Shown here: in pieces, positions 1 to 64,000 of the stretch
Position numbering within the stretch: position 1 is the stretch's first letter
How the letters are laid out: each line of letters begins with the position of its first letter
Assembly (NCBI GenBank): GCA_021776475.1
Contig: JAJFFV010000005.1
Coordinates: 248,001-312,000 of the forward strand
Source of the DNA: Parvularculaceae bacterium
GTDB lineage: Bacteria > Pseudomonadota > Alphaproteobacteria > Caulobacterales > Parvularculaceae
Length of the DNA: 64,000 nucleotides
Reading direction: 5' to 3'
The notes under the pieces: generated by a model
Told to the model about the DNA's origin: nothing
Seen by the model: the letters and a program-made list of their open reading frames with translations, nothing else
The model's database searches: none
Translations under genes and position numbers: made by a program

Positions 1-887
1 ATCATTGCCTTGACGCTATTTATTTCACTCGGGCTGGCGATGATGTTTGCATAAGTGTCGGACCACACCACAACGGCGCGCGAGACGTCAAAGAGCTGGC
101 TGGTCACACTCAACTGATCACCGGCGAGCGCGATTGATCCGGAGAGGATGAACTCCGGACGACCCGCATTGTCATCAATTGTTGAAGCTGCTGACAGAAG
201 TGTCTCAAAGGACGTATACGGCCCATAAACAAAGACATTTTTGAACCGGCTGAGGCGGTCGATCAGTTCAACCCGGAACCCGACTGGAATTACTTCCGCC
301 AGTTCCGTATCACCGGCAAAACTGAATTGCGCAACCAACACGCGCGGCCCCGATGGCATTTGAAGTGATGGGTCAGTTTGCCTGCCAGTCATCGCAGCAC
401 TAATGAGCAGGATAACAACCACTGCAATTAATGCCAGCACTGTGAGGGGTCCGAAACGGCGGAGCCGGCCCAGTGCTGGGTGGTCGGTGGGCGCATCAGG
501 CGTAGCCGCAAATTGTGTTACAGGTGGGCTGATTTGTGCCACCTGTGGCTCTGATGGCGTCGTCCGGGTCTCAATTTTTGGGGCATATCGGCCTTTGGGA
601 ATGGTGATCAATACAGGGTCCGCGGCCCCGTCGCCGTGATAGTACGCCGCCAGCATGGCGCGCAGACGGCCCATTTGAACCCGGACGATCGGGTCGGTAT
701 TGGAATCGAAAGTCTCGTCGCGGCCCAAAACATCCTGAGCGATAATCGTGCCTAAAAGCTGCTCAGCGCGGCCTTCCAAATGCTCTTCTATGATGTATTT
801 GAGCAGCTCGGTGCTGCGTGCCGATTTCTGGAACGCTGGGCTGCCCAAAACCCGATCTAGAGCATCGCGAATAGCTGTTTTGTCCAT
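1..887 (-). CDS. TolB-like signalling protein, N-terminal part (runs off left edge)
   Basis: This is an open reading frame on the minus strand from ATG at 887 to the window edge, absent from the ORF track because it lacks a stop. The first 100 residues (start MDKTAIRDALDRVLGS, then VRVQMGRLRAMLAAYY and ITIPKGRYAP) match the N-terminal domain that alphaproteobacteria place before TolB-like or TPR regions. One transmembrane segment follows (LTVLALIAVVVVILLISAAM). After it comes a stretch resembling TolB N-terminal folds (RVLVAQFSFAGD, FILSGSIALAGDQLSV). By family it is an inner-membrane sensor or scaffold with a periplasmic C-terminus; ligand and role are unknown. It diverges from the HTH gene at 1130 across a palindrome-rich gap. 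Confidence 0.75.
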   Translation of the reverse strand, partial: MDKTAIRDALDRVLGSPAFQKSARSTELLKYIIEEHLEGRAEQLLGTIIAQDVLGRDETFDSNTDPIVRVQMGRLRAMLAAYYHGDGAADPVLITIPKGRYAPKIETRTTPSEPQVAQISPPVTQFAATPDAPTDHPALGRLRRFGPLTVLALIAVVVILLISAAMTGRQTDPSLQMPSGPRVLVAQFSFAGDTELAEVIPVGFRVELIDRLSRFKNVFVYGPYTSFETLLSAASTIDDNAGRPEFILSGSIALAGDQLSVTSQLFDVSRAVVVWSDTYANIIASPSEINSVKAM

Positions 888-922
888 GAAACCCCGCACA
901 TAGTCTGACTTAACAGCTTCAT

Positions 923-1043
923 GTAACCGTTACAATATTCCCGTTATGAGTGTGTCCAACAAATATGTTCCCGTCAATAGACACTCCTGTAACTGTTACC
1001 TCCAAGGCGCCAGTAATTGTCATCAGCAACAAATGTAACGGTA
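923..1043. promoter_or_regulatory. Repeated GTAAC-N-GTTAC palindromes in a divergent promoter region
   Basis: Two perfect 11-bp palindromes, GTAACCGTTAC (923-933) and GTAACTGTTAC (989-999), sit 66 bp apart between the divergent genes at 887 and 1130. A third, incomplete site GTAACGGTA lies at 1035-1043. Regular palindromes in a divergent gap suggest a dimeric regulator. The HTH protein encoded next door is a natural candidate, but nothing in the sequence proves this. Confidence 0.5.
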
Positions 1044-1129
1044 AGATACTCCTGAAACATAACGGCCCGACCTAGAAATTCAATCAGACAGAAAGGCAGC
1101 AAGGTTTCTTAATCGTAGAAAGGGCAGAC

Positions 1130-1459
1130 ATGGTATCAACCCAACAGGCGAGTTGGTTAAAAGTTGGCAACTTCAACGTCAAACTCGAACGCACGTCCAA
1201 GCAAACACAGTCCGCCCTTGGCCTGGCATCTAGAGAAATCACTTTCCTGACCCTGCTGGCCCAAGGACACGGCCTTAAAAGCATTGCCAGAGCAATGGAA
1301 ATCTCGCCCCACACAGCTGACACCTACCGGCGACGCGTTTATGAAAAGCTCGGGGTCAACTCCGCTGCCTGCGCCGTTTTGATCGCGGTCGCTCACTATG
1401 CCGGGGCCACGATTGAATATCACGATCAGGCCGCGCCACCCTTTGACGAAGCTGCCTGA
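1130..1459 (+). CDS. HTH-only LuxR/NarL-type transcriptional regulator
   Basis: This 109-residue protein consists almost entirely of a LuxR-type helix-turn-helix (about residues 30-95: LASREITFLTLLAQGHGLKSIARAMEISPHTADTYRRRVYEKLGV). It has no receiver or autoinducer domain. The C-terminal part of the HTH continues into an unusual hydrophobic helix (AACAVLIAVAHYAGATI) shared with the paralogue at 3128. Such stand-alone domains bind DNA as dimers. It is followed after 9 bp by the DUF488 gene, so the two are probably cotranscribed. Palindromes upstream may be its own operators (inference). Confidence 0.8.
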   Translation: MVSTQQASWLKVGNFNVKLERTSKQTQSALGLASREITFLTLLAQGHGLKSIARAMEISPHTADTYRRRVYEKLGVNSAACAVLIAVAHYAGATIEYHDQAAPPFDEAA

Positions 1460-1468
1460 AGGAACCAA

Positions 1469-1813
1469 ATGCTGATCAAGCTGAAACGTGCTTATGAAGC
1501 GCCGGCAAGAGCCGACGGCTACCGCGTACTGGTTGAACGACTATGGCCGCGCGGCGTCAGCAAGGATGAGGCGGCCTTGGATCGCTGGCTGAAGGACATT
1601 GCCCCCAGCCCTGAGTTGCGTAATTGGTACGGTCACGATCCTGAGAAGTGGCCCGAATTTCAACAACGATACCAACGTGAACTGATGGCTAACAACGACC
1701 AGGTCGAGGTGTTGCGGGCGCTCTGTGAACAAAAGACGGTGACCTTTATCTACGCAGCGAAGGACGAAGAGCACAACAGCGCTGTTGTGCTGAAGGCATT
1801 TCTGGACGGTTAG
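1469..1813 (+). CDS. DUF488 family protein (YeaO-like)
   Basis: The 114-residue product matches the short DUF488 family: start LIKLKRAYEAP, then VLVERLWPRGVSKD, WLKDIAPSPELRNWYGHDPEKWPEF and the late TFIYAAKDEEHNSAVVL. Members are small cytosolic proteins of unknown biochemical role. The start has AGGAA just upstream and lies 9 bp after the HTH gene stop, indicating one operon. Its stop overlaps the convergent TetR gene stop by 4 nt. Confidence 0.88.
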   Translation: MLIKLKRAYEAPARADGYRVLVERLWPRGVSKDEAALDRWLKDIAPSPELRNWYGHDPEKWPEFQQRYQRELMANNDQVEVLRALCEQKTVTFIYAAKDEEHNSAVVLKAFLDG

Positions 1814-2388
1814 GCCCGTTCAGCGGCGATATGCCTGTTGATCCAGTGTTGCGCCGTGCTTCTTGCATGCCTGGCGATAGTTGGATCGCCGGTGATTTGG
1901 GCAACCGCGACTGCCCCCTCCTGAAGCAGGTTTAGTTCGATCGCCAGGCGCTCTGGTTCGGGATGTTCTGCTGCGCGGGCAAGCTCTTCAAAATATGCGA
2001 GCACAAGCTTTTTGTGCATCCTTGCTTCTTGAAACACGGGGCTGCGTTTATCGTTGAACTCACTGGAGGCGCTCATAAACGGGCATCCATAAAACTCGTC
2101 GTCATTAATCCAGTGTTCCAGAAAATCGAATGTTAAAAGGAGCCTTTGTGTCGGATCAGCCCCCCCAGCTTCGACAAACTGACGCAGCGCCGCGCGGAAT
2201 TCGGCATCTTTCTTAGCAAGCACCGCGACAATCAGGTCTTCTTTGGTCTTAAAATGACGATAGAGGGTGGTTTTGGCGATGCCAGACTCGGCGATGATCC
2301 GGTCGATCCCGACACCATTGTACCCGTGCTTGTTGAACAGGTTCGTCGCCACCTCAACAAGATGGTACTTTTTTTCTGCCCGTTTCAT
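1810..2388 (-). CDS. TetR/AcrR family transcriptional regulator
   Basis: The 192-residue protein has the TetR N-terminal HTH (residues about 10-55, GVGIDRIIAESGIAKTTLYRHFKTKEDLI) and a helical C-terminal ligand domain (LEHWINDDEFYGCPFMSASSEF) seen in AcrR-like regulators. It is divergent from the SPW membrane gene at 2609. The shared gap holds a 22-bp palindrome with AACGATAC/GTATCGTT arms plus two further GTATCG-type half sites, one close to this gene's own start. That layout fits a repressor controlling itself and the divergent gene; the ligand is unknown. Confidence 0.88.
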   Translation of the reverse strand: MKRAEKKYHLVEVATNLFNKHGYNGVGIDRIIAESGIAKTTLYRHFKTKEDLIVAVLAKKDAEFRAALRQFVEAGGADPTQRLLLTFDFLEHWINDDEFYGCPFMSASSEFNDKRSPVFQEARMHKKLVLAYFEELARAAEHPEPERLAIELNLLQEGAVAVAQITGDPTIARHARSTAQHWINRHIAAERA

Positions 2389-2417
2389 AATTCAACGCCC
2401 TGAATAGAAACTGATTG

Positions 2418-2581
2418 GTATCGCGTATTCGTGAGGATCACCTTCTGATTTGTCAATAAATATATGTTATATAGGCACAAGATAACGTTATTTCTATAAA
2501 ACGATACTAATTTGTACTTTTCTATTGACAAAAATTTACACCTCCCTCAAGTTCAACTCAACGATACCGTTCTGTATCGTT
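2418..2581. promoter_or_regulatory. Operator set for the divergent TetR / SPW pair
   Basis: A perfect palindrome AACGATAC-cgttct-GTATCGTT (2560-2581, 8-bp arms, 6-bp spacer) lies just upstream of the SPW gene. A TTGACA hexamer at 2525-2530 lies before it, so the operator falls near the expected transcription start. An AACGATAC half site occurs at 2500-2507 and a GTATCG half site at 2418-2423 near the TetR start. Binding by the neighbouring TetR protein is inferred from position. Confidence 0.6.
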
Positions 2582-2608
2582 TTAAATAAAATATTTGGGA
2601 GAACCGAC

Positions 2609-3055
2609 ATGATACTGCAATTCCTTTCACCAAAACATCACGGCATTCTCGATTATCTCGCAGCCGCCGGCCTGATCATATTTCCGTTTCTCCTCGGCCT
2701 AGGATCCGACGGGCTCGTCGCCCTGTTACTTTCGGTCACTGGTGGAATCGGGCTGATCACATATAGTCTGCTAACGGATTACAAATTCGGCGCTTTCAAA
2801 TTATTCTCCTACGATCTCCACCTTTTTCTTGACCTATCTGCCGCTGCCGCCTTCATTACTGCGCCGTTTGCGTTCGGGTTTGAAACGCTAACGTCAATTT
2901 ATTATTTCGTTATGGCAGCGGGTGTGATCGCAGTTGTTGCAGTAAGCAAACGGGTGCCGACCGCCAACCTGGCTGACAATATGGCATCCTCATCGGTCAA
3001 CACACCGCAAGCAGCTGTTACTACACCACCAGAAACAGACATTCCATCCGTTTAG
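2609..3055 (+). CDS. SPW-repeat-type small membrane protein
   Basis: I start it at ATG 2609 (148 residues), preceded by GGGAG, rather than at the track start 2525, which lies upstream of the operator. The sequence begins MILQFLSPKHHGILDYLAAAGLIIFPFLLG and has four hydrophobic segments, then a polar Thr/Pro-rich cytosolic tail of about 30 residues. It resembles the SPW-repeat and related four-helix membrane proteins. Function is unknown. The palindromic operator in its promoter and the divergent TetR gene imply inducible expression. Confidence 0.75.
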   Translation: MILQFLSPKHHGILDYLAAAGLIIFPFLLGLGSDGLVALLLSVTGGIGLITYSLLTDYKFGAFKLFSYDLHLFLDLSAAAAFITAPFAFGFETLTSIYYFVMAAGVIAVVAVSKRVPTANLADNMASSSVNTPQAAVTTPPETDIPSV

Positions 3056-3127
3056 CTACCTGTGTCAGCCGAGCGATACAGAAACGGCTGGGTCACCGGT
3101 ATACTCCGCAGCACAAAGAGTATTGTC

Positions 3128-3448
3128 ATGAAACAATCATCAGATGACTGGGTCAGGGCGGGCAAATACAAGATCAAACTGAATCAGAATGACAAAAGCA
3201 GTATGGGCCTTTCCTCGCGGGAGTCCCAGATTCTGGGTTTGTTGGTACGGGGGTACAGCCTCAAACGCATTGCGCATGATATGGACATTTCTCCGCATAC
3301 AGCCGATACCTACAAGCGCCGCTTATATGGCAAGCTGGGTGTATCCTCGGCTGCCTGTGCCATTGTAATTGCGGTCGCCCACTATACGGGTGCCCTGATT
3401 GAATCAGTCGACACGGAAAATCGCGTAACGACAACCGGAAACGCCTAG
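3128..3448 (+). CDS. HTH-only LuxR/NarL-type regulator, paralogue of the 1130 gene
   Basis: I use ATG 3128 (106 residues, MKQSSDDWVRAGKYKIKLNQ) because the paralogue at 1130 begins at the equivalent point; the track start 3062 adds an unrelated leader. The HTH core SRESQILGLLVRGYSLKRIAHDMDISPHTADTYKRRLYGKLGVSSAACAIVIAVAHYTGA closely matches the 1130 protein, including the hydrophobic end. There is no sensor domain. The pair brackets the DUF488/TetR/SPW cluster, suggesting a local duplication. Unlike the 1130 gene, I see no GTAAC palindrome upstream. Confidence 0.8.
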   Translation: MKQSSDDWVRAGKYKIKLNQNDKSSMGLSSRESQILGLLVRGYSLKRIAHDMDISPHTADTYKRRLYGKLGVSSAACAIVIAVAHYTGALIESVDTENRVTTTGNA

Positions 3449-3542
3449 ATCTGTCCACGGTGGTGGCAACATAGCTGAGCCCAGATGACGGCCATCACCA
3501 GTCAGTATGGGCAATTTCCGGCACTTGGCGGAACAGGACGAG

Positions 3543-4139
3543 CTAGATTACGCCTTCCATCTCGTCGGACAGACGCTTGCCTTCCAGCATCACCCATGAC
3601 GCAAGCCAGACCGCGCCGCCGGTGATCATAATCAGCAGATCAGATAAGCTGACACCAACAACCCAGATCGCGCCGTCGGCACTGTCATGGGTCATCAGGG
3701 GGGGCATCGCCATAAGCATTACGGTCTTCAACACGCCGAAAAAGAAGATGGCTCGGCCGAAACGTGTCAGCAAATCAATCGTCTGTGTGGTGAAGAACTC
3801 ACCCATCTGAAAAAGAGAGAATAGTTTTCGAAGCTGGAACAGACCATAACTCGCCACTAGCGTAACAATCAACACCATAGCACCGCCGATGATGCGTTTG
3901 AACGGGGTCAGGTTGAATTCGATGCTGCCAAGACGAATTAGGAAAGCAATTTCTTCCTGGTCGCCGAACAGCAAGCGCAGGCAGGTCAGCGGCACTAGAA
4001 TGGCAAGAACTACTGCGACCCATTTGAGGATGCGCGAGCGCCGCTTGATACGCTGCAAATTGGCGTCCTGTGTGACAGGTGACATGTCCTTGTTTCCTGG
4101 ATAGACTTTCGCAGATAGTGTCGACGTCCCGCTCTCCAT
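3543..4139 (-). CDS. DUF2975-like four-helix membrane protein
   Basis: The 198-residue version from ATG 4139 has a GGGAG motif about 10 nt upstream; the track start at 4190 and an internal ATG at about 4085 (MSPVTQ) are alternatives. After a basic cytosolic leader (RIKRRSRILKW) there are four membrane segments. The ending SDLLIMITGGAVWLASWVMLEGKRLSDEMEGVI matches the DUF2975 pattern. Typical DUF2975 genes are followed by a YozG-type HTH gene; I do not see one here. Function unknown. Confidence 0.65.
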   Translation of the reverse strand: MESGTSTLSAKVYPGNKDMSPVTQDANLQRIKRRSRILKWVAVVLAILVPLTCLRLLFGDQEEIAFLIRLGSIEFNLTPFKRIIGGAMVLIVTLVASYGLFQLRKLFSLFQMGEFFTTQTIDLLTRFGRAIFFFGVLKTVMLMAMPPLMTHDSADGAIWVVGVSLSDLLIMITGGAVWLASWVMLEGKRLSDEMEGVI

Positions 4140-4313
4140 TGCGAAGTTCTCCCTGAACTTTCCCAAACGCCCGATTGGAAGTACTGCCATAACGTATATT
4201 TGTGCGCTACGACATATTTACAAGTAAGTAATGGCGAAAAAAAGCACCGGAAGGTCACAGCGTTGCGATATCCGGTCGCCCGATTAACAGCACAGCGTCG
4301 TTAGCCGACGGGC

Positions 4314-4478
4314 CTACTGAGTAGTATTGCTGGCAAATGTCGGCAACTCTATGAGACTTTGACTGGTCTCACTGCCGCTCGCGCTGCCCGTCAGCCCGGT
4401 CATTGCCAACCAAATAAGCCCCAGCACTATCGCCGCAATGAACGCTAGATCAAAAACCCTCTTCATGATGTTTGTCAT
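4314..4478 (-). CDS. Small single-pass membrane protein
   Basis: The ORF track gives 114 residues from 4658, but a strong ribosome site (CGGGAGAG) precedes ATG 4478, giving 54 residues: MTNIMKRVFDLAFIAAIVLGLIWLAMTG and a polar Ser/Thr-rich tail. An ATG near 4588 (MAQDKGKS) is possible but has no clear ribosome site. It has one membrane helix near the N-terminus. I do not recognise a family. Confidence 0.45.
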   Translation of the reverse strand: MTNIMKRVFDLAFIAAIVLGLIWLAMTGLTGSASGSETSQSLIELPTFASNTTQ

Positions 4479-4686
4479 TTTTTTCTCTCCCGCAGACTTC
4501 ACGTTAACCATAAAGAAGCCGATTATATTGCTCGCCAGGCCCTTAAGCGGGTTTTCAGAGCTTACACTTTTCCCTTTGTCTTGTGCCATTTTTTTTACAT
4601 TTCCCTGATCTCTCACAAGGTCACGGCTGCAAGGGGCGGGCCAGTAGCGCGCGAGCAAAGGGGCGGGGATATCTTAATAAAGACGG

Positions 4687-5313
4687 TTAACAGCGAATGA
4701 AGCCGGTCGCATCAGACAAACTAGCCTGGCGTTCGCTCAAGCCGCAATACGCAATCACCTGTCTCAGGGTTTTTTCTCGCGCATACAGAAGATCATTGAA
4801 ACTCACTGACAACCAGGAAATTTCATGAGCGATCAGGTCCGTATAGGCGTTGTCATAAAGCGTTTTGGCCCCGGCAGCGCCAAATTGCAGATACCAGCCA
4901 CGGCGTTTACGTGTTTTTTCAATTGCCTCGAATGGCCGATGCATCACAAGCACATCCATATCGAACACCTGTTTCAGGTATGGCAGGCATAAGCACGCTG
5001 CAGGTGACTTTAGCAAGATCGGCATCGTCGTGTCGTCGGGCAGATGCTCAAGCATCGCTGCGTGAAATTTTTCCGCAAATTCCAGGCAGGCAGCCTGACG
5101 GGTTTCGTCAGGCATGTCTCTTATCCGCATCTCATTTTCATCGACCAGCGCGAGCATCAGATCACGAAAGGCAACGTGTTCGAATGATTCCGGTATGCGC
5201 GGATCATTGGTTTCAAAAAAAGGCCCAGGCGCTGGGATGCCGAATGCGGCAAGCGCGCCAGCAAGCGCCGTTGTTCCGCTACCATACGCCCCTGTGACAA
5301 GAATGATTCTCAT
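4687..5313 (-). CDS. Sulfotransferase-like P-loop protein
   Basis: The 208-residue protein starts with a P-loop variant, MRIILVTGAYGSGTTALAGALAAFGI, typical of the 5'-PSB loop that binds the phosphosulfate donor in PAPS-dependent sulfotransferases. A later stretch LKSPAACLCLPYLKQVFDMDVLVMHRPFEAI fits the 3'-phosphate-binding region of the family. It is short compared with usual sulfotransferases (250-300 residues), and the acceptor is unknown. It diverges from the membrane gene at 5422 across a 32-bp palindrome that may control either or both genes. Confidence 0.65.
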   Translation of the reverse strand: MRIILVTGAYGSGTTALAGALAAFGIPAPGPFFETNDPRIPESFEHVAFRDLMLALVDENEMRIRDMPDETRQAACLEFAEKFHAAMLEHLPDDTTMPILLKSPAACLCLPYLKQVFDMDVLVMHRPFEAIEKTRKRRGWYLQFGAAGAKTLYDNAYTDLIAHEISWLSVSFNDLLYAREKTLRQVIAYCGLSERQASLSDATGFIRC

Positions 5314-5377
5314 AGTTTTTTTTTACGCGCTTCACGAATTTAATTCAAACATCCTGCTTCCGTGTTGACAGGTCTGG

Positions 5378-5409
5378 TTATTTATGTAACTTATTGGTTA
5401 CATAAATAA
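5378..5409. promoter_or_regulatory. Perfect 13-bp-arm palindrome in a divergent promoter
   Basis: TTATTTATGTAAC-ttattg-GTTACATAAATAA is a perfect inverted repeat with 13-bp arms and a 6-bp spacer. It ends 13 bp before the start codon at 5422, and a TTGACA hexamer lies at 5365-5370, so it covers the expected -10 region. It looks like a repressor site for a dimeric regulator (TetR or MarR type) encoded elsewhere. Confidence 0.6.
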
Positions 5410-5421
5410 TGAGGGAACAAC

Positions 5422-5859
5422 ATGTCTCAAACACAAACCTCATCCGTACCCATGTGGTTCTGGATAGTCAGTGGCATCGCGCTTGTATGGAACGCTATCG
5501 GCGCTCTTCAATATTTCGCTTTCGTCACGATCACCGAGGAAGCGCTTGCCGCTCTACCAGCGGCAGAACGGGCGCTGTATGAAAACGTCGCGCCGTGGGC
5601 GACCGCTGCTTTTGCGATTGCGACCTTTGGTGGTGTTGTGGGCTGCCTTCTTTTGCTGTTGCGCAAGTCGCTCGCATTCACGGTGCTGATTGTCTCGCTT
5701 GTGGCCGTCCTTGTACAACAGATCCGCAATCTGGCGTTGACGAACTTCATCGAGGTCTATGGCCCCGGTGTGTTGTTGCCGTTTTTACTTGTCACCATCA
5801 TTAGTGTCTTCCTTGTCTGGTTTGCCCGGATGGCGAAAGGCAAAGGTTGGATTAGGTGA
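5422..5859 (+). CDS. Four-helix membrane protein of unknown function
   Basis: The 145-residue protein starts MSQTQTSSVPMWFWIVSGIALVWNAIGALQYFA and has four predicted membrane segments separated by short loops, with a short basic tail (RMAKGKGWIR). It resembles small proteins of marine alphaproteobacteria that databases often call sugar transporter without support. GAGGGA precedes the start. Expression is probably controlled through the palindrome directly upstream. Confidence 0.7.
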   Translation: MSQTQTSSVPMWFWIVSGIALVWNAIGALQYFAFVTITEEALAALPAAERALYENVAPWATAAFAIATFGGVVGCLLLLLRKSLAFTVLIVSLVAVLVQQIRNLALTNFIEVYGPGVLLPFLLVTIISVFLVWFARMAKGKGWIR

Positions 5860-6028
5860 CAGGATCATAAGGCGGCCTCACTTGTGCTTCTCGCCCGCGC
5901 CCGTAAAACGTCAGATAATCGTGCGACCGTGAAAAATTGAAAGGTAAATCAGTCTCCTGATTGTGATCAGATCAGCGTATACAGCCGAACGTGACGGTGA
6001 GACCATGCGGCGCATCACCGGAGTGCTC

Positions 6029-6625
6029 ATGATGAACAAATTGACGTCGCTCGTTACCCTCGCGATTGTTTCTCTTACCGCCTGCACCAGCGGGCCTGCG
6101 GCGTTCGATCAGGCATCGGTCTCCAATGATCTTAGTTTTGCTGCTTATGATGCCATCTATATCGCGCCGGTGATTGTGGACCGAGATCTCGAAAAGCGTC
6201 TCTCCACCAGGTTTATTGAACCGACATCTCTGTTCGACCGGGAAGGAAAATGCGCGCTAACAAAGGTCGAACTCTCCAGTCTGGTTGATGACTTTCACGA
6301 TCTGCTGGTCAGCGAGGTCGGCAAGTCATCCCGCATTTCAACGGTAGCATCTGGTGACAACATCCTCGCCGTTTCGGCGATCCTGACCGATTTTGATCCC
6401 TGCAGCTCATCTGCCGCCAGTGCATCGTTCGTGCTGACCGACAATGGCGACGTCCTCGCGACGTTGCGCGACAGTTATCACGCGCCAACAAATTTATCCT
6501 ATCGGTCCGATCAGACCGGTGATCCGTTCTTTACACGGGAGCCAGCAACCTTTCGCGGACAGAATATCCACGCTGCTTTCCGCAAATGGAGCCGCAATCT
6601 TGCGCTAACGATTTCGGACTCTTGA
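6029..6625 (+). CDS. Lipoprotein, DUF3313-like
   Basis: I choose ATG 6029 (198 residues), preceded by CGGAG, over the track start 5963. The N-terminus MMNKLTSLVTLAIVSLTACTSGP is a lipoprotein signal with lipobox LTAC. The mature part (AYDAIYIAPVIVD, ILAVSAILTDFDPCSSS, DSYHAPTNLSYRSD) resembles the DUF3313 type of outer-membrane-associated lipoproteins. No enzyme motif is visible. It stands alone, with a T-run after the stop but no clear hairpin. Confidence 0.7.
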   Translation: MMNKLTSLVTLAIVSLTACTSGPAAFDQASVSNDLSFAAYDAIYIAPVIVDRDLEKRLSTRFIEPTSLFDREGKCALTKVELSSLVDDFHDLLVSEVGKSSRISTVASGDNILAVSAILTDFDPCSSSAASASFVLTDNGDVLATLRDSYHAPTNLSYRSDQTGDPFFTREPATFRGQNIHAAFRKWSRNLALTISDS

Positions 6626-7002
6626 TTCGGACAGATACCTTTTTTTTCCCTCCCGCCGGTGCCGCTCTTTTATCAATCTATCAATTTTCATCAATTCGTT
6701 CTTCAAATACTTGCTGTGCTGTGCAAATTTAACTTGTTCATTGCACGCCAAGAATCCCGGAGGCGATCACCTGGCTCCTGCGACTAAAGGCTATAGCAGT
6801 TTGCCCCTCAGAATCCATTTGCTTCAATAGACGGTTCGGGAAACCAGATATGGCTTCCAGCAAGTGTTGGGTATAGATTTCTCGGGTATCCTGCCCGATG
6901 TTTCAAGCAAGTGTCCGACCACCCCCGTTAAGTATTTGTTAACCATAATTGACACTTAAATGGAGCCGGTAATAGCGCGAGATGGCGTCAGGAGAGACCG
7001 TT
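6626..7002 (+). promoter_or_regulatory. Intergenic region with a perfect CtrA-type box
   Basis: No gene is visible in these 377 bases. At 6928-6943 the sequence TTAA-gtatttg-TTAAC matches the alphaproteobacterial CtrA consensus TTAA-N7-TTAAC exactly, 60 bp before the start at 7003. A 7-bp inverted repeat AAGTGTC (6909-6915) / GACACTT (6951-6957) brackets the box. The earlier part contains AT-rich TATCAAT-like repeats. Confidence 0.55.
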
Positions 7003-7179
7003 ATGGAACGCATGGATTACACCAACGGCACCCCATTCTGGGAAGGATCCCGCTCCCTCGACGCGGGCACAGAGGCAAAGCGCGGTGGCCTCTCCAAAAC
7101 CATCAGTATCAGCATTGTCCTCACCGGCATCGCCCTCGTTGCGACACTGATTTACGCCCTGGGCGGGTTAGCCGGTTAG
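7003..7179 (+). CDS. Tail-anchored small membrane protein
   Basis: ATG 7003 is chosen over 6982 because AGGAGA lies 7 nt upstream of it. The 58-residue product has a polar N-terminal half (MERMDYTNGTPFWEGSRSL) and one C-terminal membrane helix (TISISIVLTGIALVATLIYALGG) that ends almost at the stop. The layout matches the mini-proteins at 7817 and 13618, although the N-terminal motif differs. A perfect CtrA-type box lies upstream, hinting at cell-cycle control. No family is recognised. Confidence 0.6.
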   Translation: MERMDYTNGTPFWEGSRSLDAGTEAKRGGLSKTISISIVLTGIALVATLIYALGGLAG

Positions 7180-7654
7180 TGGCCATAATCAGCAGTCTAC
7201 TGAGTAAATTCAAAGACCAGAACCAAGTGAGGGTTTACGCAGGTATTGAAGACTCAGGAGATGGGTGATTGAAATTGATCCCCAGCAGATCCATTTTTTT
7301 TGCCAAAACCCGGCCCCCTAAAATGGCAATCTGCTTTTTACCAAGCGCGATGCGGGCAATGATCATCAGGAAGAAAAATAAAAGCGCAGGTCGAGGCTCG
7401 CGCACTGCGGCATCGTGAGGATGCTGCTGGGTTTGAGTGCCGTGGTTGGCGCGCTGGCAGGCTGACCCTCACGGGCACCGCGCCCCTCCCGTGCCGGGGC
7501 ACAACAAGCCCCCCCGAGCCCTTGCCCCCGCGCGTCCTGTCTCACCCGCGACCCTGAGACAAGCAGTTCAGATACCGGTGGATGGTTCCACACCGGTATC
7601 GCAAAGAAATTCCAGGCCATTAAATTACAGAAAAACAATGACTTATAAAAAATC
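7180..7654. other. Gene-free stretch with a 10-bp-arm hairpin
   Basis: I see no convincing gene here. The 118-residue minus-strand ORF (7366-7722) is compositionally odd and runs through the promoter of the next gene. GATACCGGTG-gatggttcca-CACCGGTATC (7571-7600) is a perfect inverted repeat with 10-bp arms, about 55 bp before the operator of the 7817 gene. The middle is rich in C-tracts. Confidence 0.4.
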
Positions 7655-7722
7655 GTGAGTGAATGCTCACTATTTTGTTGACGCCGGCAAAAAGCGCCCC
7701 TAAGGTCTGAGCAAGCGCTCAC
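7655..7722 (+). promoter_or_regulatory. Promoter with twin TGAG...CTCA operators
   Basis: GTGAGTGAATGCTCAC (7655-7670) lies before a -35 TTGACG (7678-7683). After a 17-bp spacer comes a -10 TAAGGT (7701-7706), and CTGAGCAAGCGCTCAC (7707-7722) lies directly after it. The same order, spacing and sequence recur upstream of the related gene at 13618. Two sites bracketing a promoter suggest tight repression by a TetR-like dimer. The regulator is not identified in the window. Confidence 0.65.
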
Positions 7723-7816
7723 TTACACGAACTTCAGGGAAACTGAGGTGGCAAGGGAGAGCCACCGGAAGCTGGTGTGACGTGTGCGCGAGCAGTTTAA
7801 AAAGGCAGAAAGACCG

Positions 7817-7978
7817 ATGACACACAATTCATTTTTACAATCAGGCCTTTACAGCCAGATGAATGGAGGCGCGTTCCGCGAGGAAAAACCCAGCAATCCT
7901 GCGGCCGTTGGCGTGACCGGGTTGCTCGTCTTGATCACGTTGATAGCGCTCGGTAATCTGATCATTTCCGCCATTTGA
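7817..7978 (+). CDS. Mini membrane protein with MTxNxF...GLxxQ motif
   Basis: ATG 7817 gives 53 residues; the longer GTG start (7784) is not matched in the paralogue. The N-terminus MTHNSFLQSGLYSQM aligns with MTYNKFSNGGLFNQI of the 13618 gene. A C-terminal helix (VGVTGLLVLITLIALGNLIISAI) reaches the stop, so the protein is probably tail-anchored with a cytosolic N-terminus. A rho-independent terminator follows at 8101, making it a single-gene unit under the twin operators at 7655-7722. Function unknown. Confidence 0.7.
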   Translation: MTHNSFLQSGLYSQMNGGAFREEKPSNPAAVGVTGLLVLITLIALGNLIISAI

Positions 7979-8100
7979 AGAATTCGAAACCGGTTCTCCG
8001 AACCGTCCCCTTCCATTTCGGGTCCTGATCGCCGTTCCCTTGCTGCCTGCCCTGGCAGCTCCTGACAGGGCCCCGGAAGGGGGCGTGCCCTCCTAAACTG

Positions 8101-8128
8101 CCCCGCCCTCACCGGCGGGGCTTTTTTT
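8101..8128 (+). terminator. Rho-independent terminator after the 7817 gene
   Basis: CCCCGCC-ctcacc-GGCGGGG followed by CTTTTTTT forms a strong GC stem with a T-run on the plus strand. Confidence 0.85.
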
Positions 8129-8281
8129 GCCGCTCAGCCATGACGTCAGCATTGCCCCGACTGGATAAAATTGGCAATCTATGGGCTGGCTTCCGGCTAG
8201 CTCATCGCTTTTGCGTGAGTGGCTGCAGCAAACGCCAGAGTCTGAACCCAAACCATTTGCTGAGAAAAAAGGTAAGCCGGC

Positions 8282-9550
8282 ATGAGATTCACAACCTATT
8301 GCGGGCTTATTTTTAGCGCCATGCGGCGCTATGTGCAGACAACAAAAAACGGTCGCGTTCTTTTCTTTGCGTTAGTCCCCTTGTTCGGTTTCATTGCGTT
8401 GACAGCAATAATACCTGACGGTCCGAACCGCACTGTTGCAGCTGAGCTAAATTTTACTGAGGCAACGGACGCGTTCGTGGCGCGGGCGGGCGCAGCATTA
8501 CCGGATATGGACCCGATCACCATCGATACGTTGCGCGCTGCGGTCGAAAATCTGACCGGCAGTAGCGATCGCGTGAAACGCCAGGCCTTCCGCGCCTTCG
8601 CCGATCAAGACAGGGCCGGCGCGATTGCCACGCTTGCAGCGCATGCGCAAGCACAAGCTGATGCCGGCGAAACTGGTGAAGCATTGCGTAGCTGGAAACA
8701 GACGGGGGCGCTCGCCTTTCTGGTTGATCCCGCCGCGAGCATCCGTGCCTACGAGGCAGCACTTGTGCTGGCACCGACGGATCCGTCGGTGCGCAGCCAA
8801 CTGGGTCTTCTTTACAGTCAGGCCGGGCGCGACCTGGAAGCCATTACACAGTTTTTGTCTGTTCTTGATACCGAAAACCTTACCGGCACCGCCTGGGAGG
8901 CGTCCGCCTTTGGTAATCTCGGTATTCTCGCCATCCGGCGCGGCGATATGGACAAGGCTGAATATTATGTCCTGCAAAGCCTGCAGCTGAACGAAAAGCT
9001 TGAGCGACGCAAGGCAGCTGGCCTGCAACACGCCAATCTTGCGGTGATCGCGGGCACTTTCGACAAGGAAATAGCCGTGGAGCGCAATCTGAAACGCGCG
9101 CTCACGATTTTCGAGGATTTGGGAGAGCAGGAAAACGCCGCCCAGGTTCTCGGCAATCTCGGGGTTTTTGAGCGCAACCGTGATAATCAGGATACGGCAG
9201 AACAATATCTGACCAAAAGCTATGAGCTCTATCGCGCGCTTGGCGACAAACAGGGTATGGCGACGCAGCTGGATGCGCTTGCCCGAACCGAACGCCGATT
9301 TGGCAACCGTGACCAGGCTGAGGCCTACTACAAACAAAGCCTGACGCTAAATCAGGCACTGGGACACAGGCAAGCTGTCGCCGTACAATTTGCGAGCCTT
9401 GGCGGGATAGAGCTTGAGCGCGAACGTATCGATGGCGCCTGTACTTATTGGCGCGAAGCTTGGAACATTTTTGATGACGTCGGCCCGGCCGCAAGCCGCG
9501 ATCAGGTGCAAAGCTGGCTCGATGTCACGGGATGTCAGGAGGCGGAGTAG
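8282..9550 (+). CDS. Membrane-anchored TPR protein (paralogue of the next gene)
   Basis: The 422-residue protein has an N-terminal membrane helix (VLFFALVPLFGFIALTAII), a helical domain, and about six tetratricopeptide repeats of roughly 40 residues (AFGNLGILAIRRGDMDKAEYYVLQSLQLNEKL and similar). It ends ACTYWREAWNIFDDVG...DVTGCQEAE. The conserved CTYW and GC cysteines also occur in the downstream protein and could form a disulfide in an extracytoplasmic domain (inference). TPRs act as protein-binding scaffolds. Its stop overlaps the next gene's GTG start, indicating translational coupling. The long antisense ORF 8498-9337 is a shadow. Confidence 0.8.
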   Translation: MRFTTYCGLIFSAMRRYVQTTKNGRVLFFALVPLFGFIALTAIIPDGPNRTVAAELNFTEATDAFVARAGAALPDMDPITIDTLRAAVENLTGSSDRVKRQAFRAFADQDRAGAIATLAAHAQAQADAGETGEALRSWKQTGALAFLVDPAASIRAYEAALVLAPTDPSVRSQLGLLYSQAGRDLEAITQFLSVLDTENLTGTAWEASAFGNLGILAIRRGDMDKAEYYVLQSLQLNEKLERRKAAGLQHANLAVIAGTFDKEIAVERNLKRALTIFEDLGEQENAAQVLGNLGVFERNRDNQDTAEQYLTKSYELYRALGDKQGMATQLDALARTERRFGNRDQAEAYYKQSLTLNQALGHRQAVAVQFASLGGIELERERIDGACTYWREAWNIFDDVGPAASRDQVQSWLDVTGCQEAE

Positions 9551-11043
9551 TGTTCAGATTCTCATTCCTCATATTTAGCACAATTGCGAGTTTTGCGATC
9601 TCGACCAATCTCGGGCGGATCATGACGACACTGTCCGTGGTCGCCAGCATCGTCACGATCTGGATGTTTATGACTGACACTTCGGCAACGAAAGGTGATT
9701 TGAAAGAAGCGGTTGAGACCGTGATTGCCGAAGTTCAGCGGCAGAACCCGGGATTCGATCCTGCGACGGTTGAGGCGTTCCGGAGTTCGCTCGGTGCACT
9801 GGCGAAATCTGGCGATGCGCGAAAGCAGAAAGCATTACAAGAATATTTGGAAGGCGATGCAAATCTTGCCCTTTCCGATCTTGAGGAGTTGGCGGAAGAT
9901 CAGGCGCGCGCGGCGACTGTGCAGGCTCGCGAAATGGCCGCGACGTGGAAAGAGATCGGCGCCCTCTCCATGCCTGTGGATACCGGCCGCGCGCTCGCTG
10001 CCTATACGAAAGCAGTGCAGGTAACACCGGACGACCCGGAGGCTCGGGTCAGGCTCGGGCAGTTGTTTGTTCGCGTTGGCCAGCTGGCTGAGGCGGAAAC
10101 TCAATATCGTCACATCCTCGACAATGTGAAAAATTTCGAGCCTTGGCAAATTACAGACGCGCTGAACAATCTTGGGAACATTCTACAAATTCGCGGCGAC
10201 CTCGGTCAGGCGGAGGGGTATTTTCAGCGTGCACTGTCGCTGGCTGAAGAAGGTGGCGACAAGCCGGGGATCGCGGACAGTCTCGCCAGCCTCGGGTTGA
10301 TCGAAAAGACCCGGGGCAATTTTGATGTCGCGGAAAATTATCATCAGCGGGCGTTGCTGATTGACGAAGAGTTGAATAACAAGGCCGGAATGGCAAGCCA
10401 ATATGGTATTCTCGGCATTATCGAACAGGATCGCAATAATTTCGACCAAGCCATTGACTATCAAAAACGTAGTTTGGCGATCAACCAGGAACTGGGAATC
10501 CTTGATGGAATTGCCGGCGATTATATAAATCTCGGTGTGGTCGAGAACCTGCGCGGCAATATTAATCTCGCTGAAGATTATTTCAAACGCAGCCTTGAAA
10601 TCAACGAAGAGCTTGGCGACAAGCAAAGCACCGCCATCGCGCTTGGCAATCTCGGCGACGTGGAAAGAGCACGAGGCAACCTCGACGCGGCGGAGACCTA
10701 CTATACGCGGTCGGTGAAGATGGGAAAAGAAATCGGTGCCATAGAGGGGATTGCCTATGGTTTCAGCGACCTCGGCATCATCGAAGAAATGCGCGGCAAT
10801 CCCAACAAGGCGCAAGAATATTATCTGAGCAGCCTGACATTGTTCGATGAGATAGGCAGCGCGGACAACAAAGCCTACATATTGCGCGAATTGGGATATC
10901 TCTCCGGCAAGCTCGATGAGCTTGAGAGCGTTTGCACTTACTGGTTAAAGGCGAGAGATATTTTCGTGGAAATCAAGTTTCACGAAAATGCCTCGGACAT
11001 GCAAAATCGCCTCACCGAGGTCGGATGTACCGTGGCTGAGTAG
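9550..11043 (+). CDS. Membrane-anchored TPR protein with about nine repeats
   Basis: I start at GTG 9550 because CAGGAGGCGG lies just upstream and the stop of the preceding gene overlaps it (TAGTG); the track ATG 9532 lies before that site. The 497-residue product begins MFRFSFLIFSTIASFAISTN with a hydrophobic anchor. A domain homologous to the first protein follows (DPATVEAFRSSLGALAKSGDARKQKALQEYLEGD), then repeats such as LGNLGDVERARGNLDAAETYYTRS. The end SVCTYWLKARDIFVEI...VGCTVAE repeats the cysteine pattern. The 40-residue repeat spacing is LGN-like. Role unknown, probably a partner of the upstream paralogue. Confidence 0.82.
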   Translation: MFRFSFLIFSTIASFAISTNLGRIMTTLSVVASIVTIWMFMTDTSATKGDLKEAVETVIAEVQRQNPGFDPATVEAFRSSLGALAKSGDARKQKALQEYLEGDANLALSDLEELAEDQARAATVQAREMAATWKEIGALSMPVDTGRALAAYTKAVQVTPDDPEARVRLGQLFVRVGQLAEAETQYRHILDNVKNFEPWQITDALNNLGNILQIRGDLGQAEGYFQRALSLAEEGGDKPGIADSLASLGLIEKTRGNFDVAENYHQRALLIDEELNNKAGMASQYGILGIIEQDRNNFDQAIDYQKRSLAINQELGILDGIAGDYINLGVVENLRGNINLAEDYFKRSLEINEELGDKQSTAIALGNLGDVERARGNLDAAETYYTRSVKMGKEIGAIEGIAYGFSDLGIIEEMRGNPNKAQEYYLSSLTLFDEIGSADNKAYILRELGYLSGKLDELESVCTYWLKARDIFVEIKFHENASDMQNRLTEVGCTVAE

Positions 11044-11049
11044 CGCCCT

Positions 11050-13227
11050 CTATTGCTTCGCGATCTCTTCGTAGAATGCCTTGTCGCGGCCGCTATTTGC
11101 CTCCGAGATCACATAGGCGCGGATCGCTGCAGCTGTTTCTTCGTCGATCAGTCCACTGAAGTCCGGCATGCCCAAAGGGGCCAGTGCCCCCTCAACAACG
11201 ACTGATCGCCACGCCTCTTCATCTGCCGTCATGGGCGAGAACCGAAGGTTGGGCACCAGCCCGGAGGAGTAGGCCTGATCACCATGGCAAACACTGCAAT
11301 AATCGCCATACGCCCGCTGCCCGGCGGCTATAATGTCTGGATCGGCGGTGATGAGCGCCGGCACGTCAATAGGGCCTGCGACATTTTCAAGCTCAGGCAA
11401 ACTACCGTTGGCAGCAAGTTTGAAGGCCAGTATTCGACCTAACTTTGCTTCGCTACCGGTCGGGAAGACGCCGCCGTAACCGAGCACAAACGAGCCGCCC
11501 CACCCGGCCGCGACGGCAACATACTGGTCATCACCAATTTTATACGAGATCGGGGCGGCAACAATACCGGTCTGGGTGAAGAAGCGCCATTTTTTTTCAC
11601 CTGTCCTTGCATCATAGGCGGCAAAATGGGCATCGGCTGTTCCCTGAAAAACCAGACCACCGGCTGTCGACAAAACGCCGCCATTCCACGGGCCACCATG
11701 TTCAACAGCCCAGACAGCTTCCTGTTTGACGGGATCCCAGGCGAGCAAGCGGCCTTTCAACGCCGCTTTGGCCGCCTTGAACTGAGCGGCTTCAGTCGGC
11801 AGGGCCGAGTAGAAGAAATCGCTGCCGGTGTTCCAGAGATTATCCTTATAGGTAAAATCAGGATCCTCGCCATAAGCCCAGGGCGCTTCCTGTGCCGGAA
11901 TATATACAAGACCAGTATCAGGACTGTATGACATAGGGTGCCAGTTATGAGCCCCGAGGGGGCCCGGCAATTGTCCGTAAGGCTGCTTGCCCGGCCAGCG
12001 CGCAGCGGCGATTTCGGCCGGACGGCCGGTTTCCATATCGATATGTGTGGCCCAGTTTACAGGCACGAAGTTCTGAGCCGACAACAGTTCGCCATTTTCA
12101 CGATCGAGCACATAAAAGAAACCGTTCTTCGGCGCTTGCATGATCACTTTACGCACTGCACCGTCAACTTCGAGATCGGCCAGAATCATGTGCTGGGTTG
12201 CGGTGAAATCCCAGGTTTCGGCAGGCGTTGTTTGATAATGCCAGACATATTCCCCCGTGTCCGGACGAAGCGCGACGATCGAAGAAAGGAAGAGATTGTC
12301 GCCGCCATCAGGGCTTCGTAGCTGGTGGTTCCACGGCGACCCATTGCCGACACCGATATAGAACAGGTCTAGTTCGGGATCATAGGCCATGGAATCCCAG
12401 ACCGTGCCGCCACCATCGCCAACTTCCCACCAGCGTCCCGTCCAGGTTTGCGCAATACGCTTCATCAGCTTGTTTTCATGACCCTCAGCCGGATTTCCGG
12501 GAACAGTGTAGAAGCGCCAAAGCTGATCGCCGGTTTCCGCGTCATACGCGGTGACATAACCGCGGACGCCAAGCTCGGCGCCGCCATTCCCAATGATAAC
12601 CTTGCCTTTGACAATGCGCGGGGCACCGGTGATGGAATAGGGTTTGGACAGATCAACCGTCCCGACATCCCAAGCCGCCTCGCCGTTTTTGGCATCAATC
12701 GCAATCAGGCGCCCGTCAATTGTTCCCATATAGACTTTATCACCCCAGATGGCGACGCCTCGATTGACAACATCGCAACAAAGAATAGCGGCGCGCGACT
12801 TGTCGACTTTCGGGTCATAGCGCCAAATTTCCTTGCCGGTTGTGGCATCGAGGGCATGAACGACATTCCAGTTCGCGGTGACATATATGATACCGTCATG
12901 AACGATCGGAGTTGCCTCGATACCGCGACTGGTGCCCAGATCAAACGACCAGGCAAGGCCAAGATCACCGGCGTTTTCTGCAGTTATCGTTGCGAGAGGA
13001 GAAAAACGCTGTTCTGAATAGGTCCGTCCGTGCGACAGCCACTCGCCGGGATTGGCATCAGCTTCGATGATGTCCGTAGCAGTGATGAGATCTTGTTCGG
13101 GGGCAGTTGCGCGGTCGTGCGCGCTCACTGTTTGCGCCGGTTGTTCACCCCCATTGTTGCCGCAGCCCGGCACTAAAGATATAGCGGCACTGAGTGTTAA
13201 GAAACCTGCTATTTGACTAAAGCGCAT
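11050..13227 (-). CDS. PQQ-dependent quinohaemoprotein alcohol dehydrogenase
   Basis: ATG 13227 is preferred to the track start 13254 since AGGAGG precedes it; the product is 725 residues. The signal region ends in VPGC, a plausible lipobox, so it may be a lipoprotein. The beta-propeller contains the vicinal cysteine pair (AAILCCDVVNRG) that contacts PQQ, tryptophan-docking repeats and TPAETWDFTATQ. The C-terminal cytochrome c domain has CSVCH and the probable axial-methionine site GMPDF. The enzyme oxidises alcohols in the periplasm and passes electrons to the respiratory chain. No PQQ synthesis or ADH small-subunit genes occur in the window. Confidence 0.93.
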   Translation of the reverse strand: MRFSQIAGFLTLSAAISLVPGCGNNGGEQPAQTVSAHDRATAPEQDLITATDIIEADANPGEWLSHGRTYSEQRFSPLATITAENAGDLGLAWSFDLGTSRGIEATPIVHDGIIYVTANWNVVHALDATTGKEIWRYDPKVDKSRAAILCCDVVNRGVAIWGDKVYMGTIDGRLIAIDAKNGEAAWDVGTVDLSKPYSITGAPRIVKGKVIIGNGGAELGVRGYVTAYDAETGDQLWRFYTVPGNPAEGHENKLMKRIAQTWTGRWWEVGDGGGTVWDSMAYDPELDLFYIGVGNGSPWNHQLRSPDGGDNLFLSSIVALRPDTGEYVWHYQTTPAETWDFTATQHMILADLEVDGAVRKVIMQAPKNGFFYVLDRENGELLSAQNFVPVNWATHIDMETGRPAEIAAARWPGKQPYGQLPGPLGAHNWHPMSYSPDTGLVYIPAQEAPWAYGEDPDFTYKDNLWNTGSDFFYSALPTEAAQFKAAKAALKGRLLAWDPVKQEAVWAVEHGGPWNGGVLSTAGGLVFQGTADAHFAAYDARTGEKKWRFFTQTGIVAAPISYKIGDDQYVAVAAGWGGSFVLGYGGVFPTGSEAKLGRILAFKLAANGSLPELENVAGPIDVPALITADPDIIAAGQRAYGDYCSVCHGDQAYSSGLVPNLRFSPMTADEEAWRSVVVEGALAPLGMPDFSGLIDEETAAAIRAYVISEANSGRDKAFYEEIAKQ

Positions 13228-13496
13228 TTTGGAATCCTCCTTACCCTCATCCACTTCGTATCAAAGATGGCGCGGACCTGACACCCAAACAAACAGTGGC
13301 CGAGCTGAGGCCGCGAGGGCGCCGAATTATGGTTAACCAGCGAGCTCTCGTGAGGCTGGTGCGGCCCTTCGGCCTAAACAGAATGTGAGAAAAAGAATGA
13401 AAACGGCGATAGGTTTATTCTGATCTCGATAGGGTTTACTGAATAAAAACAATATCTTGACGTATCTATAAAGTATATTACGTAAAAGTAATGTTA
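13228..13496. other. Gap upstream of the PQQ dehydrogenase
   Basis: There is no gene here. The stretch is AT-rich from about 13430 and contains only weak repeats (ATTAC...GTAAT near 13478). It must carry the promoter for the minus-strand dehydrogenase, but I cannot pick convincing hexamers. Confidence 0.4.
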
Positions 13497-13561
13497 GTGA
13501 GCGCTCACATTTATTGACATTCTTTTCTGGTTAAGGTTATGGTCTGTGAGTAAGCGCTCAC
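13497..13561 (+). promoter_or_regulatory. Second promoter with twin TGAG...CTCA operators
   Basis: GTGAGCGCTCAC (13497-13508, perfect palindrome) is followed by -35 TTGACA (13514-13519) and, 18 bp on, -10 TATGGT (13538-13543). GTGAGTAAGCGCTCAC (13546-13561) comes next. The arrangement copies that at 7655-7722. It drives the gene at 13618; an effect on the divergent dehydrogenase start 270 bp away is possible but unproven. Confidence 0.65.
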
Positions 13562-13617
13562 TACCACATCCTGGAGAGAGATGAGAGCGGTAACAAACGG
13601 CAAAACGGAGAGAACCC

Positions 13618-13776
13618 ATGACCTACAACAAATTTTCAAACGGCGGCCTGTTCAACCAAATCAGTCACACCACAGCAGATGAGGCACCACACCGCAGTGG
13701 TGCTAAAAAAGTAATCGGTGTCCTCCTGGCACTGATGATCCTGGCTGCCGCCGGCGCTGGCTTCTGGTTCCTGTAA
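13618..13776 (+). CDS. Mini membrane protein with MTxNxF...GLxxQ motif
   Basis: This 52-residue ORF is too short for the track. GGAGAG lies upstream of ATG 13618. The sequence MTYNKFSNGGLFNQISHTTADEAPHRSGAKK is followed by one C-terminal helix (VIGVLLALMILAAAGAGFWFL) that ends at the stop. It is the paralogue of the 7817 protein in motif, size, topology and operators, and a terminator follows. It is probably a tail-anchored inner-membrane microprotein; function unknown. Confidence 0.7.
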   Translation: MTYNKFSNGGLFNQISHTTADEAPHRSGAKKVIGVLLALMILAAAGAGFWFL

Positions 13777-13813
13777 GGCTAGATCCGATGAAGAAGAAAT
13801 CATTCTTCGGGCT

Positions 13814-13848
13814 TAACCTTCAAGGAGTTGAGAGAGCCCTGAAGGTTA
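13814..13848 (+). other. Hairpin-forming inverted repeat
   Basis: TAACCTTCA (13814-13822) and TGAAGGTTA (13840-13848) form a 9-bp stem with a 17-nt loop between the 13618 gene and its terminator. There is no T-run. It may protect or process the mini-gene transcript. The 61-residue ORF over it (13788-13973) is not convincing. Confidence 0.4.
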
Positions 13849-13893
13849 GTGACAGCTCAGGGTTGGGGGAGAACCGGGGCCCGTCACACGAAA

Positions 13894-13933
13894 CCCCTGC
13901 CGCTGCGTTCAGGCGGCAGGGGTTTTTCGTTTT
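13894..13933 (+). terminator. Rho-independent terminator after the 13618 gene
   Basis: CCCCTGCCGC and GCGGCAGGGG form a perfect 10-bp stem around a 9-nt loop, followed by TTTTTCGTTTT. Confidence 0.88.
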
Positions 13934-14331
13934 CAGGAAAATTATCAGGGCGAAAGCGCGGCCAGGCAAATAAGACGCGGCAGCGCACCCCGCAATCGGC
14001 GCACGGCTCGGCCGGCGCTTTTTGCGGTAAAATGCACTGGACATTCGAAGCCATATGTCAGGAGGCTTGTGAAACCATTGAATACAGTCATCGGCACGAA
14101 TTTTTACCGCCTTGGTCTGGGTAGTCTTGCTGAAATCGACTGGAATTCTCCACAATCATCGAAATCGTGGAAAACTCATGCGCCGGCCTACTTGCCACAG
14201 GGTTTAGCAGGTGTAGATGGGAGAGGCTCATGCCCCACATGGGCATCGACCGGCGCAGCGCTGAAGGCCCCCAAACTCACCTACCCTAACTCCAGCGCGC
14301 GTCGGCATCCTTCCTTTGTTCTGCTACGCAC
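13934..14331. other. Stretch without a recognised gene
   Basis: About 400 bases between two terminators. No ORF has convincing composition or a ribosome site, and I recognise no known structured RNA. A small RNA is possible but unsupported. Confidence 0.3.
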
Positions 14332-14364
14332 AAAAAAAATGCGGGTGCTGATGACCCGCATTTT
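14332..14364 (-). terminator. Rho-independent terminator of rpsD
   Basis: On the minus strand AAAATGCGGGT-catcagc-ACCCGCATTTT forms an 11-bp stem continuing into a run of T. It lies 43 bp downstream of the rpsD stop. Between them (14365-14394) a 15-bp unit CTGTAATCTGCCAC is tandemly repeated twice. Confidence 0.85.
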
Positions 14365-14407
14365 CTGTAATCTGCCACTCTGTAATCTGCCACAAAGGCG
14401 ATAAATC

Positions 14408-15025
14408 TTAAGAGGAGTAGAATTCGACCACGAGATTCGGTTCCATCGTGCCGGCATAAGGCACTTCAGCAAATTCCGGGACCCGGACCAGCGACGCCGT
14501 CATTTTCTTTGGATCAACATCGACATATTCAGGAATATCGCGTTCCGGCGATTGCAGACCCTCCAGAACCAGCGCCATGTTCTTGGATTTTTCGCGAATC
14601 TCGACGACATCGCCGACTTTCAGTCGGTACGATGGGATGTTGGTTTTGACGCCATTGACCATGACGTGCCCGTGATTGACAAACTGTCGGGCAGCAAAAA
14701 CCGTCGGTACAAACTTGGCGCGATAGACCAGCGCATCCAGACGGCATTCAAGTAAACCGATCAGGTTCTCAGCGGTGTTCCCTTTTAGGCCGGCGGCAGT
14801 TTTGTAAATCCGGCGGAACTGGGTCTCGTTGATATTGCCGTAATAGCCTTTGAGTTTCTGCTTTGCCATCAGCTGCACGCCGAAATCTGATAGTTTCTGG
14901 GCGCGGCGCTGGCCATGCATGCCTGGCTTGTAATCACGTTTGTTGATGGGAGATTTGGGGCGGCCCCAGATATTTTCACCGACACGGCGGTCGATCTTGT
15001 ATTTCGCTTGAATGCGATTTGACAT
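14408..15025 (-). CDS. rpsD: 30S ribosomal protein S4
   Basis: ATG 15025 ([21 protein letters not shown]) gives 205 residues, the normal alphaproteobacterial length; the track start adds four residues. The N-terminal S4 region is followed by the S4 RNA-binding domain ([34 protein letters not shown]), and the conserved end LVVEFYSS is present. S4 binds 16S rRNA early in small-subunit assembly. It is monocistronic here, away from the alpha operon, as is usual in this class, with its own terminator. Confidence 0.97.
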
Positions 15026-15388
15026 GGTATTCCTCAATGTTGACGCGGCCCGGTGCTCCGCCTATCCGGCGCACATCTTTCAACGGCGGTTTTCGCATCA
15101 CCCGTTATGAGCGGCGGCATGTAGCTGTTGTGTGTGAGACTGTCAACCAGAGGCCCTCGCGGAACGGCGTGCCACCGACAGGCCTCCATCGTAGCACGCT
15201 CCAAGTTCACGCCACGGCTCTCAGCTGCAGAGGCGCTAGCGCAGCAGCTTCATACACTCGGTCATCATTCATGGGAGTGTGGATTGATATCACCTGTCGA
15301 CAAAGCCCGTTTCCCACCTTTTAATCCCTCGTTAAACAACACTGGCTAGCCTCAACGCGTCCGGACGTTTCGGAGCGAGGAGTGCCCC
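15026..15388. promoter_or_regulatory. Gap between rpsD and the outer-membrane gene, with CtrA-like box
   Basis: There is no gene in these 363 bases; the two plus-strand ORFs of 70-100 residues have no ribosome site or family resemblance. TTAA-tccctcg-TTAAA (15321-15336) is one base from the CtrA consensus and lies 53 bp before the start at 15389. The rpsD leader occupies the left part; I see no clear S4-binding mimic. Confidence 0.4.
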
Positions 15389-16063
15389 ATGAACAATGCC
15401 CTTGCCTTGGCCTTCACCCCAGTTTTTCTCCTTTGTGCCGTAACTTCGGCCGCCGCGCAGGACAGCCGCCTCGCTGGCGGCGTCGGCGTCGGCACGACGG
15501 GTATTACCCTCGAAGCCAAAGCGAAGCTTACGGGTTCACTAGTAGCGCGGGGCGGTTATGATTTCCTGCAATTCGATATCGGCGACCAGAGCTATGATGA
15601 TGTTGACTACAACGTCGATCTCGATTTTTCGACGGTAAGTGTTTTTGTCGACTTTCACCCTTTCCAGAGCGCCTTTAATGTTAGCGCGGGTCTGTTTTTC
15701 GGCAGCCGGTCGATCGACCTTTTTGCAAGCCCGACCGGAAATGTTGATATTGGTGGTCAGACGTTCACAGCAGCGCAGGTCGGTAATATCACCGGGCAGG
15801 TTTCAACAAATGATGTTGCGCCATATTTGGGTGTAGGCTGGGACAACGCGTTCACGACCGACAGTCGTTGGTCGTTTTTTGTGCGGGCGGGCGTCATTGT
15901 TTCCGATTCGCCGAATGTGGAGCTTGCATCAGTTGGCGGCACCTTATCAACGGATGCGCTGCTCATCGCTGAACTTGAGGCAGAAGAAGCAAATGTCGAG
16001 AGCGAAATTAACGATTACAAATACTATCCGGTGGTCGCAGCCGGTGCGAGTTTGAAGTTCTAG
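15389..16063 (+). CDS. Outer-membrane beta-barrel protein
   Basis: The 224-residue protein has a signal peptide (LALAFTPVFLLCAVTSAAAQ, cleavage near AAAQ-D) and alternating beta segments (SLVARGGYDFLQFDI, STVSVFVDFHPF, FNVSAGLFFGSRSID) ending in a terminal aromatic residue (VAAGASLKF), typical for BamA recognition. It resembles small OmpA/OmpW-like barrels of 8 strands. An Ala/Glu-rich stretch (ELEAEEANVESEINDYK) is probably an extracellular loop. Ligand unknown. The CtrA-like box upstream suggests possible cell-cycle control. Confidence 0.75.
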   Translation: MNNALALAFTPVFLLCAVTSAAAQDSRLAGGVGVGTTGITLEAKAKLTGSLVARGGYDFLQFDIGDQSYDDVDYNVDLDFSTVSVFVDFHPFQSAFNVSAGLFFGSRSIDLFASPTGNVDIGGQTFTAAQVGNITGQVSTNDVAPYLGVGWDNAFTTDSRWSFFVRAGVIVSDSPNVELASVGGTLSTDALLIAELEAEEANVESEINDYKYYPVVAAGASLKF

Positions 16064-16136
16064 GTAACGCTCTATCGCGCACCACTGCATCCGTGCTAAA
16101 AGGCCGCCATCTTAACAGGGTCTTAAGGAGGATGAC

Positions 16137-16484
16137 ATGCCTGCACCCGTTGTATTTTTTGATATTGCCGGGCCTGACTCTGCCGAACTGCAGAAATTCT
16201 ACAACAAGGTTTTTGACTGGGAGATTGACGATAGCGGTAAGTTCTCCGTGAACATTGCTTCACCACTTGAAGCGACCTTCCGTTCCGACCCGACTGAAAA
16301 ACTGCTGTATTTTGGCGTGCCCGACATAAATACCGCGATGACGACAATTGAAGCGAACGGCGGCAGCGTTGATGTGCCAAGGTTTGAGGTGCCCGGCGTC
16401 GTGATTATTGGGCTGTTCAAAGATCCCGCCGGCAATCGGATGGGCCTTGTCGAAATGGACGGAGATAACGCCAAAGTCCCGTGA
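16137..16484 (+). CDS. VOC (glyoxalase/bleomycin-resistance fold) family protein
   Basis: The 115-residue protein starts APVVFFDIAGPDSAELQKFYNKVFDWEID and ends VIIGLFKDPAGNRMGLVEMDGD, the beta-alpha-beta-beta-beta halves of a VOC domain. AAGGAGG precedes the start. The VOC metal site is not fully evident, so substrate cannot be assigned. The ROK kinase gene begins 28 bp downstream and is probably cotranscribed. Confidence 0.8.
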   Translation: MPAPVVFFDIAGPDSAELQKFYNKVFDWEIDDSGKFSVNIASPLEATFRSDPTEKLLYFGVPDINTAMTTIEANGGSVDVPRFEVPGVVIIGLFKDPAGNRMGLVEMDGDNAKVP

Positions 16485-16512
16485 TGCACCGGGCGTTTCA
16501 GGGTTTGAAAAT

Positions 16513-17406
16513 ATGAAACTTGGTGTCGACTGGGGCGGAACGAAGATCGAGGTCGCCGCGTTAACGCACAGCGGCGTGATCGTTTGGCGAGAGCGGCAAG
16601 CGACAATGCGCGACGACTACCATGGCTGTATTCGGCTGGTGCGCGATCTCGTATTGAAAGCTGAGACAGAAATTGGCGCCGCCACGAGTGTGGGGATCGG
16701 CATACCGGGAACAATTTCTGACCGCACCGGGCGTGTGAAGAATGCCAACTCCGAGTGGCTGAATGGCAAACCGCTTGATCAGGATCTCGCATCGGCGTTG
16801 GGTCGTCCCATCCGTATCGCTAATGACGCAAACTGCTTAGCGGTATCCGAAGCGGTCGATGGTGCCGGACAAGGCGCGCACGTCGTCTTTGCAGTGATCA
16901 TTGGCACTGGTGTTGGCGGCGGCATCGCGGTTGATGGAAAAGCCCTCGAAGGAAGATCAAAGATCGCCGGCGAATGGGGGCATACACCTTTGCCACGCGA
17001 TGCCGGTGATGAAACGCCGGACACTATCTGCTGGTGCGGCCGCAAAAACTGCCTAGAGACCTATTTATCCGGTACAGGACTTGCGCACGACTATGCGCGG
17101 CAGAGCGGCGAAGATGTGGTGGCTGAAATTGTGATTGAGCGAATGCGCAGCGGTGATCCGGTGGCAGCGTCGTGCTTCCAGATGCACAACGCCAGACTGG
17201 CGCGCGCTCTCGCCGGCGTAATTAATATTCTAGATCCTGACATTATTGTCGTTGGCGGTGGCCTATCGAATGTTGACGAATTGTATGACGCTGTTTCTGG
17301 ACAGATCGCCGAGTTCGTTTTCACGGACTACTTTGATACGCCGATAAAAAAGGCCGCCCACGGAGATTCTAGCGGTGTCCGTGGCGCGGCCTGGCTATGG
17401 GGTTAG
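16513..17406 (+). CDS. ROK family sugar kinase
   Basis: ATG 16513 (MKLGVDWGGTKIEVAAL) places the ATP-binding DxGGTK motif at the N-terminus; the track start 16408 overlaps the VOC gene. The 297-residue product has NDANCLAVSEAVDGAG, GTGVGGGIAVDG and the ROK zinc motif CWCGRKNCLETYLSG, with a preceding GHTPL histidine. The family phosphorylates fructose, glucose, N-acetylglucosamine or similar hexoses. The closest pattern is the fructokinase/N-acetylglucosamine kinase group; the exact sugar is not determinable. Confidence 0.9.
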   Translation: MKLGVDWGGTKIEVAALTHSGVIVWRERQATMRDDYHGCIRLVRDLVLKAETEIGAATSVGIGIPGTISDRTGRVKNANSEWLNGKPLDQDLASALGRPIRIANDANCLAVSEAVDGAGQGAHVVFAVIIGTGVGGGIAVDGKALEGRSKIAGEWGHTPLPRDAGDETPDTICWCGRKNCLETYLSGTGLAHDYARQSGEDVVAEIVIERMRSGDPVAASCFQMHNARLARALAGVINILDPDIIVVGGGLSNVDELYDAVSGQIAEFVFTDYFDTPIKKAAHGDSSGVRGAAWLWG

Positions 17407-17416
17407 TGCTGGGTCT

Positions 17417-18076
17417 TTAGTTACCCTGCATCTGCGGTAGCAAGCCACCAAGTCCGTTCGACAGATCAGGCCCTTGGGTGATCGGCACGTTCTGATAGAG
17501 CGTATAGTTGGCATCATCGCCAGCGCTGCCGATGGATACGCTGGTCGCGGTCTGGGTCATGCCCATGACGTCTTGTTCTAACAGTAGACCATCACTTGTC
17601 ATACACATGGTGCCCATTTGTTGAGCGCTGTAGATTATGCACTCTGTATTGGCGATGGTCTTTGTCGCGCCGGTCGGCGTGTAGCCCATGGCGCTAACGA
17701 AGGTTGCGCCCATCTGATCCGGCGTTGTGTTTTGCAACGCATCAACAAGGCCGGCATAGATTGGATTTGTCGTTTGGGTACCCGTGTTGGTCTGCAGATT
17801 TATCGCATATATCTGATCGCCAATTGTGATCGTGTGCTGGTTCTGAGATTGGGTAAATCCGGCGATCCCGATAGTGATATTCTGGATCTCGTATTGCTCA
17901 TACCCGAAGTCACGATGACATTTTGTGCTGCTGCCGTTTTGCATCTGGCCTGACATTTCATAGTCAATACAAACCGCCTCGAGTGGGTGCAGAACCGGTG
18001 TGCCGTCATTGGCGATCGTTGGGCCGGCACAGGCCACAGCAACCAGGGCTGCGGCAGTAAATTTGAAAAATTTCAT
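17417..18076 (-). CDS. Secreted protein of unknown function
   Basis: The 219-residue protein has a signal peptide (FFKFTAAALVAVACAGPTIAND). The mature part is rich in Gln, Asn and Thr with five cysteines (AVCIDYE, STKCHRDFG, NTECIIYS, GTMCMTSDG), pointing to a disulfide-stabilised periplasmic or extracellular domain. No family is recognised. It lies 21 bp downstream of the VWA gene and is probably its operon partner. Confidence 0.7.
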   Translation of the reverse strand: MKFFKFTAAALVAVACAGPTIANDGTPVLHPLEAVCIDYEMSGQMQNGSSTKCHRDFGYEQYEIQNITIGIAGFTQSQNQHTITIGDQIYAINLQTNTGTQTTNPIYAGLVDALQNTTPDQMGATFVSAMGYTPTGATKTIANTECIIYSAQQMGTMCMTSDGLLLEQDVMGMTQTATSVSIGSAGDDANYTLYQNVPITQGPDLSNGLGGLLPQMQGN

Positions 18077-18097
18077 AATAATCTCCCTTCTTAAAAA

Positions 18098-19996
18098 TTA
18101 TTCAGCTGCTGGCTGCAGGATAACGGTGACGGTTTTTCCAGCGATAACAGTTACTTCCTGCGGTGCAGCATTGCCCCCGCCTGAGCCACCACCTTTGACC
18201 GAATACCGTCCGGGCAGGAATTTCTTGGCAACGCCAGGCCGCATGAAACCGTTCAGCATCTTTTGGCCTTCGGCAGGATAAACTGACGCGCGATCCGGTT
18301 GCCGCGGCCAGAGATCCGAGGCGGCATAGTTGACAATGATTTCGCCCAGAGGTTTTGGAATGAACTCAACTTCGACGGTTTCATTCGTGGCAACCTCGAA
18401 ATCGATCGCATCAAAGAAGCCGCGCGCTGTATGAGGATTGGCTCTGTACCTGCCAGGCAGCACAGGGATCGCTGTATTGATCCCGGCATATTTGGAGCCA
18501 CCCCGATCAAGTGATTCCAAATTTGCGCGATCCGGCTCGCTGATATAGTTGAAATCATCTGGCTTGTACTTAATGACAACCCATCCAGCATCTACCGGTA
18601 CTTCGTAGGTCTTTCCATCTTCGCTGATTTCGATTTCAATCGGCGTTAACGGCAGGTTTTGATTATCGGAGCGCAACTCATAGACGCCGGGTTGTATGGT
18701 CGTCGGATTGCCTGAAAATACACTGTAGACTTTTTTGCCGTCACGCCACAGCTCAGAGCCGCGTCTGAACTTCTGACCATCCGGCAAGACGAAGCGCACA
18801 TAAAACTGTATTGTGTTGATCAGTTCGAAGACCAGTTCAGTTTCTTCGCCGGCATTTAGTCGCTCGATCAGCTTGAGCTTATTGTCATCGTTTGGGCTGG
18901 CCCGAAACTCATATTCACCAGGTCGGGCCAATGCTTCGTCAGATGCACGAAATTTGAACATTTCCTTACCGTTTTGGTAGGCGACAATTTGGGATCCTCT
19001 GTGCTCCTCCCCGTTTTCCAGAAACGACGCGAAGACAATCGCGGGCCGTGTGACAGTCACATCGACGGTGACATCGCCCGGCTCGGTCACCCGGAAATCG
19101 ACCGCAACAGGCTCATAAATAGAGCCGTCGCGTAGCACAGGACCTACTTCAATTGTGTAGTCACCCGGCGCTTCGATAACATTTCGGCCATTGCTTGTAA
19201 CATCAGCAATTTCTTCGCCATCTTTGAGAAGCTTGCCGATGACGATGAAAGAGCGTCCCTGATCGTCCGTCGCACGAATACGCAAGGCATAGCCTTGCGC
19301 TAATTCAACTGGATTGGCGTTAGCAGAGACCGGCTCGTCAATCGCCTCACCTGCCTCTGTCAGAGCCTCAGCAAAACGATCCGAGGAATCCGCATCAAAA
19401 TATTTGCCGCCGGAAACATCGGCAATGCACGCCATGGCTGCCTGCTCCAGTTCGGACAGGCCGACACCGACTACATGAACACGGATGTTAACATTCGCAG
19501 CGCGCCATTCGCGCATCAGCTCGCAAGGGTCGATGTCACAGGTCTCGATCCCATCACTGATCAAGAGGATGTCGCCTGGCTCGCCATCAAGATCTTTCAA
19601 GCCCTCCTTCAAACTATAGGTTATTGGCGTTTTTCCGGTTGGACGGATATTTTCGATCGCTGACGTAATTTTCGTCTTTGCGACACTAGGCTCCGAGAAG
19701 GGCACCAGCAGTTCTGAGTCGCGACAATCTGTTTTCCGGCGATGACCATACGGACGAAAACCGACTTCATGCGTACCAAACTCTGTGGCAAGGAACGCGC
19801 CGAGTGCCGAACGACCAGCTTCGTATTTCCTCGATTTGTCAGATAGCTCACCCCACATTGAGTTCGATGAATCATAGATCACCAAAACTTTGGTTGGGTC
19901 GGTCGCGTCGGCTGAGGCCTCGTCTGCAAATGCAGCGGTGCCGACAAAAAGGCATCCGATGACGATGACAATGATCAAGCTGATTTTTTCAAACAT
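18098..19996 (-). CDS. Secreted von Willebrand factor A domain protein
   Basis: The 632-residue protein has a signal peptide followed by a VWA domain (about residues 35-220). The metal-ion adhesion site is intact: DSSNS in VLVIYDSSNSMWGEL, a threonine in PTGKTPITYS and ISDGIETCDID. Cysteines within the domain (DCRDSE, CDIDPCELM) suggest disulfides. The remaining 400 residues form several beta-sandwich-like repeats (APGDYTIEVGPV, ARPGEYEFRASP, IQPGVYELRSD, VLPGRYRANPH), a carboxypeptidase-regulatory-like string. It probably binds other surface proteins; substrate unknown. Confidence 0.85.
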   Translation of the reverse strand: MFEKISLIIVIVIGCLFVGTAAFADEASADATDPTKVLVIYDSSNSMWGELSDKSRKYEAGRSALGAFLATEFGTHEVGFRPYGHRRKTDCRDSELLVPFSEPSVAKTKITSAIENIRPTGKTPITYSLKEGLKDLDGEPGDILLISDGIETCDIDPCELMREWRAANVNIRVHVVGVGLSELEQAAMACIADVSGGKYFDADSSDRFAEALTEAGEAIDEPVSANANPVELAQGYALRIRATDDQGRSFIVIGKLLKDGEEIADVTSNGRNVIEAPGDYTIEVGPVLRDGSIYEPVAVDFRVTEPGDVTVDVTVTRPAIVFASFLENGEEHRGSQIVAYQNGKEMFKFRASDEALARPGEYEFRASPNDDNKLKLIERLNAGEETELVFELINTIQFYVRFVLPDGQKFRRGSELWRDGKKVYSVFSGNPTTIQPGVYELRSDNQNLPLTPIEIEISEDGKTYEVPVDAGWVVIKYKPDDFNYISEPDRANLESLDRGGSKYAGINTAIPVLPGRYRANPHTARGFFDAIDFEVATNETVEVEFIPKPLGEIIVNYAASDLWPRQPDRASVYPAEGQKMLNGFMRPGVAKKFLPGRYSVKGGGSGGGNAAPQEVTVIAGKTVTVILQPAAE

Positions 19997-20217
19997 TGCT
20001 GTGCTCCCCTATCATGTGGATTATCTTGTGAAACTCTCCTGAACGCTATTTTCGGCTGGTATCGGCTACGCGCCAACCTGTACAGGTGTACTAGTTGCCA
20101 GGCTTAGCCAGATCCTGAGCCGTGCCTTCGTACCGCCTCTTATAGCACATTAGCCCTAATTGTAGCAAAGCAGCGCACGGTTCTAATCTGGCTGCACAAT
20201 AATAAGGGAGACACAAA

Positions 20218-20676
20218 ATGGTACGCAACATCTTCGCTATATCAGCTGGCGCGTTGGCCTTCGGCATGCTCACAATGCCGGCATCAGCGAGTTACATTTC
20301 GAAATGTGACGCGCTCATCCAGGACTGGAAACAATGCCGCACGACCGGCAAACTTTGCCTCGCCAGGCAGGCCACAATCGAGGAACATTGCAAATGCCAC
20401 GCGCTGAAAGGCGACGAGTGGAAACTCGTAACCGCGGCCGTCGGCGAAGATGGCGTTTGTAGAAATCGGATCACGACGATCGAGATTCCGCCGCCGCCAC
20501 CACCGCCACCTGTAGAATATCATAACCCTGATCCCGTTGGAGATCCTGGCAATGGCGAAGGTGATCCAAAAGGCAAAAAAGGCGGCGGCGATGATGGCAC
20601 CGGCAAGGGCAATGGCGGCGAAGCAAGTGGCGGCTCGAACAACGGTAGCGCCAATAGCAAAGAAGACCGCGATTAA
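20218..20676 (+). CDS. Secreted protein with polyproline and Gly-rich tail
   Basis: The 152-residue protein has a signal peptide (NIFAISAGALAFGMLTMPASASY), then about 65 residues with six cysteines (SKCDALIQDWKQCRTTGKLCLA, EEHCKCHAL). An eight-proline run follows, then a low-complexity Gly/Asn/Lys/Asp tail of about 55 residues. The tail looks like a disordered linker or wall-interacting segment. A clear ribosome site (AAGGGAG) precedes ATG 20218. No family recognised. The two-component genes lie downstream. Confidence 0.65.
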   Translation: MVRNIFAISAGALAFGMLTMPASASYISKCDALIQDWKQCRTTGKLCLARQATIEEHCKCHALKGDEWKLVTAAVGEDGVCRNRITTIEIPPPPPPPPVEYHNPDPVGDPGNGEGDPKGKKGGGDDGTGKGNGGEASGGSNNGSANSKEDRD

Positions 20677-20696
20677 GTCGTCCCATTTCATGTTTT

Positions 20697-20720
20697 GGCC
20701 GATCCGGTATAGGATCGGCC
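20697..20720 (+). promoter_or_regulatory. 9-bp-stem hairpin before the response-regulator gene
   Basis: GGCCGATCC-ggtata-GGATCGGCC is a perfect inverted repeat ending 4 bp before the GGGAGG ribosome site of the next gene. It has no T-run, so it is either an operator or an RNA hairpin that insulates or modulates translation of the response regulator. Confidence 0.5.
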
Positions 20721-20739
20721 GCGTGGGAGGCACCTCGTG

Positions 20740-21354
20740 ATGAAAATTCTGCTTGTTGACGACCACCCCGTTTTCAGAAGCGGTATGGCGGTAATGTTGC
20801 GCAATCTGTTTGCCGGCGCCGAAATTATCGAAGTTGGCGACAGTACAGGGTTGAACGAGGAAATCGACCGGGACGAACCGCTTGATCTTGTTGTTCTGGA
20901 CCTGCTTTTCCCTGGGTTCATTGCGGCGCGCGATTTCCCCACGTTGCGAAAGAAGCTGCCATTGACGCCAATCGTCGCGGTTTCAATGACCCATGAAACT
21001 TCCGTGATTGAGAGTGTGATGGAAGCCGGCGCCAACGGATTTGCTTCAAAGACGGCTCATCCTGAAGACATTTCCGGCGCTTTGTTGTCCGTGATGGATG
21101 GTGAGACGGTCATCTTACGGGCGTCTGGACCAACGTCAGCTGCGCCCGCCGGAGATGCGATGGCAGCCCTGACCGACCGTCAACAGGACGTTCTCAAATA
21201 TATCGCACAAGGAATGTCCAACAAGGAAATTGCGCGCGAACTTGATATCTCTCCGTATACAGTCCGTATTCATGTTTCTGCCTTGCTGAGAACACTCGGC
21301 CTGTCAAGCAGATCCGCCGCCGCCTCCTTCGCTGCCTCCCGCGGCTTTGTCTGA
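20740..21354 (+). CDS. NarL/FixJ-type response regulator
   Basis: The 204-residue protein has a receiver domain (residues 1-120: acidic pair in LLVDDHPVF, phosphoacceptor Asp in [12 protein letters not shown], conserved Lys in FASKTAH) and a LuxR-type HTH ([35 protein letters not shown]). The in-frame GTG at 20737 is an alternative start. It converges with the hybrid histidine kinase and overlaps its 3' end by 51 nt. The kinase is a likely partner by position, and its H-box type often pairs with LuxR-type regulators. Confidence 0.9.
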
Positions 21355-23136
21355 AGCAGCAAGCGCATTCAAAAGGGCCGAGCGAAGTTGCGCTGGCCTA
21401 ATCGGCTTGTGCAGCAGCGGTATGCCCATGGAAATCGCCTCGCGCCGAAGATCCGTGGATGTGTGCCCCGAAATCATGATTGCCGGCGCGGTGCCATCGA
21501 GCTCTTTCAGGACATCCAAGCCGGTTTTTTCAGGGGTTAGCTCATAATCACAGATCACCACATCAGGATCAGCGTCGATGAGATCGCGCCATTCCTGTGA
21601 CGTCTCGACCGTGCAACCCCAGCGTTTGAGCAATATTGCTGTTGCTGCCAATGTCTCCGGGTCATCATCAAGCACAAAAACAGAAGCGCCATTGGCGACG
21701 CCGGTGACCGCGCGCGGTGGCATCCGCGCCTGGACCCGCTTCGCATCGGCGACCTCAAATCCATCAAGGGCAAAAACAGATCCTTTGTCAGGTCTTGATG
21801 ACAACCGGACTTGCAGGCCCAACTCGCCCGCGATCCGCTTGACAATTGAAAGACCAAGGCCAAGACCGGGAGTTGCCGATGTGCCCATTCTTGTTGAATC
21901 GAGCCGCGTAAACTCATTGAAGATTTGTTCTTGATCCCGCTCATCAATACCAGAACCGGTATCTGCTACTTCAATCGACAAATTGCCGTCGCGGCGGCGG
22001 CAGCCAATTAGCACCCGGCCGCCCTCAGAGTGCCGTATGGCATTCGAAATCAGGTTCTGTAACATCCGCCGGACCAGCACTGGATCGCTTTCTACGGCAA
22101 GACTCGACGGCACAATCCTTAACCTCACATGGCACGCCTCTGCGACCAGACTGAAGTCGTGCTCGACCTCGGCGATAATATCGCTCGGCCGGAAAACGGT
22201 CCGGCGAACTTCAATCCCACCGGTGTCCAGCAGGGTAACGTCGAGGAGTGAGTCGAACAACTTTGTCAGCACATCAAGAGACTGGCGAACCCGGGTCATG
22301 ATATGTTCATGTTCCGCCTGGGTCTCCGCGTCCGGGAGCGACTCGACGAACAGACTAATTGCATGCAAGGGCTGGCGAAGATCATGGCTTGCCTGCGCCA
22401 GGAAGCGGGATTTCGCTGAATTTGCCTCCTCCGCTTCAGCCCGCGCCGCATCAAGTGCCTGCGTCTGTTTTTCCAACCGGTCGAGAAGGCGTTCCTGTTC
22501 AAGTTGCAACGCAAACGCGCGATGGGAAAACCGATGGAGGCGGAGAGCCATATTGACCAAGACTGCCGTGTAAACCAGGAGCAACACCCCGGATGCCCAG
22601 TTAAACGGTAGATCTGAAAACATGTATCTGAAGGCGAGCGGTGGTATACCCGGGCAGATCGACAAAAGACAGGCGCGCACGCTGACGTGTTGCTGGCTGA
22701 CGGCACTCATCGCCATGCCGCCCATGACGAACACAAGGAAGAAAACCCGCCCCGGCTCACTTTCAGGAAATAACGCAACACCCGCGAATCCCCAGGAAAG
22801 CCCGACAGCGAGGGCGGCGGCTTCGAACTGTCGCTGCACCCGCGATGCTTCGGCAACACCAAGGTGTTTGCCACCTTTGCGCAAGATCAAAGAGCCTTGA
22901 AACAAGATAAATGAGCTTAAGGCCACACTCCAGGCAATAACCCATGTTTGATCAACCGCTGGCCACAACACTATGCCCAGCAAGATCACCACGGCAATGT
23001 GCATGACCGCAGCAAATGTACCCACACCGATCAGCATTTCGGTCGCGCGAATACGCAACCGCACTGCATCAGCCGGACTTGAGCGTGGATGGTATGGAGC
23101 TTGATCCATTAGTCGATTATTCCAGAATTTGATCAT
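21304..23136 (-). CDS. Membrane hybrid sensor histidine kinase with receiver domain
   Basis: The 610-residue protein has five or six membrane helices (residues about 35-210), a coiled coil ([31 protein letters not shown]), a HisKA domain with H-box [17 protein letters not shown] near residue 250, and HATPase_c ([30 protein letters not shown]). A C-terminal receiver follows ([19 protein letters not shown]). The tail is Gly-rich and antisense to the end of the response regulator gene. The signal is unknown; no periplasmic sensor domain is evident, so the membrane part may sense directly. Confidence 0.92.
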
Positions 23137-23240
23137 CAGGGATACCGCCCCGGGCCTAGTGCATTCGCCCTAGTTGCTAAGATCTGGTACAACAGCAAAG
23201 CTTGCAGGAACGGCCACAAGCTGAACAGGAGGAGACTATC

Positions 23241-23591
23241 ATGTTAATTAAAGCACACGGAATTTTGCTTGGCACGGCAGGACTGGCGCTGATCGTTGCC
23301 GGGTGTAGTGGCGGCGGAACTTCGTCGCAGGACGTTGCCGATTTCAAAAAAGCCTGTGATAAGGAGATGACTGTCCCGGCAGGATTTTGCGATTGTATCG
23401 CTGATACAGCCAACGAGCAACTGTCTGACAAGCAGTTTGAATTCCTGCTTGCGGCCATTGAACAAGACGAAGCCGAGACTGCCTTACTCCGCTCTCAGAT
23501 GAATTTCACGGAACTTACAGAGGCCAGCATGTTCATGCTGAACGGCACCCAGGACTGTGCCGCGAAGTATGATGTCGATATGGATGAGTGA
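23241..23591 (+). CDS. Small lipoprotein
   Basis: ATG 23241 has a strong AGGAGGAG site and gives 116 residues; the track start 23202 lies upstream of that site. The N-terminus MLIKAHGILLGTAGLALIVAGCSGGG has lipobox VAGC. The mature domain has four cysteines (KKACDKEM, AGFCDCIADT, TQDCAAKYD) in a helical layout. No family recognised. The 3' end converges on the symporter gene, with a weak GAGACC/GGTCTC repeat between. Confidence 0.72.
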   Translation: MLIKAHGILLGTAGLALIVAGCSGGGTSSQDVADFKKACDKEMTVPAGFCDCIADTANEQLSDKQFEFLLAAIEQDEAETALLRSQMNFTELTEASMFMLNGTQDCAAKYDVDMDE

Positions 23592-23615
23592 CGAGACCGA
23601 GGTCTCCAGTTAGTA

Positions 23616-25415
23616 TCATGCTTGTTCCCGGTGTGCGACGCCGGCACTGTCGGGCATCCGGATATCATCAACGAGATCTCTGATCTCCGGTGGAGCCGCT
23701 TTTGTGAATTGAGCAACTGTCAAGGCCACAACAAAATTTATCGCCATACCGATCGATCCGATCCCTTCTGGAGATATGCCGAACAGCCAGTGCTCAGCAC
23801 TGTTGGTCGCCCCAAACCATGGCGACTTGAAATACACGATATAGCAGACAGTAAACAGCAACCCGGCCAACATGCCGGCAATGGCCCCGTCCCTGTTCAT
23901 GCCTTTGTGAAAAATGCCCATAAGAATTGCCGGGAACAGGGAGCTCGCTGCGAGGCCGAAAGCGAGCGCCACCACTTGCGCAACAAATCCCGGCGGATTG
24001 ATGCCAAGATATCCGGCAATCACGATAGCGACCATCGCGGCCCCGCGCGCCGCCCATAATTCTTCCCTGTCTGAAATATCAGGACGGAGCGTTTTCTTTA
24101 AAAGGTCGTGACTGATCGACGTTGAAATCACCAGCAGCAGACCGGCAGCGGTGGACAGCGCCGCGGCAATGCCACCCGCTGCGACAAGCGCAACGACCCA
24201 TCCGGGCAAGTTGGCGATCTCTGGATTAGCCAGTACCATAATATCGCGGTCAATATAAACTTCGTTCGCATTATCCGTCGGCGTATTAGAAACGCTTCGC
24301 TCACCGCTCGCGCCTGTTTCACCCGAGAAGACAGGCTTGCCTGTAAAGGGTGCACCAGCACGGTACTGGATTTTGCCGTCGCGGTTTTTGTCAATCCAAC
24401 CGATCAGGCCGATCCCTTCCCAGCTTTTGACCCATGCCGGCGTGACGGCCTGATCATCAGCTGCCGCATAGCTTGTCTCATTAACGGTTTCGATAAAATT
24501 GATCCGGGCAAAAGCACCAACCGCAGGGGCCGTTGTGTAGAGGAGCGCAATAAAGATAAGGGCGAACCCGGCGGATTTCCGTGCGTCCGAGACTTTTGGT
24601 ACCGTGAAGAACCGAACGATCACATGGGGCAGGCCCGCCGTACCGACCATCAGGGCGAGGGTGATTGCAAAGATGTCGGTCATCGACTTTTTGTTCTCGG
24701 TGTAGCGCTCGAAGCCGAGGTCAACCAGCGTCTGATCAAGTTTCTGCAGCACCGTCAGTCCGCTCCCATCGGCCACTTCAGCGCCCAGGCCAAGTTGCGG
24801 TACCGGATTGCCGGTGATCAGTATAGAGATATAAATCGCCGGAACCATATAAGCAAAGATCAGTACGCAATACTGTGCTACCTGAGTATAGGTGATTCCC
24901 TTCATCCCGCCGAGCACCGCGTAGAAAAAGACGATCCCCATACCAACGATCACGCCCATATTAATGGGAATATCCAGGAAGCGCGAGAAAACTACGCCGA
25001 CGCCGCGCATTTGGCCGGCAACGTAGGTGAAGGAAATAACAATAAGGCAGATAACCGCAACAACGCGGGCGACCTTAGAGTAGTAGCGCTCACCGATGAA
25101 GTCGGGCACTGTGAATTGCCCGAACTTGCGCAAATACGGCGCCAGCAAAAGCGCCAGCAGCACGTAGCCGCCGGTCCAGCCCATCAAATACATCGACCCG
25201 TCATATCCGGCGAAGGCTATAATGCCGGCCATAGAAATGAACGACGCCGCACTCATCCAGTCCGCAGCTGTGGCCATTCCGTTCGCAATCGGATGAACAC
25301 CGCCGCCAGCAACGTAGAATTCATTTGTCGAGCGGGCCCGCGACCAGATCGCGATGCCGATATAGACCGCAAAAGAAAGTCCGACAAATATGTAGGTTAG
25401 AACTTGTGTGCTCAT
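23616..25415 (-). CDS. Sodium:solute symporter, large subunit (VC_2705/ActP type)
   Basis: The 599-residue protein has the SSS fold with about 13 membrane segments and family signatures (SAASFISMAGIIAFAGYDGSMYLMGWTGG, YVAGQMRGVGVVF, HVIVRFFTVPKV). It begins MSTQVLTYIFVGLSFAVYIGIAIWSRA. A large extracytoplasmic insert after segment 7 carries DKNRDGKIQY, an EF-hand-like loop. Together with the DUF4212 protein 12 bp upstream it forms the two-gene symporter unit usually annotated for acetate or other small carboxylates. Substrate is unproven. Confidence 0.9.
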   Translation of the reverse strand: MSTQVLTYIFVGLSFAVYIGIAIWSRARSTNEFYVAGGGVHPIANGMATAADWMSAASFISMAGIIAFAGYDGSMYLMGWTGGYVLLALLLAPYLRKFGQFTVPDFIGERYYSKVARVVAVICLIVISFTYVAGQMRGVGVVFSRFLDIPINMGVIVGMGIVFFYAVLGGMKGITYTQVAQYCVLIFAYMVPAIYISILITGNPVPQLGLGAEVADGSGLTVLQKLDQTLVDLGFERYTENKKSMTDIFAITLALMVGTAGLPHVIVRFFTVPKVSDARKSAGFALIFIALLYTTAPAVGAFARINFIETVNETSYAAADDQAVTPAWVKSWEGIGLIGWIDKNRDGKIQYRAGAPFTGKPVFSGETGASGERSVSNTPTDNANEVYIDRDIMVLANPEIANLPGWVVALVAAGGIAAALSTAAGLLLVISTSISHDLLKKTLRPDISDREELWAARGAAMVAIVIAGYLGINPPGFVAQVVALAFGLAASSLFPAILMGIFHKGMNRDGAIAGMLAGLLFTVCYIVYFKSPWFGATNSAEHWLFGISPEGIGSIGMAINFVVALTVAQFTKAAPPEIRDLVDDIRMPDSAGVAHREQA

Positions 25416-25427
25416 TGCCAGCGCGCC

Positions 25428-25778
25428 CTACTCATCACCGACACCGAATTTTCGCTCAATGCGCGTTATCACCGTCGCATAAACAAAGATCAGTATGACG
25501 AAGATATAAATTGATCCTTGCTGCGCGAACCAGAAACCAAGAGGCATGCCAAGAAACGTCAATTTATTCAAGTGCTCAGCAAACAAAATGCCGGCGCCAA
25601 AAGAGACGATGAACCAGATCGCCAGGAGAGCGCCGAGGAGCTGTAGATTGGCCCGCCAATAGTTTCGGGCGGTCGCTTCTGTTGCAGGTTTGCCTGCGTG
25701 ATCATCTATCGGTCGGTTCCCGGGCTGTCGTTTGTCCCCGCTATTGGTGGTTTTTGCGCCGCTGTTTTCGTTCGCCAT
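25428..25778 (-). CDS. DUF4212 symporter small subunit
   Basis: The 116-residue protein has a polar N-terminal tail (about 40 residues) and two membrane helices (LQLLGALLAIWFIVSFGAGILF; GSIYIFVILIFVYATVITRIERKFG), with HLNKLTFLGMPLGFWFAQQGS between them. That is the DUF4212 signature. These small subunits precede SSS transporters in the same operon, as here. Confidence 0.92.
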   Translation of the reverse strand: MANENSGAKTTNSGDKRQPGNRPIDDHAGKPATEATARNYWRANLQLLGALLAIWFIVSFGAGILFAEHLNKLTFLGMPLGFWFAQQGSIYIFVILIFVYATVITRIERKFGVGDE

Positions 25779-25921
25779 TGCTGCCCCGTTTTTTTATTGC
25801 GCCCTATGAATAAAAGATTTCGGTGCCTCTGTCAGCCCGACCTTAAGCGCTTGAGCGAGGGAGCCTCCCGGGCGCCACCGCCTGCCATTGTCTCCGGACT
25901 TCGGCGCGTCCTCCGTATCCA

Positions 25922-26668
25922 CTATGCCGTCGCGAAAGCCGCAAATTCCTTCGCCAACGCCGACGCCGCCGCCGTTATGATACGGGCGCCATCTTCCGGT
26001 GTCGCCTGCGACGGATCAGATCCGATCCGGCCATCCGGGAAGGATCGACGATAGTGTTCTGCGTCCCTGATTTCACCGATGGGGGCTATTTTCGGTGACA
26101 TCTCCACGGTTTTTATAGCTTCCGGATAGGCCGCATAGGTGACCGCCACTTCCGATGCTGTTGCGTGCATGCCATCTCCAGCAGGATAAATATCCTGACA
26201 CAGATTATAAACACCCGGTAGCTCCCACCAGTTTCGCAGTTTTTGCGCCAAATCGCCGTCATTTTTCTTTTCGCGCGAGAAACTCCGCTCTGCGTAAATT
26301 TCTGAAAAGGCTGCGCTTACAGTGGCAGTATTGCCGCCATGCCCGTTGAACCAATAAAGCTTCTCGAATCCGTGTCGCACGAGAGAGGCAGACCAGTCCT
26401 GCATCGCTGCGATCATGGTCGATGGTCGCAGCGTAATGGTTCCCGAAAAAGCCAGATGATGCTGAGCACACCCGACCGAGAATGTCGGTGCGATGAGCAT
26501 ATCGGTTTGCTGCGCGGCAGCACGCGCAATAATTTCAGGGCAAAGAGCATCGGTGCCGAGAAATCCGTTGGGACCATGTTGCTCAGTCGAGCCAATCGGT
26601 ATCAGGATCGCTTTGGATTTTTTGAGATGCTCGTCAATCTCCTGCCAGGTGGATAAGTGAAGTAACAT
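25922..26668 (-). CDS. Creatininase family amidohydrolase
   Basis: The 248-residue protein carries the family's metal-site motifs: AILIPIGSTEQHGPNGFLGTDAL, SVGCAQHHLAFSGTITL, WFNGHGGNTATVSAA and a later GDGMHATASEVAVTYA. Members include creatininase, MftE and FAPy/arginine-type hydrolases and act on cyclic or linear amides in the cytosol. Nothing nearby fixes the substrate. It is separated from the symporter pair by 143 bp and may be independent. Confidence 0.88.
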   Translation of the reverse strand: MLLHLSTWQEIDEHLKKSKAILIPIGSTEQHGPNGFLGTDALCPEIIARAAAQQTDMLIAPTFSVGCAQHHLAFSGTITLRPSTMIAAMQDWSASLVRHGFEKLYWFNGHGGNTATVSAAFSEIYAERSFSREKKNDGDLAQKLRNWWELPGVYNLCQDIYPAGDGMHATASEVAVTYAAYPEAIKTVEMSPKIAPIGEIRDAEHYRRSFPDGRIGSDPSQATPEDGARIITAAASALAKEFAAFATA

Positions 26669-26999
26669 TTGGCGGTTCCTCAGAAATCTGCCTTCGAGTA
26701 CGCAGACCCTCTTTTAAATGACTTAACATGGACCGCCGACACACACCATCAACTTGTCCCGCTCCTGTTAGAATTATGGCGCACCAGTGGCTACGAAAAT
26801 GAGTAATTTCACCCACCACATCGCCGCGTTCACACCAATTGAAAGATCAATCCGTCACGGCATCTCAAGCGCAAGGGCCGATTTCTTCCATTATCATCCG
26901 GCGCAGGAAATGACCTTCGTCGTGAAATTCTGGAACAGGTTGGCAGTCCTTGTTTGGCTTGCGATCGGCTGGTATTGTTAGATGATTGGAGGAGATGCG
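26669..26999. other. Gap between creatininase and VOC lipoprotein genes
   Basis: I see no supported gene. The ORF 26787-26981 (MSNFTHHIAAFTPIERS) has no ribosome site or family. The stretch must hold divergent promoters; no clear palindromes. Confidence 0.35.
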
Positions 27000-27554
27000 A
27001 TGATGCAATACTATCAGTTGGTCGCTGTGTTACTCGGTCTATCGGCTTGCACTTCCTTTGGTAGCTCCGAACCGACAGAATCGCTTGGGCGCGACTTAGA
27101 AACCCGGTGTTTTGATGAACAACGAACAACTCCTAAAAGTCAGGCGGCGCATGAAGCGGTCACCAAACTGAGTGCTGTTACAATTCTCACCGACAATTTC
27201 GACGCCATGGTTTCTTTTTACCAAAGCGTATTTGGTTTTGAACTGGTCGCAGCGACTGGCGGTTATGCGCAATTTGAAAACACTCCATTGGCGATAGCTG
27301 AGCGTCAGACGATCTACGACGCATCAGGCTACAAGGGATTTATTGAACCCGTCAAAGGCCAAAGATTCGAACTAGCATTCGAAGTAAGTGAGCCCGCGTT
27401 GGTCGATGAAGTTTATCTCAAGGCAATTAGCTTTGGCGCAAATTCGATTTTACCTCCAGAAAATAAACCTTGGGGCCAGAGAGTTGCTTTTTTCGTTGAT
27501 CCAGATGGAAACGTGCACGATGTCTTTTCAAAACTAGACCTAGACATGAACTAG
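27000..27554 (+). CDS. Lipoprotein with a VOC domain
   Basis: ATG 27000 follows GGAGGAG. The 184-residue product starts MMQYYQLVAVLLGLSACTSFG with lipobox LSAC. It then carries one VOC domain from about residue 55 (VTILTDNFDAMVSFYQSVFGFELVAATGGYAQFENTPLAIAERQ ... RVAFFVDPDGNVHDVFSK). VOC proteins are normally cytosolic, so an exported, lipid-anchored one is unusual. The ligand is unknown. Confidence 0.75.
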   Translation: MMQYYQLVAVLLGLSACTSFGSSEPTESLGRDLETRCFDEQRTTPKSQAAHEAVTKLSAVTILTDNFDAMVSFYQSVFGFELVAATGGYAQFENTPLAIAERQTIYDASGYKGFIEPVKGQRFELAFEVSEPALVDEVYLKAISFGANSILPPENKPWGQRVAFFVDPDGNVHDVFSKLDLDMN

Positions 27555-27932
27555 CCTCACCAAAGCCCGCACAAACTTCTACAGAGCGATTCTGTACTAT
27601 TGTGGACCCCACAGCATAAATCTGACGTGAGCCGCGCAAAGTCACTTATTTTGAGTTATTCGGCGAGCGCATCAGATATTTACACCGGTTTCTAGGAGGG
27701 AATCTTCCGTGATTGAACGACTGAGCCTCTCGCGTGTTTTGGATATATTGAATCACAAGTGAGGAGTTGGGGAATGACCACTATCATATCCGGCCACATC
27801 AGGCTCTCAACATGCTCCCACAGTGCCAGAAACTCTATCAGAAAATGGCTCATAACAATGGGGCTTTACACTTGTTCAACCATGCGGATTATGACGGCGC
27901 ATGGTGCTGGATCAATTAGTAGCGCAATTCAT
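27555..27932. other. Gap at the left edge of the accessory region
   Basis: There is no gene; the plus-strand ORF 27759-28466 is antisense to hipA. TGACGTGAGCC at 27623-27633 equals the outer 11 bp of the 47-bp inverted repeats at 33849 and 42316, and the following GTCACTTATTT resembles their GTCCCTCATTT. Just after it, CTTATTTTGAG and ATATTTAC are spaced as in the cyclase-flanking repeat at 39603. These may be decayed copies. Confidence 0.3.
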
Positions 27933-29243
27933 TCAACCGCGCCCGCGCGCTTCATCTGCAAGTTTGCGCAAGGCCCCGGCTTCGCCTTCCAGATCGTCAA
28001 AAGCAAACGGATTAAGGAATTGCCGCCCCCAATGCAGATTGCGATCCACTTTGGAAAGTGCCACCTCTTTACAAACCTGATCCCAATGCTCGGCGATAAT
28101 ACGGATTTGATGCGCGGCAATCTCGGTCGCTTCTTCTTCGGACAAAAGAAAATGATGCGCAGCGCTTATACACGCGCTGATGCGGCTCATATTGTTGTCA
28201 CCGCTGATATTCATCGCCTGACTTGCTTCTTGCCCGGCGCGCCCTTGCGGGCAAATGTCATAAGCCGGCGCAAGGGTGAGCGTTTCTCCATCCCAAAACG
28301 CGGCATGATTGCGCGCATGATCGTCCGTATTGCCGCTCAGAATGTTAAAGGTGAGCCGGCCATAAAGCTCACGCAGCGTATCCTTGGGATCGGTAAAACG
28401 GTGCCGGATTATTTCAGCCAAATCCTGATAGCTCGCATAGCGCGCCATCATTTCATCAAGCGATAAAATGGTCAGGGCCGAGACCATCAGCTTTCGTTTC
28501 CATCCGGTGTTGGCGCGCTGACGGTCGAAGCGCTCGATTAAGAGCACGTGTTTTCCGGATGCGTTTGTGACAGAAACTTCAGCCACATTCAGCCCGGCTA
28601 GCTTGGCAAGACGCATGGCGATGAACTCAGCCTTTACGACACTATAGAGGTCATTAGAGGCTGAAAACTTGGCCACAAATTTTGCATCGCCGTCCTCAAT
28701 CATTGCTTTGGGGCGCGCGCCGCCGATTGAACTGCCGTGATGTAAGGCCTGTGCCAGCTCGGGGGTTAGAGGAATGCCTTTTTCAACGCGCTCGGCAGCC
28801 TGGATGAGCTCTTCCAAACTCGCGTTTTTAGGTGAGCGGGCAACGTAGTCGGTCGGTGAGAGCTGAAAATCGAGCGCGCCAATCCGGTCCGATCCGGACT
28901 CCAATAAGAAGGCGAGTTCAGAGAGTTCGATTTCGTCAAGCCTCGCGCCTTTAACGCCGAATTTGCGATTGAGAATAACCCGCCGCCCCCATGCGTCAGG
29001 TGCAGCGTCGCGAATGCTGCTTGGCATCGTTAACCCGCCGGGTAATGGCAATTCCCCCGCACGAAGCGGCAGCTCTGGCAAATAGATCGGAATGGCGTCA
29101 TTGCGCTCCAGATAGGATTTGCCGTAATTAAAGATCAGGGTTAGAGGGCTGCCTATCGCGTGCAAACGGCCGGCGACGACCGGTTCGGTTTTGCCTGGCA
29201 ACCAAATCCAGACAAAGGCTTCATCGTATGTATTAGAACTCAT
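27933..29243 (-). CDS. hipA: HipA-like serine/threonine kinase toxin
   Basis: ATG 29243 (MSSNTYDEAFVWIWLPGKTEP) gives 436 residues and overlaps the antitoxin stop by 11 nt. It has the HipA N-terminal subdomain (LRAGELPLPGGLTMPSSIRDAAPDAWGRRVI), the ATP-loop region SSIGGARPKAMI, and the catalytic and metal motifs in NILSGNTDDHARNHAAFW and LAPAYDICP. HipA kinases phosphorylate aminoacyl-tRNA synthetases such as GltX and arrest growth. The target here is unproven. The downstream end is at the edge of the accessory region. Confidence 0.9.
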   Translation of the reverse strand: MSSNTYDEAFVWIWLPGKTEPVVAGRLHAIGSPLTLIFNYGKSYLERNDAIPIYLPELPLRAGELPLPGGLTMPSSIRDAAPDAWGRRVILNRKFGVKGARLDEIELSELAFLLESGSDRIGALDFQLSPTDYVARSPKNASLEELIQAAERVEKGIPLTPELAQALHHGSSIGGARPKAMIEDGDAKFVAKFSASNDLYSVVKAEFIAMRLAKLAGLNVAEVSVTNASGKHVLLIERFDRQRANTGWKRKLMVSALTILSLDEMMARYASYQDLAEIIRHRFTDPKDTLRELYGRLTFNILSGNTDDHARNHAAFWDGETLTLAPAYDICPQGRAGQEASQAMNISGDNNMSRISACISAAHHFLLSEEEATEIAAHQIRIIAEHWDQVCKEVALSKVDRNLHWGRQFLNPFAFDDLEGEAGALRKLADEARGRG

Positions 29244-29571
29244 CGCGCAGGCCCTTTGATGATTTGTGGATATGCTTTGGCAGGAGCGCGATTTTATCTT
29301 CAGCGCGAGCAATTTGCTTTGTCAGGCGCCGATCGTCAGCATCAAATAAATTGACCCCTACAATCGTTGCAGCTTCAAAGACGAGACCAATCTCGACCTT
29401 AGGGTCACCTTTTTCAATTCGCTGGAGTGTGCCGCGTGAAATGCCTGTGCGTTCGGCCAGTTCCTCAGAGGTGAGCTTTCGCTCTTTGCGGCCAAGGCGG
29501 ATCAGTCTGCCAAGCAGCAAAGCAGCTTCGTGTGAGTACTTTGAGTATGTGCGCTTTTGAATTCGAGGCAT
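29233..29571 (-). CDS. hipB: HipB-like XRE-family antitoxin
   Basis: I prefer ATG 29571 (112 residues, MPRIQKRTYSKYSHEAALLLG) because the track start 29622 lies inside the palindromic operator. An XRE helix-turn-helix covers residues about 25-75 (RKERKLTSEELAERTGISRGTLQRIEKGDPKVEIGLVFEAA). By family it neutralises HipA and represses the operon through upstream operators; the 47-bp palindrome at 29585-29631 is the obvious site. Confidence 0.85.
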   Translation of the reverse strand: MPRIQKRTYSKYSHEAALLLGRLIRLGRKERKLTSEELAERTGISRGTLQRIEKGDPKVEIGLVFEAATIVGVNLFDADDRRLTKQIARAEDKIALLPKHIHKSSKGLRDEF

Positions 29572-29584
29572 TTCAAGCTCAATT

Positions 29585-29631
29585 GGTCCATGTATGGCCC
29601 ATACTTTATCAATATGAGCCATACATAAACC
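29585..29631. promoter_or_regulatory. Large palindromic operator of hipBA
   Basis: Two 19-bp arms, GGTCCATGTATGGCCCATA and TATGAGCCATACATAAACC, match in 16 of 19 positions around a 9-bp spacer. Each arm contains two ATGG/CCAT-type half sites, so two dimers could bind. The element lies immediately upstream of the preferred hipB start. Confidence 0.6.
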
Positions 29632-29693
29632 ATATTATATAATACAGGTTGGTGTGTCAAGGAATGATCTATCTATAGTCCAAAACCGGGGAT

Positions 29694-30003
29694 TGGTGGA
29701 ATATGAACCGACGAAGAGGTTCTTGGAAATTTTTCATAAACTCCATCCAACCAGATGTTGCTTTGCTCCAAGAGGCATCACCTGTTGATGAAGAGACATT
29801 CCGACATAGTTACCTCCCAGATTACTCCTTGAAACTTTCAAGGAGTAATATCAGAGTTCAGATTCTGGGTAAGGTGGTCATGACCGGACGCACTCGAAAA
29901 AACTTACAAGGCAACTACATCTGATTCAACACGGCAAATAAGTCCCCTTGTCGAACGCATGGAATCATTGGGAATCTCTGCAGATGTATTCGCAGTTGAG
30001 TAA
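29694..30003 (+). pseudogene. Remnant of an endonuclease/exonuclease/phosphatase family gene
   Basis: The frame reads WNMNRRRGSWKFFINSIQPDVALLQEASP, the start of an EEP-fold nuclease (the WN and LLQE motifs are typical). It loses family likeness after about 45 residues and stops at 29924. In another frame SPLVERMESLGISADVFAVE ends at a stop near 30003 and looks like the true C-terminus of such a protein. The central 200 or so residues are missing. I read it as a deleted gene at the island boundary. Confidence 0.5.
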
Positions 30004-30093
30004 ACTTTAGCTCAACGCCTCGTCTCTAATAGTTTGGCCAACCACTAATCTCGTTCAGATAATCGCTCCTGACACCAATCAGGTTCACGAGCC

Positions 30094-30465
30094 TCACCTA
30101 ACTAGTCGCATTACATGTTGCGCAATCAAAGCTGCTGCAACAAGAAGTGCTGTCATGAGTACCGGTGACACACCAAACATGATGATCAGAGATGAAGCCC
30201 AGAAAAAAGCACCTAGGCCGACTGACAGTCTCAAATCCATGTTCAAGGCGTATAGAAATAACGTCAAAAACAAAAAGCACGTTTTGGACCAATAGACTTT
30301 ATTGGCATCTACCAACAACTCTGCACCATTGGCATCGGAGTAAGATGCAAAAATGTTGATACCGTCCCCAAACCATAACCCATATGTCATTCTTGCAATG
30401 AGAAAACCGTATAACAGAACGAAAGCGTAAAACAGCCAGTCTGTTTTAATTGAGTAACGTAACAT
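30094..30465 (-). CDS. Small multi-pass membrane protein
   Basis: ATG 30465 follows GAGGGG; the track start at 30480 is a TTG. The 123-residue product has about four hydrophobic segments (LFYAFVLLYGFLIARMTYGLWF, TCFLFLTLFLYALNM, FFWASSLIIMFGV, LMTALLVAAALIAQHVM). No family recognised. It sits in AT-rich sequence with no obvious operon partner. Confidence 0.55.
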   Translation of the reverse strand: MLRYSIKTDWLFYAFVLLYGFLIARMTYGLWFGDGINIFASYSDANGAELLVDANKVYWSKTCFLFLTLFLYALNMDLRLSVGLGAFFWASSLIIMFGVSPVLMTALLVAAALIAQHVMRLVR

Positions 30466-30737
30466 CTTGTTTCCCCTCAATGCTCACTCACGATCAGATT
30501 GTGTGTCTCGAAAGATTTGAGACTTCGCGTTGCTCTTCCTAATTATCGAGTTCTAACATTCGAAGCGTTAGTATCAAACAGTGAAGATTATGGACGGTCA
30601 ATGTTCATCTTCGCTCCATAAGGGCTACGATGAACCAGAAATCCTCCCTTAGCAAAAAGCCGTAATGTGTCTCATGGTCGCTGACGGGCTACATTTCGAC
30701 AGCTGTGTCTCCGCAAAGGGAATAACCCGCTCCCTTT

Positions 30738-31289
30738 TTATACACTACATGAGTTCAACTTGAAGAGCTTTAGAGGCAGGTCATCCAACAATTTGCAGGT
30801 AGACTTCAAACCGCTGAACAGTTGAATACCGAGGAGTAACTCCTCCCTTCCCCAAAACTTTTTGAGTGGCATTTCAGATCGAACTGAGTTTGGCGTCTGG
30901 AAGTGAAGTTCAGAAAGTGTGTCGGTCAGCCGGTGTGATCTTGATTGATGATCATCTTCACCAACCACATCACTCGTCAGCCTCAGAGGCTCGCTGATGC
31001 GGGTTCTCTCTTTTCTCAAAGCACTCTCTCGGTAAATATCCGCAACGCCCTCCTGAGGTGCGTGAAACGGTTCTATTTCAATGAACATGACAGTGTTGAA
31101 TCGATGGTCAGGAAACTCCTCCAAGATCACATATGACATTGACTTACCGACTTCGGTACTGAGGACAGTGTAGGTGTCAGATGTATTCAGGTATCTCTTG
31201 GCGTGGGTTAAATCTGAATCATATCCATTGGCTCCGTTAAACTGAACCCGTTGTCCTTTTGGCGCGTTTAAACGCATTGAGTCAGACAT
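30738..31289 (-). CDS. Conserved small-domain protein with unusual C-terminal tail
   Basis: ATG 31289 follows AGGAG and gives 183 residues. The first 75 (MSDSMRLNAPKGQRVQFNGANGYDSDLTHAKRYLNTSDTYTVLSTEVGKSMSYVILEEFPDHRFNTVMF) resemble short proteins of about 70 residues that I recall from alphaproteobacterial accessory regions. The remaining part has no recognisable fold and may be a readthrough extension after loss of the normal stop. Function unknown. Confidence 0.5.
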   Translation of the reverse strand: MSDSMRLNAPKGQRVQFNGANGYDSDLTHAKRYLNTSDTYTVLSTEVGKSMSYVILEEFPDHRFNTVMFIEIEPFHAPQEGVADIYRESALRKERTRISEPLRLTSDVVGEDDHQSRSHRLTDTLSELHFQTPNSVRSEMPLKKFWGREELLLGIQLFSGLKSTCKLLDDLPLKLFKLNSCSV

Positions 31290-31682
31290 AGAATACTCCT
31301 TCATGGTAAGTGGTTGGAAGCGGCGGACGTGTTGCTGCACCGCCAGCTAAAGATTCTGCATTGAAGTCTGGTTACAGTGTTGGAAGGCTACTTGGAGCCA
31401 ACAACCGATATGATTTGCTCAAACACTGGATGAAATTATTGCACGATTGAGATGGCTACCTCCTTGATTGGTATTTAACCCTCATCGTTTGAACCACCTT
31501 GTAGGAGTACAGGTTGGTAAGGGACTAAACCCTTTCTTGATGATCGGTACACTGTAACAGAAATGACTGAAATGTCAAGATACAAGGGCCTGAACCACCG
31601 TTTACGCGTCTGCTTTTCGTGGAGGACGCCATTTCCAGTTCTTCATCTGTGTGATAATGTTCAACTCATTGGGGGTTGGGAC
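31290..31682. other. AT-rich gap upstream of the membrane hydrolase
   Basis: There is no gene. The track extends the next ORF back to 31563, but that leader has no family likeness or ribosome site. It holds divergent promoters that I cannot pinpoint. Confidence 0.3.
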
Positions 31683-33173
31683 ATGACCACAATCATTACA
31701 GTTCATGGCACTAACGCTGGTGACGAAAGCGACACTGGTGAACAATGGTGGCAACAAAAGTCTGAGTTTCAGGAAAAGCTGAGTGAGTATGTTGAAGCAC
31801 CGGATGGTCGTCTGGAGTTTAAGCCTTTTCATTGGGGTGTCGGGCCGAATAGTGAATTGAAACGACGTGATGCTGGCAATGATCTTCGTCGGGAAATGCT
31901 GGCACTGGAGAAGGAAGAAGTGCCTTACTCAGTGATTGGCCATAGTCATGGTGGGTCTGTCCTGAACCATGCGCTGTTTTCTGTCTACGCTAAGAAACTC
32001 AGCCTGCCCAATATGAAGTCATGGGTGACGGTGGGGACGCCGTTTATAGAAACACGACGCAGCGGGTTTTTTCTGACCCGTTTTAATTTATTGGGACAAA
32101 TAGGATTAGCAATTGCGCTAGTTCAGATTTTGAGTCTTATCTCACAGCCGTTAGTTGACTATTATGTTGCGGGTAATTTCGAGGCGTGGGATTCAACAAG
32201 TTTGGGAGCATCTCTTTTACTCCTAGCGGCAGTGTTTATAATCGCATCGGCATTTACAGCAAGGGCTCGAAAACGCCAAGATTCAATTCATCAAAGACAA
32301 TTTGCGGATAAATTCGAATCCAGATTGTCGTCATTTAGACATTCCAACGATGAAGCAATTGAAGGATTAAAAAATGTGAAATCTCTACGAGCCAACATCC
32401 TAAAAGCATACCCAATAGCACGCGGATTGTCAGCTTTCATTGCAATTCTTCTGACTTTTATATGGGCAGTATACAATGTTTTTTTCAGCATAGCAGATGC
32501 AAACCTGCTGATTGGCAATATTGAATCAATACAGGAAATGTGCGGCGGAAATGAGGTGTGTATCGCAATTGATAGTGGAATCTCAGCAATTGAACCCCTT
32601 GTTTACTTTGCCGTTAATGATTTCACTCCTTCCTACTTATATATTTCTTTTGTTTATCCATTATCATTGATTTTACTGATATTTTTAGTGTACGGAGTTT
32701 CGTTGTTCTGCCTGACGGCTTTGCTCATTCCAGTCGTTGCAATCTTAAATCTGGCTTTGTCATCACAAGTACGCTCAATATCTGTTGGTGGAGATGCATT
32801 TGGGGAGAGATTGAATATCATCCGTTCCCAGCCCAACAGTGATTATTCAGATCATAGTCAATTACCGCATCAATTAGCCCAAGAAATCGAAGACTACACC
32901 GAGCAATACGCCATCGATGCTATCCGTAAAATAAGAGCTCTCATCGGTTCCAACATTGCCTCGTCCGATAACCCAATAACGGACCAAATCAGCGACACGC
33001 TCTCATGGAAAGAACTCATTCACACCGCCTATTTCGATGTCGATAACTTCATCAAGCTCGTTGCTGTTTCGTTATGCGAGAGTGGTCTTGTTACCCCGAG
33101 TCGAAAGCTGAAAAGTGATCCAGAGTATGACAAGGTGGTTGGGTGGTATCAGGAGATGAAACCGGAAGCCTAG
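31683..33173 (+). CDS. Membrane-bound alpha/beta hydrolase-like protein
   Basis: ATG 31683 begins MTTIITVHGTNAGDESDTGEQWW (496 residues). The first 130 residues form an alpha/beta hydrolase core: oxyanion-type HGTN, a nucleophile elbow GHSHGGS near residue 85, and WVTVGTPF. Four or five membrane helices follow (LLGQIGLAIALVQILSLI; LGASLLLLAAVFIIASAF; GLSAFIAILLTFIWAVYNVFF; YISFVYPLSLILLIFLVYGVSLF), with a cytosolic C-terminal helical domain. It is probably a lipase or esterase acting at the inner membrane. Similar genes are common in accessory regions, where a defence role is possible but unproven. Confidence 0.7.
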   Translation: MTTIITVHGTNAGDESDTGEQWWQQKSEFQEKLSEYVEAPDGRLEFKPFHWGVGPNSELKRRDAGNDLRREMLALEKEEVPYSVIGHSHGGSVLNHALFSVYAKKLSLPNMKSWVTVGTPFIETRRSGFFLTRFNLLGQIGLAIALVQILSLISQPLVDYYVAGNFEAWDSTSLGASLLLLAAVFIIASAFTARARKRQDSIHQRQFADKFESRLSSFRHSNDEAIEGLKNVKSLRANILKAYPIARGLSAFIAILLTFIWAVYNVFFSIADANLLIGNIESIQEMCGGNEVCIAIDSGISAIEPLVYFAVNDFTPSYLYISFVYPLSLILLIFLVYGVSLFCLTALLIPVVAILNLALSSQVRSISVGGDAFGERLNIIRSQPNSDYSDHSQLPHQLAQEIEDYTEQYAIDAIRKIRALIGSNIASSDNPITDQISDTLSWKELIHTAYFDVDNFIKLVAVSLCESGLVTPSRKLKSDPEYDKVVGWYQEMKPEA

Positions 33174-33301
33174 TCCAGCCAAAGCGCCTCAGTTTTTTGA
33201 AGGCTCTGTCGAATTGTCGAGGCTTGACTCACAACACATCATAGCGTTGAAATACTAAATCGAGCGGGCAGCTGGGCAAAACTCAACTTGAGGTAAAACC
33301 C

Positions 33302-33496
33302 ATGAAAGATGACCTGCCCGTGACTCTCACTGAATACGATACCCATGGAAACATCTATCAGGTGCTGGCAAGAACAACTCTGCCAACGTATGGCACCGCC
33401 GTGTTTGAGGAAGCTGTCAGATTGATTCCGCACAGGCATTATGTGCTTTACAACAAGGCCCATGTGTTGCGGAAACACAATGTGGATAAGGTTTGA
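33302..33496 (+). CDS. Small hypothetical protein upstream of the SRAP remnant
   Basis: The 64-residue ORF has a GAGGT site before ATG 33302 and ends 3 bp before the truncated SRAP gene. The sequence (MKDDLPVTLTEYDTHGNIYQVLARTTLP) has balanced composition and no membrane helix. Position suggests an operon with the SRAP gene. No family named. Confidence 0.5.
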   Translation: MKDDLPVTLTEYDTHGNIYQVLARTTLPTYGTAVFEEAVRLIPHRHYVLYNKAHVLRKHNVDKV

Positions 33497-33499
33497 AAG

Positions 33500-33817
33500 A
33501 TGTGCGGACGTGGATCACAGGACCTGACTTGGAAAGACATTTTTCGGTTGCTGACGCCGCCCAAAACACAGGAGCGCTTCAACCTGAGGCCCAACTGGAA
33601 TGTTGCCCCTACACAAGACATCGTCGTCTGTCACGAACACGAAGGTGTACGCACTATCGAAAACATGTCGTGGTGGTTAGTACCGGTATGGGCAAAGGAG
33701 AAACCGAAATTCGCAACCTTCAATGCCCGTGACGACAGTATCGAGGTCAAAGGCACTTGGAAAACATCTCTCTATTGTTTCTTGCTACTTTATCGAGAGG
33801 CTCCCGCTCACTCTTGA
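33500..33817 (+). pseudogene. Truncated SRAP (YedK/HMCES-type) peptidase
   Basis: The ORF starts MCGRGSQDLTW with the catalytic Cys2, then RPNWNVAPTQD and WWLVPVWAKEKPKFATFNARDD, all SRAP signatures. After residue about 87 family likeness ends (LYCFLLLYREAPAHS) and the ORF stops, while intact members reach about 200-230 residues. SRAP proteins crosslink to abasic sites in single-stranded DNA. The missing half contains active-site residues, so this copy is dead. A 47-bp inverted repeat begins 31 bp after the stop, and insertion there probably removed the 3' part. Confidence 0.8.
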
Positions 33818-33848
33818 GAATTCAAGCGACGTCAGCTGATTTAATAAT

Positions 33849-33895
33849 TGACGTGAGCCCCAATTGGTCCCTCATTTGAATGGAGAGTCCGTCAA
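33849..33895 (+). repeat. 47-bp inverted repeat, left copy
   Basis: The sequence from TGACGTGAGCCCCAATTGG to GAGAGTCCGTCAA is repeated exactly in reverse complement at 42270-42316. The TGA...tip faces outward on both sides, as in insertion-sequence or transposon ends. No transposase gene lies between the copies. Confidence 0.85.
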
Positions 33896-33989
33896 TCAGT
33901 TGATCCAAAGCGCTTGCAGAAACGCCCAGCTGCTTAGACTATAACCAATTGATGAGCCAAACTCTCGCTTAAATCAGACTTAGAGATTC

Positions 33990-35003
33990 TCAAATACTTT
34001 GATGACGGACAGTCTGACTTGCTCGTATTAGAGCACTGCTTCCAACAAAGCGGTCTGCTAATTGACGGAATGATTCAATTTTTCTGTGATGTTGTTCAAG
34101 CGGCATATTATCCACTGTTCTGGTCTGTCTCCTTGTTACCCCATCTACAGCACCACCGCGTTTCGCTGCAGCAAAAAGCTTTTTATCGAAACCCACGTTT
34201 AGATAATTGAAGATAGTGGACCTGAGGTCCGATCGACCAACACAAAGATATGACAATAGCCCGTATGCACCCCAGTTGCTAACGCCGCACAAGGTAAGGT
34301 ATTTCACTTTAGTTCGGCTCGCGATTTGTCTTCCGTTCTCGATATGCTTGGCAATATGTGAAACGCCAATATTGCCCATACCAATTTCATTGCCGCCGTC
34401 GGCATAAGCTGCTGTCACCCACGGAACATTCGTGACCAAGCTGTCGGCGGATACGATAACTGAAGAGATCACCTCTCCTTTCATGTTGTAGTATTCATGA
34501 TCTTGCGCAGCACCAGGCCGCTCAATTGAAATCAGCTGGTTTACGTTAATTTTTTTCAGGCACCGCTTCACTTCGCCGACAGATTTGCCTCCATTTCCAA
34601 GGTATAGCATTTCGACCGGATGTTCAGTACCTCTAGGCATCGCCTTCAATAATTCCACGAAAATCGGCTCGGCAATTTTATCCGTCACAAGACAAGCTTT
34701 CCAACCGATGGCCGAAAGAGCTGCAGCTATCATCGCAGCACCCAATGGCCCATCATTTTCAAAAACCACATTCCCATTTTCAGTCCGTATGGGAAAGCCC
34801 GTCAACACCGCGACACACGGGTTTTCATTTTTAAGCAATGACGCAGCCTGCTTGTGAAGCGAAAAACTGGCCCGAGTTCTTATTCTGTCCACCCCACGTT
34901 TTGCCCCATCTAGGATAATCTCTTGAGTCGCTTTATTCATAACATGACATTGGTTGCTGGACCGGGTCGCGTTGTGTCCATCAATTGTACTAGCGGGGCT
35001 CAT
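33990..35003 (-). CDS. Glutamate-cyclase-like protein (DUF4392)
   Basis: ATG 35003 follows AAAGGTGG and overlaps the upstream gene by 14 nt; the product is 337 residues. Signatures are VAVLTGFPIRTENGNVVFENDGPLGAAMIAAAL, SIERPGAAQDHEYYNMKGE and AYADGGNEIGMGNIG, as in DUF4392, whose mitochondrial member is D-glutamate cyclase (D-glutamate to 5-oxo-D-proline). The ending LPLEQHH-like region (NMPLEQHHRKIESFRQ) is also typical. It forms an operon with a LysE exporter and a membrane protein, suggesting amino-acid detoxification or export. Confidence 0.82.
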   Translation of the reverse strand: MSPASTIDGHNATRSSNQCHVMNKATQEIILDGAKRGVDRIRTRASFSLHKQAASLLKNENPCVAVLTGFPIRTENGNVVFENDGPLGAAMIAAALSAIGWKACLVTDKIAEPIFVELLKAMPRGTEHPVEMLYLGNGGKSVGEVKRCLKKINVNQLISIERPGAAQDHEYYNMKGEVISSVIVSADSLVTNVPWVTAAYADGGNEIGMGNIGVSHIAKHIENGRQIASRTKVKYLTLCGVSNWGAYGLLSYLCVGRSDLRSTIFNYLNVGFDKKLFAAAKRGGAVDGVTRRQTRTVDNMPLEQHHRKIESFRQLADRFVGSSALIRASQTVRHQSI

Positions 35004-35517
35004 AAAGTTTGCCACCTTTAAATGGGCGAATCGGCTTCGCTCGAGCCGACTGTTGCAAAAGATAGTTCCAGAAATGATAAATATCGGACCGATAGTTAGC
35101 GCGAACGAAATCCAGTACAGGCTTCATCATTTTGTAGTCATCGGCAGAGATAGTGACTAGAACTCGAATTGTCGCCAAAGGGAGATTTTCGTTATAGGCA
35201 ATCAACCCTATATCCTCGAAAAAATTACAGATCACCCGATACTTAGTTTTCCAATCAGCAGTGGCCATAAATGCGCTTACATCACCATAGGCCTGTTCAA
35301 GTTCCTCTACAGATGGTGGGGGCGTCCTTCTCACTTCATACAGAATCGCCAAAACCTCTGTCCATTTTTCAGCAATTGCAAAATATAGACGCGTCTGTTC
35401 AGTTTTAGCCGTGCGCTGATTGCTTTTCATGTTCAAATACAGACCAACCAACAGTGCAATCGCTGTAATCGATGACAATATCATCCCTGGGTCGAACCAT
35501 TTTACAATCTCTGCCAC
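34990..35517 (-). CDS. Single-pass membrane protein of unknown function
   Basis: The start is GTG 35517 with GGAGGGG upstream. The 175-residue protein has one N-terminal membrane helix (MILSSITAIALLVGLYLNM) and a helical cytosolic domain (AIAEKWTEVLAILYEVRR, VICNFFEDIGLIAYNENL, YRSDIYHFWNYLLQQ). It resembles DUF4760-type proteins. It lies 15 bp after the LysE gene and overlaps the cyclase-like gene, so the three form one operon. Confidence 0.65.
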   Translation of the reverse strand: MAEIVKWFDPGMILSSITAIALLVGLYLNMKSNQRTAKTEQTRLYFAIAEKWTEVLAILYEVRRTPPPSVEELEQAYGDVSAFMATADWKTKYRVICNFFEDIGLIAYNENLPLATIRVLVTISADDYKMMKPVLDFVRANYRSDIYHFWNYLLQQSARAKPIRPFKGGKLYEPR

Positions 35518-35532
35518 TTTCCCCTCCCTCAG

Positions 35533-36177
35533 TTAGAAACTTGTTACTGCAACACCATTCTTGCCTAGAAGCCCCAGTATTGCAAAGCCTATCGATACCA
35601 ACATAAGCAAAGCGAAAAAGATTCTAATGGCTCGGTTTGCCAAAGGATTACGAAAGAGCTGAGAAAGTATCACTCCTGCGCCGAGCCAAAGTAGATTCGT
35701 GGTCGTTGCAATTGCAAACATGACGACCGCTGCCGTACTATTGCCGTACGACAGTGTGACATTGTCCGGTACGAAAACAGCGAACATCGCTGTAAAAGCG
35801 GCATAGAGTTTCGGATTCGCAACGTTTACTAGCAGGCCATGAATGAATCCTGGTGGTGTTTTGTTTGTACTGTCGAATCCTGCTAACGGGCGCGCCATCG
35901 CAATCCGAAAAGCAAGCCAAGCAATGTAGCACAGGCTGAATATAAGCAACGCCATGCCTATGCGGGGCGCGGACGCAATTAACACGAAGAAACCTGAAAC
36001 CGTTATTATAAGTGCGACCGTAAACCCAGTCATCACTCCGGAAAAAAATGGAAGGCTACGCACAAATCCTACTGCGCCACCACAAGCCGCAAGCGCCAAC
36101 GGCGCTGGGCCTGGCGAGCCAAGCAAAACGAGGCACGCTACAACAAGTGGTGCAAAGTCGGCAGCTATGGATGTCAT
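35533..36177 (-). CDS. LysE/RhtB family amino-acid exporter
   Basis: The 214-residue protein has six membrane segments and family signatures (LLGSPGPAPLALAACGGAVGFVRSLPFFSGVMTGF; FIHGLLVNVANPKLYAAFTAMFAVFVP). LysE members export lysine, arginine, homoserine or threonine. It is the first gene of the three-gene minus-strand operon, and its start faces the repeat region at 36279-36393. Confidence 0.88.
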   Translation of the reverse strand: MTSIAADFAPLVVACLVLLGSPGPAPLALAACGGAVGFVRSLPFFSGVMTGFTVALIITVSGFFVLIASAPRIGMALLIFSLCYIAWLAFRIAMARPLAGFDSTNKTPPGFIHGLLVNVANPKLYAAFTAMFAVFVPDNVTLSYGNSTAAVVMFAIATTTNLLWLGAGVILSQLFRNPLANRAIRIFFALLMLVSIGFAILGLLGKNGVAVTSF

Positions 36178-36278
36178 CGCCCCACCGTAAAGGATTTGCC
36201 GTTCCGGTACATGACTTGCTTTCCAAAAACTGGACTATTCAAAGATGGAAGTTTCCATTTATGAACCTATACCGATCA

Positions 36279-36393
36279 CCGATTTTGAGCCTAGATAGCA
36301 CCTATTAAATAGTTACCCACACACGCGCAAGTAATTATCCTTTTAAATGCTCTCAGAAGCTCAAAGGAAGCGATATACGCTTTTCCAAGCCCC
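36279..36393 (+). repeat. Diverged direct repeat, copy 1 (before the cyclase gene)
   Basis: The block starting at TTTTGAGCCTAGATAGCACC and running through TTTTAAATGCTCTCAGAAG and GCGATATACGCTTTT is matched, at roughly 80 percent by eye, at 39603-39719 in the same orientation. The two copies flank the cyclase gene. AAGCG-atata-CGCTT in this copy is a small hairpin. Confidence 0.75.
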
Positions 36394-36524
36394 GGAGAAG
36401 ACCAATCATAGATAACAACAGGTGCCTCATGATCGATTTCGGTCTTCGGGCATGAGATTGCAATTCCTCTAGTTGAGGCTTACAACTTAATTAGAGGTCA
36501 TTCTGTTCTGGGGGAACACATAGT

Positions 36525-39500
36525 GTGACTGAATTCGCCGGTTACCGATTTACGATTGGTTCAAAACTGCTGCATCTTGCACAAGATACAGCAGCGATAG
36601 GCATTCTGGTTTTATTCACCATTTTGATCGCTCCGTTTTATCTGAGCACGTCAGTCGAAGATGATGTGTACGTCGAAAACGGCGAAATTGACTTGTCCGA
36701 TACAAACTTAAGTGTTCCGGTTTCTTTGAAGGGAAACTGGCGCTTTCATTGGGAACAATATGTTGACGAAATTCATGGAGACACTGTTTCTTCTGTAGCG
36801 GTTCCCGGCTTTTGGAGTGATTCACCAGAAGCATTCCATGCGAAGGGGTACGCAACATACGGATTAACAATCAGAGGACTAAAGCCCGGTAGCTACGAAT
36901 TTTATATTCCAATGATCTATGCCGCTAGTTCGGTTTGGATGGATGGAACACGGCGAACAATGAACGGCGAACTTGGGACAAATTCTGCATCGACCAAAAC
37001 TACTTGGCTCGATCATTCTATTCCATTCACTTCAAATGGTGAGGAGCATGAATTCTTAATTGAAGTGGCCGCATTTCATCACAGATCGAGTGGCATAGAG
37101 TTAGTGCCCATCATAGGAACGCAGCGAGCAGTTGAGGCAGCTAAACAGCTATTCAATTCCAAGGATATGTACTTCCAAGCCGCTCTTTCGATCTTGGCTC
37201 TTTACGGGTTTGCAATTTTTGTGTTTCGGATTACAGACCGATCATCGTTACACTTTGGATTATTTTGCGCCGCTCTCTCCGTAAGCTCGTTGGTTTTTGG
37301 TGTAAATTTTTGGGAGTTCGTAAAACCCGGAATAGAATTCAACTGGTTGTTGTTCATTCTCTACGTGCCGACAACATTTTCGATGATATTTTTTCTAAAC
37401 TACGTCGAGCTTCTCTATAAAGGAGAATCCTTTCGTAGGATTGGGCTAATTTGCAAGTTACTGTTTATCGGATTTGGGATTTCATATACGATTCTACTAC
37501 TCGGTAATAATTCCTATACGGCATCTACGCTATTTCCGTATTTTACGATATTGATGATCGCCTATTTCTTTCTGATTTTCGCTATCGTTTTTCGAGCAGC
37601 TTGGCGAGGCAAAGAAGGTGCCCGCATTTTCCTGTTCGGTTTTGGGATAATGATTTTCACCATATCGAGCGAGGTTATAGTTCAAGCCAATATCCTCCCT
37701 GAGGAGAATGCACCATTACACGGCTTGGGGGCCTTAGGATTTATGGCTTTTCTGGTTGCCCAAGTAATGATCCTTGCAGTCAGGTGGTCTAGAACCCTTA
37801 GTCGATCGGAGAGAATGGCAAATGATCTTGGCCGATTGATCGATATGTCCTCAGCCGTTGTATCGGACGATGAATTGCCGAACCTACTAAATCGAATTAT
37901 CGTTTCTTGCCGACAGTTTCTCAGTGCTGAGCGCGGTACTTTGTTTTTATTTGACGCCGAAACTAATGAGCTCTGGTCTCTCGTAGCCGAAGGAGTAACA
38001 TTTAGTGAAATAAGAATTCCTTCTGATGAAGGACTAGCTGGTGCATGCTTTCAAAGTGGTGAAATCATTCGGGTCAAAAACGCTTACAAAGACGAACGAT
38101 TTTTGGGCCGAGTTGATGACGCGACTGGATTTAGAACGAAATCAATCATGTCGGTACCAGTGGAAACAAAGACAGGTACTAGGATTGGCGTCATACAGGT
38201 TCTCAATAAGATCGGAGAGTCTGCGTTTGGCGATGAGGATGAACAACGGATTACGGCATTTGCGTCACAAGCAGCGATTTCTTTAGAGAACGCCGAATTG
38301 TTTGGGGAAGTCACATGGGCCCGCAAATATAACGAAAGCATCCTTTCATCGATGTCAAATGGTGTTATTTCGATCAACAAGAATAACGTCATTGAAAAGG
38401 TAAACCCGGCCGCTGTCAAAATCTGGGGAGGAGAAGAGAAGCAATATATAGGTCAGGATGCTGTTGCTCAATTGAGAATCGATAATTCTTGGTTGGCAGA
38501 CGAACTATTGTCTACATCAATTGACGGTCAGGCTCGTAACTTTGTTGATGTTGATGTTTTGACTTTTAACTCAACCAAGCAATCGATGAACATTTCTATT
38601 GTCCCGCTCTCTAACGAAGAGAGTGATATGGGCCTGCTAATCATGTTGGAGGATATCACCGAAGAAAAACGTCTGAAAGGAACGATGTCACGATTCATGA
38701 CTAAAGAGGTTGCTGATAAGATCATTGAACAAGGCGACGACGCATTATCTGGTGTAACCGTAAACGCCAGCATCTTATTTGTTGATTTACGAGATTTTAC
38801 AACGCTTTCTGAACAGCTTGGGCCGCAGGAAACAGTGTCTATGTTGAATGAGTTTTTCGGCTATATGACAGAAGCTGTTTTTAGTTCGCTTGGAGTATTG
38901 GATAAGTTCATTGGCGATTCGATAATGGCAGTGTTTGGCGCACCTATTGAAAGTGACCATGATGCAGACAATGCGATCGCTTGTTCTATTGAGATGATGA
39001 ATTCTGTTTTGGAATTGAACCGGGTTCGCGAAGCTCGTAATGATCCACCGATAAGAATTAGCATTGGCATTGCAACTGGGGCAGTCGTTGCAGGTACGAT
39101 CGGATCAACAAAACGTATGGAGTACACAGTTGTTGGCGATAGCGTTAATCTCGCCTCAAGGTTGGAAAACTTAACTCGGTACTACAGTGCGGATGTTGTC
39201 TTTGGTGATGATACATACCTAGCATTAGAAAACCCTCCTAAAGCCCGTGAATTAGACCTAATCAGAGTCAAGGGTCGAACGGCTCCATCTGTGATCTACG
39301 AATTACTCGAACATCACACAGAACAGACGTTTCCAAACGGTGAAAAGTTACTTGGGTACTACGCAGATGGCCTAGACCACTATCGTAACAGAGAATGGAA
39401 AAAGGCAATAAATTCGTTTAGCTCTGCACTACGCTTGAATCCAAATGATCGCCCCTCTGAAATCTACAAGAACCGGTCTAGTGTATTCTTGCATAACCCG

Positions 39501-39554
39501 CCTCCTGAAGAGTGGGACGGTGTCTGGACAATGTCACAAAAAACTGAAGGATAA
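36525..39554 (+). CDS. Receptor-type class III nucleotide cyclase (7TM-GAF-PAS-cyclase)
   Basis: The 1009-residue protein starts at GTG 36525 after GGGGGA. In order it has a membrane helix, an extracytoplasmic beta domain of 7TMR-DISM type (KGNWRFHWEQYVD, PGSYEFYIPMIYAASSVWMDG), seven membrane helices (about 215-430), a GAF domain (about 450-600) and a PAS-like domain (about 610-715). The class III cyclase domain (about 745-930) has metal aspartates in ILFVDLRDFT and KFIGDSIMAVFG, and EYTVVGDSVNLASR. The Lys and Thr at purine-specifying positions fit a class IIIb adenylate cyclase. A TPR-like tail ends it. It is AT-rich and bracketed by direct repeats. Confidence 0.9.
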   Translation: MTEFAGYRFTIGSKLLHLAQDTAAIGILVLFTILIAPFYLSTSVEDDVYVENGEIDLSDTNLSVPVSLKGNWRFHWEQYVDEIHGDTVSSVAVPGFWSDSPEAFHAKGYATYGLTIRGLKPGSYEFYIPMIYAASSVWMDGTRRTMNGELGTNSASTKTTWLDHSIPFTSNGEEHEFLIEVAAFHHRSSGIELVPIIGTQRAVEAAKQLFNSKDMYFQAALSILALYGFAIFVFRITDRSSLHFGLFCAALSVSSLVFGVNFWEFVKPGIEFNWLLFILYVPTTFSMIFFLNYVELLYKGESFRRIGLICKLLFIGFGISYTILLLGNNSYTASTLFPYFTILMIAYFFLIFAIVFRAAWRGKEGARIFLFGFGIMIFTISSEVIVQANILPEENAPLHGLGALGFMAFLVAQVMILAVRWSRTLSRSERMANDLGRLIDMSSAVVSDDELPNLLNRIIVSCRQFLSAERGTLFLFDAETNELWSLVAEGVTFSEIRIPSDEGLAGACFQSGEIIRVKNAYKDERFLGRVDDATGFRTKSIMSVPVETKTGTRIGVIQVLNKIGESAFGDEDEQRITAFASQAAISLENAELFGEVTWARKYNESILSSMSNGVISINKNNVIEKVNPAAVKIWGGEEKQYIGQDAVAQLRIDNSWLADELLSTSIDGQARNFVDVDVLTFNSTKQSMNISIVPLSNEESDMGLLIMLEDITEEKRLKGTMSRFMTKEVADKIIEQGDDALSGVTVNASILFVDLRDFTTLSEQLGPQETVSMLNEFFGYMTEAVFSSLGVLDKFIGDSIMAVFGAPIESDHDADNAIACSIEMMNSVLELNRVREARNDPPIRISIGIATGAVVAGTIGSTKRMEYTVVGDSVNLASRLENLTRYYSADVVFGDDTYLALENPPKARELDLIRVKGRTAPSVIYELLEHHTEQTFPNGEKLLGYYADGLDHYRNREWKKAINSFSSALRLNPNDRPSEIYKNRSSVFLHNPPPEEWDGVWTMSQKTEG

Positions 39555-39602
39555 TGAGCTGCGTCGTAACATTGAACCATTATAGGCTTAACCCAAATCT
39601 CT

Positions 39603-39719
39603 CTTATTTTGAGCTTAGATAACACCTATTCAATATTTACCGACACACTTTCAAGTAAATACCCTGTTAAATGCTCTCAGGAACTCACAGAGAGCGATAT
39701 ACACTTTTTCTAAGCCACC
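39603..39719 (+). repeat. Diverged direct repeat, copy 2 (after the cyclase gene)
   Basis: The block starting at TTTTGAGCTTAGATAACACC and running through GTTAAATGCTCTCAGGAAC and GCGATATACACTTTT matches copy 1 at 36279-36393 along its whole length, with scattered substitutions and one or two indels. Confidence 0.75.
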
Positions 39720-39839
39720 CTACCCGAGGGTAATTTAACGCCGTTATGCCTGCATATTTCCCCTCACATATCCCTAAGTAAAGCTGACCAAAACGATCGC
39801 GAAATTCAACTCCATTGCGACTGAAACGTCAAAGATTTA

Positions 39840-40511
39840 TCAACCATGCATCTTTTCAATACTTAGCTGCCTCTTACTAAAACAACCCAGATCAATCCAT
39901 TTGGCTTGCAGCATCTCATTAAAATGGACTTCTTTGGTGATCGTATGGCCATGGTAAGAGAGATCAACACCTCCTGCTCGTTCATATTCATCAGAGAAGA
40001 TTTTGTTCCTGCCCCACAAGAGTTCCGGGGCCTCTGAGATTATGATTTGCTCCGTCCATTCAGACGGTGGTTGGGCATGTGAGATGCCAATCCTTGTTCC
40101 ATCTGCCTTTTCAACAATGACGGCGACAGGCAAGTCAGCAACAACTTCTGCTAATGACTTTACTTCAGCCAGTTCCAGATCATCGAGATTAAAAAACCAA
40201 TTACCACCATTGGAGCGCCACCGCTCTTCAGCATCCATGGTTGGATTATCTAGATAGTCCAGCATGAGCTGTTCATGGTTTCCCATGACACAACAAAACC
40301 ATGGCTCTTGGAGCAATCTCAGACACCCAAGAGAGTCTGGACCCCTATCGATTAAATCACCAACACTGAAGAGACGATCTATCTCTGGATTGAACTTTTG
40401 TTGGGCCAACGCTTTTTCCAAGGCAGGATAGCAACCATGCAGATCACCTACTACAAAATCACTACCCAGATCATTCGGCGGAGTGGTTTTCAATACTTGC
40501 CCACCTAACAT
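39840..40511 (-). CDS. PP1-type metallophosphatase (PrpA/PrpB-like)
   Basis: ATG 40511 (223 residues) starts MLGGQVLKTTPPNDLG. The phosphoesterase metal motifs are complete: VVGDLHGCY, SVGDLIDRGPDS, VMGNHEQLML, and later HAQPPSE and YHGHT. The length fits bacterial PrpA-like and lambda-phosphatase-like serine/threonine phosphatases that also cleave small phosphoesters. It is the last gene of a five-gene operon whose other members are unknown, so its substrate is probably tied to that membrane module. Confidence 0.88.
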   Translation of the reverse strand: MLGGQVLKTTPPNDLGSDFVVGDLHGCYPALEKALAQQKFNPEIDRLFSVGDLIDRGPDSLGCLRLLQEPWFCCVMGNHEQLMLDYLDNPTMDAEERWRSNGGNWFFNLDDLELAEVKSLAEVVADLPVAVIVEKADGTRIGISHAQPPSEWTEQIIISEAPELLWGRNKIFSDEYERAGGVDLSYHGHTITKEVHFNEMLQAKWIDLGCFSKRQLSIEKMHG

Positions 40512-40867
40512 ACACAAACCAGCCCTTCGTTCTCGCTAGTCTGATATGGATAGGCAGTTTCCAGTTCCTGATCTGTGGCACCAGATTGTCTGGCAATTAC
40601 GCGCATCTCTTCATTTAACTCAACCAGCTTATTTTCCATCTCATAGAGCTTACTCAATGCCGCCAGTGATGCTCTTTTGGTAGAATGAACGTACTCTTTG
40701 CCTTTGTGATAACTCACATCATCTATGGCCTCTCTGACCTCTTTTATTTCACATTTCAGCTTGTTGATGCGCGACCTTTGAGTTGAGATTCTCGCTCCCG
40801 CGATGAACGAGGTGATCAAAACCCCAAATAGGATTGAAGCTGAGATGAGAATGATGAGTTCTGTCAT
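40505..40867 (-). CDS. Membrane-anchored coiled-coil protein, phosphatase module
   Basis: The 120-residue protein has one N-terminal membrane helix (LIILISASILFGVLITSFIAGA) and a long charged helix predicted to be a coiled coil (RSRINKLKCEIKEVREAIDDVS...YEMENKLVELNEEMRVIA). It overlaps the upstream gene by 4 nt (ATGA) and the phosphatase start by 7 nt. It is probably a scaffold that places the phosphatase at the membrane (inference). Confidence 0.65.
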   Translation of the reverse strand: MTELIILISASILFGVLITSFIAGARISTQRSRINKLKCEIKEVREAIDDVSYHKGKEYVHSTKRASLAALSKLYEMENKLVELNEEMRVIARQSGATDQELETAYPYQTSENEGLVCVC

Positions 40868-41259
40868 AAAGGTTCCTTGTATATTGGGTTGTGGTTGCCG
40901 CGAGCGATGATTTCTTCGTAAGTCCCATATGGGCCTAGTGGTGCGGTGATGTGGATGAAGTCGAGCTTACCAAAGCGTTCGACGAGGTGCTGTTCCACCT
41001 TTTCAAATTCGTGGTCGAGGCAAAACTTCTCGATCTCAAGCTTTAATGATGGTTCTAACTTTGAATATGTTATGCCCAATTCTGAATTGAAGTAGAATAA
41101 GACAGATGGCACATCCTTCATAAGCACCTCAGGAGACCTGTCGTCGGCTATACTCTCTCCTTCCAAAGCAAGACCGCCATGGACAAGTTTGCCCGTATGA
41201 GGACAATAAATCGGATTAAGATTCTCGTCTTGGTCTAGTTTTATCCTCGTGATGGTCAT
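40864..41259 (-). CDS. Unknown soluble protein, phosphatase module
   Basis: The 131-residue protein (MTITRIKLDQDENLNPIYCPHTGKLVHG) has no membrane helix or signal peptide. A CPHTG stretch near residue 20 and a Glu-rich middle are visible. The stop-start overlap with its downstream neighbour and direct abutment upstream put it within the operon. It has no recognised family. Confidence 0.65.
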   Translation of the reverse strand: MTITRIKLDQDENLNPIYCPHTGKLVHGGLALEGESIADDRSPEVLMKDVPSVLFYFNSELGITYSKLEPSLKLEIEKFCLDHEFEKVEQHLVERFGKLDFIHITAPLGPYGTYEEIIARGNHNPIYKEPL

Positions 41260-41466
41260 TTATCGCCCTCCCAGCCCGAATACAAACATCATAAGTAAGC
41301 CGAGGTTGAGGGTGAGTGAACCCAACACCAGTCCAACCAGTATAACTTTGGTTGCAGGACTAAAATTAATGAATCTGGTGATTCCATTCGTCCGTGCATA
41401 GATTTGGGTACGATGCGCGAACCAATGCTTGATAGGATGGCCGGATTTATGTTTTCGCATACTCAA
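41260..41466 (-). CDS. Small single-pass membrane protein, phosphatase module
   Basis: The 68-residue protein has a basic N-terminal half (MRKHKSGHPIKHWFAHRTQIYARTNGITRFINF) and a C-terminal helix (VILVGLVLGSLTLNLGLLMMFVFG). It overlaps the upstream gene by 4 nt and its stop abuts the next ATG. No family recognised. Confidence 0.6.
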   Translation of the reverse strand: MSMRKHKSGHPIKHWFAHRTQIYARTNGITRFINFSPATKVILVGLVLGSLTLNLGLLMMFVFGLGGR

Positions 41467-41843
41467 CTATCCTCTCTTGAAGGCCATAAATAACTGGTGT
41501 CCATAATGAATTTCTCCGCATCCATTTCCACCCAGTTTTGTAGGAACAACCCAAACGGCAGTATAATGATGAGGAATAGAATTGGTGGAAACAAATACCC
41601 GACAATGATCAAGATAATGGCAATCGGAATGCTCTGAAGCATTGAAGCGATTAAGATCATGACAGCTATGAAGACTGTTTTTATGGGGATCATGATCAGA
41701 TAGATGATGACCAAGAAGGCATGTTTCAGCAATAGATAGGGCAGCTTCAACAACCACATTTCAACCACCCTTATAATAGGGCCGATTTGTCCTGAAAGCA
41801 GGTCTATGATTTGGATTTGCAGCAGATTTCCACTGCTCAACAT
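41463..41843 (-). CDS. Hydrophobic membrane protein, first gene of phosphatase module
   Basis: ATG 41843 is used since the track start 41873 is a TTG; the product is 126 residues. Three or four long hydrophobic stretches dominate (LLLKHAFLVIIYLIMIPIKTVFIAVMILIASML; IPIAIILIIVGYLFPPILFLIIILPFGLFL), with a polar end. The gene opens a run of five genes with 4-7 nt overlaps. No family recognised. Confidence 0.6.
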   Translation of the reverse strand: MLSSGNLLQIQIIDLLSGQIGPIIRVVEMWLLKLPYLLLKHAFLVIIYLIMIPIKTVFIAVMILIASMLQSIPIAIILIIVGYLFPPILFLIIILPFGLFLQNWVEMDAEKFIMDTSYLWPSREDS

Positions 41844-42269
41844 GCACGATGACTTGTTTGGATTGAATGACAATAGAAAAAGATATCCTCCTATTTTTAG
41901 CTCTTGGCTCTCATCATTTTGCCACCTTCGCTAGAGTTTGCAGGTTGGCCAGTCACTAAAGACTGTCGTGATGATGTAATATTAGTATCACATGTAACTT
42001 GAAATGTCAATAGTATACTGATGAATCGAGAGTCCAACGGTAAGGTTCGGGCTGAATGCATCGATCAAAACTGGTTCCTGTCGCTCGACAAGTGCCCGGT
42101 CACAATGTGAGGCGTTCAGGCAAGATAAGATGAAGTAAGACCGCACAGCTCGATTGGTAACAAACCGCCAATCACGCTCATAAACAACGAAGGTGAAAAC
42201 AGCCCACCTCCGTGAAAAACCGGAAAACTCTACAATCCGGTGACGGTAAGTTGGGGGCAGGTTCACCTG
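41844..42269. other. Gap upstream of the phosphatase module
   Basis: The promoter of the five-gene operon must lie here. The ORF 41988-42266 has no ribosome site or family and ends inside sequence abutting the inverted repeat, so I do not call it. Composition is mixed, changing from AT-rich to GC-richer near 42050. Confidence 0.35.
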
Positions 42270-42316
42270 TTGACGGACTCTCCATTCAAATGAGGGACCA
42301 ATTGGGGCTCACGTCA
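42270..42316 (-). repeat. 47-bp inverted repeat, right copy
   Basis: Exact reverse complement of 33849-33895, with its TGACGTGAGCC tip facing right. It ends 53 bp before the 3' end of the tRNA-Arg gene. Confidence 0.85.
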
Positions 42317-42369
42317 TGGGGTATACAAATAGAATTTGACGCAAATATCTACTAACCCATTGATTTTAC

Positions 42370-42446
42370 TGGCGCACCCGACAGGATTCGAACCTGTGAC
42401 CTCTGCCTTCGGAGGGCAGCGCTCTATCCAACTGAGCTACGGGTGC
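42370..42446 (-). tRNA. tRNA-Arg (anticodon CCG)
   Basis: The minus strand reads GCACCCGTAGCTCAGTTGGA at the 5' end. The anticodon arm is CTGCC-CTCCGAA-GGCAG, the T-arm GGTTCGAATCC, the acceptor CGGGTGC, a G discriminator and an encoded CCA. Loop bases 34-36 are CCG. The 3' end faces the accessory region, the usual side for integration of islands. I found no second copy of the 3' segment as an attachment repeat. Confidence 0.96.
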
Positions 42447-42502
42447 GGATCGCGACAACGCGAACGGGTTTCTTAGGCGAAACTCAAAATTCAGGCAAAC
42501 GA

Positions 42503-43237
42503 TTATCGCTGCTTATTGGCGACGTTGTTGATGATTTTTTCCGGCACCTGTTCACCTGCTTTAAAGAGGACACTGACGAATTCGGCGGTTTTCTCGAGAC
42601 TTACCTCGTGACCAGTGGTGTCAATCCCGAGCCGGTTGGCCAGCGCTTCATCTTCCAGCACCGGTTTCAGGTTAAGCCCGTTAGCCGCAAAATCGTCTGA
42701 GAAAGCGGCCTGACTATAGGTCTTCGTGGCGCTGCTCAGGGTGTCCTGGAAATAGGCAGCCTGACTTAAAAACACATCAAGGCTGCGCGCAAAATTGCCG
42801 CGCGGCATGCCGTAGTCGGCAATGTCGTAGCGGCTGATAAAGGCCGAGCCGCCATTATCGATGCCGGCGCTGGTGTAGGGGTATTTGTAGTTAAAGGCCT
42901 GGACCGTGCGCTGATCTGCTTCACCAGCGAAAATGGCGATCATGTTGACGCCGTAGCAGCCATCATCTTCAGAGCGGATACAGGCGGCAGGTGCCAGAAC
43001 GAATTTTATCCCGTTATCTGCTTCTGATAGGATGACCTTGGCGCCCCCTGGTGCCGTCCTCCCTTCCCATGGGAAACCCAACTCCTGCAACAGCGGGATC
43101 ATGGTCTCGACGTCATAGTCGAGCATCATCTCATCAGGCTTGCTGATCGGGGGATGGCGTTTGTCGGCAGCTTGCGCTGGTAAGGTCATAAGCAGGCTGG
43201 CCGCGCTGACAACTATAAGACTTGTGAGTTTCATCAT
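42503..43237 (-). CDS. Secreted YbjN-domain-like protein
   Basis: The 244-residue protein has a signal peptide (MMKLTSLIVVSAASLLMTLPAQAAD). It then has a domain resembling YbjN (MMLDYDVETMIPLLQELGFPWEGR, ITFVLAPAACIRSEDDGCYGVNMIAIFAG, FNYKYPYTSAGIDNGGSAFISRYDIADYGMPRGNFARSLDVFL). Two cysteines may pair. YbjN-like proteins act in stress or chaperone-like roles, but the exported form's role is unknown. Confidence 0.65.
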   Translation of the reverse strand: MMKLTSLIVVSAASLLMTLPAQAADKRHPPISKPDEMMLDYDVETMIPLLQELGFPWEGRTAPGGAKVILSEADNGIKFVLAPAACIRSEDDGCYGVNMIAIFAGEADQRTVQAFNYKYPYTSAGIDNGGSAFISRYDIADYGMPRGNFARSLDVFLSQAAYFQDTLSSATKTYSQAAFSDDFAANGLNLKPVLEDEALANRLGIDTTGHEVSLEKTAEFVSVLFKAGEQVPEKIINNVANKQR

Positions 43238-43444
43238 GATAGTACCCCTTGGATGTCCACCCCGTTCCGGCCGATCAGTTAACCAACCGGTGCATAGTCT
43301 AACCCGTAAATCGCGATTTGGCGAATCCCGTCAGCTGAAATTGCGGTTATTTATGGCCGGATCAGGCCGAAAAGAATTGCCGCGCTGCCCTCTTTTAGCA
43401 TAGACAGAGCGGCTTCCCGCTCACAAAATCAGCCGGCGTTATTC

Positions 43445-44872
43445 ATGAAAAAACCCTATCGATCCCGAGACGACAAGCCTTTTCGTCAAAAACCCAATGA
43501 CCAGGGCGACCGGGACAATCGTGATGCGCCGCAGGATCTACGGGCGCGGGCCGTGGAAAACCTTGCTGACCTCGAAGCAAAAATGCCGGGCCTTGGCGCC
43601 CGTCGCGGGGCACTGGACGTTTTAATGTTGCTCAGCAAGGGCCGGACCCTCGAGCAGGCGTTCAATGATTGCCGCAGCTTCAACACACTCGAGGGAGCAG
43701 ACCGGGCCTTTGCGTTCAACCTTGTCTCAACGACGTTGCGGCGGCGCGGTGCGCTTGATGAGATCATCGGGCAATATCTTGATCGGCCGCTGCCAAAAAA
43801 ATCGCTGGAAGTGCAGGATATTTTGCGGCTCGCAGTCGCCCAGCTTTTGATGCTCGAGACACCGGCCCATGCGGCTGTTGCCACCTCTGTTGAACTTACC
43901 GGCCAGAAGCGTGAGACCGCTGGATATAAAGGCCTCGTCAACGCTATCGCCCGAAAAATAGCCGACAAAGGCAAGCTGCGACTTGAGAAATTGCAACTTC
44001 GGGTCGATACACCGGGCTGGCTGTGGCGCAGCTGGGAGCGCAGTTATGGCGTCGCAAAAACACGCGCAATTGCCGAAGCCCATCTGAAACAGGCCCCGCT
44101 CGATTTGAGCCTCAAACCGGGCACAGACCCTGCCTCTTTTCAGGCGGTTGAGGGCGGTCTTTCGCTTGCGCCCAATCACCTGCGCTTGCCTGGGAACCAT
44201 AGTGTGCCAGATCTGCCGGGATTCAGCGCTGGCAGCTGGTGGGTGCAGGACCTGGCGGCAAGCCTGCCGGTGCGGTTGTTGGGCGATGTCAGGGCAAAAA
44301 TTATTTTCGACTTATGTGCGGCGCCCGGCGGCAAAACGATGCAACTGGCGGCAAGCGGCGGCGACGTAAAAGCGGTCGATGTCTCGGGTGAACGGTTGAA
44401 ACGTGTCGCTGAAAACCTCAAACGCACAGGGCTGATCGCTGAAACGGTCAAAGCGGACATTTTGCACTGGGTGCCTGAAATAACCGCCGATGCGATCCTG
44501 CTCGATGCGCCCTGCTCTTCGACCGGTACGATCCGGCGTAATCCGGATGTAGCCTGGGCCAGAACCGAAGACGAAGTTCGCTCTTTGGCGGGGCTGCAAG
44601 CTGAGTTTATCGATCGCGCCGTGAGATTCCTCAAACCGGGCGGTCTCCTTGTTTACTGCACATGCTCGCTGCAGCGGGAAGAAGGCGAAGACCAAGTAAA
44701 GGCGGCGTTTTCCCGGCACAACAACCTAGAACTTGTGCCGATTACGGCAGCCGATATTGATAATATGCCGGGCATCATTACCCATGACGGCAATTTACGG
44801 ACATTGCCTAGCATGCTGCCTGAGCATGGCGGTATGGATGGCTTTTTTGCCTGCCGTTTCCGCAAAACATGA
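43445..44872 (+). CDS. rsmB: 16S rRNA m5C methyltransferase, RsmB family
   Basis: The 475-residue protein has an N-terminal NusB-like RNA-binding domain (residues about 35-175, RGALDVLMLLSKG, VQDILRLAVAQLLMLETPAHAAVATSVEL) and a Rossmann methyltransferase. SAM binding is at FDLCAAPGGKTMQLA, and the two catalytic cysteines are in LDAPCSSTGTIRRNPD and VYCTCSLQREEGED. RsmB methylates C967 of 16S rRNA from SAM. The first 30 residues are unusually charged. It stands alone. Confidence 0.93.
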   Translation: MKKPYRSRDDKPFRQKPNDQGDRDNRDAPQDLRARAVENLADLEAKMPGLGARRGALDVLMLLSKGRTLEQAFNDCRSFNTLEGADRAFAFNLVSTTLRRRGALDEIIGQYLDRPLPKKSLEVQDILRLAVAQLLMLETPAHAAVATSVELTGQKRETAGYKGLVNAIARKIADKGKLRLEKLQLRVDTPGWLWRSWERSYGVAKTRAIAEAHLKQAPLDLSLKPGTDPASFQAVEGGLSLAPNHLRLPGNHSVPDLPGFSAGSWWVQDLAASLPVRLLGDVRAKIIFDLCAAPGGKTMQLAASGGDVKAVDVSGERLKRVAENLKRTGLIAETVKADILHWVPEITADAILLDAPCSSTGTIRRNPDVAWARTEDEVRSLAGLQAEFIDRAVRFLKPGGLLVYCTCSLQREEGEDQVKAAFSRHNNLELVPITAADIDNMPGIITHDGNLRTLPSMLPEHGGMDGFFACRFRKT

Positions 44873-44977
44873 CGGTAAAGATAAGTTAACGATCCTTGTG
44901 AATACCTTGTATTTAACAACAGGATTACAATATAAACAGTCACGGAATTAACAGTCGTTCAGTGGAGAAACACGAAT

Positions 44978-45706
44978 ATGAATGGTTTCAATAGACAGTT
45001 TAACCAGGAGCGCGCAGGCACAGGTGTAGGCGTCGCTTACGACGAGGGTTTGCGCAGCTACATGCTGGGGGTCTACAATTATATGACACTTGGCATTGCC
45101 GGCACTGCCTTGATTGCCATGTTTATGATCAGCAATCCGGGTTTTGTTAATGCAATACCTGGCCTTCCTTGGTTACCGTTCATCGGCATCATCGGGCTTG
45201 GGTTCGTCGCGCCCCGTATTATTGCAACGGGTTCATCGGTTGCCGGGCATGGTGCCTATTGGCTGTACGTTGTGATGTGGTCTCTTCTGATCGGGCCAAC
45301 AGTTGCGATGTTTGTTGGCGTTGGTTGGGCCGATTTGGTCTATCAAGCGTTCTTTGCGGCAGCTGCCGTATTTGGCGGCGCCAGCCTTTACGGCTATACC
45401 ACAAAAAAAGATCTTTCTGGCTGGTCTCAATTCCTATTCATGGCGGGTATCGGGCTTCTGGCAACGGTCGTTCTTAACTTCCTTTTCTTCAAGAGCGGCT
45501 TATTGGGATTCATCACTTCGAGCGCGATCGTGCTTTTCGCGGCGGCTCTGACAATGTTTGAGACCCAGATGATCAAGAATCTTTATCGCGAAGGAATGGA
45601 CGAGGCAAACAGCAAGGCGTCGATTCTTGGTGCGTTTTTGCTCTATGGCTCATTCGCTGCACTGTTCATTAATATCCTGAACATCCTCGGATTTATGCGC
45701 GACTAA
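44978..45706 (+). CDS. Bax inhibitor-1/YccA family membrane protein
   Basis: The 242-residue protein has seven membrane segments and the family opening GLRSYMLGVYNYMTLGIAGTALIAMFM. The ending NKASILGAFLLYGSFAALFINILNILGFMRD has the conserved acidic residue of the BI-1 pore at the end. Homologues leak calcium or modulate the FtsH protease. A terminator follows directly. Confidence 0.93.
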   Translation: MNGFNRQFNQERAGTGVGVAYDEGLRSYMLGVYNYMTLGIAGTALIAMFMISNPGFVNAIPGLPWLPFIGIIGLGFVAPRIIATGSSVAGHGAYWLYVVMWSLLIGPTVAMFVGVGWADLVYQAFFAAAAVFGGASLYGYTTKKDLSGWSQFLFMAGIGLLATVVLNFLFFKSGLLGFITSSAIVLFAAALTMFETQMIKNLYREGMDEANSKASILGAFLLYGSFAALFINILNILGFMRD

Positions 45707-45732
45707 CGAATTGATCTGACGCAATTTAATCA

Positions 45733-45773
45733 AAGCCTTCGTCTGATATGGTGTTTCGGATGAAGGCTTTTTT
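45733..45773 (+). terminator. Rho-independent terminator after the BI-1 gene
   Basis: AAGCCTTCGTC and GGATGAAGGCTT form a stem of about ten pairs with one G-T wobble, followed by TTTTTT. Confidence 0.8.
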
Positions 45774-45863
45774 CTTGCATTTCACAGGCTTATGGCGCGA
45801 ACCTGAAGCTTAGTGCGCAATTAGCTCGCTCCCAAATGCAAAAGACGCGATAGTTTGACAGTC

Positions 45864-47105
45864 ATGAGTAGAGAGAATCTAACAGCCCTGCATATTACCA
45901 ACGGCAACGCCGACATAGCGGCAGCTTACGCTGATTATTGCCACGAGCTTCTAGGCTACGGGGCGAACCTTAGGACGCTGTTTGATGCTGCTGATGCCCA
46001 TCCGGATTGTGTGTTGATCAATGCCAATGCAGCTGCGCTGCATCTTGCCTTTGAAGGCCGCGAGGGTTGGCAAGATGCAAAACCATACCTTGCCAACATG
46101 AACAGCCATCTTTCGGGATTGCCGGCGCAGGAAGCTCTTTTTTGCGCTGCAATAAATACCTGGGCCGCGCAGGACTTTTCGCAAACACTCGCGTTGTTTG
46201 CTGAGATCGCCAAAAAATGGCCCACGGATCTCGTGGCAATCAAATGGGGCCAGTATCACGCATTCAATCTAGGTGACCGGGCAGCGCTGTTGACCCTTGG
46301 CGCGTTAGCGGTCAGCGCTAGCCCGGACAAACCGTATGTTCACGGGCTTTACGCTTTTGCACTTGAACAAAATCACCAGTTGCGCGCCGCCGAAAAGCAG
46401 GCGCTGCATGCGGTCGAGATTGCCATCGATGATGCCTGGGCGCATCATGCCCATGCACATGTGATGGAGTCAGAAGGCCGCGCTGCGGACGGTGCAACCT
46501 GGCTCGGCCACTGCGCCCATATCTGGGAGTCCAAGGGTACGTTTATTCGCGAGCACAATTGGTGGCACGCGGCCCTGTTTCACCTTGCGCTGGGCGAACA
46601 TGACAAGGTTTTCGAAATTTATGACAAACGCCTGTGGGGGGAGTGGCCGGAATTCCCGCAAGAACAAATTGGCGCATCCTCCATGCTTTGGCGACTGGAA
46701 CTCCACGGCCTCGACCCGGGTGACCGCTGGTTGCCGGTGATCGAGCAGGCTCGCACGCGCTCCGGTGATCACTTGTTCCCCTTCCACGATCTCCACTATC
46801 TTTTTGCCTTGACCAGGTCCGGTAATGATCAGGATGCGGAGCAACATTATCAATCTATGCAAGCGCGGGCTGAGGCCTGTTGTGAAAACACCGCCACTGC
46901 CTGGCAAAAGGGCGGTCTGCCGACGGCGGCGGGTATCCTTGCTTACGCACGTGGCCAGACGCGCGAAGCAGTGCGCCATCTTGAGACCGCTCTGCCCTAT
47001 CTGGAATATATCGGTGGCAGCCACGCCCAACGGGCCATTTTCCATGAAACCTATGCCCGGGCAAAAATGCGGACAGACGGGAAAACTGTTGCTCTCGGCG
47101 AGTAA
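45864..47105 (+). CDS. TTC38-like tetratricopeptide protein
   Basis: ATG 45864 is chosen because the track start 45855 is a TTG; 413 residues. It has helical repeats throughout, e.g. YGANLRTLFDAADAHPDCVLINANAAALHL, HGLYAFALEQNHQLRAAEKQALHAVEIAIDDAWAHHAHAHVMESEGRAADG and HNWWHAALFHLALGEHDKVFEIYD. The His/Trp-rich HAHAHV and HNWWH motifs mark the TTC38 family, conserved from bacteria to animals with unknown activity. It converges closely on the DUF2794 gene. Confidence 0.85.
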   Translation: MSRENLTALHITNGNADIAAAYADYCHELLGYGANLRTLFDAADAHPDCVLINANAAALHLAFEGREGWQDAKPYLANMNSHLSGLPAQEALFCAAINTWAAQDFSQTLALFAEIAKKWPTDLVAIKWGQYHAFNLGDRAALLTLGALAVSASPDKPYVHGLYAFALEQNHQLRAAEKQALHAVEIAIDDAWAHHAHAHVMESEGRAADGATWLGHCAHIWESKGTFIREHNWWHAALFHLALGEHDKVFEIYDKRLWGEWPEFPQEQIGASSMLWRLELHGLDPGDRWLPVIEQARTRSGDHLFPFHDLHYLFALTRSGNDQDAEQHYQSMQARAEACCENTATAWQKGGLPTAAGILAYARGQTREAVRHLETALPYLEYIGGSHAQRAIFHETYARAKMRTDGKTVALGE

Positions 47106-47113
47106 GCTTCCGG

Positions 47114-47461
47114 TCAGGTTGCCAATTTGAGTTTTTGCCGGTCGAACACCCTCAACACCTGTCCGAGATCGTGGCCGCGTTTCACAACCTGCCCGGTCAT
47201 TGACACAACTGCATAAGCGCCCTGTTTGTGAGATAGTTTCGGGTTTTTCTCGATCCGGTAGAGCGGCGCCTCCGAGGCACGGCGAAAGACGCTGAACACC
47301 GCAATATCCTTCAGCATATCGATTGCATAATCTTTCCAGTCACCTGACGCGACAAAGAAACCATAGACATTGAGGATTTTGTTGAGTTCTTCCCTTGTGA
47401 AGGCGACAAAGGGAGCTTGCATGTGCGCCGCTGATACCGGCAGCGATTGATCGATACTCAT
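47114..47461 (-). CDS. DUF2794 family protein
   Basis: ATG 47461 (115 residues) is preferred over the track start 47497. The sequence VAFTREELNKILNVYGFFVASGDWKDYAIDMLKDIAVFSVFRRASEAPLYRIEKNPKLSHKQGAYAVVSMTGQVVKRG is the DUF2794 domain, nearly confined to alphaproteobacteria. Function unknown. The gene is probably monocistronic. Confidence 0.9.
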   Translation of the reverse strand: MSIDQSLPVSAAHMQAPFVAFTREELNKILNVYGFFVASGDWKDYAIDMLKDIAVFSVFRRASEAPLYRIEKNPKLSHKQGAYAVVSMTGQVVKRGHDLGQVLRVFDRQKLKLAT

Positions 47462-47709
47462 GAGAATTAGCCTAAAATGCCTTGGATTAGATGACAAGAC
47501 GCCTAACCATGTCCTTAAATTGCCCCTTTTTACCCCTCACCCCGCCTAATTCTCCGGTCAGTGTTGTACTGGTCAGGCGGGCAGGTGGTCCTGGCACTGG
47601 ATTTTCGTAATCGCCCCCCAGCCCCCCAGCGGCAGGTTCTCGCCCGTCTGACCCTTCCTTCTGCAGAATTGAATTTGTCAGTGTCGACCGCGCACCTTAT
47701 AGCGGGCCG

Positions 47710-48663
47710 ATGTCTACACTGGTCACCATCATTCTCCCGTTGTTTCTGATCGTCCTTGCCGGCTATGTAGCTGGTGCTGGGAAATGGTTGGATATTGCCG
47801 CCGCAAAAGCTATCGCACGGTTTGTTTTTCTGTTCGCCATGCCAATCGCGATCATCAATTTCTATACCGGTGCGACACCACCTGGAATTGAAGTCGTGCC
47901 TCTTTTTGCCGGTTACTTTCTGGCGATGGTGATGATTATCGCGCTTGCCGCATGGAGCGGACAGAAACTACTGGGGCTTGGCGTTCGCGATTCCGGCGCA
48001 CATGCCTTTGTTTCAACTTGCGGCAACGCCGTTTTCCTTGGCTTGCCGATTGCCTTGCAGGTTGAAGGCTGGGGCCAACCCTTCTTGATGCTGATGATCC
48101 TGGAAGGGATCTTTGTCTTTGGTATCGCGACAACCTTGATGCAGTGGGATAGTGATCAAAAAGGCGCCGGCGGACCTTTGCTGCGGCTGCTCTTCGGCAT
48201 TGGGCGCTCCATCACAACACCATTCAAAAATCCGGTTGTTATTGCTTCGCTTGTCGGCGTTGTTATCGCCTATACGGGCTTCGAGTTTCCAATGCCAATG
48301 CAAACATTTTTCGACTTGTTTGGCAGAACCGCCGGACCTACCGGTCTCTTCGTGCTCGGCCTATACATAGCGACGCTGCCACGCGCAGAGGTTCAAACTA
48401 TGTTGCCAAATATCGGCGCGGTCAGTGTATTGAAGTTGCTGGCGTTTCCCGCTTTGACCGCGGTCTGCGTTCATACCTTCACCGACGGCGACATGGTTTT
48501 GACCGGCGCTGCTGTGTTGTTTACGGCGATGCCGCCCGCGATCGCAGCAATCGTTCAGGCGAGCCACTATCAACTATATGAAAAACAAACAGCCGCTGCT
48601 GTCAGCGTCGGCAGCATGCTCAGCCTGGTCACCCTGGTTGTGGTGCTGATCCTGTTTGCCTGA
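47710..48663 (+). CDS. AEC family (auxin-efflux-carrier-like) transporter
   Basis: The 317-residue protein has ten membrane segments in two halves and AEC features (ILPLFLIVLAGYVAGAGKWLD, STCGNAVFLGLPIALQVEGWGQPFLMLMILEGI, GLYIATLPRAEVQTMLPNI, FTAMPPAIAAIVQASHY). Substrates of bacterial members include malate and other carboxylates; none can be fixed here. It converges on the MFS gene. Confidence 0.88.
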   Translation: MSTLVTIILPLFLIVLAGYVAGAGKWLDIAAAKAIARFVFLFAMPIAIINFYTGATPPGIEVVPLFAGYFLAMVMIIALAAWSGQKLLGLGVRDSGAHAFVSTCGNAVFLGLPIALQVEGWGQPFLMLMILEGIFVFGIATTLMQWDSDQKGAGGPLLRLLFGIGRSITTPFKNPVVIASLVGVVIAYTGFEFPMPMQTFFDLFGRTAGPTGLFVLGLYIATLPRAEVQTMLPNIGAVSVLKLLAFPALTAVCVHTFTDGDMVLTGAAVLFTAMPPAIAAIVQASHYQLYEKQTAAAVSVGSMLSLVTLVVVLILFA

Positions 48664-48686
48664 CCCATGCTATTGCAAACGGCAAC

Positions 48687-50357
48687 TTAGTCGCGCTGTT
48701 CTTCTTCAGGAAGATTGTTCCGCTTGACGACCTCTTTTTCTCTTGAAGGGCCCGACGAGAACAACCGCAGGAAGCCAAGGACAATATGCCGGGCCTGTGT
48801 GCGGAACGATCCTCGCTCGATATTCTCGGATATAAAAAACGCTGAAACCATGACGCATCCTATCATGGTCACGATCGAGGCGATGACCAGTGCTTCAAAA
48901 CTTGTGGCCATGGCATTTCTGAAATCTGCCAGTGCTGGACCGGTCAGCCCCTCGCCTGCTCCGTAACCCGCCAGTCTTGCCTCTGGGCCCGCAGCTACAT
49001 CAAATGCAAAACCGACGATCGCTCCGTAAAGCGCGACAAAGAACAGCGTGCCAGCACGGCCTGCTGCGTTGTTGACGCCTGACGCTGAACCGTGGCTCTC
49101 CTCAGGCGTTGCGTTAAAGATCGCCGTCGTCATCGCAGGCACGACCAGCGCCATGCCGATGCCAAAAATCAGCATAGAAATAAAGGCACCTTGAATCGTG
49201 CCGGCATTGGTGATGAAACACATCGAATAAAAAGCGATCGCGCAAATTGCAGAACCAAGCGAGAGCATGAGGCGGACACCAAAACGGCGCATCAGATACC
49301 CTGACACAATGGTGATCACAGCCATCGGCACAACGAAACCAAGAAACGCAAGACCGGTTTCATCAACGCCAAGTCCGTAGGCATCCTTTAAAACGATCGG
49401 ATAAAATACAAAAATACCGCCCATGGCGCCATAAAGCAGGAGTGTCACCACATTGATGGCGTTGAACATGCCGGACTTGAACAAGTCGAGCGGTAACATG
49501 GGCGAGACCGCCCGTCGCTCGACCCTGACCATCCAGCCAAGTGCCAGAATACCGAGCACGATGGGCCCGAGCCACATAATCGCTTCAATCGTGAGCATGC
49601 TGCGCTCTGACGTTTCCGACAGAGTGATCAAGCCATAGCTGATCCCGGTAAAACCGGCAAAAGCGAGAAACGCGCCAGCAAGGTCGAGGCCTTTTGGTTT
49701 GCGCGGTGGCTGCTTGGCTCTTGTTAGAAAAAGGGTGATCGCCAGAGCCGCAAGACCAAGCGGGATGTGCATATAGAAGACCCAGCGCCATGATACATTC
49801 TCCGCCAGGATACCGCCAACCGGCGGACCAAGAGCAGTCATCAAGGCAGAGGCAGCCGACCAGATCCCCATCGCCATGCCACGCGACTCTTTGGTAAATG
49901 CATCCGCAATCAGGGTCAGCGACATCGGTGTCAACAATGCGGCGCCGAATCCCTGCGCTGCCCGTCCAATAGTGAGCAAATCCGAATTGGGCGCGAGCCC
50001 GCAAAACAGCGAAGAGACAACGAAGATCCCAACACCCCAGGCAAACACCGCGCGCCGACCGAAGAAGTCTCCCAAGGCACCGCCAATCATGATCAGCGCC
50101 GCCATGAAGACCATATAGATGTTGGCAACCCAAAGGATCTCGCCCAGGGTCGCGTTCAGATCCCGTTGGATCGGCTCTAGCGCCAGCGCCACGGCAGTGC
50201 CGTTAATGAATGCCATGGAAGAGCCGAGGACCGACGCGACCAGCACAGCGTAGCGTTCAAGCGGTGGATATTGCGAAGACCCTGTCTCAGGTTTTTTTGT
50301 CTGTTGTACCATCCCGCCCTGATGCGAATTTTCTTCTTCGTGCCTCAAACCAGTCAT
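48687..50357 (-). CDS. MFS multidrug transporter, DHA2 (EmrB/QacA) type
   Basis: I take ATG 50357 (556 residues) but nearby starts are possible. Fourteen membrane helices are predicted. Signatures include ASVLGSSMAFINGTAVALALEPIQRDLNA, the motif A region GGALGDFFGRRAVFAWGVG, motif C-like ALMTALGPPVGGILAENVSWRWVFYMHIPLGL, and late FNATPEESHGSASGVNNAAGRAG. DHA2 members export drugs or lipophilic compounds by proton antiport. No TolC or membrane-fusion partner is adjacent. Confidence 0.9.
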   Translation of the reverse strand: MTGLRHEEENSHQGGMVQQTKKPETGSSQYPPLERYAVLVASVLGSSMAFINGTAVALALEPIQRDLNATLGEILWVANIYMVFMAALIMIGGALGDFFGRRAVFAWGVGIFVVSSLFCGLAPNSDLLTIGRAAQGFGAALLTPMSLTLIADAFTKESRGMAMGIWSAASALMTALGPPVGGILAENVSWRWVFYMHIPLGLAALAITLFLTRAKQPPRKPKGLDLAGAFLAFAGFTGISYGLITLSETSERSMLTIEAIMWLGPIVLGILALGWMVRVERRAVSPMLPLDLFKSGMFNAINVVTLLLYGAMGGIFVFYPIVLKDAYGLGVDETGLAFLGFVVPMAVITIVSGYLMRRFGVRLMLSLGSAICAIAFYSMCFITNAGTIQGAFISMLIFGIGMALVVPAMTTAIFNATPEESHGSASGVNNAAGRAGTLFFVALYGAIVGFAFDVAAGPEARLAGYGAGEGLTGPALADFRNAMATSFEALVIASIVTMIGCVMVSAFFISENIERGSFRTQARHIVLGFLRLFSSGPSREKEVVKRNNLPEEEQRD

Positions 50358-50551
50358 ACCTTCGTTTCTGGCAAATGAAACGGCCAAGGTCAGCTAATTT
50401 GTGCAGCATGCGCAGGCCTAGTCCGACAGGTTGAGATGGCGCTTCGCGGGGACGAGGGCGTCTCAGACGTAAAAATTATTGACCCAGCGCATCTCAACAA
50501 GATTGAATATCCCTGGATTGGGCGAGGACCGGACTTTATAGGGGGTGACTA

Positions 50552-51091
50552 ATGACAACCTGGATTGCCTTACTTCGCGGGATAAATGTTGGTGGCCGGA
50601 ACAAGCTGCCGATGAAGGCGCTTTGCACAGCCCTGGAGATTATCGGCCTGTCGGAAATCCGGACTTATATCCAAAGTGGCAACGTGGTTTTTACCTGTGC
50701 CAAGAGCACGCCGGATGCCCTCGGCAACAAAATCAGCAATGTTATCGAGAAGCAGTTCGGGTTTCGCCCGTTTGTACTGGTTCTGTCCGAGAAAGATTTT
50801 CGGGCCGCGGTCAGCAACAATCCTTTCGCGCTAGCCGATGCATCCGGCAAAACACTGCATCTGTCTTTTTTGAAGGATCGGCCGGGAGATTTCGACAAGG
50901 GCGCCCTCAACGCTGCCAAAGCGCCGAGCGAAGAATGGCTATTGCGTGACCGGGTGTTCTACCTGCATACGCCAGAAGGGTTTTACGGCTCAAAGCTCGC
51001 AGCAAAAGCCGAGCGAGCGCTCGGCGTGCCCATGACTGCACGCAACTGGCGCAGCGTCTCCAAAATTGTCGAAATGCTGGATTCGGATTAA
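50552..51091 (+). CDS. DUF1697 family protein
   Basis: The 179-residue protein starts MTTWIALLRGINVGGRNKLPMKALCTALEIIGLSEIRTYIQSGNVVF and has YLHTPEGFYGSKLAAKAERALGVPMTARNWRSVSKIVEM, the two conserved blocks of DUF1697. It is cytosolic with unknown function. GGGGGTG lies just before ATG 50552. It ends 4 bp before the convergent VOC gene. Confidence 0.93.
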   Translation: MTTWIALLRGINVGGRNKLPMKALCTALEIIGLSEIRTYIQSGNVVFTCAKSTPDALGNKISNVIEKQFGFRPFVLVLSEKDFRAAVSNNPFALADASGKTLHLSFLKDRPGDFDKGALNAAKAPSEEWLLRDRVFYLHTPEGFYGSKLAAKAERALGVPMTARNWRSVSKIVEMLDSD

Positions 51092-51095
51092 CCGT

Positions 51096-51491
51096 TTAGG
51101 TCAGGCTCAATTGCCAGGAGACACCAAACCGGTCGACGACCCAGGTGAACTTCGCCGCAAACGGATAAGTGTCGAGCGGCATCAAGGTTTGTCCGCCCTC
51201 TGACAGATTAAGGAACAACTTGTAAATCTCGTCTTCGGCCTCGCAATCCACATAAATAGAGACCGCGGGCGTGAACGTGAAATCATGCTTCACAGGACTA
51301 TCAATGCACTTGAAATTCTGGCCATTCAACGTCATTTCAGCCACATAGACTGATCCCTCGGCACCAGCCTGATCCGGACCGTATCGTTCGATATTTATGA
51401 TCCGGGCATCATCAAACAGCGATGTGTAGAATTCCATCGCCTCTTCGGCACCGCCATCAAACATCAAGAATGGGGTCAGTTTTTGAGCCAT
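51096..51491 (-). CDS. VOC family protein, PhnB-like
   Basis: ATG 51491 follows AAGGAG and gives 131 residues. MAQKLTPFLMFDGGAEEAMEFYTSLFDDARIINIERYGPDQAG and YPFAAKFTWVVDRFGVSWQLSLT are typical of the PhnB-like VOC subgroup that databases sometimes label 3-demethylubiquinone methyltransferase. The real activity of the group is unknown. Confidence 0.9.
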   Translation of the reverse strand: MAQKLTPFLMFDGGAEEAMEFYTSLFDDARIINIERYGPDQAGAEGSVYVAEMTLNGQNFKCIDSPVKHDFTFTPAVSIYVDCEAEDEIYKLFLNLSEGGQTLMPLDTYPFAAKFTWVVDRFGVSWQLSLT

Positions 51492-51563
51492 AGGACGCTC
51501 CTTTGCCAACTGGCTTTATAGCGGATCGGCGTCACACCGTCATCATAGGTTATTATTGCCGGC

Positions 51564-52094
51564 TTAACCCCGCGCTGGCAGTAGTTTAGGATTGCGCAGA
51601 AGCGCCGCCGAAACGAGCGTAACCAGAACAGCGACGGGAAAAATTTCAGTGAACGTCAGTGGCACACGGTAAAGTGGATTGTGATAATTCGACATCGACG
51701 CTTCCAGAGCTGCCAGCTTCTCCTGAAGGTCGGCCTCGGTCAGGCCCCTAGCTTCAAAATTTGCTGTCACGGCGGCAACATAGGTATCGGCGAAAGCATA
51801 GTCAGTTAGAACCAGATAAACCTCCCAGGTGACGACGTAAATGACGCTGGCGACAAGCGAGATTCCAAGGCCCATCATGAACGCCTTGCCGAACTTGATG
51901 ACGCCGCCATGCTCTTGGTCGCGATATCGTTTGATGCCGATAAAGATCAGCGTCAGTGCGACGAACATGATCAGAAAGCCAAACCACTGCGAAGCGCCGG
52001 CCCCTTCGCCGCCGGACAAGGCGTACCCGACAATCATTGTGGCGATGATAACCAGGCCGGCGATCGAGCCATAGATGAGTGAAATTCTTGTCAT
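51564..52094 (-). CDS. DUF4199 membrane protein
   Basis: The 176-residue protein has four membrane helices with the DUF4199 layout (SLIYGSIAGLVIIATMIVGYALSGGEG, FGFLIMFVALTLIFIGIKRYRDQEHGGVIKFGKAFMMGLGISLVASVIYVVTWEVYLV). It follows the LuxR-type membrane regulator gene by about 110 bp, a pairing common for this family. Function unknown. Confidence 0.9.
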   Translation of the reverse strand: MTRISLIYGSIAGLVIIATMIVGYALSGGEGAGASQWFGFLIMFVALTLIFIGIKRYRDQEHGGVIKFGKAFMMGLGISLVASVIYVVTWEVYLVLTDYAFADTYVAAVTANFEARGLTEADLQEKLAALEASMSNYHNPLYRVPLTFTEIFPVAVLVTLVSAALLRNPKLLPARG

Positions 52095-52204
52095 GAGATG
52101 CTCCCTCGTTTTGTTTGACGATACCCAAAAATAAGCTCGACGCAGCGGGTCTGACTATCGCCCAAACGGGTGATCGGGCTGCTTTCACCCGATTTCATGA
52201 GTGT

Positions 52205-52618
52205 TCACGCGATCAGTTCCAGGTCTTTGGCCTTTTGAATGGCTTGTGTGCGGCGCTGAACCTCCAGCTTTTCATAAAGCCGCGCGATATGCGTTTTGAC
52301 CGTATTGGGCGAAATACCAAGACTGCGAGCAATCTCCTTGTTGCTCTGACCGCTGGCCAGCAACTCAAGCACATCATATTCCCGGTCACTGATGCCAAGA
52401 GATTTTAGCGCCGCGAGGTTTTGCTCAAACGCACCCGGTGTGGTTTTTCGGGTCAACCTGTGACCAGCCCAGACACCGAGCCCAGTAAACGATGCGGCAA
52501 TCAGGGCGATGTAGATTTCAGTTGAAAATACACGTGTTAGATATTTGTATTGCAGCCATTCCAGCAGGAATGCCGCCACCGCAATCACCAATGCATATAT
52601 GGCAATTGTCTTCTTCAT
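52205..52618 (-). CDS. Membrane-anchored LuxR-type regulator
   Basis: ATG 52618 gives 137 residues. Two N-terminal membrane helices (IAIYALVIAVAAFLLEWLQYKY; IYIALIAASFTGLGVWAGHRL) precede a LuxR HTH (SDREYDVLELLASGQSNKEIARSLGISPNTVKTHIARLYEKLEV). A membrane-tethered HTH without a receiver probably responds to membrane state or to the partner DUF4199 protein (inference). Confidence 0.88.
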   Translation of the reverse strand: MKKTIAIYALVIAVAAFLLEWLQYKYLTRVFSTEIYIALIAASFTGLGVWAGHRLTRKTTPGAFEQNLAALKSLGISDREYDVLELLASGQSNKEIARSLGISPNTVKTHIARLYEKLEVQRRTQAIQKAKDLELIA

Positions 52619-52626
52619 CCGGAACA

Positions 52627-53505
52627 CTAGTCGTTGTCTTTAGCAAATACCGGCTCTATGCGCACCACATGAGACCAGCCGGCACTGACATAGACACGCT
52701 CGCCCTTGCCGGTCAGATCCATGATCGTGCTCAGCATATGTTCATCCCGCACATTATTGGCCTGCTCAAAAAGCTCACCGGTGTACCCGGGCATCGATGT
52801 GCCAAACCCCGTATCCCGCCAATCAGATTCAGTCGGGAAATCACGTGCCCAGATCCGGTCAATGTCCTCGATCGAGGTAATCGTGCCACGAATACCCACC
52901 CGGTCACCGCGATCCTTAATCAGGCTGCTGACAATTTCATCGGCGTTCTGCAGGCGGAAATTATTCTCGACGCTACCCCAATAGGGACGAAGGATTATGA
53001 ATAAGGCAACCTGCTCACGACTGTGTGTTCGCCTCAAGGCTGCAATCTCGTCTTTCTTAGACAGCTCCCATGAAAACAAAGGGAGGCGCGCTTTACGGGC
53101 AAGCGCCGCGACCTGACCGGATTCACCGAAAGTTTCCACCGGATCCATTAAGTACGGCAACAAAAAGCCCATGCGCCCTTCGACCAGAGCGATTGTGGGC
53201 TGAAATTCTTCCCATGTTTTTATAATCATTCGGAACTGCGCATCACCCGGCAGACGACCGTGCTCCGCGCCAAACAAAAAGACCGCGCCTTCCTTCAACG
53301 GGTCCACCCTGAACAGGTAGGGTGGTTTGATTTTCGCGGCGGCCGTGTCGTACTCTTCCCAACTCACAAGTGCGTACTCGACCCGACGGTCCTTTGAAAT
53401 TGGGAATGTGTCGGGCGAGCGCCACGAAAAAAAGTAGGCCCAGACGCTGCCTACAACAGCCAACACCGCGACGAACAAAACCAACCGGGAGATAAAACGC
53501 ATCAT
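52627..53505 (-). CDS. TraB/Tiki-like membrane-anchored protein
   Basis: ATG 53505 (MMRFISRLVLFVAVLAVVGSVWAYFF) gives 292 residues; the track start adds 16. After the signal anchor, the domain shows VFLFGAEHGRLPGDAQF, TIALVEGRMG, NNVRDEHMLSTIMDLTGKGERVYVSAGWSHVVRIEPV. The E-H-G and late W-S-H pattern belongs to the TraB/Tiki/erythromycin-esterase-like superfamily. It lacks the CxxC type seen in GumN proteins. Substrate unknown. Confidence 0.65.
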   Translation of the reverse strand: MMRFISRLVLFVAVLAVVGSVWAYFFSWRSPDTFPISKDRRVEYALVSWEEYDTAAAKIKPPYLFRVDPLKEGAVFLFGAEHGRLPGDAQFRMIIKTWEEFQPTIALVEGRMGFLLPYLMDPVETFGESGQVAALARKARLPLFSWELSKKDEIAALRRTHSREQVALFIILRPYWGSVENNFRLQNADEIVSSLIKDRGDRVGIRGTITSIEDIDRIWARDFPTESDWRDTGFGTSMPGYTGELFEQANNVRDEHMLSTIMDLTGKGERVYVSAGWSHVVRIEPVFAKDND

Positions 53506-53586
53506 GGCGTCCACTATACCGGCATTCATCTTTCGTACAATCGGCTCAAACACACAAACAATCGGCCCATCTGGGCGTGTTTGTCG

Positions 53587-54093
53587 TCAGCCGCGACCAA
53601 AATAGTCCCGCTTGCTAAGGGGCACGCCTTGTGACCGCAGGATCGAATAAGTGGTGGTCACGTGAAAGTAGAAATTCGGAAAGTTGAAATGCAGGAGGTA
53701 CGCTTGGCCAGTAAACTCCATCTCCTGATCAGCAATTTTCAGCTTGATTTCGCGAGTTTCTGACCCATCGATGTCGCCTTTTTCAAAACCCGAGACAAAC
53801 TCGAGAGTTTTGGCGAGGCGGGCATGGAGGTCAGCAAAACTGCTCTCATTGTCTTCCCATGATGGTATATCGACGCCGGCGAGCCGGGCCGCGCCGCCTT
53901 TTGCCAGATCGGCGGCAATCTGTATCTGCCGGGAGAGCGGATGCATGTCCGGCGCAAGGCGGGCGTTGAAGAAAACCTGCTCATCTATGTCGCGCTCTTT
54001 GGCGTTAATTTGTCCTTTTTTGAGCACATGAGTGACGGCTGTCAGCATCGACTGATAGACCGGGATTGAAGCGTCATACATTGTCAAAGACAT
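53587..54093 (-). CDS. DUF1993 (DinB-like fold) protein
   Basis: The 168-residue protein starts MSLTMYDASIPVYQSMLTAVTHVLKKG and has ARLAPDMHPLSRQIQIAADLAKGGAARLAG and QAYLLHFNFPNFYFHVTTTYSILRSQGVPLSKRDYFG, all characteristic of DUF1993. These are DinB-like four-helix proteins of unknown activity. A TAACTT/AAGTTA palindrome 22-42 bp upstream may be a regulator site. Confidence 0.93.
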   Translation of the reverse strand: MSLTMYDASIPVYQSMLTAVTHVLKKGQINAKERDIDEQVFFNARLAPDMHPLSRQIQIAADLAKGGAARLAGVDIPSWEDNESSFADLHARLAKTLEFVSGFEKGDIDGSETREIKLKIADQEMEFTGQAYLLHFNFPNFYFHVTTTYSILRSQGVPLSKRDYFGRG

Positions 54094-54114
54094 GGGGGTT
54101 CCTTGGGGTTGAAG

Positions 54115-54135
54115 TAACTTTCAAATTGCAAGTTA
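54115..54135. promoter_or_regulatory. Palindrome upstream of the DUF1993 gene
   Basis: TAACTT-tcaaattgc-AAGTTA is a 6-bp-arm inverted repeat just before the DUF1993 start. A further GCAAGTTA half site occurs near 54168. Size and spacing fit an HxlR- or MarR-type site; no such regulator is encoded nearby. Confidence 0.4.
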
Positions 54136-54184
54136 TATTCAGGCACCACCCGCGTCAAGCGGAAGCTGCAAGTTAGGAAGCGTC

Positions 54185-54925
54185 CTAACCGTCCGCCAAC
54201 ACAACGTAGCGCTTGTTATCGACAGCCATGACAGGCGGTGTTTTTTTTCGCTCAAACGCATCATAACCGGTTTTGAGATTACGCCAGAACGCTGACCAAT
54301 CGGACGACCGGTTTTTGTGCAGATTCCCTTCGCTCATGCGAAACGGAAAAATATGGACAGGCACATTCTCCTGCCCGTTTATCAGTGCCCGTTCAATCAA
54401 GTGGTAAATCTCTTCAATTGCAGCATCCGTCATGGCGTAACAGCCAATTGAAACGCAGTCGCCATGAACCATCAAATAGCTACCGGTGCGGCCATGGGCC
54501 CGATCATACTGATTGGGGAAGCCGATATTGAAGCTCAAATGATAGCTGCTGTTCGGGTTCAGAGCCGACCGGGAGACCGAATAAAAACCCTCCGGTGCCT
54601 GATTGTCGCCTTCCCGCAATTTTGGACCAAGAGAGCCCGACCAGGCGCAGACAGGATAGGTCTTTAACAGCCGATAGGAGGCATTCTCGCCACTTTGCAT
54701 CCAGAGCTCAAGCTCGCTTTCTTGTTTAAAGAGGCGAATGAACACGGGATCTCCAGCAACGACACCGGCCCGGTCCAGCAACGCCGGTACTGTCGGCGGC
54801 CCGCCAGTTCGATATTCAGCGGACAACCCTTGTACGCCATCACAAGAGCTAGCGATCGCTATGACCATACAGGCAAGCAAAGCAACCATCAGGTCGTTAG
54901 CAGGTTTGGTATTGCAAGCCAACAT
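54185..54925 (-). CDS. L,D-transpeptidase (YkuD fold) family protein
   Basis: The 246-residue protein has a hydrophobic signal region with a possible lipobox (AIASSC). A YkuD catalytic domain follows: VFIRLFKQESELELWMQ, GDNQAPEGFYSVSR, SFNIGFPNQYDRAHGRTGSYLMVHGDCVSIGCYAMTD, with the conserved His and catalytic Cys in HGDCVSIGC. Enzymes of this fold crosslink peptidoglycan or attach lipoproteins; the closest layout is the murein L,D-transpeptidase YafK group. It acts in the periplasm. Confidence 0.9.
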   Translation of the reverse strand: MLACNTKPANDLMVALLACMVIAIASSCDGVQGLSAEYRTGGPPTVPALLDRAGVVAGDPVFIRLFKQESELELWMQSGENASYRLLKTYPVCAWSGSLGPKLREGDNQAPEGFYSVSRSALNPNSSYHLSFNIGFPNQYDRAHGRTGSYLMVHGDCVSIGCYAMTDAAIEEIYHLIERALINGQENVPVHIFPFRMSEGNLHKNRSSDWSAFWRNLKTGYDAFERKKTPPVMAVDNKRYVVLADG

Positions 54926-55043
54926 GGAGCGGAGCCGTTACAGAACTTCTGCATTCATCCTGACACAGGGAGGCCGCCATGCACTTTACAAGTTGGTGAA
55001 CTTTTGATTGAAGCAATCCAAACCGCTGATTGGCAAAACTGGA

Positions 55044-56444
55044 TCAACCGCGGCGCCAGGTTGTACCCTCAGGGCCGTCCTCAAAAATGACGCTTGCTGC
55101 CGCCAACTGGTCTCGAATATCATCGGCTCGGGCAAAGTCCTTGGCTTTGCGTGCGGCGGCACGCTCTCCAAGTAGGGCGTCGATCGCCGCATCATCCAGC
55201 GCTTTGTCAGCGGCCCTGCCTTTCAGCCACCTGCCAGGGTCAGCTTCAAAGAAGCCCAACAAATTACCGGCGGCCAGCAGCTCAGACTTTGCGGTTGCCC
55301 GGTCGGCGCCCGTCGCTTTCACAGCCAGCTCACGCAAAGAATGAAGTGCAGCAAATGCTTCAGGCGTGTTCAGATCGTCATTGAGCGCCTCAGCGACACG
55401 GGTAGGCATTGCAACATTGACAATTTCAACATCCGACAAATCATTCAGTACACGATAAAACCGATCCAATTGCTTTTTGGATTGCTCGAGCAATCCGTCG
55501 GTCCATTCAAGTGGCTGGCGATACTGCGCCGACAGCAGCGCCCAACGCAGGACTTCGCCTTCCCACGATTTCAAGAGCTCATTGGGGGTGACGATGTTGC
55601 CAACGGATTTGGACATCTTGTCCTTACCCATATTAAGAAAGCCATTGTGCAGCCAAAACCGTGCAAGCGGCACATTGCCGGTTTCCAGAGCGCAGCAACT
55701 CTGGGCGATTTCGTTTTCGTGGTGAGGAAAACGCAAATCCTGCCCGCCGCCATGAATGTCGATTGTTTCTTCGAAGGCCGCTTCAATCATCGCCGAGCAT
55801 TCAAGATGCCAGCCCGGGCGCCCTTTGCCTGACAATCCCCAACCAGTTGGTGCTTTCCAGCCCGGCTCATTTTCTGAACTCGGTTTCCACAATACAAAAT
55901 CGGCCGCGTCATGTTTGTACGGCGCAACCTCGACGCGAGCGCCGGCGATGATCTCTTCTTGATCGAGTTTGGACAATTTGCCGTACTCAGCAAAGCTCTT
56001 TACCCTGAAGAGAATATGCTCTTGTTCAGTATAGGCATGCTGTTTTTCAAGAAGTGTTGTGATCAATGCCTGCATTTCAGGGATATGCTCAGTTGCCCGA
56101 GGCTCCAGGGTCGGCGGCAATACGCCGAGCGCGCCGGTGTCTTGCCGGTAGATCTCGGCATATTTCTCGGTAATTGCCGCTATCGGCTCGCCACTTTCTT
56201 GTGAAGCCCTGATAATTTTGTCGTCGATGTCGGTGAAATTGCGCGCGTAGACGACCGCATCCCTGCCATATTGCGCGCGCAACCAGCGGAACAGTACATC
56301 GAAAACCACCGGTGGCCTTGCGTTACCGATATGGGCGTAGGAGTAAACAGTAGGCCCGCAGACATACATCGTCACCCGGGACCTTTTTTGCGGAACAAAC
56401 GTCTCTTTTTTACCGGAATAAGTATTGAAAAGTTGAAGGGTCAT
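55044..56444 (-). CDS. cysS: Cysteinyl-tRNA synthetase
   Basis: The 466-residue class I enzyme has CGPTVYSYAHIGNARPPVVFDVL with the HIGN signature and zinc cysteine. WHLECSAMIEAAF and HHENEIAQS (other zinc ligands) and the KMSKS loop (MGKDKMSKSVGN) are present. It charges tRNA-Cys. The gene ends with a C-terminal anticodon domain of normal length and appears monocistronic. Confidence 0.97.
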   Translation of the reverse strand: MTLQLFNTYSGKKETFVPQKRSRVTMYVCGPTVYSYAHIGNARPPVVFDVLFRWLRAQYGRDAVVYARNFTDIDDKIIRASQESGEPIAAITEKYAEIYRQDTGALGVLPPTLEPRATEHIPEMQALITTLLEKQHAYTEQEHILFRVKSFAEYGKLSKLDQEEIIAGARVEVAPYKHDAADFVLWKPSSENEPGWKAPTGWGLSGKGRPGWHLECSAMIEAAFEETIDIHGGGQDLRFPHHENEIAQSCCALETGNVPLARFWLHNGFLNMGKDKMSKSVGNIVTPNELLKSWEGEVLRWALLSAQYRQPLEWTDGLLEQSKKQLDRFYRVLNDLSDVEIVNVAMPTRVAEALNDDLNTPEAFAALHSLRELAVKATGADRATAKSELLAAGNLLGFFEADPGRWLKGRAADKALDDAAIDALLGERAAARKAKDFARADDIRDQLAAASVIFEDGPEGTTWRRG

Positions 56445-56700
56445 TTGGCGAGAATCTCAAACATTTAAGAAAAGACAGCAAAAACAAGCACTTGCCGGCT
56501 GAAAATCAGACCTTTCAGCTACAAAATATATCCTTGAATAACAATGGGTTACAGGATTTCTGCATGGTTTTTCTGCATTCTCACGCAAGAGTTAGTGGCA
56601 TTTCCTTAGCCCGCCTCTTATCTTTAATCCAGCGGCTCGGCGGAAATAAACTCCCCCAAAGACGCGAACGTGTAATCGCACCTAACGATAGGACAGGCTC
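56445..56700. promoter_or_regulatory. Divergent gap between cysS and folE
   Basis: Promoters for both genes must lie here. The ORF 56492-56704 overlaps the folE start and is not supported. I see no known riboswitch fold. Confidence 0.35.
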
Positions 56701-57330
56701 ATGACCGCCATTGCCTACGATGTGATCTCTCGTGATGAAGATCAGGCCACCCAACATGTCAATCCAACTCCCTCCCGCGCTGAAGCCGAGGCGGCCGTGC
56801 GCACCCTTATCCGGTGGGCCGGCGACGACCCGGCCCGAGAAGGCCTGATCGACACGCCGAAGCGCGTTGCCAAAGCGTTTGAAGAATGGTTCTCCGGGTA
56901 CAATGATGATCCCGAAGAATTGCTGTCGCGAACTTTCGAGGAAGTCGAGGGTTATGACGACATCGTGCTATTGAGGGATATCCGCCTTGAAAGCTATTGC
57001 GAACACCACATGGCGCCGATCATCGGCAAAGCTCACATCGCCTATTTGCCTTCTGATAAAGTTGTGGGGATCTCCAAGCTGGCCCGTCTCGTCGATGCGT
57101 TTTCAAAACGATTGCAGATCCAGGAAAAGCTGACGGCGCAAATCGCTGACACACTGGAAAATGTACTTGAGCCGCTTGGTGTGGCCATCATGATCGAGGC
57201 GGAACATCAGTGCATGTCGACAAGGGGTGTTCATAAACATGGCGTCGATACGATTACGACACGGTTTACCGGTGTTTTCAAAGATGACCCGAAGATGGAA
57301 GAACGCTTTTTGCGCCTGATCCGTCCGTAA
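56701..57330 (+). CDS. folE: GTP cyclohydrolase I
   Basis: The 209-residue protein has the type I signature: [25 protein letters not shown], zinc ligands in [22 protein letters not shown] and [15 protein letters not shown], and [21 protein letters not shown]. It converts GTP to 7,8-dihydroneopterin triphosphate for folate or queuosine synthesis. An 11-bp hairpin follows the stop. Confidence 0.97.
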
Positions 57331-57342
57331 ACACATTGCTAA

Positions 57343-57373
57343 CCCGGTCCGTTTGCATGGTGAACGGATCGGG
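57343..57373 (+). terminator. Hairpin after folE
   Basis: CCCGGTCCGTT-tgcatggtg-AACGGATCGGG forms an 11-bp stem with one G-T pair. No T-run follows, so termination may be partial or it may only stabilise the mRNA. Confidence 0.45.
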
Positions 57374-57448
57374 ACAAATCCTCCGCAGTCTTTAACGAAT
57401 ATTTACCCGCTGGAGTATATGCTCACGCTGACATTCAAGGTATGCTGC

Positions 57449-57919
57449 ATGACGAGTTCAGACAATATCCCGGAAAATGACGACGACGTCACCTTACTGG
57501 CGGAGTTCTGGCGCTCTCCATTTGCGGTGGCGGCGGCAGTTTTGCTCACCGCGCAGACCACCATGATGCTGTATGCAGCATTGACCGGCCGGGATTTAAA
57601 CTTTGTCATGACCATGCCGATGATCCTGATCGCCGCAATGATGCTGGTCGCCGGTGTCTGGCCCGGCTGGAATTATATCGCACTGTCATCAGACGGGTTT
57701 GAACAGCATGCAGGCCTGACTGGCATCAGAACCAGCTGGAAAAAAGTGCAGCATGTAAGGGTATTTCCAAGCTGGGTTGAAATCCGCCATGTCGATGGCA
57801 ACAAGCCCGGTGAGAAAAAAGTTAGAACCGTGCGTCTGCTCAACCGTTACGGGCTTGCGCCTGATGACTTCGGCCGCATGATTGAAGAGCGCTGGCGCGC
57901 AGCTCGTGGGCTGGAATAA
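57449..57919 (+). CDS. Two-helix membrane protein with PH-like C-terminal domain
   Basis: ATG 57449 (156 residues, MTSSDNIPENDDDVTLLAEFW) is preferred over the track start 57353. Two membrane helices (FAVAAAVLLTAQTTMMLYAAL; MTMPMILIAAMMLVAGVW) precede a small beta domain (NYIALSSDGFEQHAGLTGIRTSWKKVQHVRVFPSWVEIRH), like bacterial PH-type domains. TTAA-N7-TTAC at 57392-57406 is close to a CtrA box, 43 bp before the start. A terminator follows at 57958. Confidence 0.6.
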   Translation: MTSSDNIPENDDDVTLLAEFWRSPFAVAAAVLLTAQTTMMLYAALTGRDLNFVMTMPMILIAAMMLVAGVWPGWNYIALSSDGFEQHAGLTGIRTSWKKVQHVRVFPSWVEIRHVDGNKPGEKKVRTVRLLNRYGLAPDDFGRMIEERWRAARGLE

Positions 57920-57957
57920 TCGTTCGCCCAAATCTCTGACACCGCGTACAAACATCA

Positions 57958-57980
57958 GGCACCTTGACGGTGCCGTTTTT
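57958..57980 (+). terminator. Rho-independent terminator before the MATE gene
   Basis: GGCACC-ttgac-GGTGCC followed by G and TTTTT. It lies only 17 nt before the MATE start codon, so the MATE gene needs readthrough or a promoter inside or upstream of the hairpin. Confidence 0.7.
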
Positions 57981-57997
57981 GTTGGGCTGCATATCGA

Positions 57998-59365
57998 ATG
58001 TCTGAGCCGATCACCTATGCGCGCGTCATAAAGCTCGCCTGGCCGGCGAGTATTGCCTCGCTGATTACGCCCATACTCGGACTGACCGATGCAACAGTGC
58101 TTGGGTATTCGGCGCGGCCATTTGATGTTGGCGCTGTCGGCCTTGCAGCTGCTATCTTTTCCCTTGCCTACTGGACGTTTGGCTTTCTGCGCATGTCGAC
58201 CGCCGGCCTGACCGCACAGGCGGTTGGCGCAGGTCACGAAGCCAAGGCGAGACGTATCTTGGCACAATCAGTCGGCTTCGGCGGCGCTCTAGGCCTTGTC
58301 CTCATGCTACTGCAGGCACCGTTTGGCGACTTGTCGTTCTGGCTCATGACACGGGGCGCCACGGTCGAGGCGGAAACAATTGCTGCTGCGGAGGCCTATT
58401 ACAATATGCGCATCTGGGGCGCGCCAGTTGTGTTGATGACAGCCGGCATGCTTGGCTGGCTAACAGCGCGGGGGCGTACTGACCTTTTAATGGCTATCGT
58501 CGTCATCATGACGTTTCTTAATATGGGCCTCGATATGCTGTTTGTGCTCAAATTCGACTGGGCGGCCAAAGGGATCGCCGCTGGTACATTGATTGCCGAA
58601 GTGACCGGCGCAGCTCTGGCCGGGCTTGCTATTTTGTTCGTGCTGAAAGGCAATGACGGGATCAAAGCCCACTGGTGCGGGATCGACTATCTCTCCAGGC
58701 GGTCCATGCGGCGCCTGGCGGCAGTCAATGTCGATATTTTTATCCGTACATTCATTCTCTCCCTCGCATATGTGTATTTCGTCCAGCAAAGCGGCGTTTT
58801 TGGAGACCTGACGCTTTCTGCCAATCAGCTTCTCTTGCAGTTCTTTCTGGTGACTGGGCTCGCTCTTGACGGACCTGCGATCGCGGCGGAGACATTCGTC
58901 GGGCAGTCTCTTGGTGCAGCAAAGGAAGAAGTGAGGCGCGACCGATTCAATGAAGCAACACGAAAAACCTGTATCGTGGGCGGCATGGGTGCTCTCATTT
59001 TGTCTGCCTTTTATGTCGTATTCGGAGATATACTGATTAATCTCACGGCCCCTGATCCCGGCATCAATGGAGCGGCTAGAGACTATTTCATCTGGATTGT
59101 TGTCAGTCCGATCATGGTTGCCGCAGCGTTCCAGCTGGATGGCATTTATATCGGGGCAACACGCTCCCAAGCGCTACGAAACTCGATGATTGTTTCCGGC
59201 ATTGTTTATGTCATTGCCATCAACGGCTTCGCGCCATCGCTCACCAATCATGGCTTATGGCTGGCCTTCACGGCGTTTATGCTGGTTCGGGCACTAACCC
59301 TCATTCTCGCCTGGCCAGGTTTTGCGCTTCTGGTTCTGAACGGTTTGCAAGAGGAGGAAGGGTAA
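57998..59365 (+). CDS. MATE family efflux transporter (DinF-like)
   Basis: The 455-residue protein has twelve membrane helices in two homologous halves. Signatures are YARVIKLAWPASIASLITPILGLTDATVLGY, FWTFGFLRMSTAGLTAQAVGAG and ALDGPAIAAETFVGQSLGAAK. The DinF branch exports organic cations or drugs with sodium or protons. It starts at ATG 57998 shortly after a terminator, with no strong ribosome site. Confidence 0.92.
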   Translation: MSEPITYARVIKLAWPASIASLITPILGLTDATVLGYSARPFDVGAVGLAAAIFSLAYWTFGFLRMSTAGLTAQAVGAGHEAKARRILAQSVGFGGALGLVLMLLQAPFGDLSFWLMTRGATVEAETIAAAEAYYNMRIWGAPVVLMTAGMLGWLTARGRTDLLMAIVVIMTFLNMGLDMLFVLKFDWAAKGIAAGTLIAEVTGAALAGLAILFVLKGNDGIKAHWCGIDYLSRRSMRRLAAVNVDIFIRTFILSLAYVYFVQQSGVFGDLTLSANQLLLQFFLVTGLALDGPAIAAETFVGQSLGAAKEEVRRDRFNEATRKTCIVGGMGALILSAFYVVFGDILINLTAPDPGINGAARDYFIWIVVSPIMVAAAFQLDGIYIGATRSQALRNSMIVSGIVYVIAINGFAPSLTNHGLWLAFTAFMLVRALTLILAWPGFALLVLNGLQEEEG

Positions 59366-59449
59366 TCAGCGTTTCCATCTGCTATGAATCTCGTCAAGCA
59401 TTGAGCGTTCGGGGTATGCCGCTTTCAACTCAAAAAAAGCAGACCGATA

Positions 59450-60312
59450 TGACCACATTCAACGAGCAGGTTTTCAACGACTGTTTCGGGCCAATCCTGC
59501 AGCAGCACAATGACTGCAAACCGCGTCTGCGGGCGATGCGCCAACACTTTCGCGACAATGCCGAAGCGTTTGCCCGTTTCATGCGCGCCAGATGTGACGG
59601 CACTTACGCGAGCGGCGGCTACAGTCATGTCGCACCCCGGGGTATCCAAATCCGGCACAGCTGCCGACGCCTTGCGATCATACAGAGAAACAACTGAAAG
59701 ATGTTCTGGCCGGCACCAGCATCGGCTGCGGGCCAAATGTTTTCGATGCGTGGGCCGGACGCTGGAAGGGCAGGTATTCATGGAACGATCAACAACCATC
59801 TGATGACAACCACCACATCTGGGATGATACGCGCCGGATCGAGGAACAGTGGGTACAACCGGTCAGCCAGTCCACCAAGGGGGAATTTGTCAATGGTGGG
59901 AATGTCGCGGAAAAGAAGCGACGCGGAGAAACCGATTTGGCAATCAATGTCTACGACCGTGAATGCGGTGTAACGGGATGGGTTTCCAAATTCGAAGACG
60001 GACAGCGCCACGAAATAATTCTTATCGCATACTGCATTCGGTCGGCTGATCTGGATTTCACAGGAACTCAATCCCCAGACCAAGCAACCGCTTAACGCTA
60101 ATGAGTGGATGGTCTTTTACGAATGGGTACAACCGCCTCGCTATGGCATGTTGGGCCGGAGGTTTCGAACCAATGGCGATGCTTTTGAAGACATCCATGC
60201 GGATGAACACGAACAACATGTCGGTGTATACGAAACACCGTTCGTTGATCGTATTGTCAAAGCGGCACTGGACATTGCAAAGGCAGTCAAAGAAATATTT
60301 GATGCAATCTGA
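59450..60312 (+). pseudogene. Frameshifted gene of unknown function
   Basis: Three protein-like segments lie in successive frames. MTTFNEQVFNDCFGPILQQHNDCKPRLRAMRQHF comes first. PCDHTEKQLKDVLAG, DAWAGRWKGRYSWND and CGVTGWVSKFEDGQ follow after a shift near 59640. ISQELNPQTKQPLNANEWMVFYEWVQPP, ending EIFDAI, follows after a second shift near 60045. Joined, they give about 285 residues. The segments are acidic and Trp-rich, with no recognised family. Two independent frameshifts suggest decay, although sequencing error cannot be excluded. Confidence 0.5.
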
Positions 60313-60450
60313 CGCGATCCGTGGCTGGTTCTAGAAGATAGGCAGGTCAACGGATATCCTGACGACATCAGCGCTCTAGTAGTTCCGCTGCGGACAATGC
60401 GACGAAGTCTTGCAAGCCGTTTGCAAGGTGATGTAGAGTCAACGAGATAA

Positions 60451-61014
60451 ATGATAGACACCAATTTATGGAGTTGTATGAAGGCCAAGCTGCCCAACGG
60501 TGTTCAGCGTTTCGACTTGAAAGACAATCAGGACGACCGGGGCAATCTCACAGAGCTTTTCCGAAGGGATTGGGGATTACCCGAATGCCGTCAAATCAAT
60601 CTGGTTTGCTCCAAGGCCAATGTCGTCAGAGGCGTTCACGTGCATCCCAACCATTCCGATTACTTATTGGTGCTTGAAGGAGAATTGCTCCTTGGAATGC
60701 AGGATTTGCGGCGAGCGTCTGAGACTTTTGGCTTAGCGGCGACCGCCACTCTCAGCGCAGATAATCCAACAGCCTGGTTTATTCCAGGAGGCGTTGCACA
60801 CGGATTCTACACACCCACTGCGACAAAATATCTCTATGGCCTGACAAATGAGTGGGAGGCTGGTGACGACTTCGGCTGTTGCTGGGACGACCCTGGGCTG
60901 GCCATTGTCTGGCCAGAACTCGAAGCACCAATTCTTTCCGAACGAGATATGAATGCACCGAGCCTGGATTCCGTGATGCAGAAGCTTGATTCATTGTCGA
61001 AAGATCCAAATTGA
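60451..61014 (+). CDS. dTDP-4-dehydrorhamnose 3,5-epimerase-like cupin
   Basis: The 187-residue protein resembles RmlC: FDLKDNQDDRGNLTELFRRDWGLPECRQINLVCSKANVVRGVHVHPNHSDYLLVLEGELLLGMQDLR, FIPGGVAHGFYTPTATKYLYGLTNEW. The active-site His in RGVHVH and Tyr-type positions fit the family, but the sugar substrate is not certain. An internal ATG at 60478 is possible. It ends just before the oxidoreductase gene, giving a two-gene sugar-nucleotide unit. Confidence 0.82.
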   Translation: MIDTNLWSCMKAKLPNGVQRFDLKDNQDDRGNLTELFRRDWGLPECRQINLVCSKANVVRGVHVHPNHSDYLLVLEGELLLGMQDLRRASETFGLAATATLSADNPTAWFIPGGVAHGFYTPTATKYLYGLTNEWEAGDDFGCCWDDPGLAIVWPELEAPILSERDMNAPSLDSVMQKLDSLSKDPN

Positions 61015-61016
61015 TC

Positions 61017-61955
61017 ATGACAACAAAAGTTGGATTGGTTGGGTGTGGCCGCTGGGGGAAACACATACTGCGCGATTTGAAAACACTGGGATGTGCCGTT
61101 CACGTCGCGGCGCTATCTGACACTTCGGTCGCGAACGCTCACGCTCACGGAGCTGATTCCGTCGTCAGTAAAGTTACAGAAATAAACGAACATCTGGATG
61201 GCTACGTAATAGCTTCGCCAACTATCGACCATCTCGACGCCGTTGAATTTCTTCTACCTCAAGGACGGCCGATCTTTGTCGAAAAGCCGCTTACAGATGA
61301 TATACAACGCGCCAAGAGGCTCCCTTCAAGCGCCGCTGACCTGATATTTGTAATGCATAAATGGCGCTATCACCCGGGCGTAGAAGCACTCAGGTCCATT
61401 AAACAGGCTGAAGAGTTTGGTCCGGTTACCGGATTGCATTCAAGGCGTGTTCAGTGGCTCCAACCTCATCAGGACGTCGATGCAATCTGGATTCTCGCGC
61501 CTCATGACCTCTCAATTGCCACTCATATTTTTGGTTCTGTACCGGAAGCCTGTACAGCGTGGATTGATCCCGTAGGATGTTCGGGTGACGGCCTTCATGC
61601 CAAACTGGCAGACAGAGCAACAAGTGCGCCCATCTCACTTGAAGTTTCTTCTAGCCAGCCTTATACATCTCGCATGATTACCGTGGGTTTTGACCAGGCG
61701 ATCGTCACTCTTACGGACAAAAATTATCAAAATTTGGAAATTCGTCTTCGATCCGGTACGTCAGATACGTATGTGATCAATCGCCCACTAGAAAACCACT
61801 TGCCGTTGTTTCTCGAACTTGAAGCATTCGTTCAGCACCTGCAGGGCGGAAGCCGCCCATTCACCGCCTATACGGAGGAAATTAAAATGTTGGACGTACT
61901 GGTCGAACTACGATCCATGGCAGGCTTGAATCCAGATGGTCAAAAAAACTGTTAG
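61017..61955 (+). CDS. Gfo/Idh/MocA family oxidoreductase
   Basis: ATG 61017 (312 residues) is 2 bp after the epimerase-like stop; the track TTG is at 61011. The Rossmann fingerprint is VGLVGCGRWGKHILRDLKTLG, followed by GYVIASPTIDHLDAVEFLLPQGRPIFVEKPLTDD with the EKP motif and VMHKWRYHPGVEAL. Such enzymes oxidise or reduce nucleotide-sugar or inositol substrates with NAD(P). Together with the cupin and the glycosyltransferase it suggests a surface glycan step. Confidence 0.88.
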   Translation: MTTKVGLVGCGRWGKHILRDLKTLGCAVHVAALSDTSVANAHAHGADSVVSKVTEINEHLDGYVIASPTIDHLDAVEFLLPQGRPIFVEKPLTDDIQRAKRLPSSAADLIFVMHKWRYHPGVEALRSIKQAEEFGPVTGLHSRRVQWLQPHQDVDAIWILAPHDLSIATHIFGSVPEACTAWIDPVGCSGDGLHAKLADRATSAPISLEVSSSQPYTSRMITVGFDQAIVTLTDKNYQNLEIRLRSGTSDTYVINRPLENHLPLFLELEAFVQHLQGGSRPFTAYTEEIKMLDVLVELRSMAGLNPDGQKNC

Positions 61956-61975
61956 AAGCGTCTATGTGGTTTCAT

Positions 61976-63427
61976 TCAGTTGATGGTCTTTTCGATTTCT
62001 GACCTCAGTGGAGACGACGGGTGGACTGTCAGAAAATGATCATACACGCGGCGCGCGGCAGCCCTTTCACCCAAAACGGTCAAGGCTTCAAACAGTTGCA
62101 AATATTGAGCGGGTGTTGCAATTGACTTCATTATCACTGGTTCCAGTATGGCCCTGACATCTGCCATCCTGTTTTCCGCAATCGCCAGAGCGGCACTCAC
62201 TGTTGGTGTTGATTGCACGACGAGCTGACTTTGCACCGATGCTTCGTTCGCGTACTCACGCGCAGCAGCAATATCCTGATGCTGGAGACAAAGGTGGCTG
62301 AGCGCGAGTAGTGCGTATGCTTTACGGTGCACATTGCGTTCTCGTTTAATGGCCAGCAGCAAAATGCTTGCAATCTCTTCTTCATCGTAGCAACTTAAAA
62401 ACAACGCGTTCATCGTATGAAAATTTAGTTCATATGCTTCGTAATTTTCAATCAAATCTAAACAGATTAGAGCGGCAGTCTCCAAGTCAACTCTCTGCCC
62501 ATTATGTAATTTAAATGCGGCGGTCAGAGAACGAACCTGGCCATCATCCAACGAAACACATAACTTGTCGGCACACTCTTCTATGGACGTGCTCGATATC
62601 GTTATGCCTGTCTGGGAAAGAGCAGCTTCGAGATCTTCACTTCTTTCAATGTGACCTGATTGAAGCAATCGGACAAAACAGGTTACAAAGTTTGCCGTGC
62701 GTGGAAGATCTGCAAAAGTATCTAGCTGGCTCACACGCTGGCCCAATTTGGCCATTTCACTTGCACGCTGTGCGATGGAGAATAGAACCCGTGGCGGGCT
62801 ATTGAGAGAGATCGCAGTTGGTTCGTCCGTCGACGACCACCTGACAGATGATCCCGCGATGACAAAGCAATCCAGGAGATGCCGCGCAAGTCCCTTCCCG
62901 GAGAGATTCTCCCATCGGATATTGAGTCTTTCATAAGTTGAGCGTCTGAATGCATAGTGCGCCTCGTATATCAATTTAGGCGACCCATTTTTGTATCCCT
63001 GGCGATAGCGATGACTGTTGAACGCACAGGGCCAGGCAACAAGCTGACCGGACAGTGTCGCTGCGAGTGTTAACGAGGAGGCAAAATCGCTCTCCTCAAG
63101 CATCCCACCAAGAGTCTCAACGTGTTTTGGTCCCCAAATATCGTCGTCCTGAAGGATGAAAATCCGGTCAGACCGTGCCCTCGAAAGCGCAGTTGCCCGG
63201 GCTGTGGTGGTTCTGACCGGCGATGCCGGCAAATCGAGAACATGGACCCGGTTGTCGGCTTCCGCGAATTTGTGAGCGACACTCAACACGTCCGTCGTCG
63301 CGCCTGAACAGGCAATCAACAACTCAATATCAGCACAGCTCTGATTCAGGCCATGGGGGACAGCCTGCTTCATAGTTTCTGCCCGGTCAATAATAGGCAG
63401 GATTATTGAAGCGTACGGTTTTATCAT
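61976..63427 (-). CDS. Family 2 glycosyltransferase with helical repeat tail
   Basis: The 483-residue protein starts with a GT-A fold (YASIILPIIDRAETMKQAVPHGLNQSCADIELLIACSG, ARSDRIFILQDDDIWGPKHVETLGGMLEESDFASS); QDDDIW is the metal-binding DxD-type motif. The second half (about 300-483) is helical with TPR-like units (HRKAYALLALSHLCLQHQDIAAAREYANEAS, LGERAAARRVYDHFLTVHPSS). The donor and acceptor are unknown. Confidence 0.83.
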   Translation of the reverse strand: MIKPYASIILPIIDRAETMKQAVPHGLNQSCADIELLIACSGATTDVLSVAHKFAEADNRVHVLDLPASPVRTTTARATALSRARSDRIFILQDDDIWGPKHVETLGGMLEESDFASSLTLAATLSGQLVAWPCAFNSHRYRQGYKNGSPKLIYEAHYAFRRSTYERLNIRWENLSGKGLARHLLDCFVIAGSSVRWSSTDEPTAISLNSPPRVLFSIAQRASEMAKLGQRVSQLDTFADLPRTANFVTCFVRLLQSGHIERSEDLEAALSQTGITISSTSIEECADKLCVSLDDGQVRSLTAAFKLHNGQRVDLETAALICLDLIENYEAYELNFHTMNALFLSCYDEEEIASILLLAIKRERNVHRKAYALLALSHLCLQHQDIAAAREYANEASVQSQLVVQSTPTVSAALAIAENRMADVRAILEPVIMKSIATPAQYLQLFEALTVLGERAAARRVYDHFLTVHPSSPLRSEIEKTIN

Positions 63428-63493
63428 CGGTCCTGTATGTTGAAAACTATTCTATATCCGGTTTTTAGGCTGTCGGCTATGGCAGGTTGCGCT

Positions 63494-64000
63494 TCAGTGA
63501 ACTTCAGCACCAACGGCTTTGACGATATCGTCAAAGCCGTCAGCATCAAGAAATTCGGTCAATTCACGCAAGATTTTTGTTGGCAGACCCGGACCTTCGT
63601 AAATCAACGCGGTATAAAGCTGCACCAAAGAAGCGCCCGCGAGGATTTTCTTATAGGCATCTCTGCCCGAGAAAATGCCGCCGACACCGATCAATGGGAT
63701 TTTATGGCTCAGTTCTCTGGCAAAATCACGCAGAACTTCGGTTGACAGACGGAACAGTGGCCCACCGGAAAGGCCGCCTATCTCCCCGCCATGTGCGGCA
63801 CTCTCGACACCTGGTCTCGTGATCGTTGTATTGGAAACAATGAGACCGCTGACCTTGTGAGCAACGGCGCTGGCGACAATATCGGCTCTGTCTTCATCGG
63901 TGAGGTCCGGTGCAACTTTCAAAAACAGCGGCTTTTTCGTCACGCGCGTCGCCATCACGCGCGACAACAGATCGTCGAGCGCAGCACGGCCCTGCAAGGC
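63494..64000 (-). CDS. pyrD: Dihydroorotate dehydrogenase (quinone), C-terminal part, runs off right edge
   Basis: The visible 168 residues continue without a stop beyond the window. LQGRAALDDLLSRV follows the usual class 2 SPNTPGLR region. KVAPDLTDEDRADI, GLIVSNTTI, GGLSGGPL, GVGGIFSGRDAYKKILAGASLVQLYTALIYEGPGL are the FMN-binding and substrate motifs of the membrane-linked, quinone-dependent enzyme. It makes orotate in pyrimidine synthesis. Near its 3' end is a 28-bp perfect palindrome. Confidence 0.95.
   Translation of the reverse strand, partial: ALQGRAALDDLLSRVMATRVTKKPLFLKVAPDLTDEDRADIVASAVAHKVSGLIVSNTTITRPGVESAAHGGEIGGLSGGPLFRLSTEVLRDFARELSHKIPLIGVGGIFSGRDAYKKILAGASLVQLYTALIYEGPGLPTKILRELTEFLDADGFDDIVKAVGAEVH
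63513..63540. repeat. 28-bp perfect palindrome inside pyrD
   Basis: ACGGCTTTGACGAT followed directly by ATCGTCAAAGCCGT has 14-bp arms and no spacer. It encodes DGFDDIVKAV near the pyrD C-terminus. Confidence 0.8.

Follow-up and report, generated by a model that had tools for sequence, protein, structure and literature searches.

What condition switches on a run of five tightly packed genes, of which only the last encodes a protein of a recognisable family, and what these genes do together, are the questions raised by the minus strand between positions 41873 and 39840 of the window, the whole 64,000-nucleotide stretch of Parvularculaceae DNA that was analysed.

Organization of the operon

Five open reading frames are tiled over this segment without intergenic space. 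The overlapping five-gene module that was originally predicted at 39840-41843 is present in full, with its junctions as described:

41463..41873 (from TTG, 136 aa) or 41463..41843 (from ATG, 126 aa), minus strand: gene 1, hydrophobic, predicted membrane protein
41260..41466, minus strand: gene 2, 68 aa, basic N-terminus and one predicted transmembrane segment
40864..41259, minus strand: gene 3, 131 aa, predicted soluble protein with a CPHTG motif and no transmembrane segment
40505..40867, minus strand: gene 4, 120 aa, predicted N-terminal transmembrane segment followed by a coiled coil
39840..40511 (from ATG, 223 aa) or 39840..40517 (from TTG, 225 aa), minus strand: gene 5, predicted PPP phosphatase of the lambda NinI/PrpA type

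Genes 1 and 2 overlap by 4 nt (TTGA), or lie 2 nt apart should the inner ATG be the start codon; genes 2 and 3 abut exactly, genes 3 and 4 overlap by 4 nt (ATGA), and genes 4 and 5 by 7 nt (ATGTTAG). When judged by the island's own codon usage, the in-frame codon score is positive for all five genes and exceeds that of each of the other five frames, and purine-rich ribosome-binding sites are found 5' of the operon genes. The arrangement was compared with 2000 dinucleotide-model shuffles, in which same-strand open reading frames of at least 60 aa were chained when joined within 10 nt. While the four upstream genes form the longest observed chain, of four frames, the shuffles reached a maximum of three (in 6 of 2000), and none of the 2000 contained a chain of four. 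Co-expression of the five genes as an operon is likely.

From its sequence context, gene 1 probably starts at TTG 41873, which lies below an AGGAGG, in preference to ATG 41843, and the module would therefore begin at or above 41873. The operon leader extends to about 41979, and a candidate promoter was read by eye just above it:

41982..42010, minus strand: putative promoter, TTGACA (42010-42005), 17 nt, TACTAA (41987-41982)

This element is absent from the list returned by a consensus scan, whose pattern requires the second hexamer to end in T.

A SAM-I/IV riboswitch in the operon leader

The strongest clue to the control of the operon, which the original prediction missed, is a SAM-I/IV riboswitch directly upstream of it. 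A second copy lies 10 kb away, within the same low-GC, tRNA-Arg-linked region:

41883..41979, minus strand: SAM-I/IV aptamer (RF01725) of the operon leader, Rfam cmscan 55.9 bits (gathering threshold 41.1), full-length match to model positions 1-99 of 99
41888..41893, minus strand: Shine-Dalgarno sequence AGGAGG at the 3' end of the operon aptamer, read from the sequence
31454..31548, minus strand: second SAM-I/IV riboswitch, 64.7 bits (gathering threshold 41.1), 5' of gene 30738-31340

The operon aptamer ends 10 nt before the earliest codon at which gene 1 could start. Comparison of the two copies shows that all 13 of 13 base pairs in P1, P2 and the 3' hairpin are kept, with five double compensatory changes, all of which fall in P2 and the 3' hairpin; in a control in which the pairing partner was slid along the sequence, at most one double change arose. 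RF01725 is the SAM-I-IV-variant of Weinberg et al. 2010 (PMC2864571), and both copies share with it the same helices, a full-length model match and a Shine-Dalgarno sequence at the 3' edge of the aptamer. In PMC6890682, SAM riboswitches are presented as controlling sulfur metabolism, yet the operon copy differs in preceding a phosphatase and membrane protein operon that contains no recognisable sulfur-metabolism gene.

The P3 loop is complementary to the AGGAG of the Shine-Dalgarno sequence through CUCU in the operon copy and CUCCU in the second copy, with duplex energies of -4.6 kcal/mol for the former and -7.2 kcal/mol for the CUCCU/AGGAG pair. This complementarity, which would form a pseudoknot between the P3 loop and the 3' tail, is seen in two sequences only, too few for covariation. 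The spacing from the Shine-Dalgarno sequence to the TTG of gene 1 is 13 nt, longer than ideal, and a local hairpin can alternatively cover the same Shine-Dalgarno sequence. By eye, a TTGACA element is found just above each of the two aptamers. Behind the second copy, no open reading frame starts directly after the Shine-Dalgarno sequence, and the gene at 30738-31340 is of unknown function; this copy may be decayed, or may serve a long leader.

The two copies were combined into a search model, which at its own sensitivity revealed no third copy in 2.8 Mb of genome sequence and the window, together about 84% of the genome, and a regular-expression search of the same pieces returned the island copies only. 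The presence of two copies in the island and none elsewhere in the searched genome suggests that the switch was acquired with the island cargo. Plasmid and phage searches with the riboswitch leaders gave no match. SAM-I/IV aptamers were found on two viral contigs, however, at L363:1712-1805 and L362:7429-7526. In L363, the aptamer (60 bits) is followed by AAGGAG and, 7 nt later, by the ATG of an unknown 66-aa phage gene. This is the same layout of aptamer, Shine-Dalgarno sequence and start codon as is proposed for the operon. The control step, a SAM riboswitch before the operon, is well supported; that it binds SAM, and the direction in which it would act, we infer from the sequence.

Gene 5 is predicted to encode a NinI/PrpA-type protein phosphatase

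Gene 5 had been described as a PP1-type phosphatase. A PPP phosphatase is indeed recognisable, but both profile and structure matches place it with the lambda NinI/PrpA type and not with PP1. It matches NinI (phrog_246) at 4.7e-59 in PHROGs and PrpA (PRK11439) at 3.7e-39 in NCBIfam, the latter with a score of 135 bits that lies below the 326-bit equivalog cut-off, whereas its match to ApaH is weaker, at only 2.5e-12. The closest solved relative is the lambda phosphatase, 1g5b (4.6e-30), and identity to lambda NinI is 36%. PrpA of E. coli has been classed as a Ser/Thr/Tyr phosphatase of the PPP family (PMC6213207). From its family membership, the product of gene 5 is probably a NinI/PrpA-type enzyme that acts on proteins, with Ser/Thr(/Tyr) specificity.

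The PPP signature motifs GDxHG, GDxxDRG and GNHE are present, as are the distal metal-ligand histidines. Residues D25, H27, D54, N80, H81, H147, R170 and H191 are invariant relative to lambda NinI and its relatives, leaving the metal ligands and the general-acid histidine intact. At one position Met replaces Arg, giving VMGNHE where the lambda phosphatase has VRGNHE; the Arg of the latter motif is phosphate-binding, and other members of the family vary at this position too.

Compared with lambda NinI, PrpA/PrpB and the P1 Ppp enzyme, gene 5 has the same fold family and size, but it sits on a deep, long branch. In a tree of 72 rows it groups with a phosphatase from the viral contig L015 (41% identity, clade support 96/86), although the terminal branch to L015 is long (1.2). 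The L015 gene is located in a phage early-gene cluster, and NinI relatives are present in 364 phage records. Gene 5 may plausibly have come from a phage. The position of gene 5 as the last gene in an operon of orphan membrane proteins further sets it apart from the NinI/PrpA family, since that arrangement is absent from 180 phosphatase loci.

Genes 1 to 4 and the search for relatives

That only the phosphatase is recognisable among the five proteins proved correct: genes 1-4 have no match above the curated cutoff in Pfam, PHROGs, PADLOC or NCBIfam. Membrane segments are predicted in genes 1, 2 and 4, and none in gene 3. A single-sequence AF2 model of gene 1 is a two-helix hairpin (pLDDT 82, pTM 0.53), a generic helical fold for which no match was found in the PDB, while the corresponding model of gene 3 was unusable (pLDDT 44). 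Gene 4 matches LapA_dom (PF06305) at 23.1 bits, below the Pfam cutoff of 28. Like LapA, it combines a short transmembrane region with a coiled coil; however, LapA has two transmembrane segments, gene 4 has one, and no LapB partner was seen. A holin/spanin reading of genes 1 and 4 was rejected, given that the only matches, to gene 4, are at E 0.02-0.05 and that no endolysin was seen.

For gene 3, four overlapping genome samples (62 from the family, 398 from the order, 385 from the class and 339 from the phylum) yielded no relatives, and neither did the plasmids, phages, and viral and genome contigs tried. Genes 1 and 4 had no relatives in 62 and 289 genomes, nor in plasmids, phages or viral contigs, and gene 2 had none in viral contigs. 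None of the four was found beside the 180 NinI/PrpA-type phosphatase loci (1.85 Mb). As a control on the search itself, the flanking YbjN-like gene was recovered in all six genomes examined from the genus, and distant phosphatases in 54 of 62 family genomes.

By its own terms, the original prediction would fail if the four upstream genes did not travel with the phosphatase in other genomes. As worded, the result is the refuting one, in that genes 1-4 do not accompany a phosphatase elsewhere; yet because all four are orphans in the collections searched, that refutation is uninformative, and it indicates that the module is lineage-specific, not that the operon is unreal. For the same reason, co-occurrence cannot test whether the proteins form a complex. 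The tight coupling of the genes, three predicted membrane proteins and one phosphatase are all consistent with the membrane-phosphatase complex that had been suggested, and the complex itself is a proposal drawn from them.

A variable island at tRNA-Arg

From about 27.7 to 42.3 kb, GC content is 0.42-0.48 apart from one kilobase at 0.54, while most of the flanks lie at 0.52-0.57. One edge of the region is marked by a tRNA gene:

42370..42446, minus strand: tRNA-Arg(CCG), at the edge of the variable region; five congeners keep the junction with different cargo

The NSUN/YbjN-like/tRNA-Arg flank is kept in these five congeners, and the adjoining content differs. One carries a type I restriction system at the site, and another a recombinase-like open reading frame, IS-type transposases and other genes. 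Because the region varies between congeners, the operon is accessory, and it sits on a strain-specific genomic island. A tRNA attachment repeat was sought; the 14-nt match at 32665 was not convincing. Among the open reading frames of the island, none is conspicuous as an integrase, capsid, lysis or replication gene.

The same low-GC island holds a HipA kinase and a HipB-like HTH protein (27933-29622, minus strand). HipA is a Ser/Thr kinase, and it is a possible counterpart of the phosphatase.

Proposed mechanism and alternative explanations

The best explanation of the locus, with a probability of roughly 60%, is an accessory operon under S-adenosylmethionine control that would make a membrane-associated phosphatase. 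Transcription would start just above the SAM-I/IV aptamer. At high SAM, the aptamer would close and its P3 loop would pair with the AGGAG of the Shine-Dalgarno sequence, blocking translation of gene 1; such complementarity is the expected route by which SAM would keep ribosomes from binding. The operon would be silent when SAM is plentiful and expressed when it is scarce. Since the switch would act translationally on gene 1 and the genes overlap, control could spread to all five, with the overlaps and abutments carrying the block by translational coupling. When SAM or methionine is low, the five proteins would be made together. The products of genes 1, 2 and 4 may then serve as membrane anchors, gene 4 extending a coiled coil after its transmembrane segment, and that of gene 3 as a soluble adaptor, such that the gene 5 enzyme, held at the membrane, would dephosphorylate at least one protein while SAM is limiting. 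The operon would be cargo of the low-GC variable region at tRNA-Arg(CCG), with four of its five genes lineage-specific.

Each half of this arrangement, the SAM-I/IV riboswitch and the NinI/PrpA phosphatase, is of a kind already known. The combination of SAM riboswitch, phosphatase and membrane operon was not found in a full-text literature search, which is weak evidence of absence. The more specific proposal of a SAM-gated cassette, in which a drop in SAM leads a mobile-region riboswitch to induce a membrane-tethered lambda-type phosphatase along with members of four protein families not seen before, is put forward tentatively and is less likely than not. If true, it would couple protein dephosphorylation to one-carbon status or to phage attack on SAM, with SAM levels gating the reaction at the membrane. 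The riboswitch in any event gives an otherwise uninterpretable orphan module a known inducing condition.

The phosphatase and its small partners could instead be phage-derived cargo, the leftovers of an old prophage or satellite that are kept, or are decaying, without a joint function. This is unlikely, but the plausible phage-borne origin of gene 5 keeps it alive: phages carry both NinI-type phosphatases and SAM-I/IV leaders, as the 364 records and two viral contigs attest, and the nearest row of the tree is the early-gene phosphatase of L015. The spanin and holin matches of gene 4, which would also fit, are at chance level. However, the long end branch to L015 and the lack of any prominent integrase, capsid, lysis or replication gene among the island's frames speak against this reading, as do five open frames with coding bias and ribosome-binding sites. 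A still less probable reading is that of an anti-phage module, in which infection lowers SAM, for example through phage SAM-degrading enzymes, and thereby opens the riboswitch, so that a phosphatase complex acting at the membrane halts growth. SAM-off control, the HipA/HipB pair on the same island and the restriction system of a congener at the variable tRNA-Arg site would all suit this function, yet none of the five proteins has a PADLOC match, no relatives were found in defence islands, and there is no positive sign of toxicity or protection.

The neighbouring cyclase had been taken as suggestive of a signal-nucleotide function, and a circuit in which the phosphatase complex opposes or processes the cyclase product has two observations in its favour: the cyclase gene (36525-39554, plus strand) ends 286 nt from the phosphatase gene, which ends at 39840 on the minus strand, and its catalytic domain matches PycC profiles in PADLOC. 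This link is not supported. The two genes are convergent and so are not co-transcribed, which places the cyclase outside the operon; the protein itself is of a large, sensory 7TMR-DISM/GAF/PAS class III type, not of Pycsar size; and relatives of its catalytic end at 65-66% DNA-level identity elsewhere in the same genome show its independence from the module. The PycC matches reflect a shared, generic cyclase domain. Although a class III cyclase domain adjoins the operon as in Pycsar, membership of that system was rejected on the convergent orientation and on the lack of any PycTM or PycTIR effector match for the five proteins in PADLOC. NinI-type enzymes are, moreover, protein phosphatases. 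A cyclic-nucleotide circuit is the least probable of these readings.

Repeated sequences in the island

A perfect 47-nt inverted repeat (33849-33895 and 42270-42316, 8.4 kb apart) encloses a D-glutamate-cyclase-like gene, a LysE-type exporter, the cyclase and the five-gene operon, and has no other copy in 2.8 Mb of the genome. When it was considered as a pair of transposon ends, no transposase was seen, and the flanks, ATAAT and TGGGG, show no target duplication. Within it, a 103-nt direct repeat (83%) flanks the cyclase gene at 36282-36384 and 39606-39708, an arrangement that would fit insertion or exchange of this gene as a unit between the copies.

At the tRNA-Arg site of one congener (L126), two identical IS3-type transposase open reading frames lie at 3250-4059 and 7038-7847, and the end of a recombinase-like frame overlaps the tRNA gene. 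Finally, parts of the alpha/beta-hydrolase membrane gene region at 31668-33498 recur at 88% identity at about 713-715 kb of G000 C5 (L247), with shorter pieces in L301, and represent repeated mobile-region DNA.
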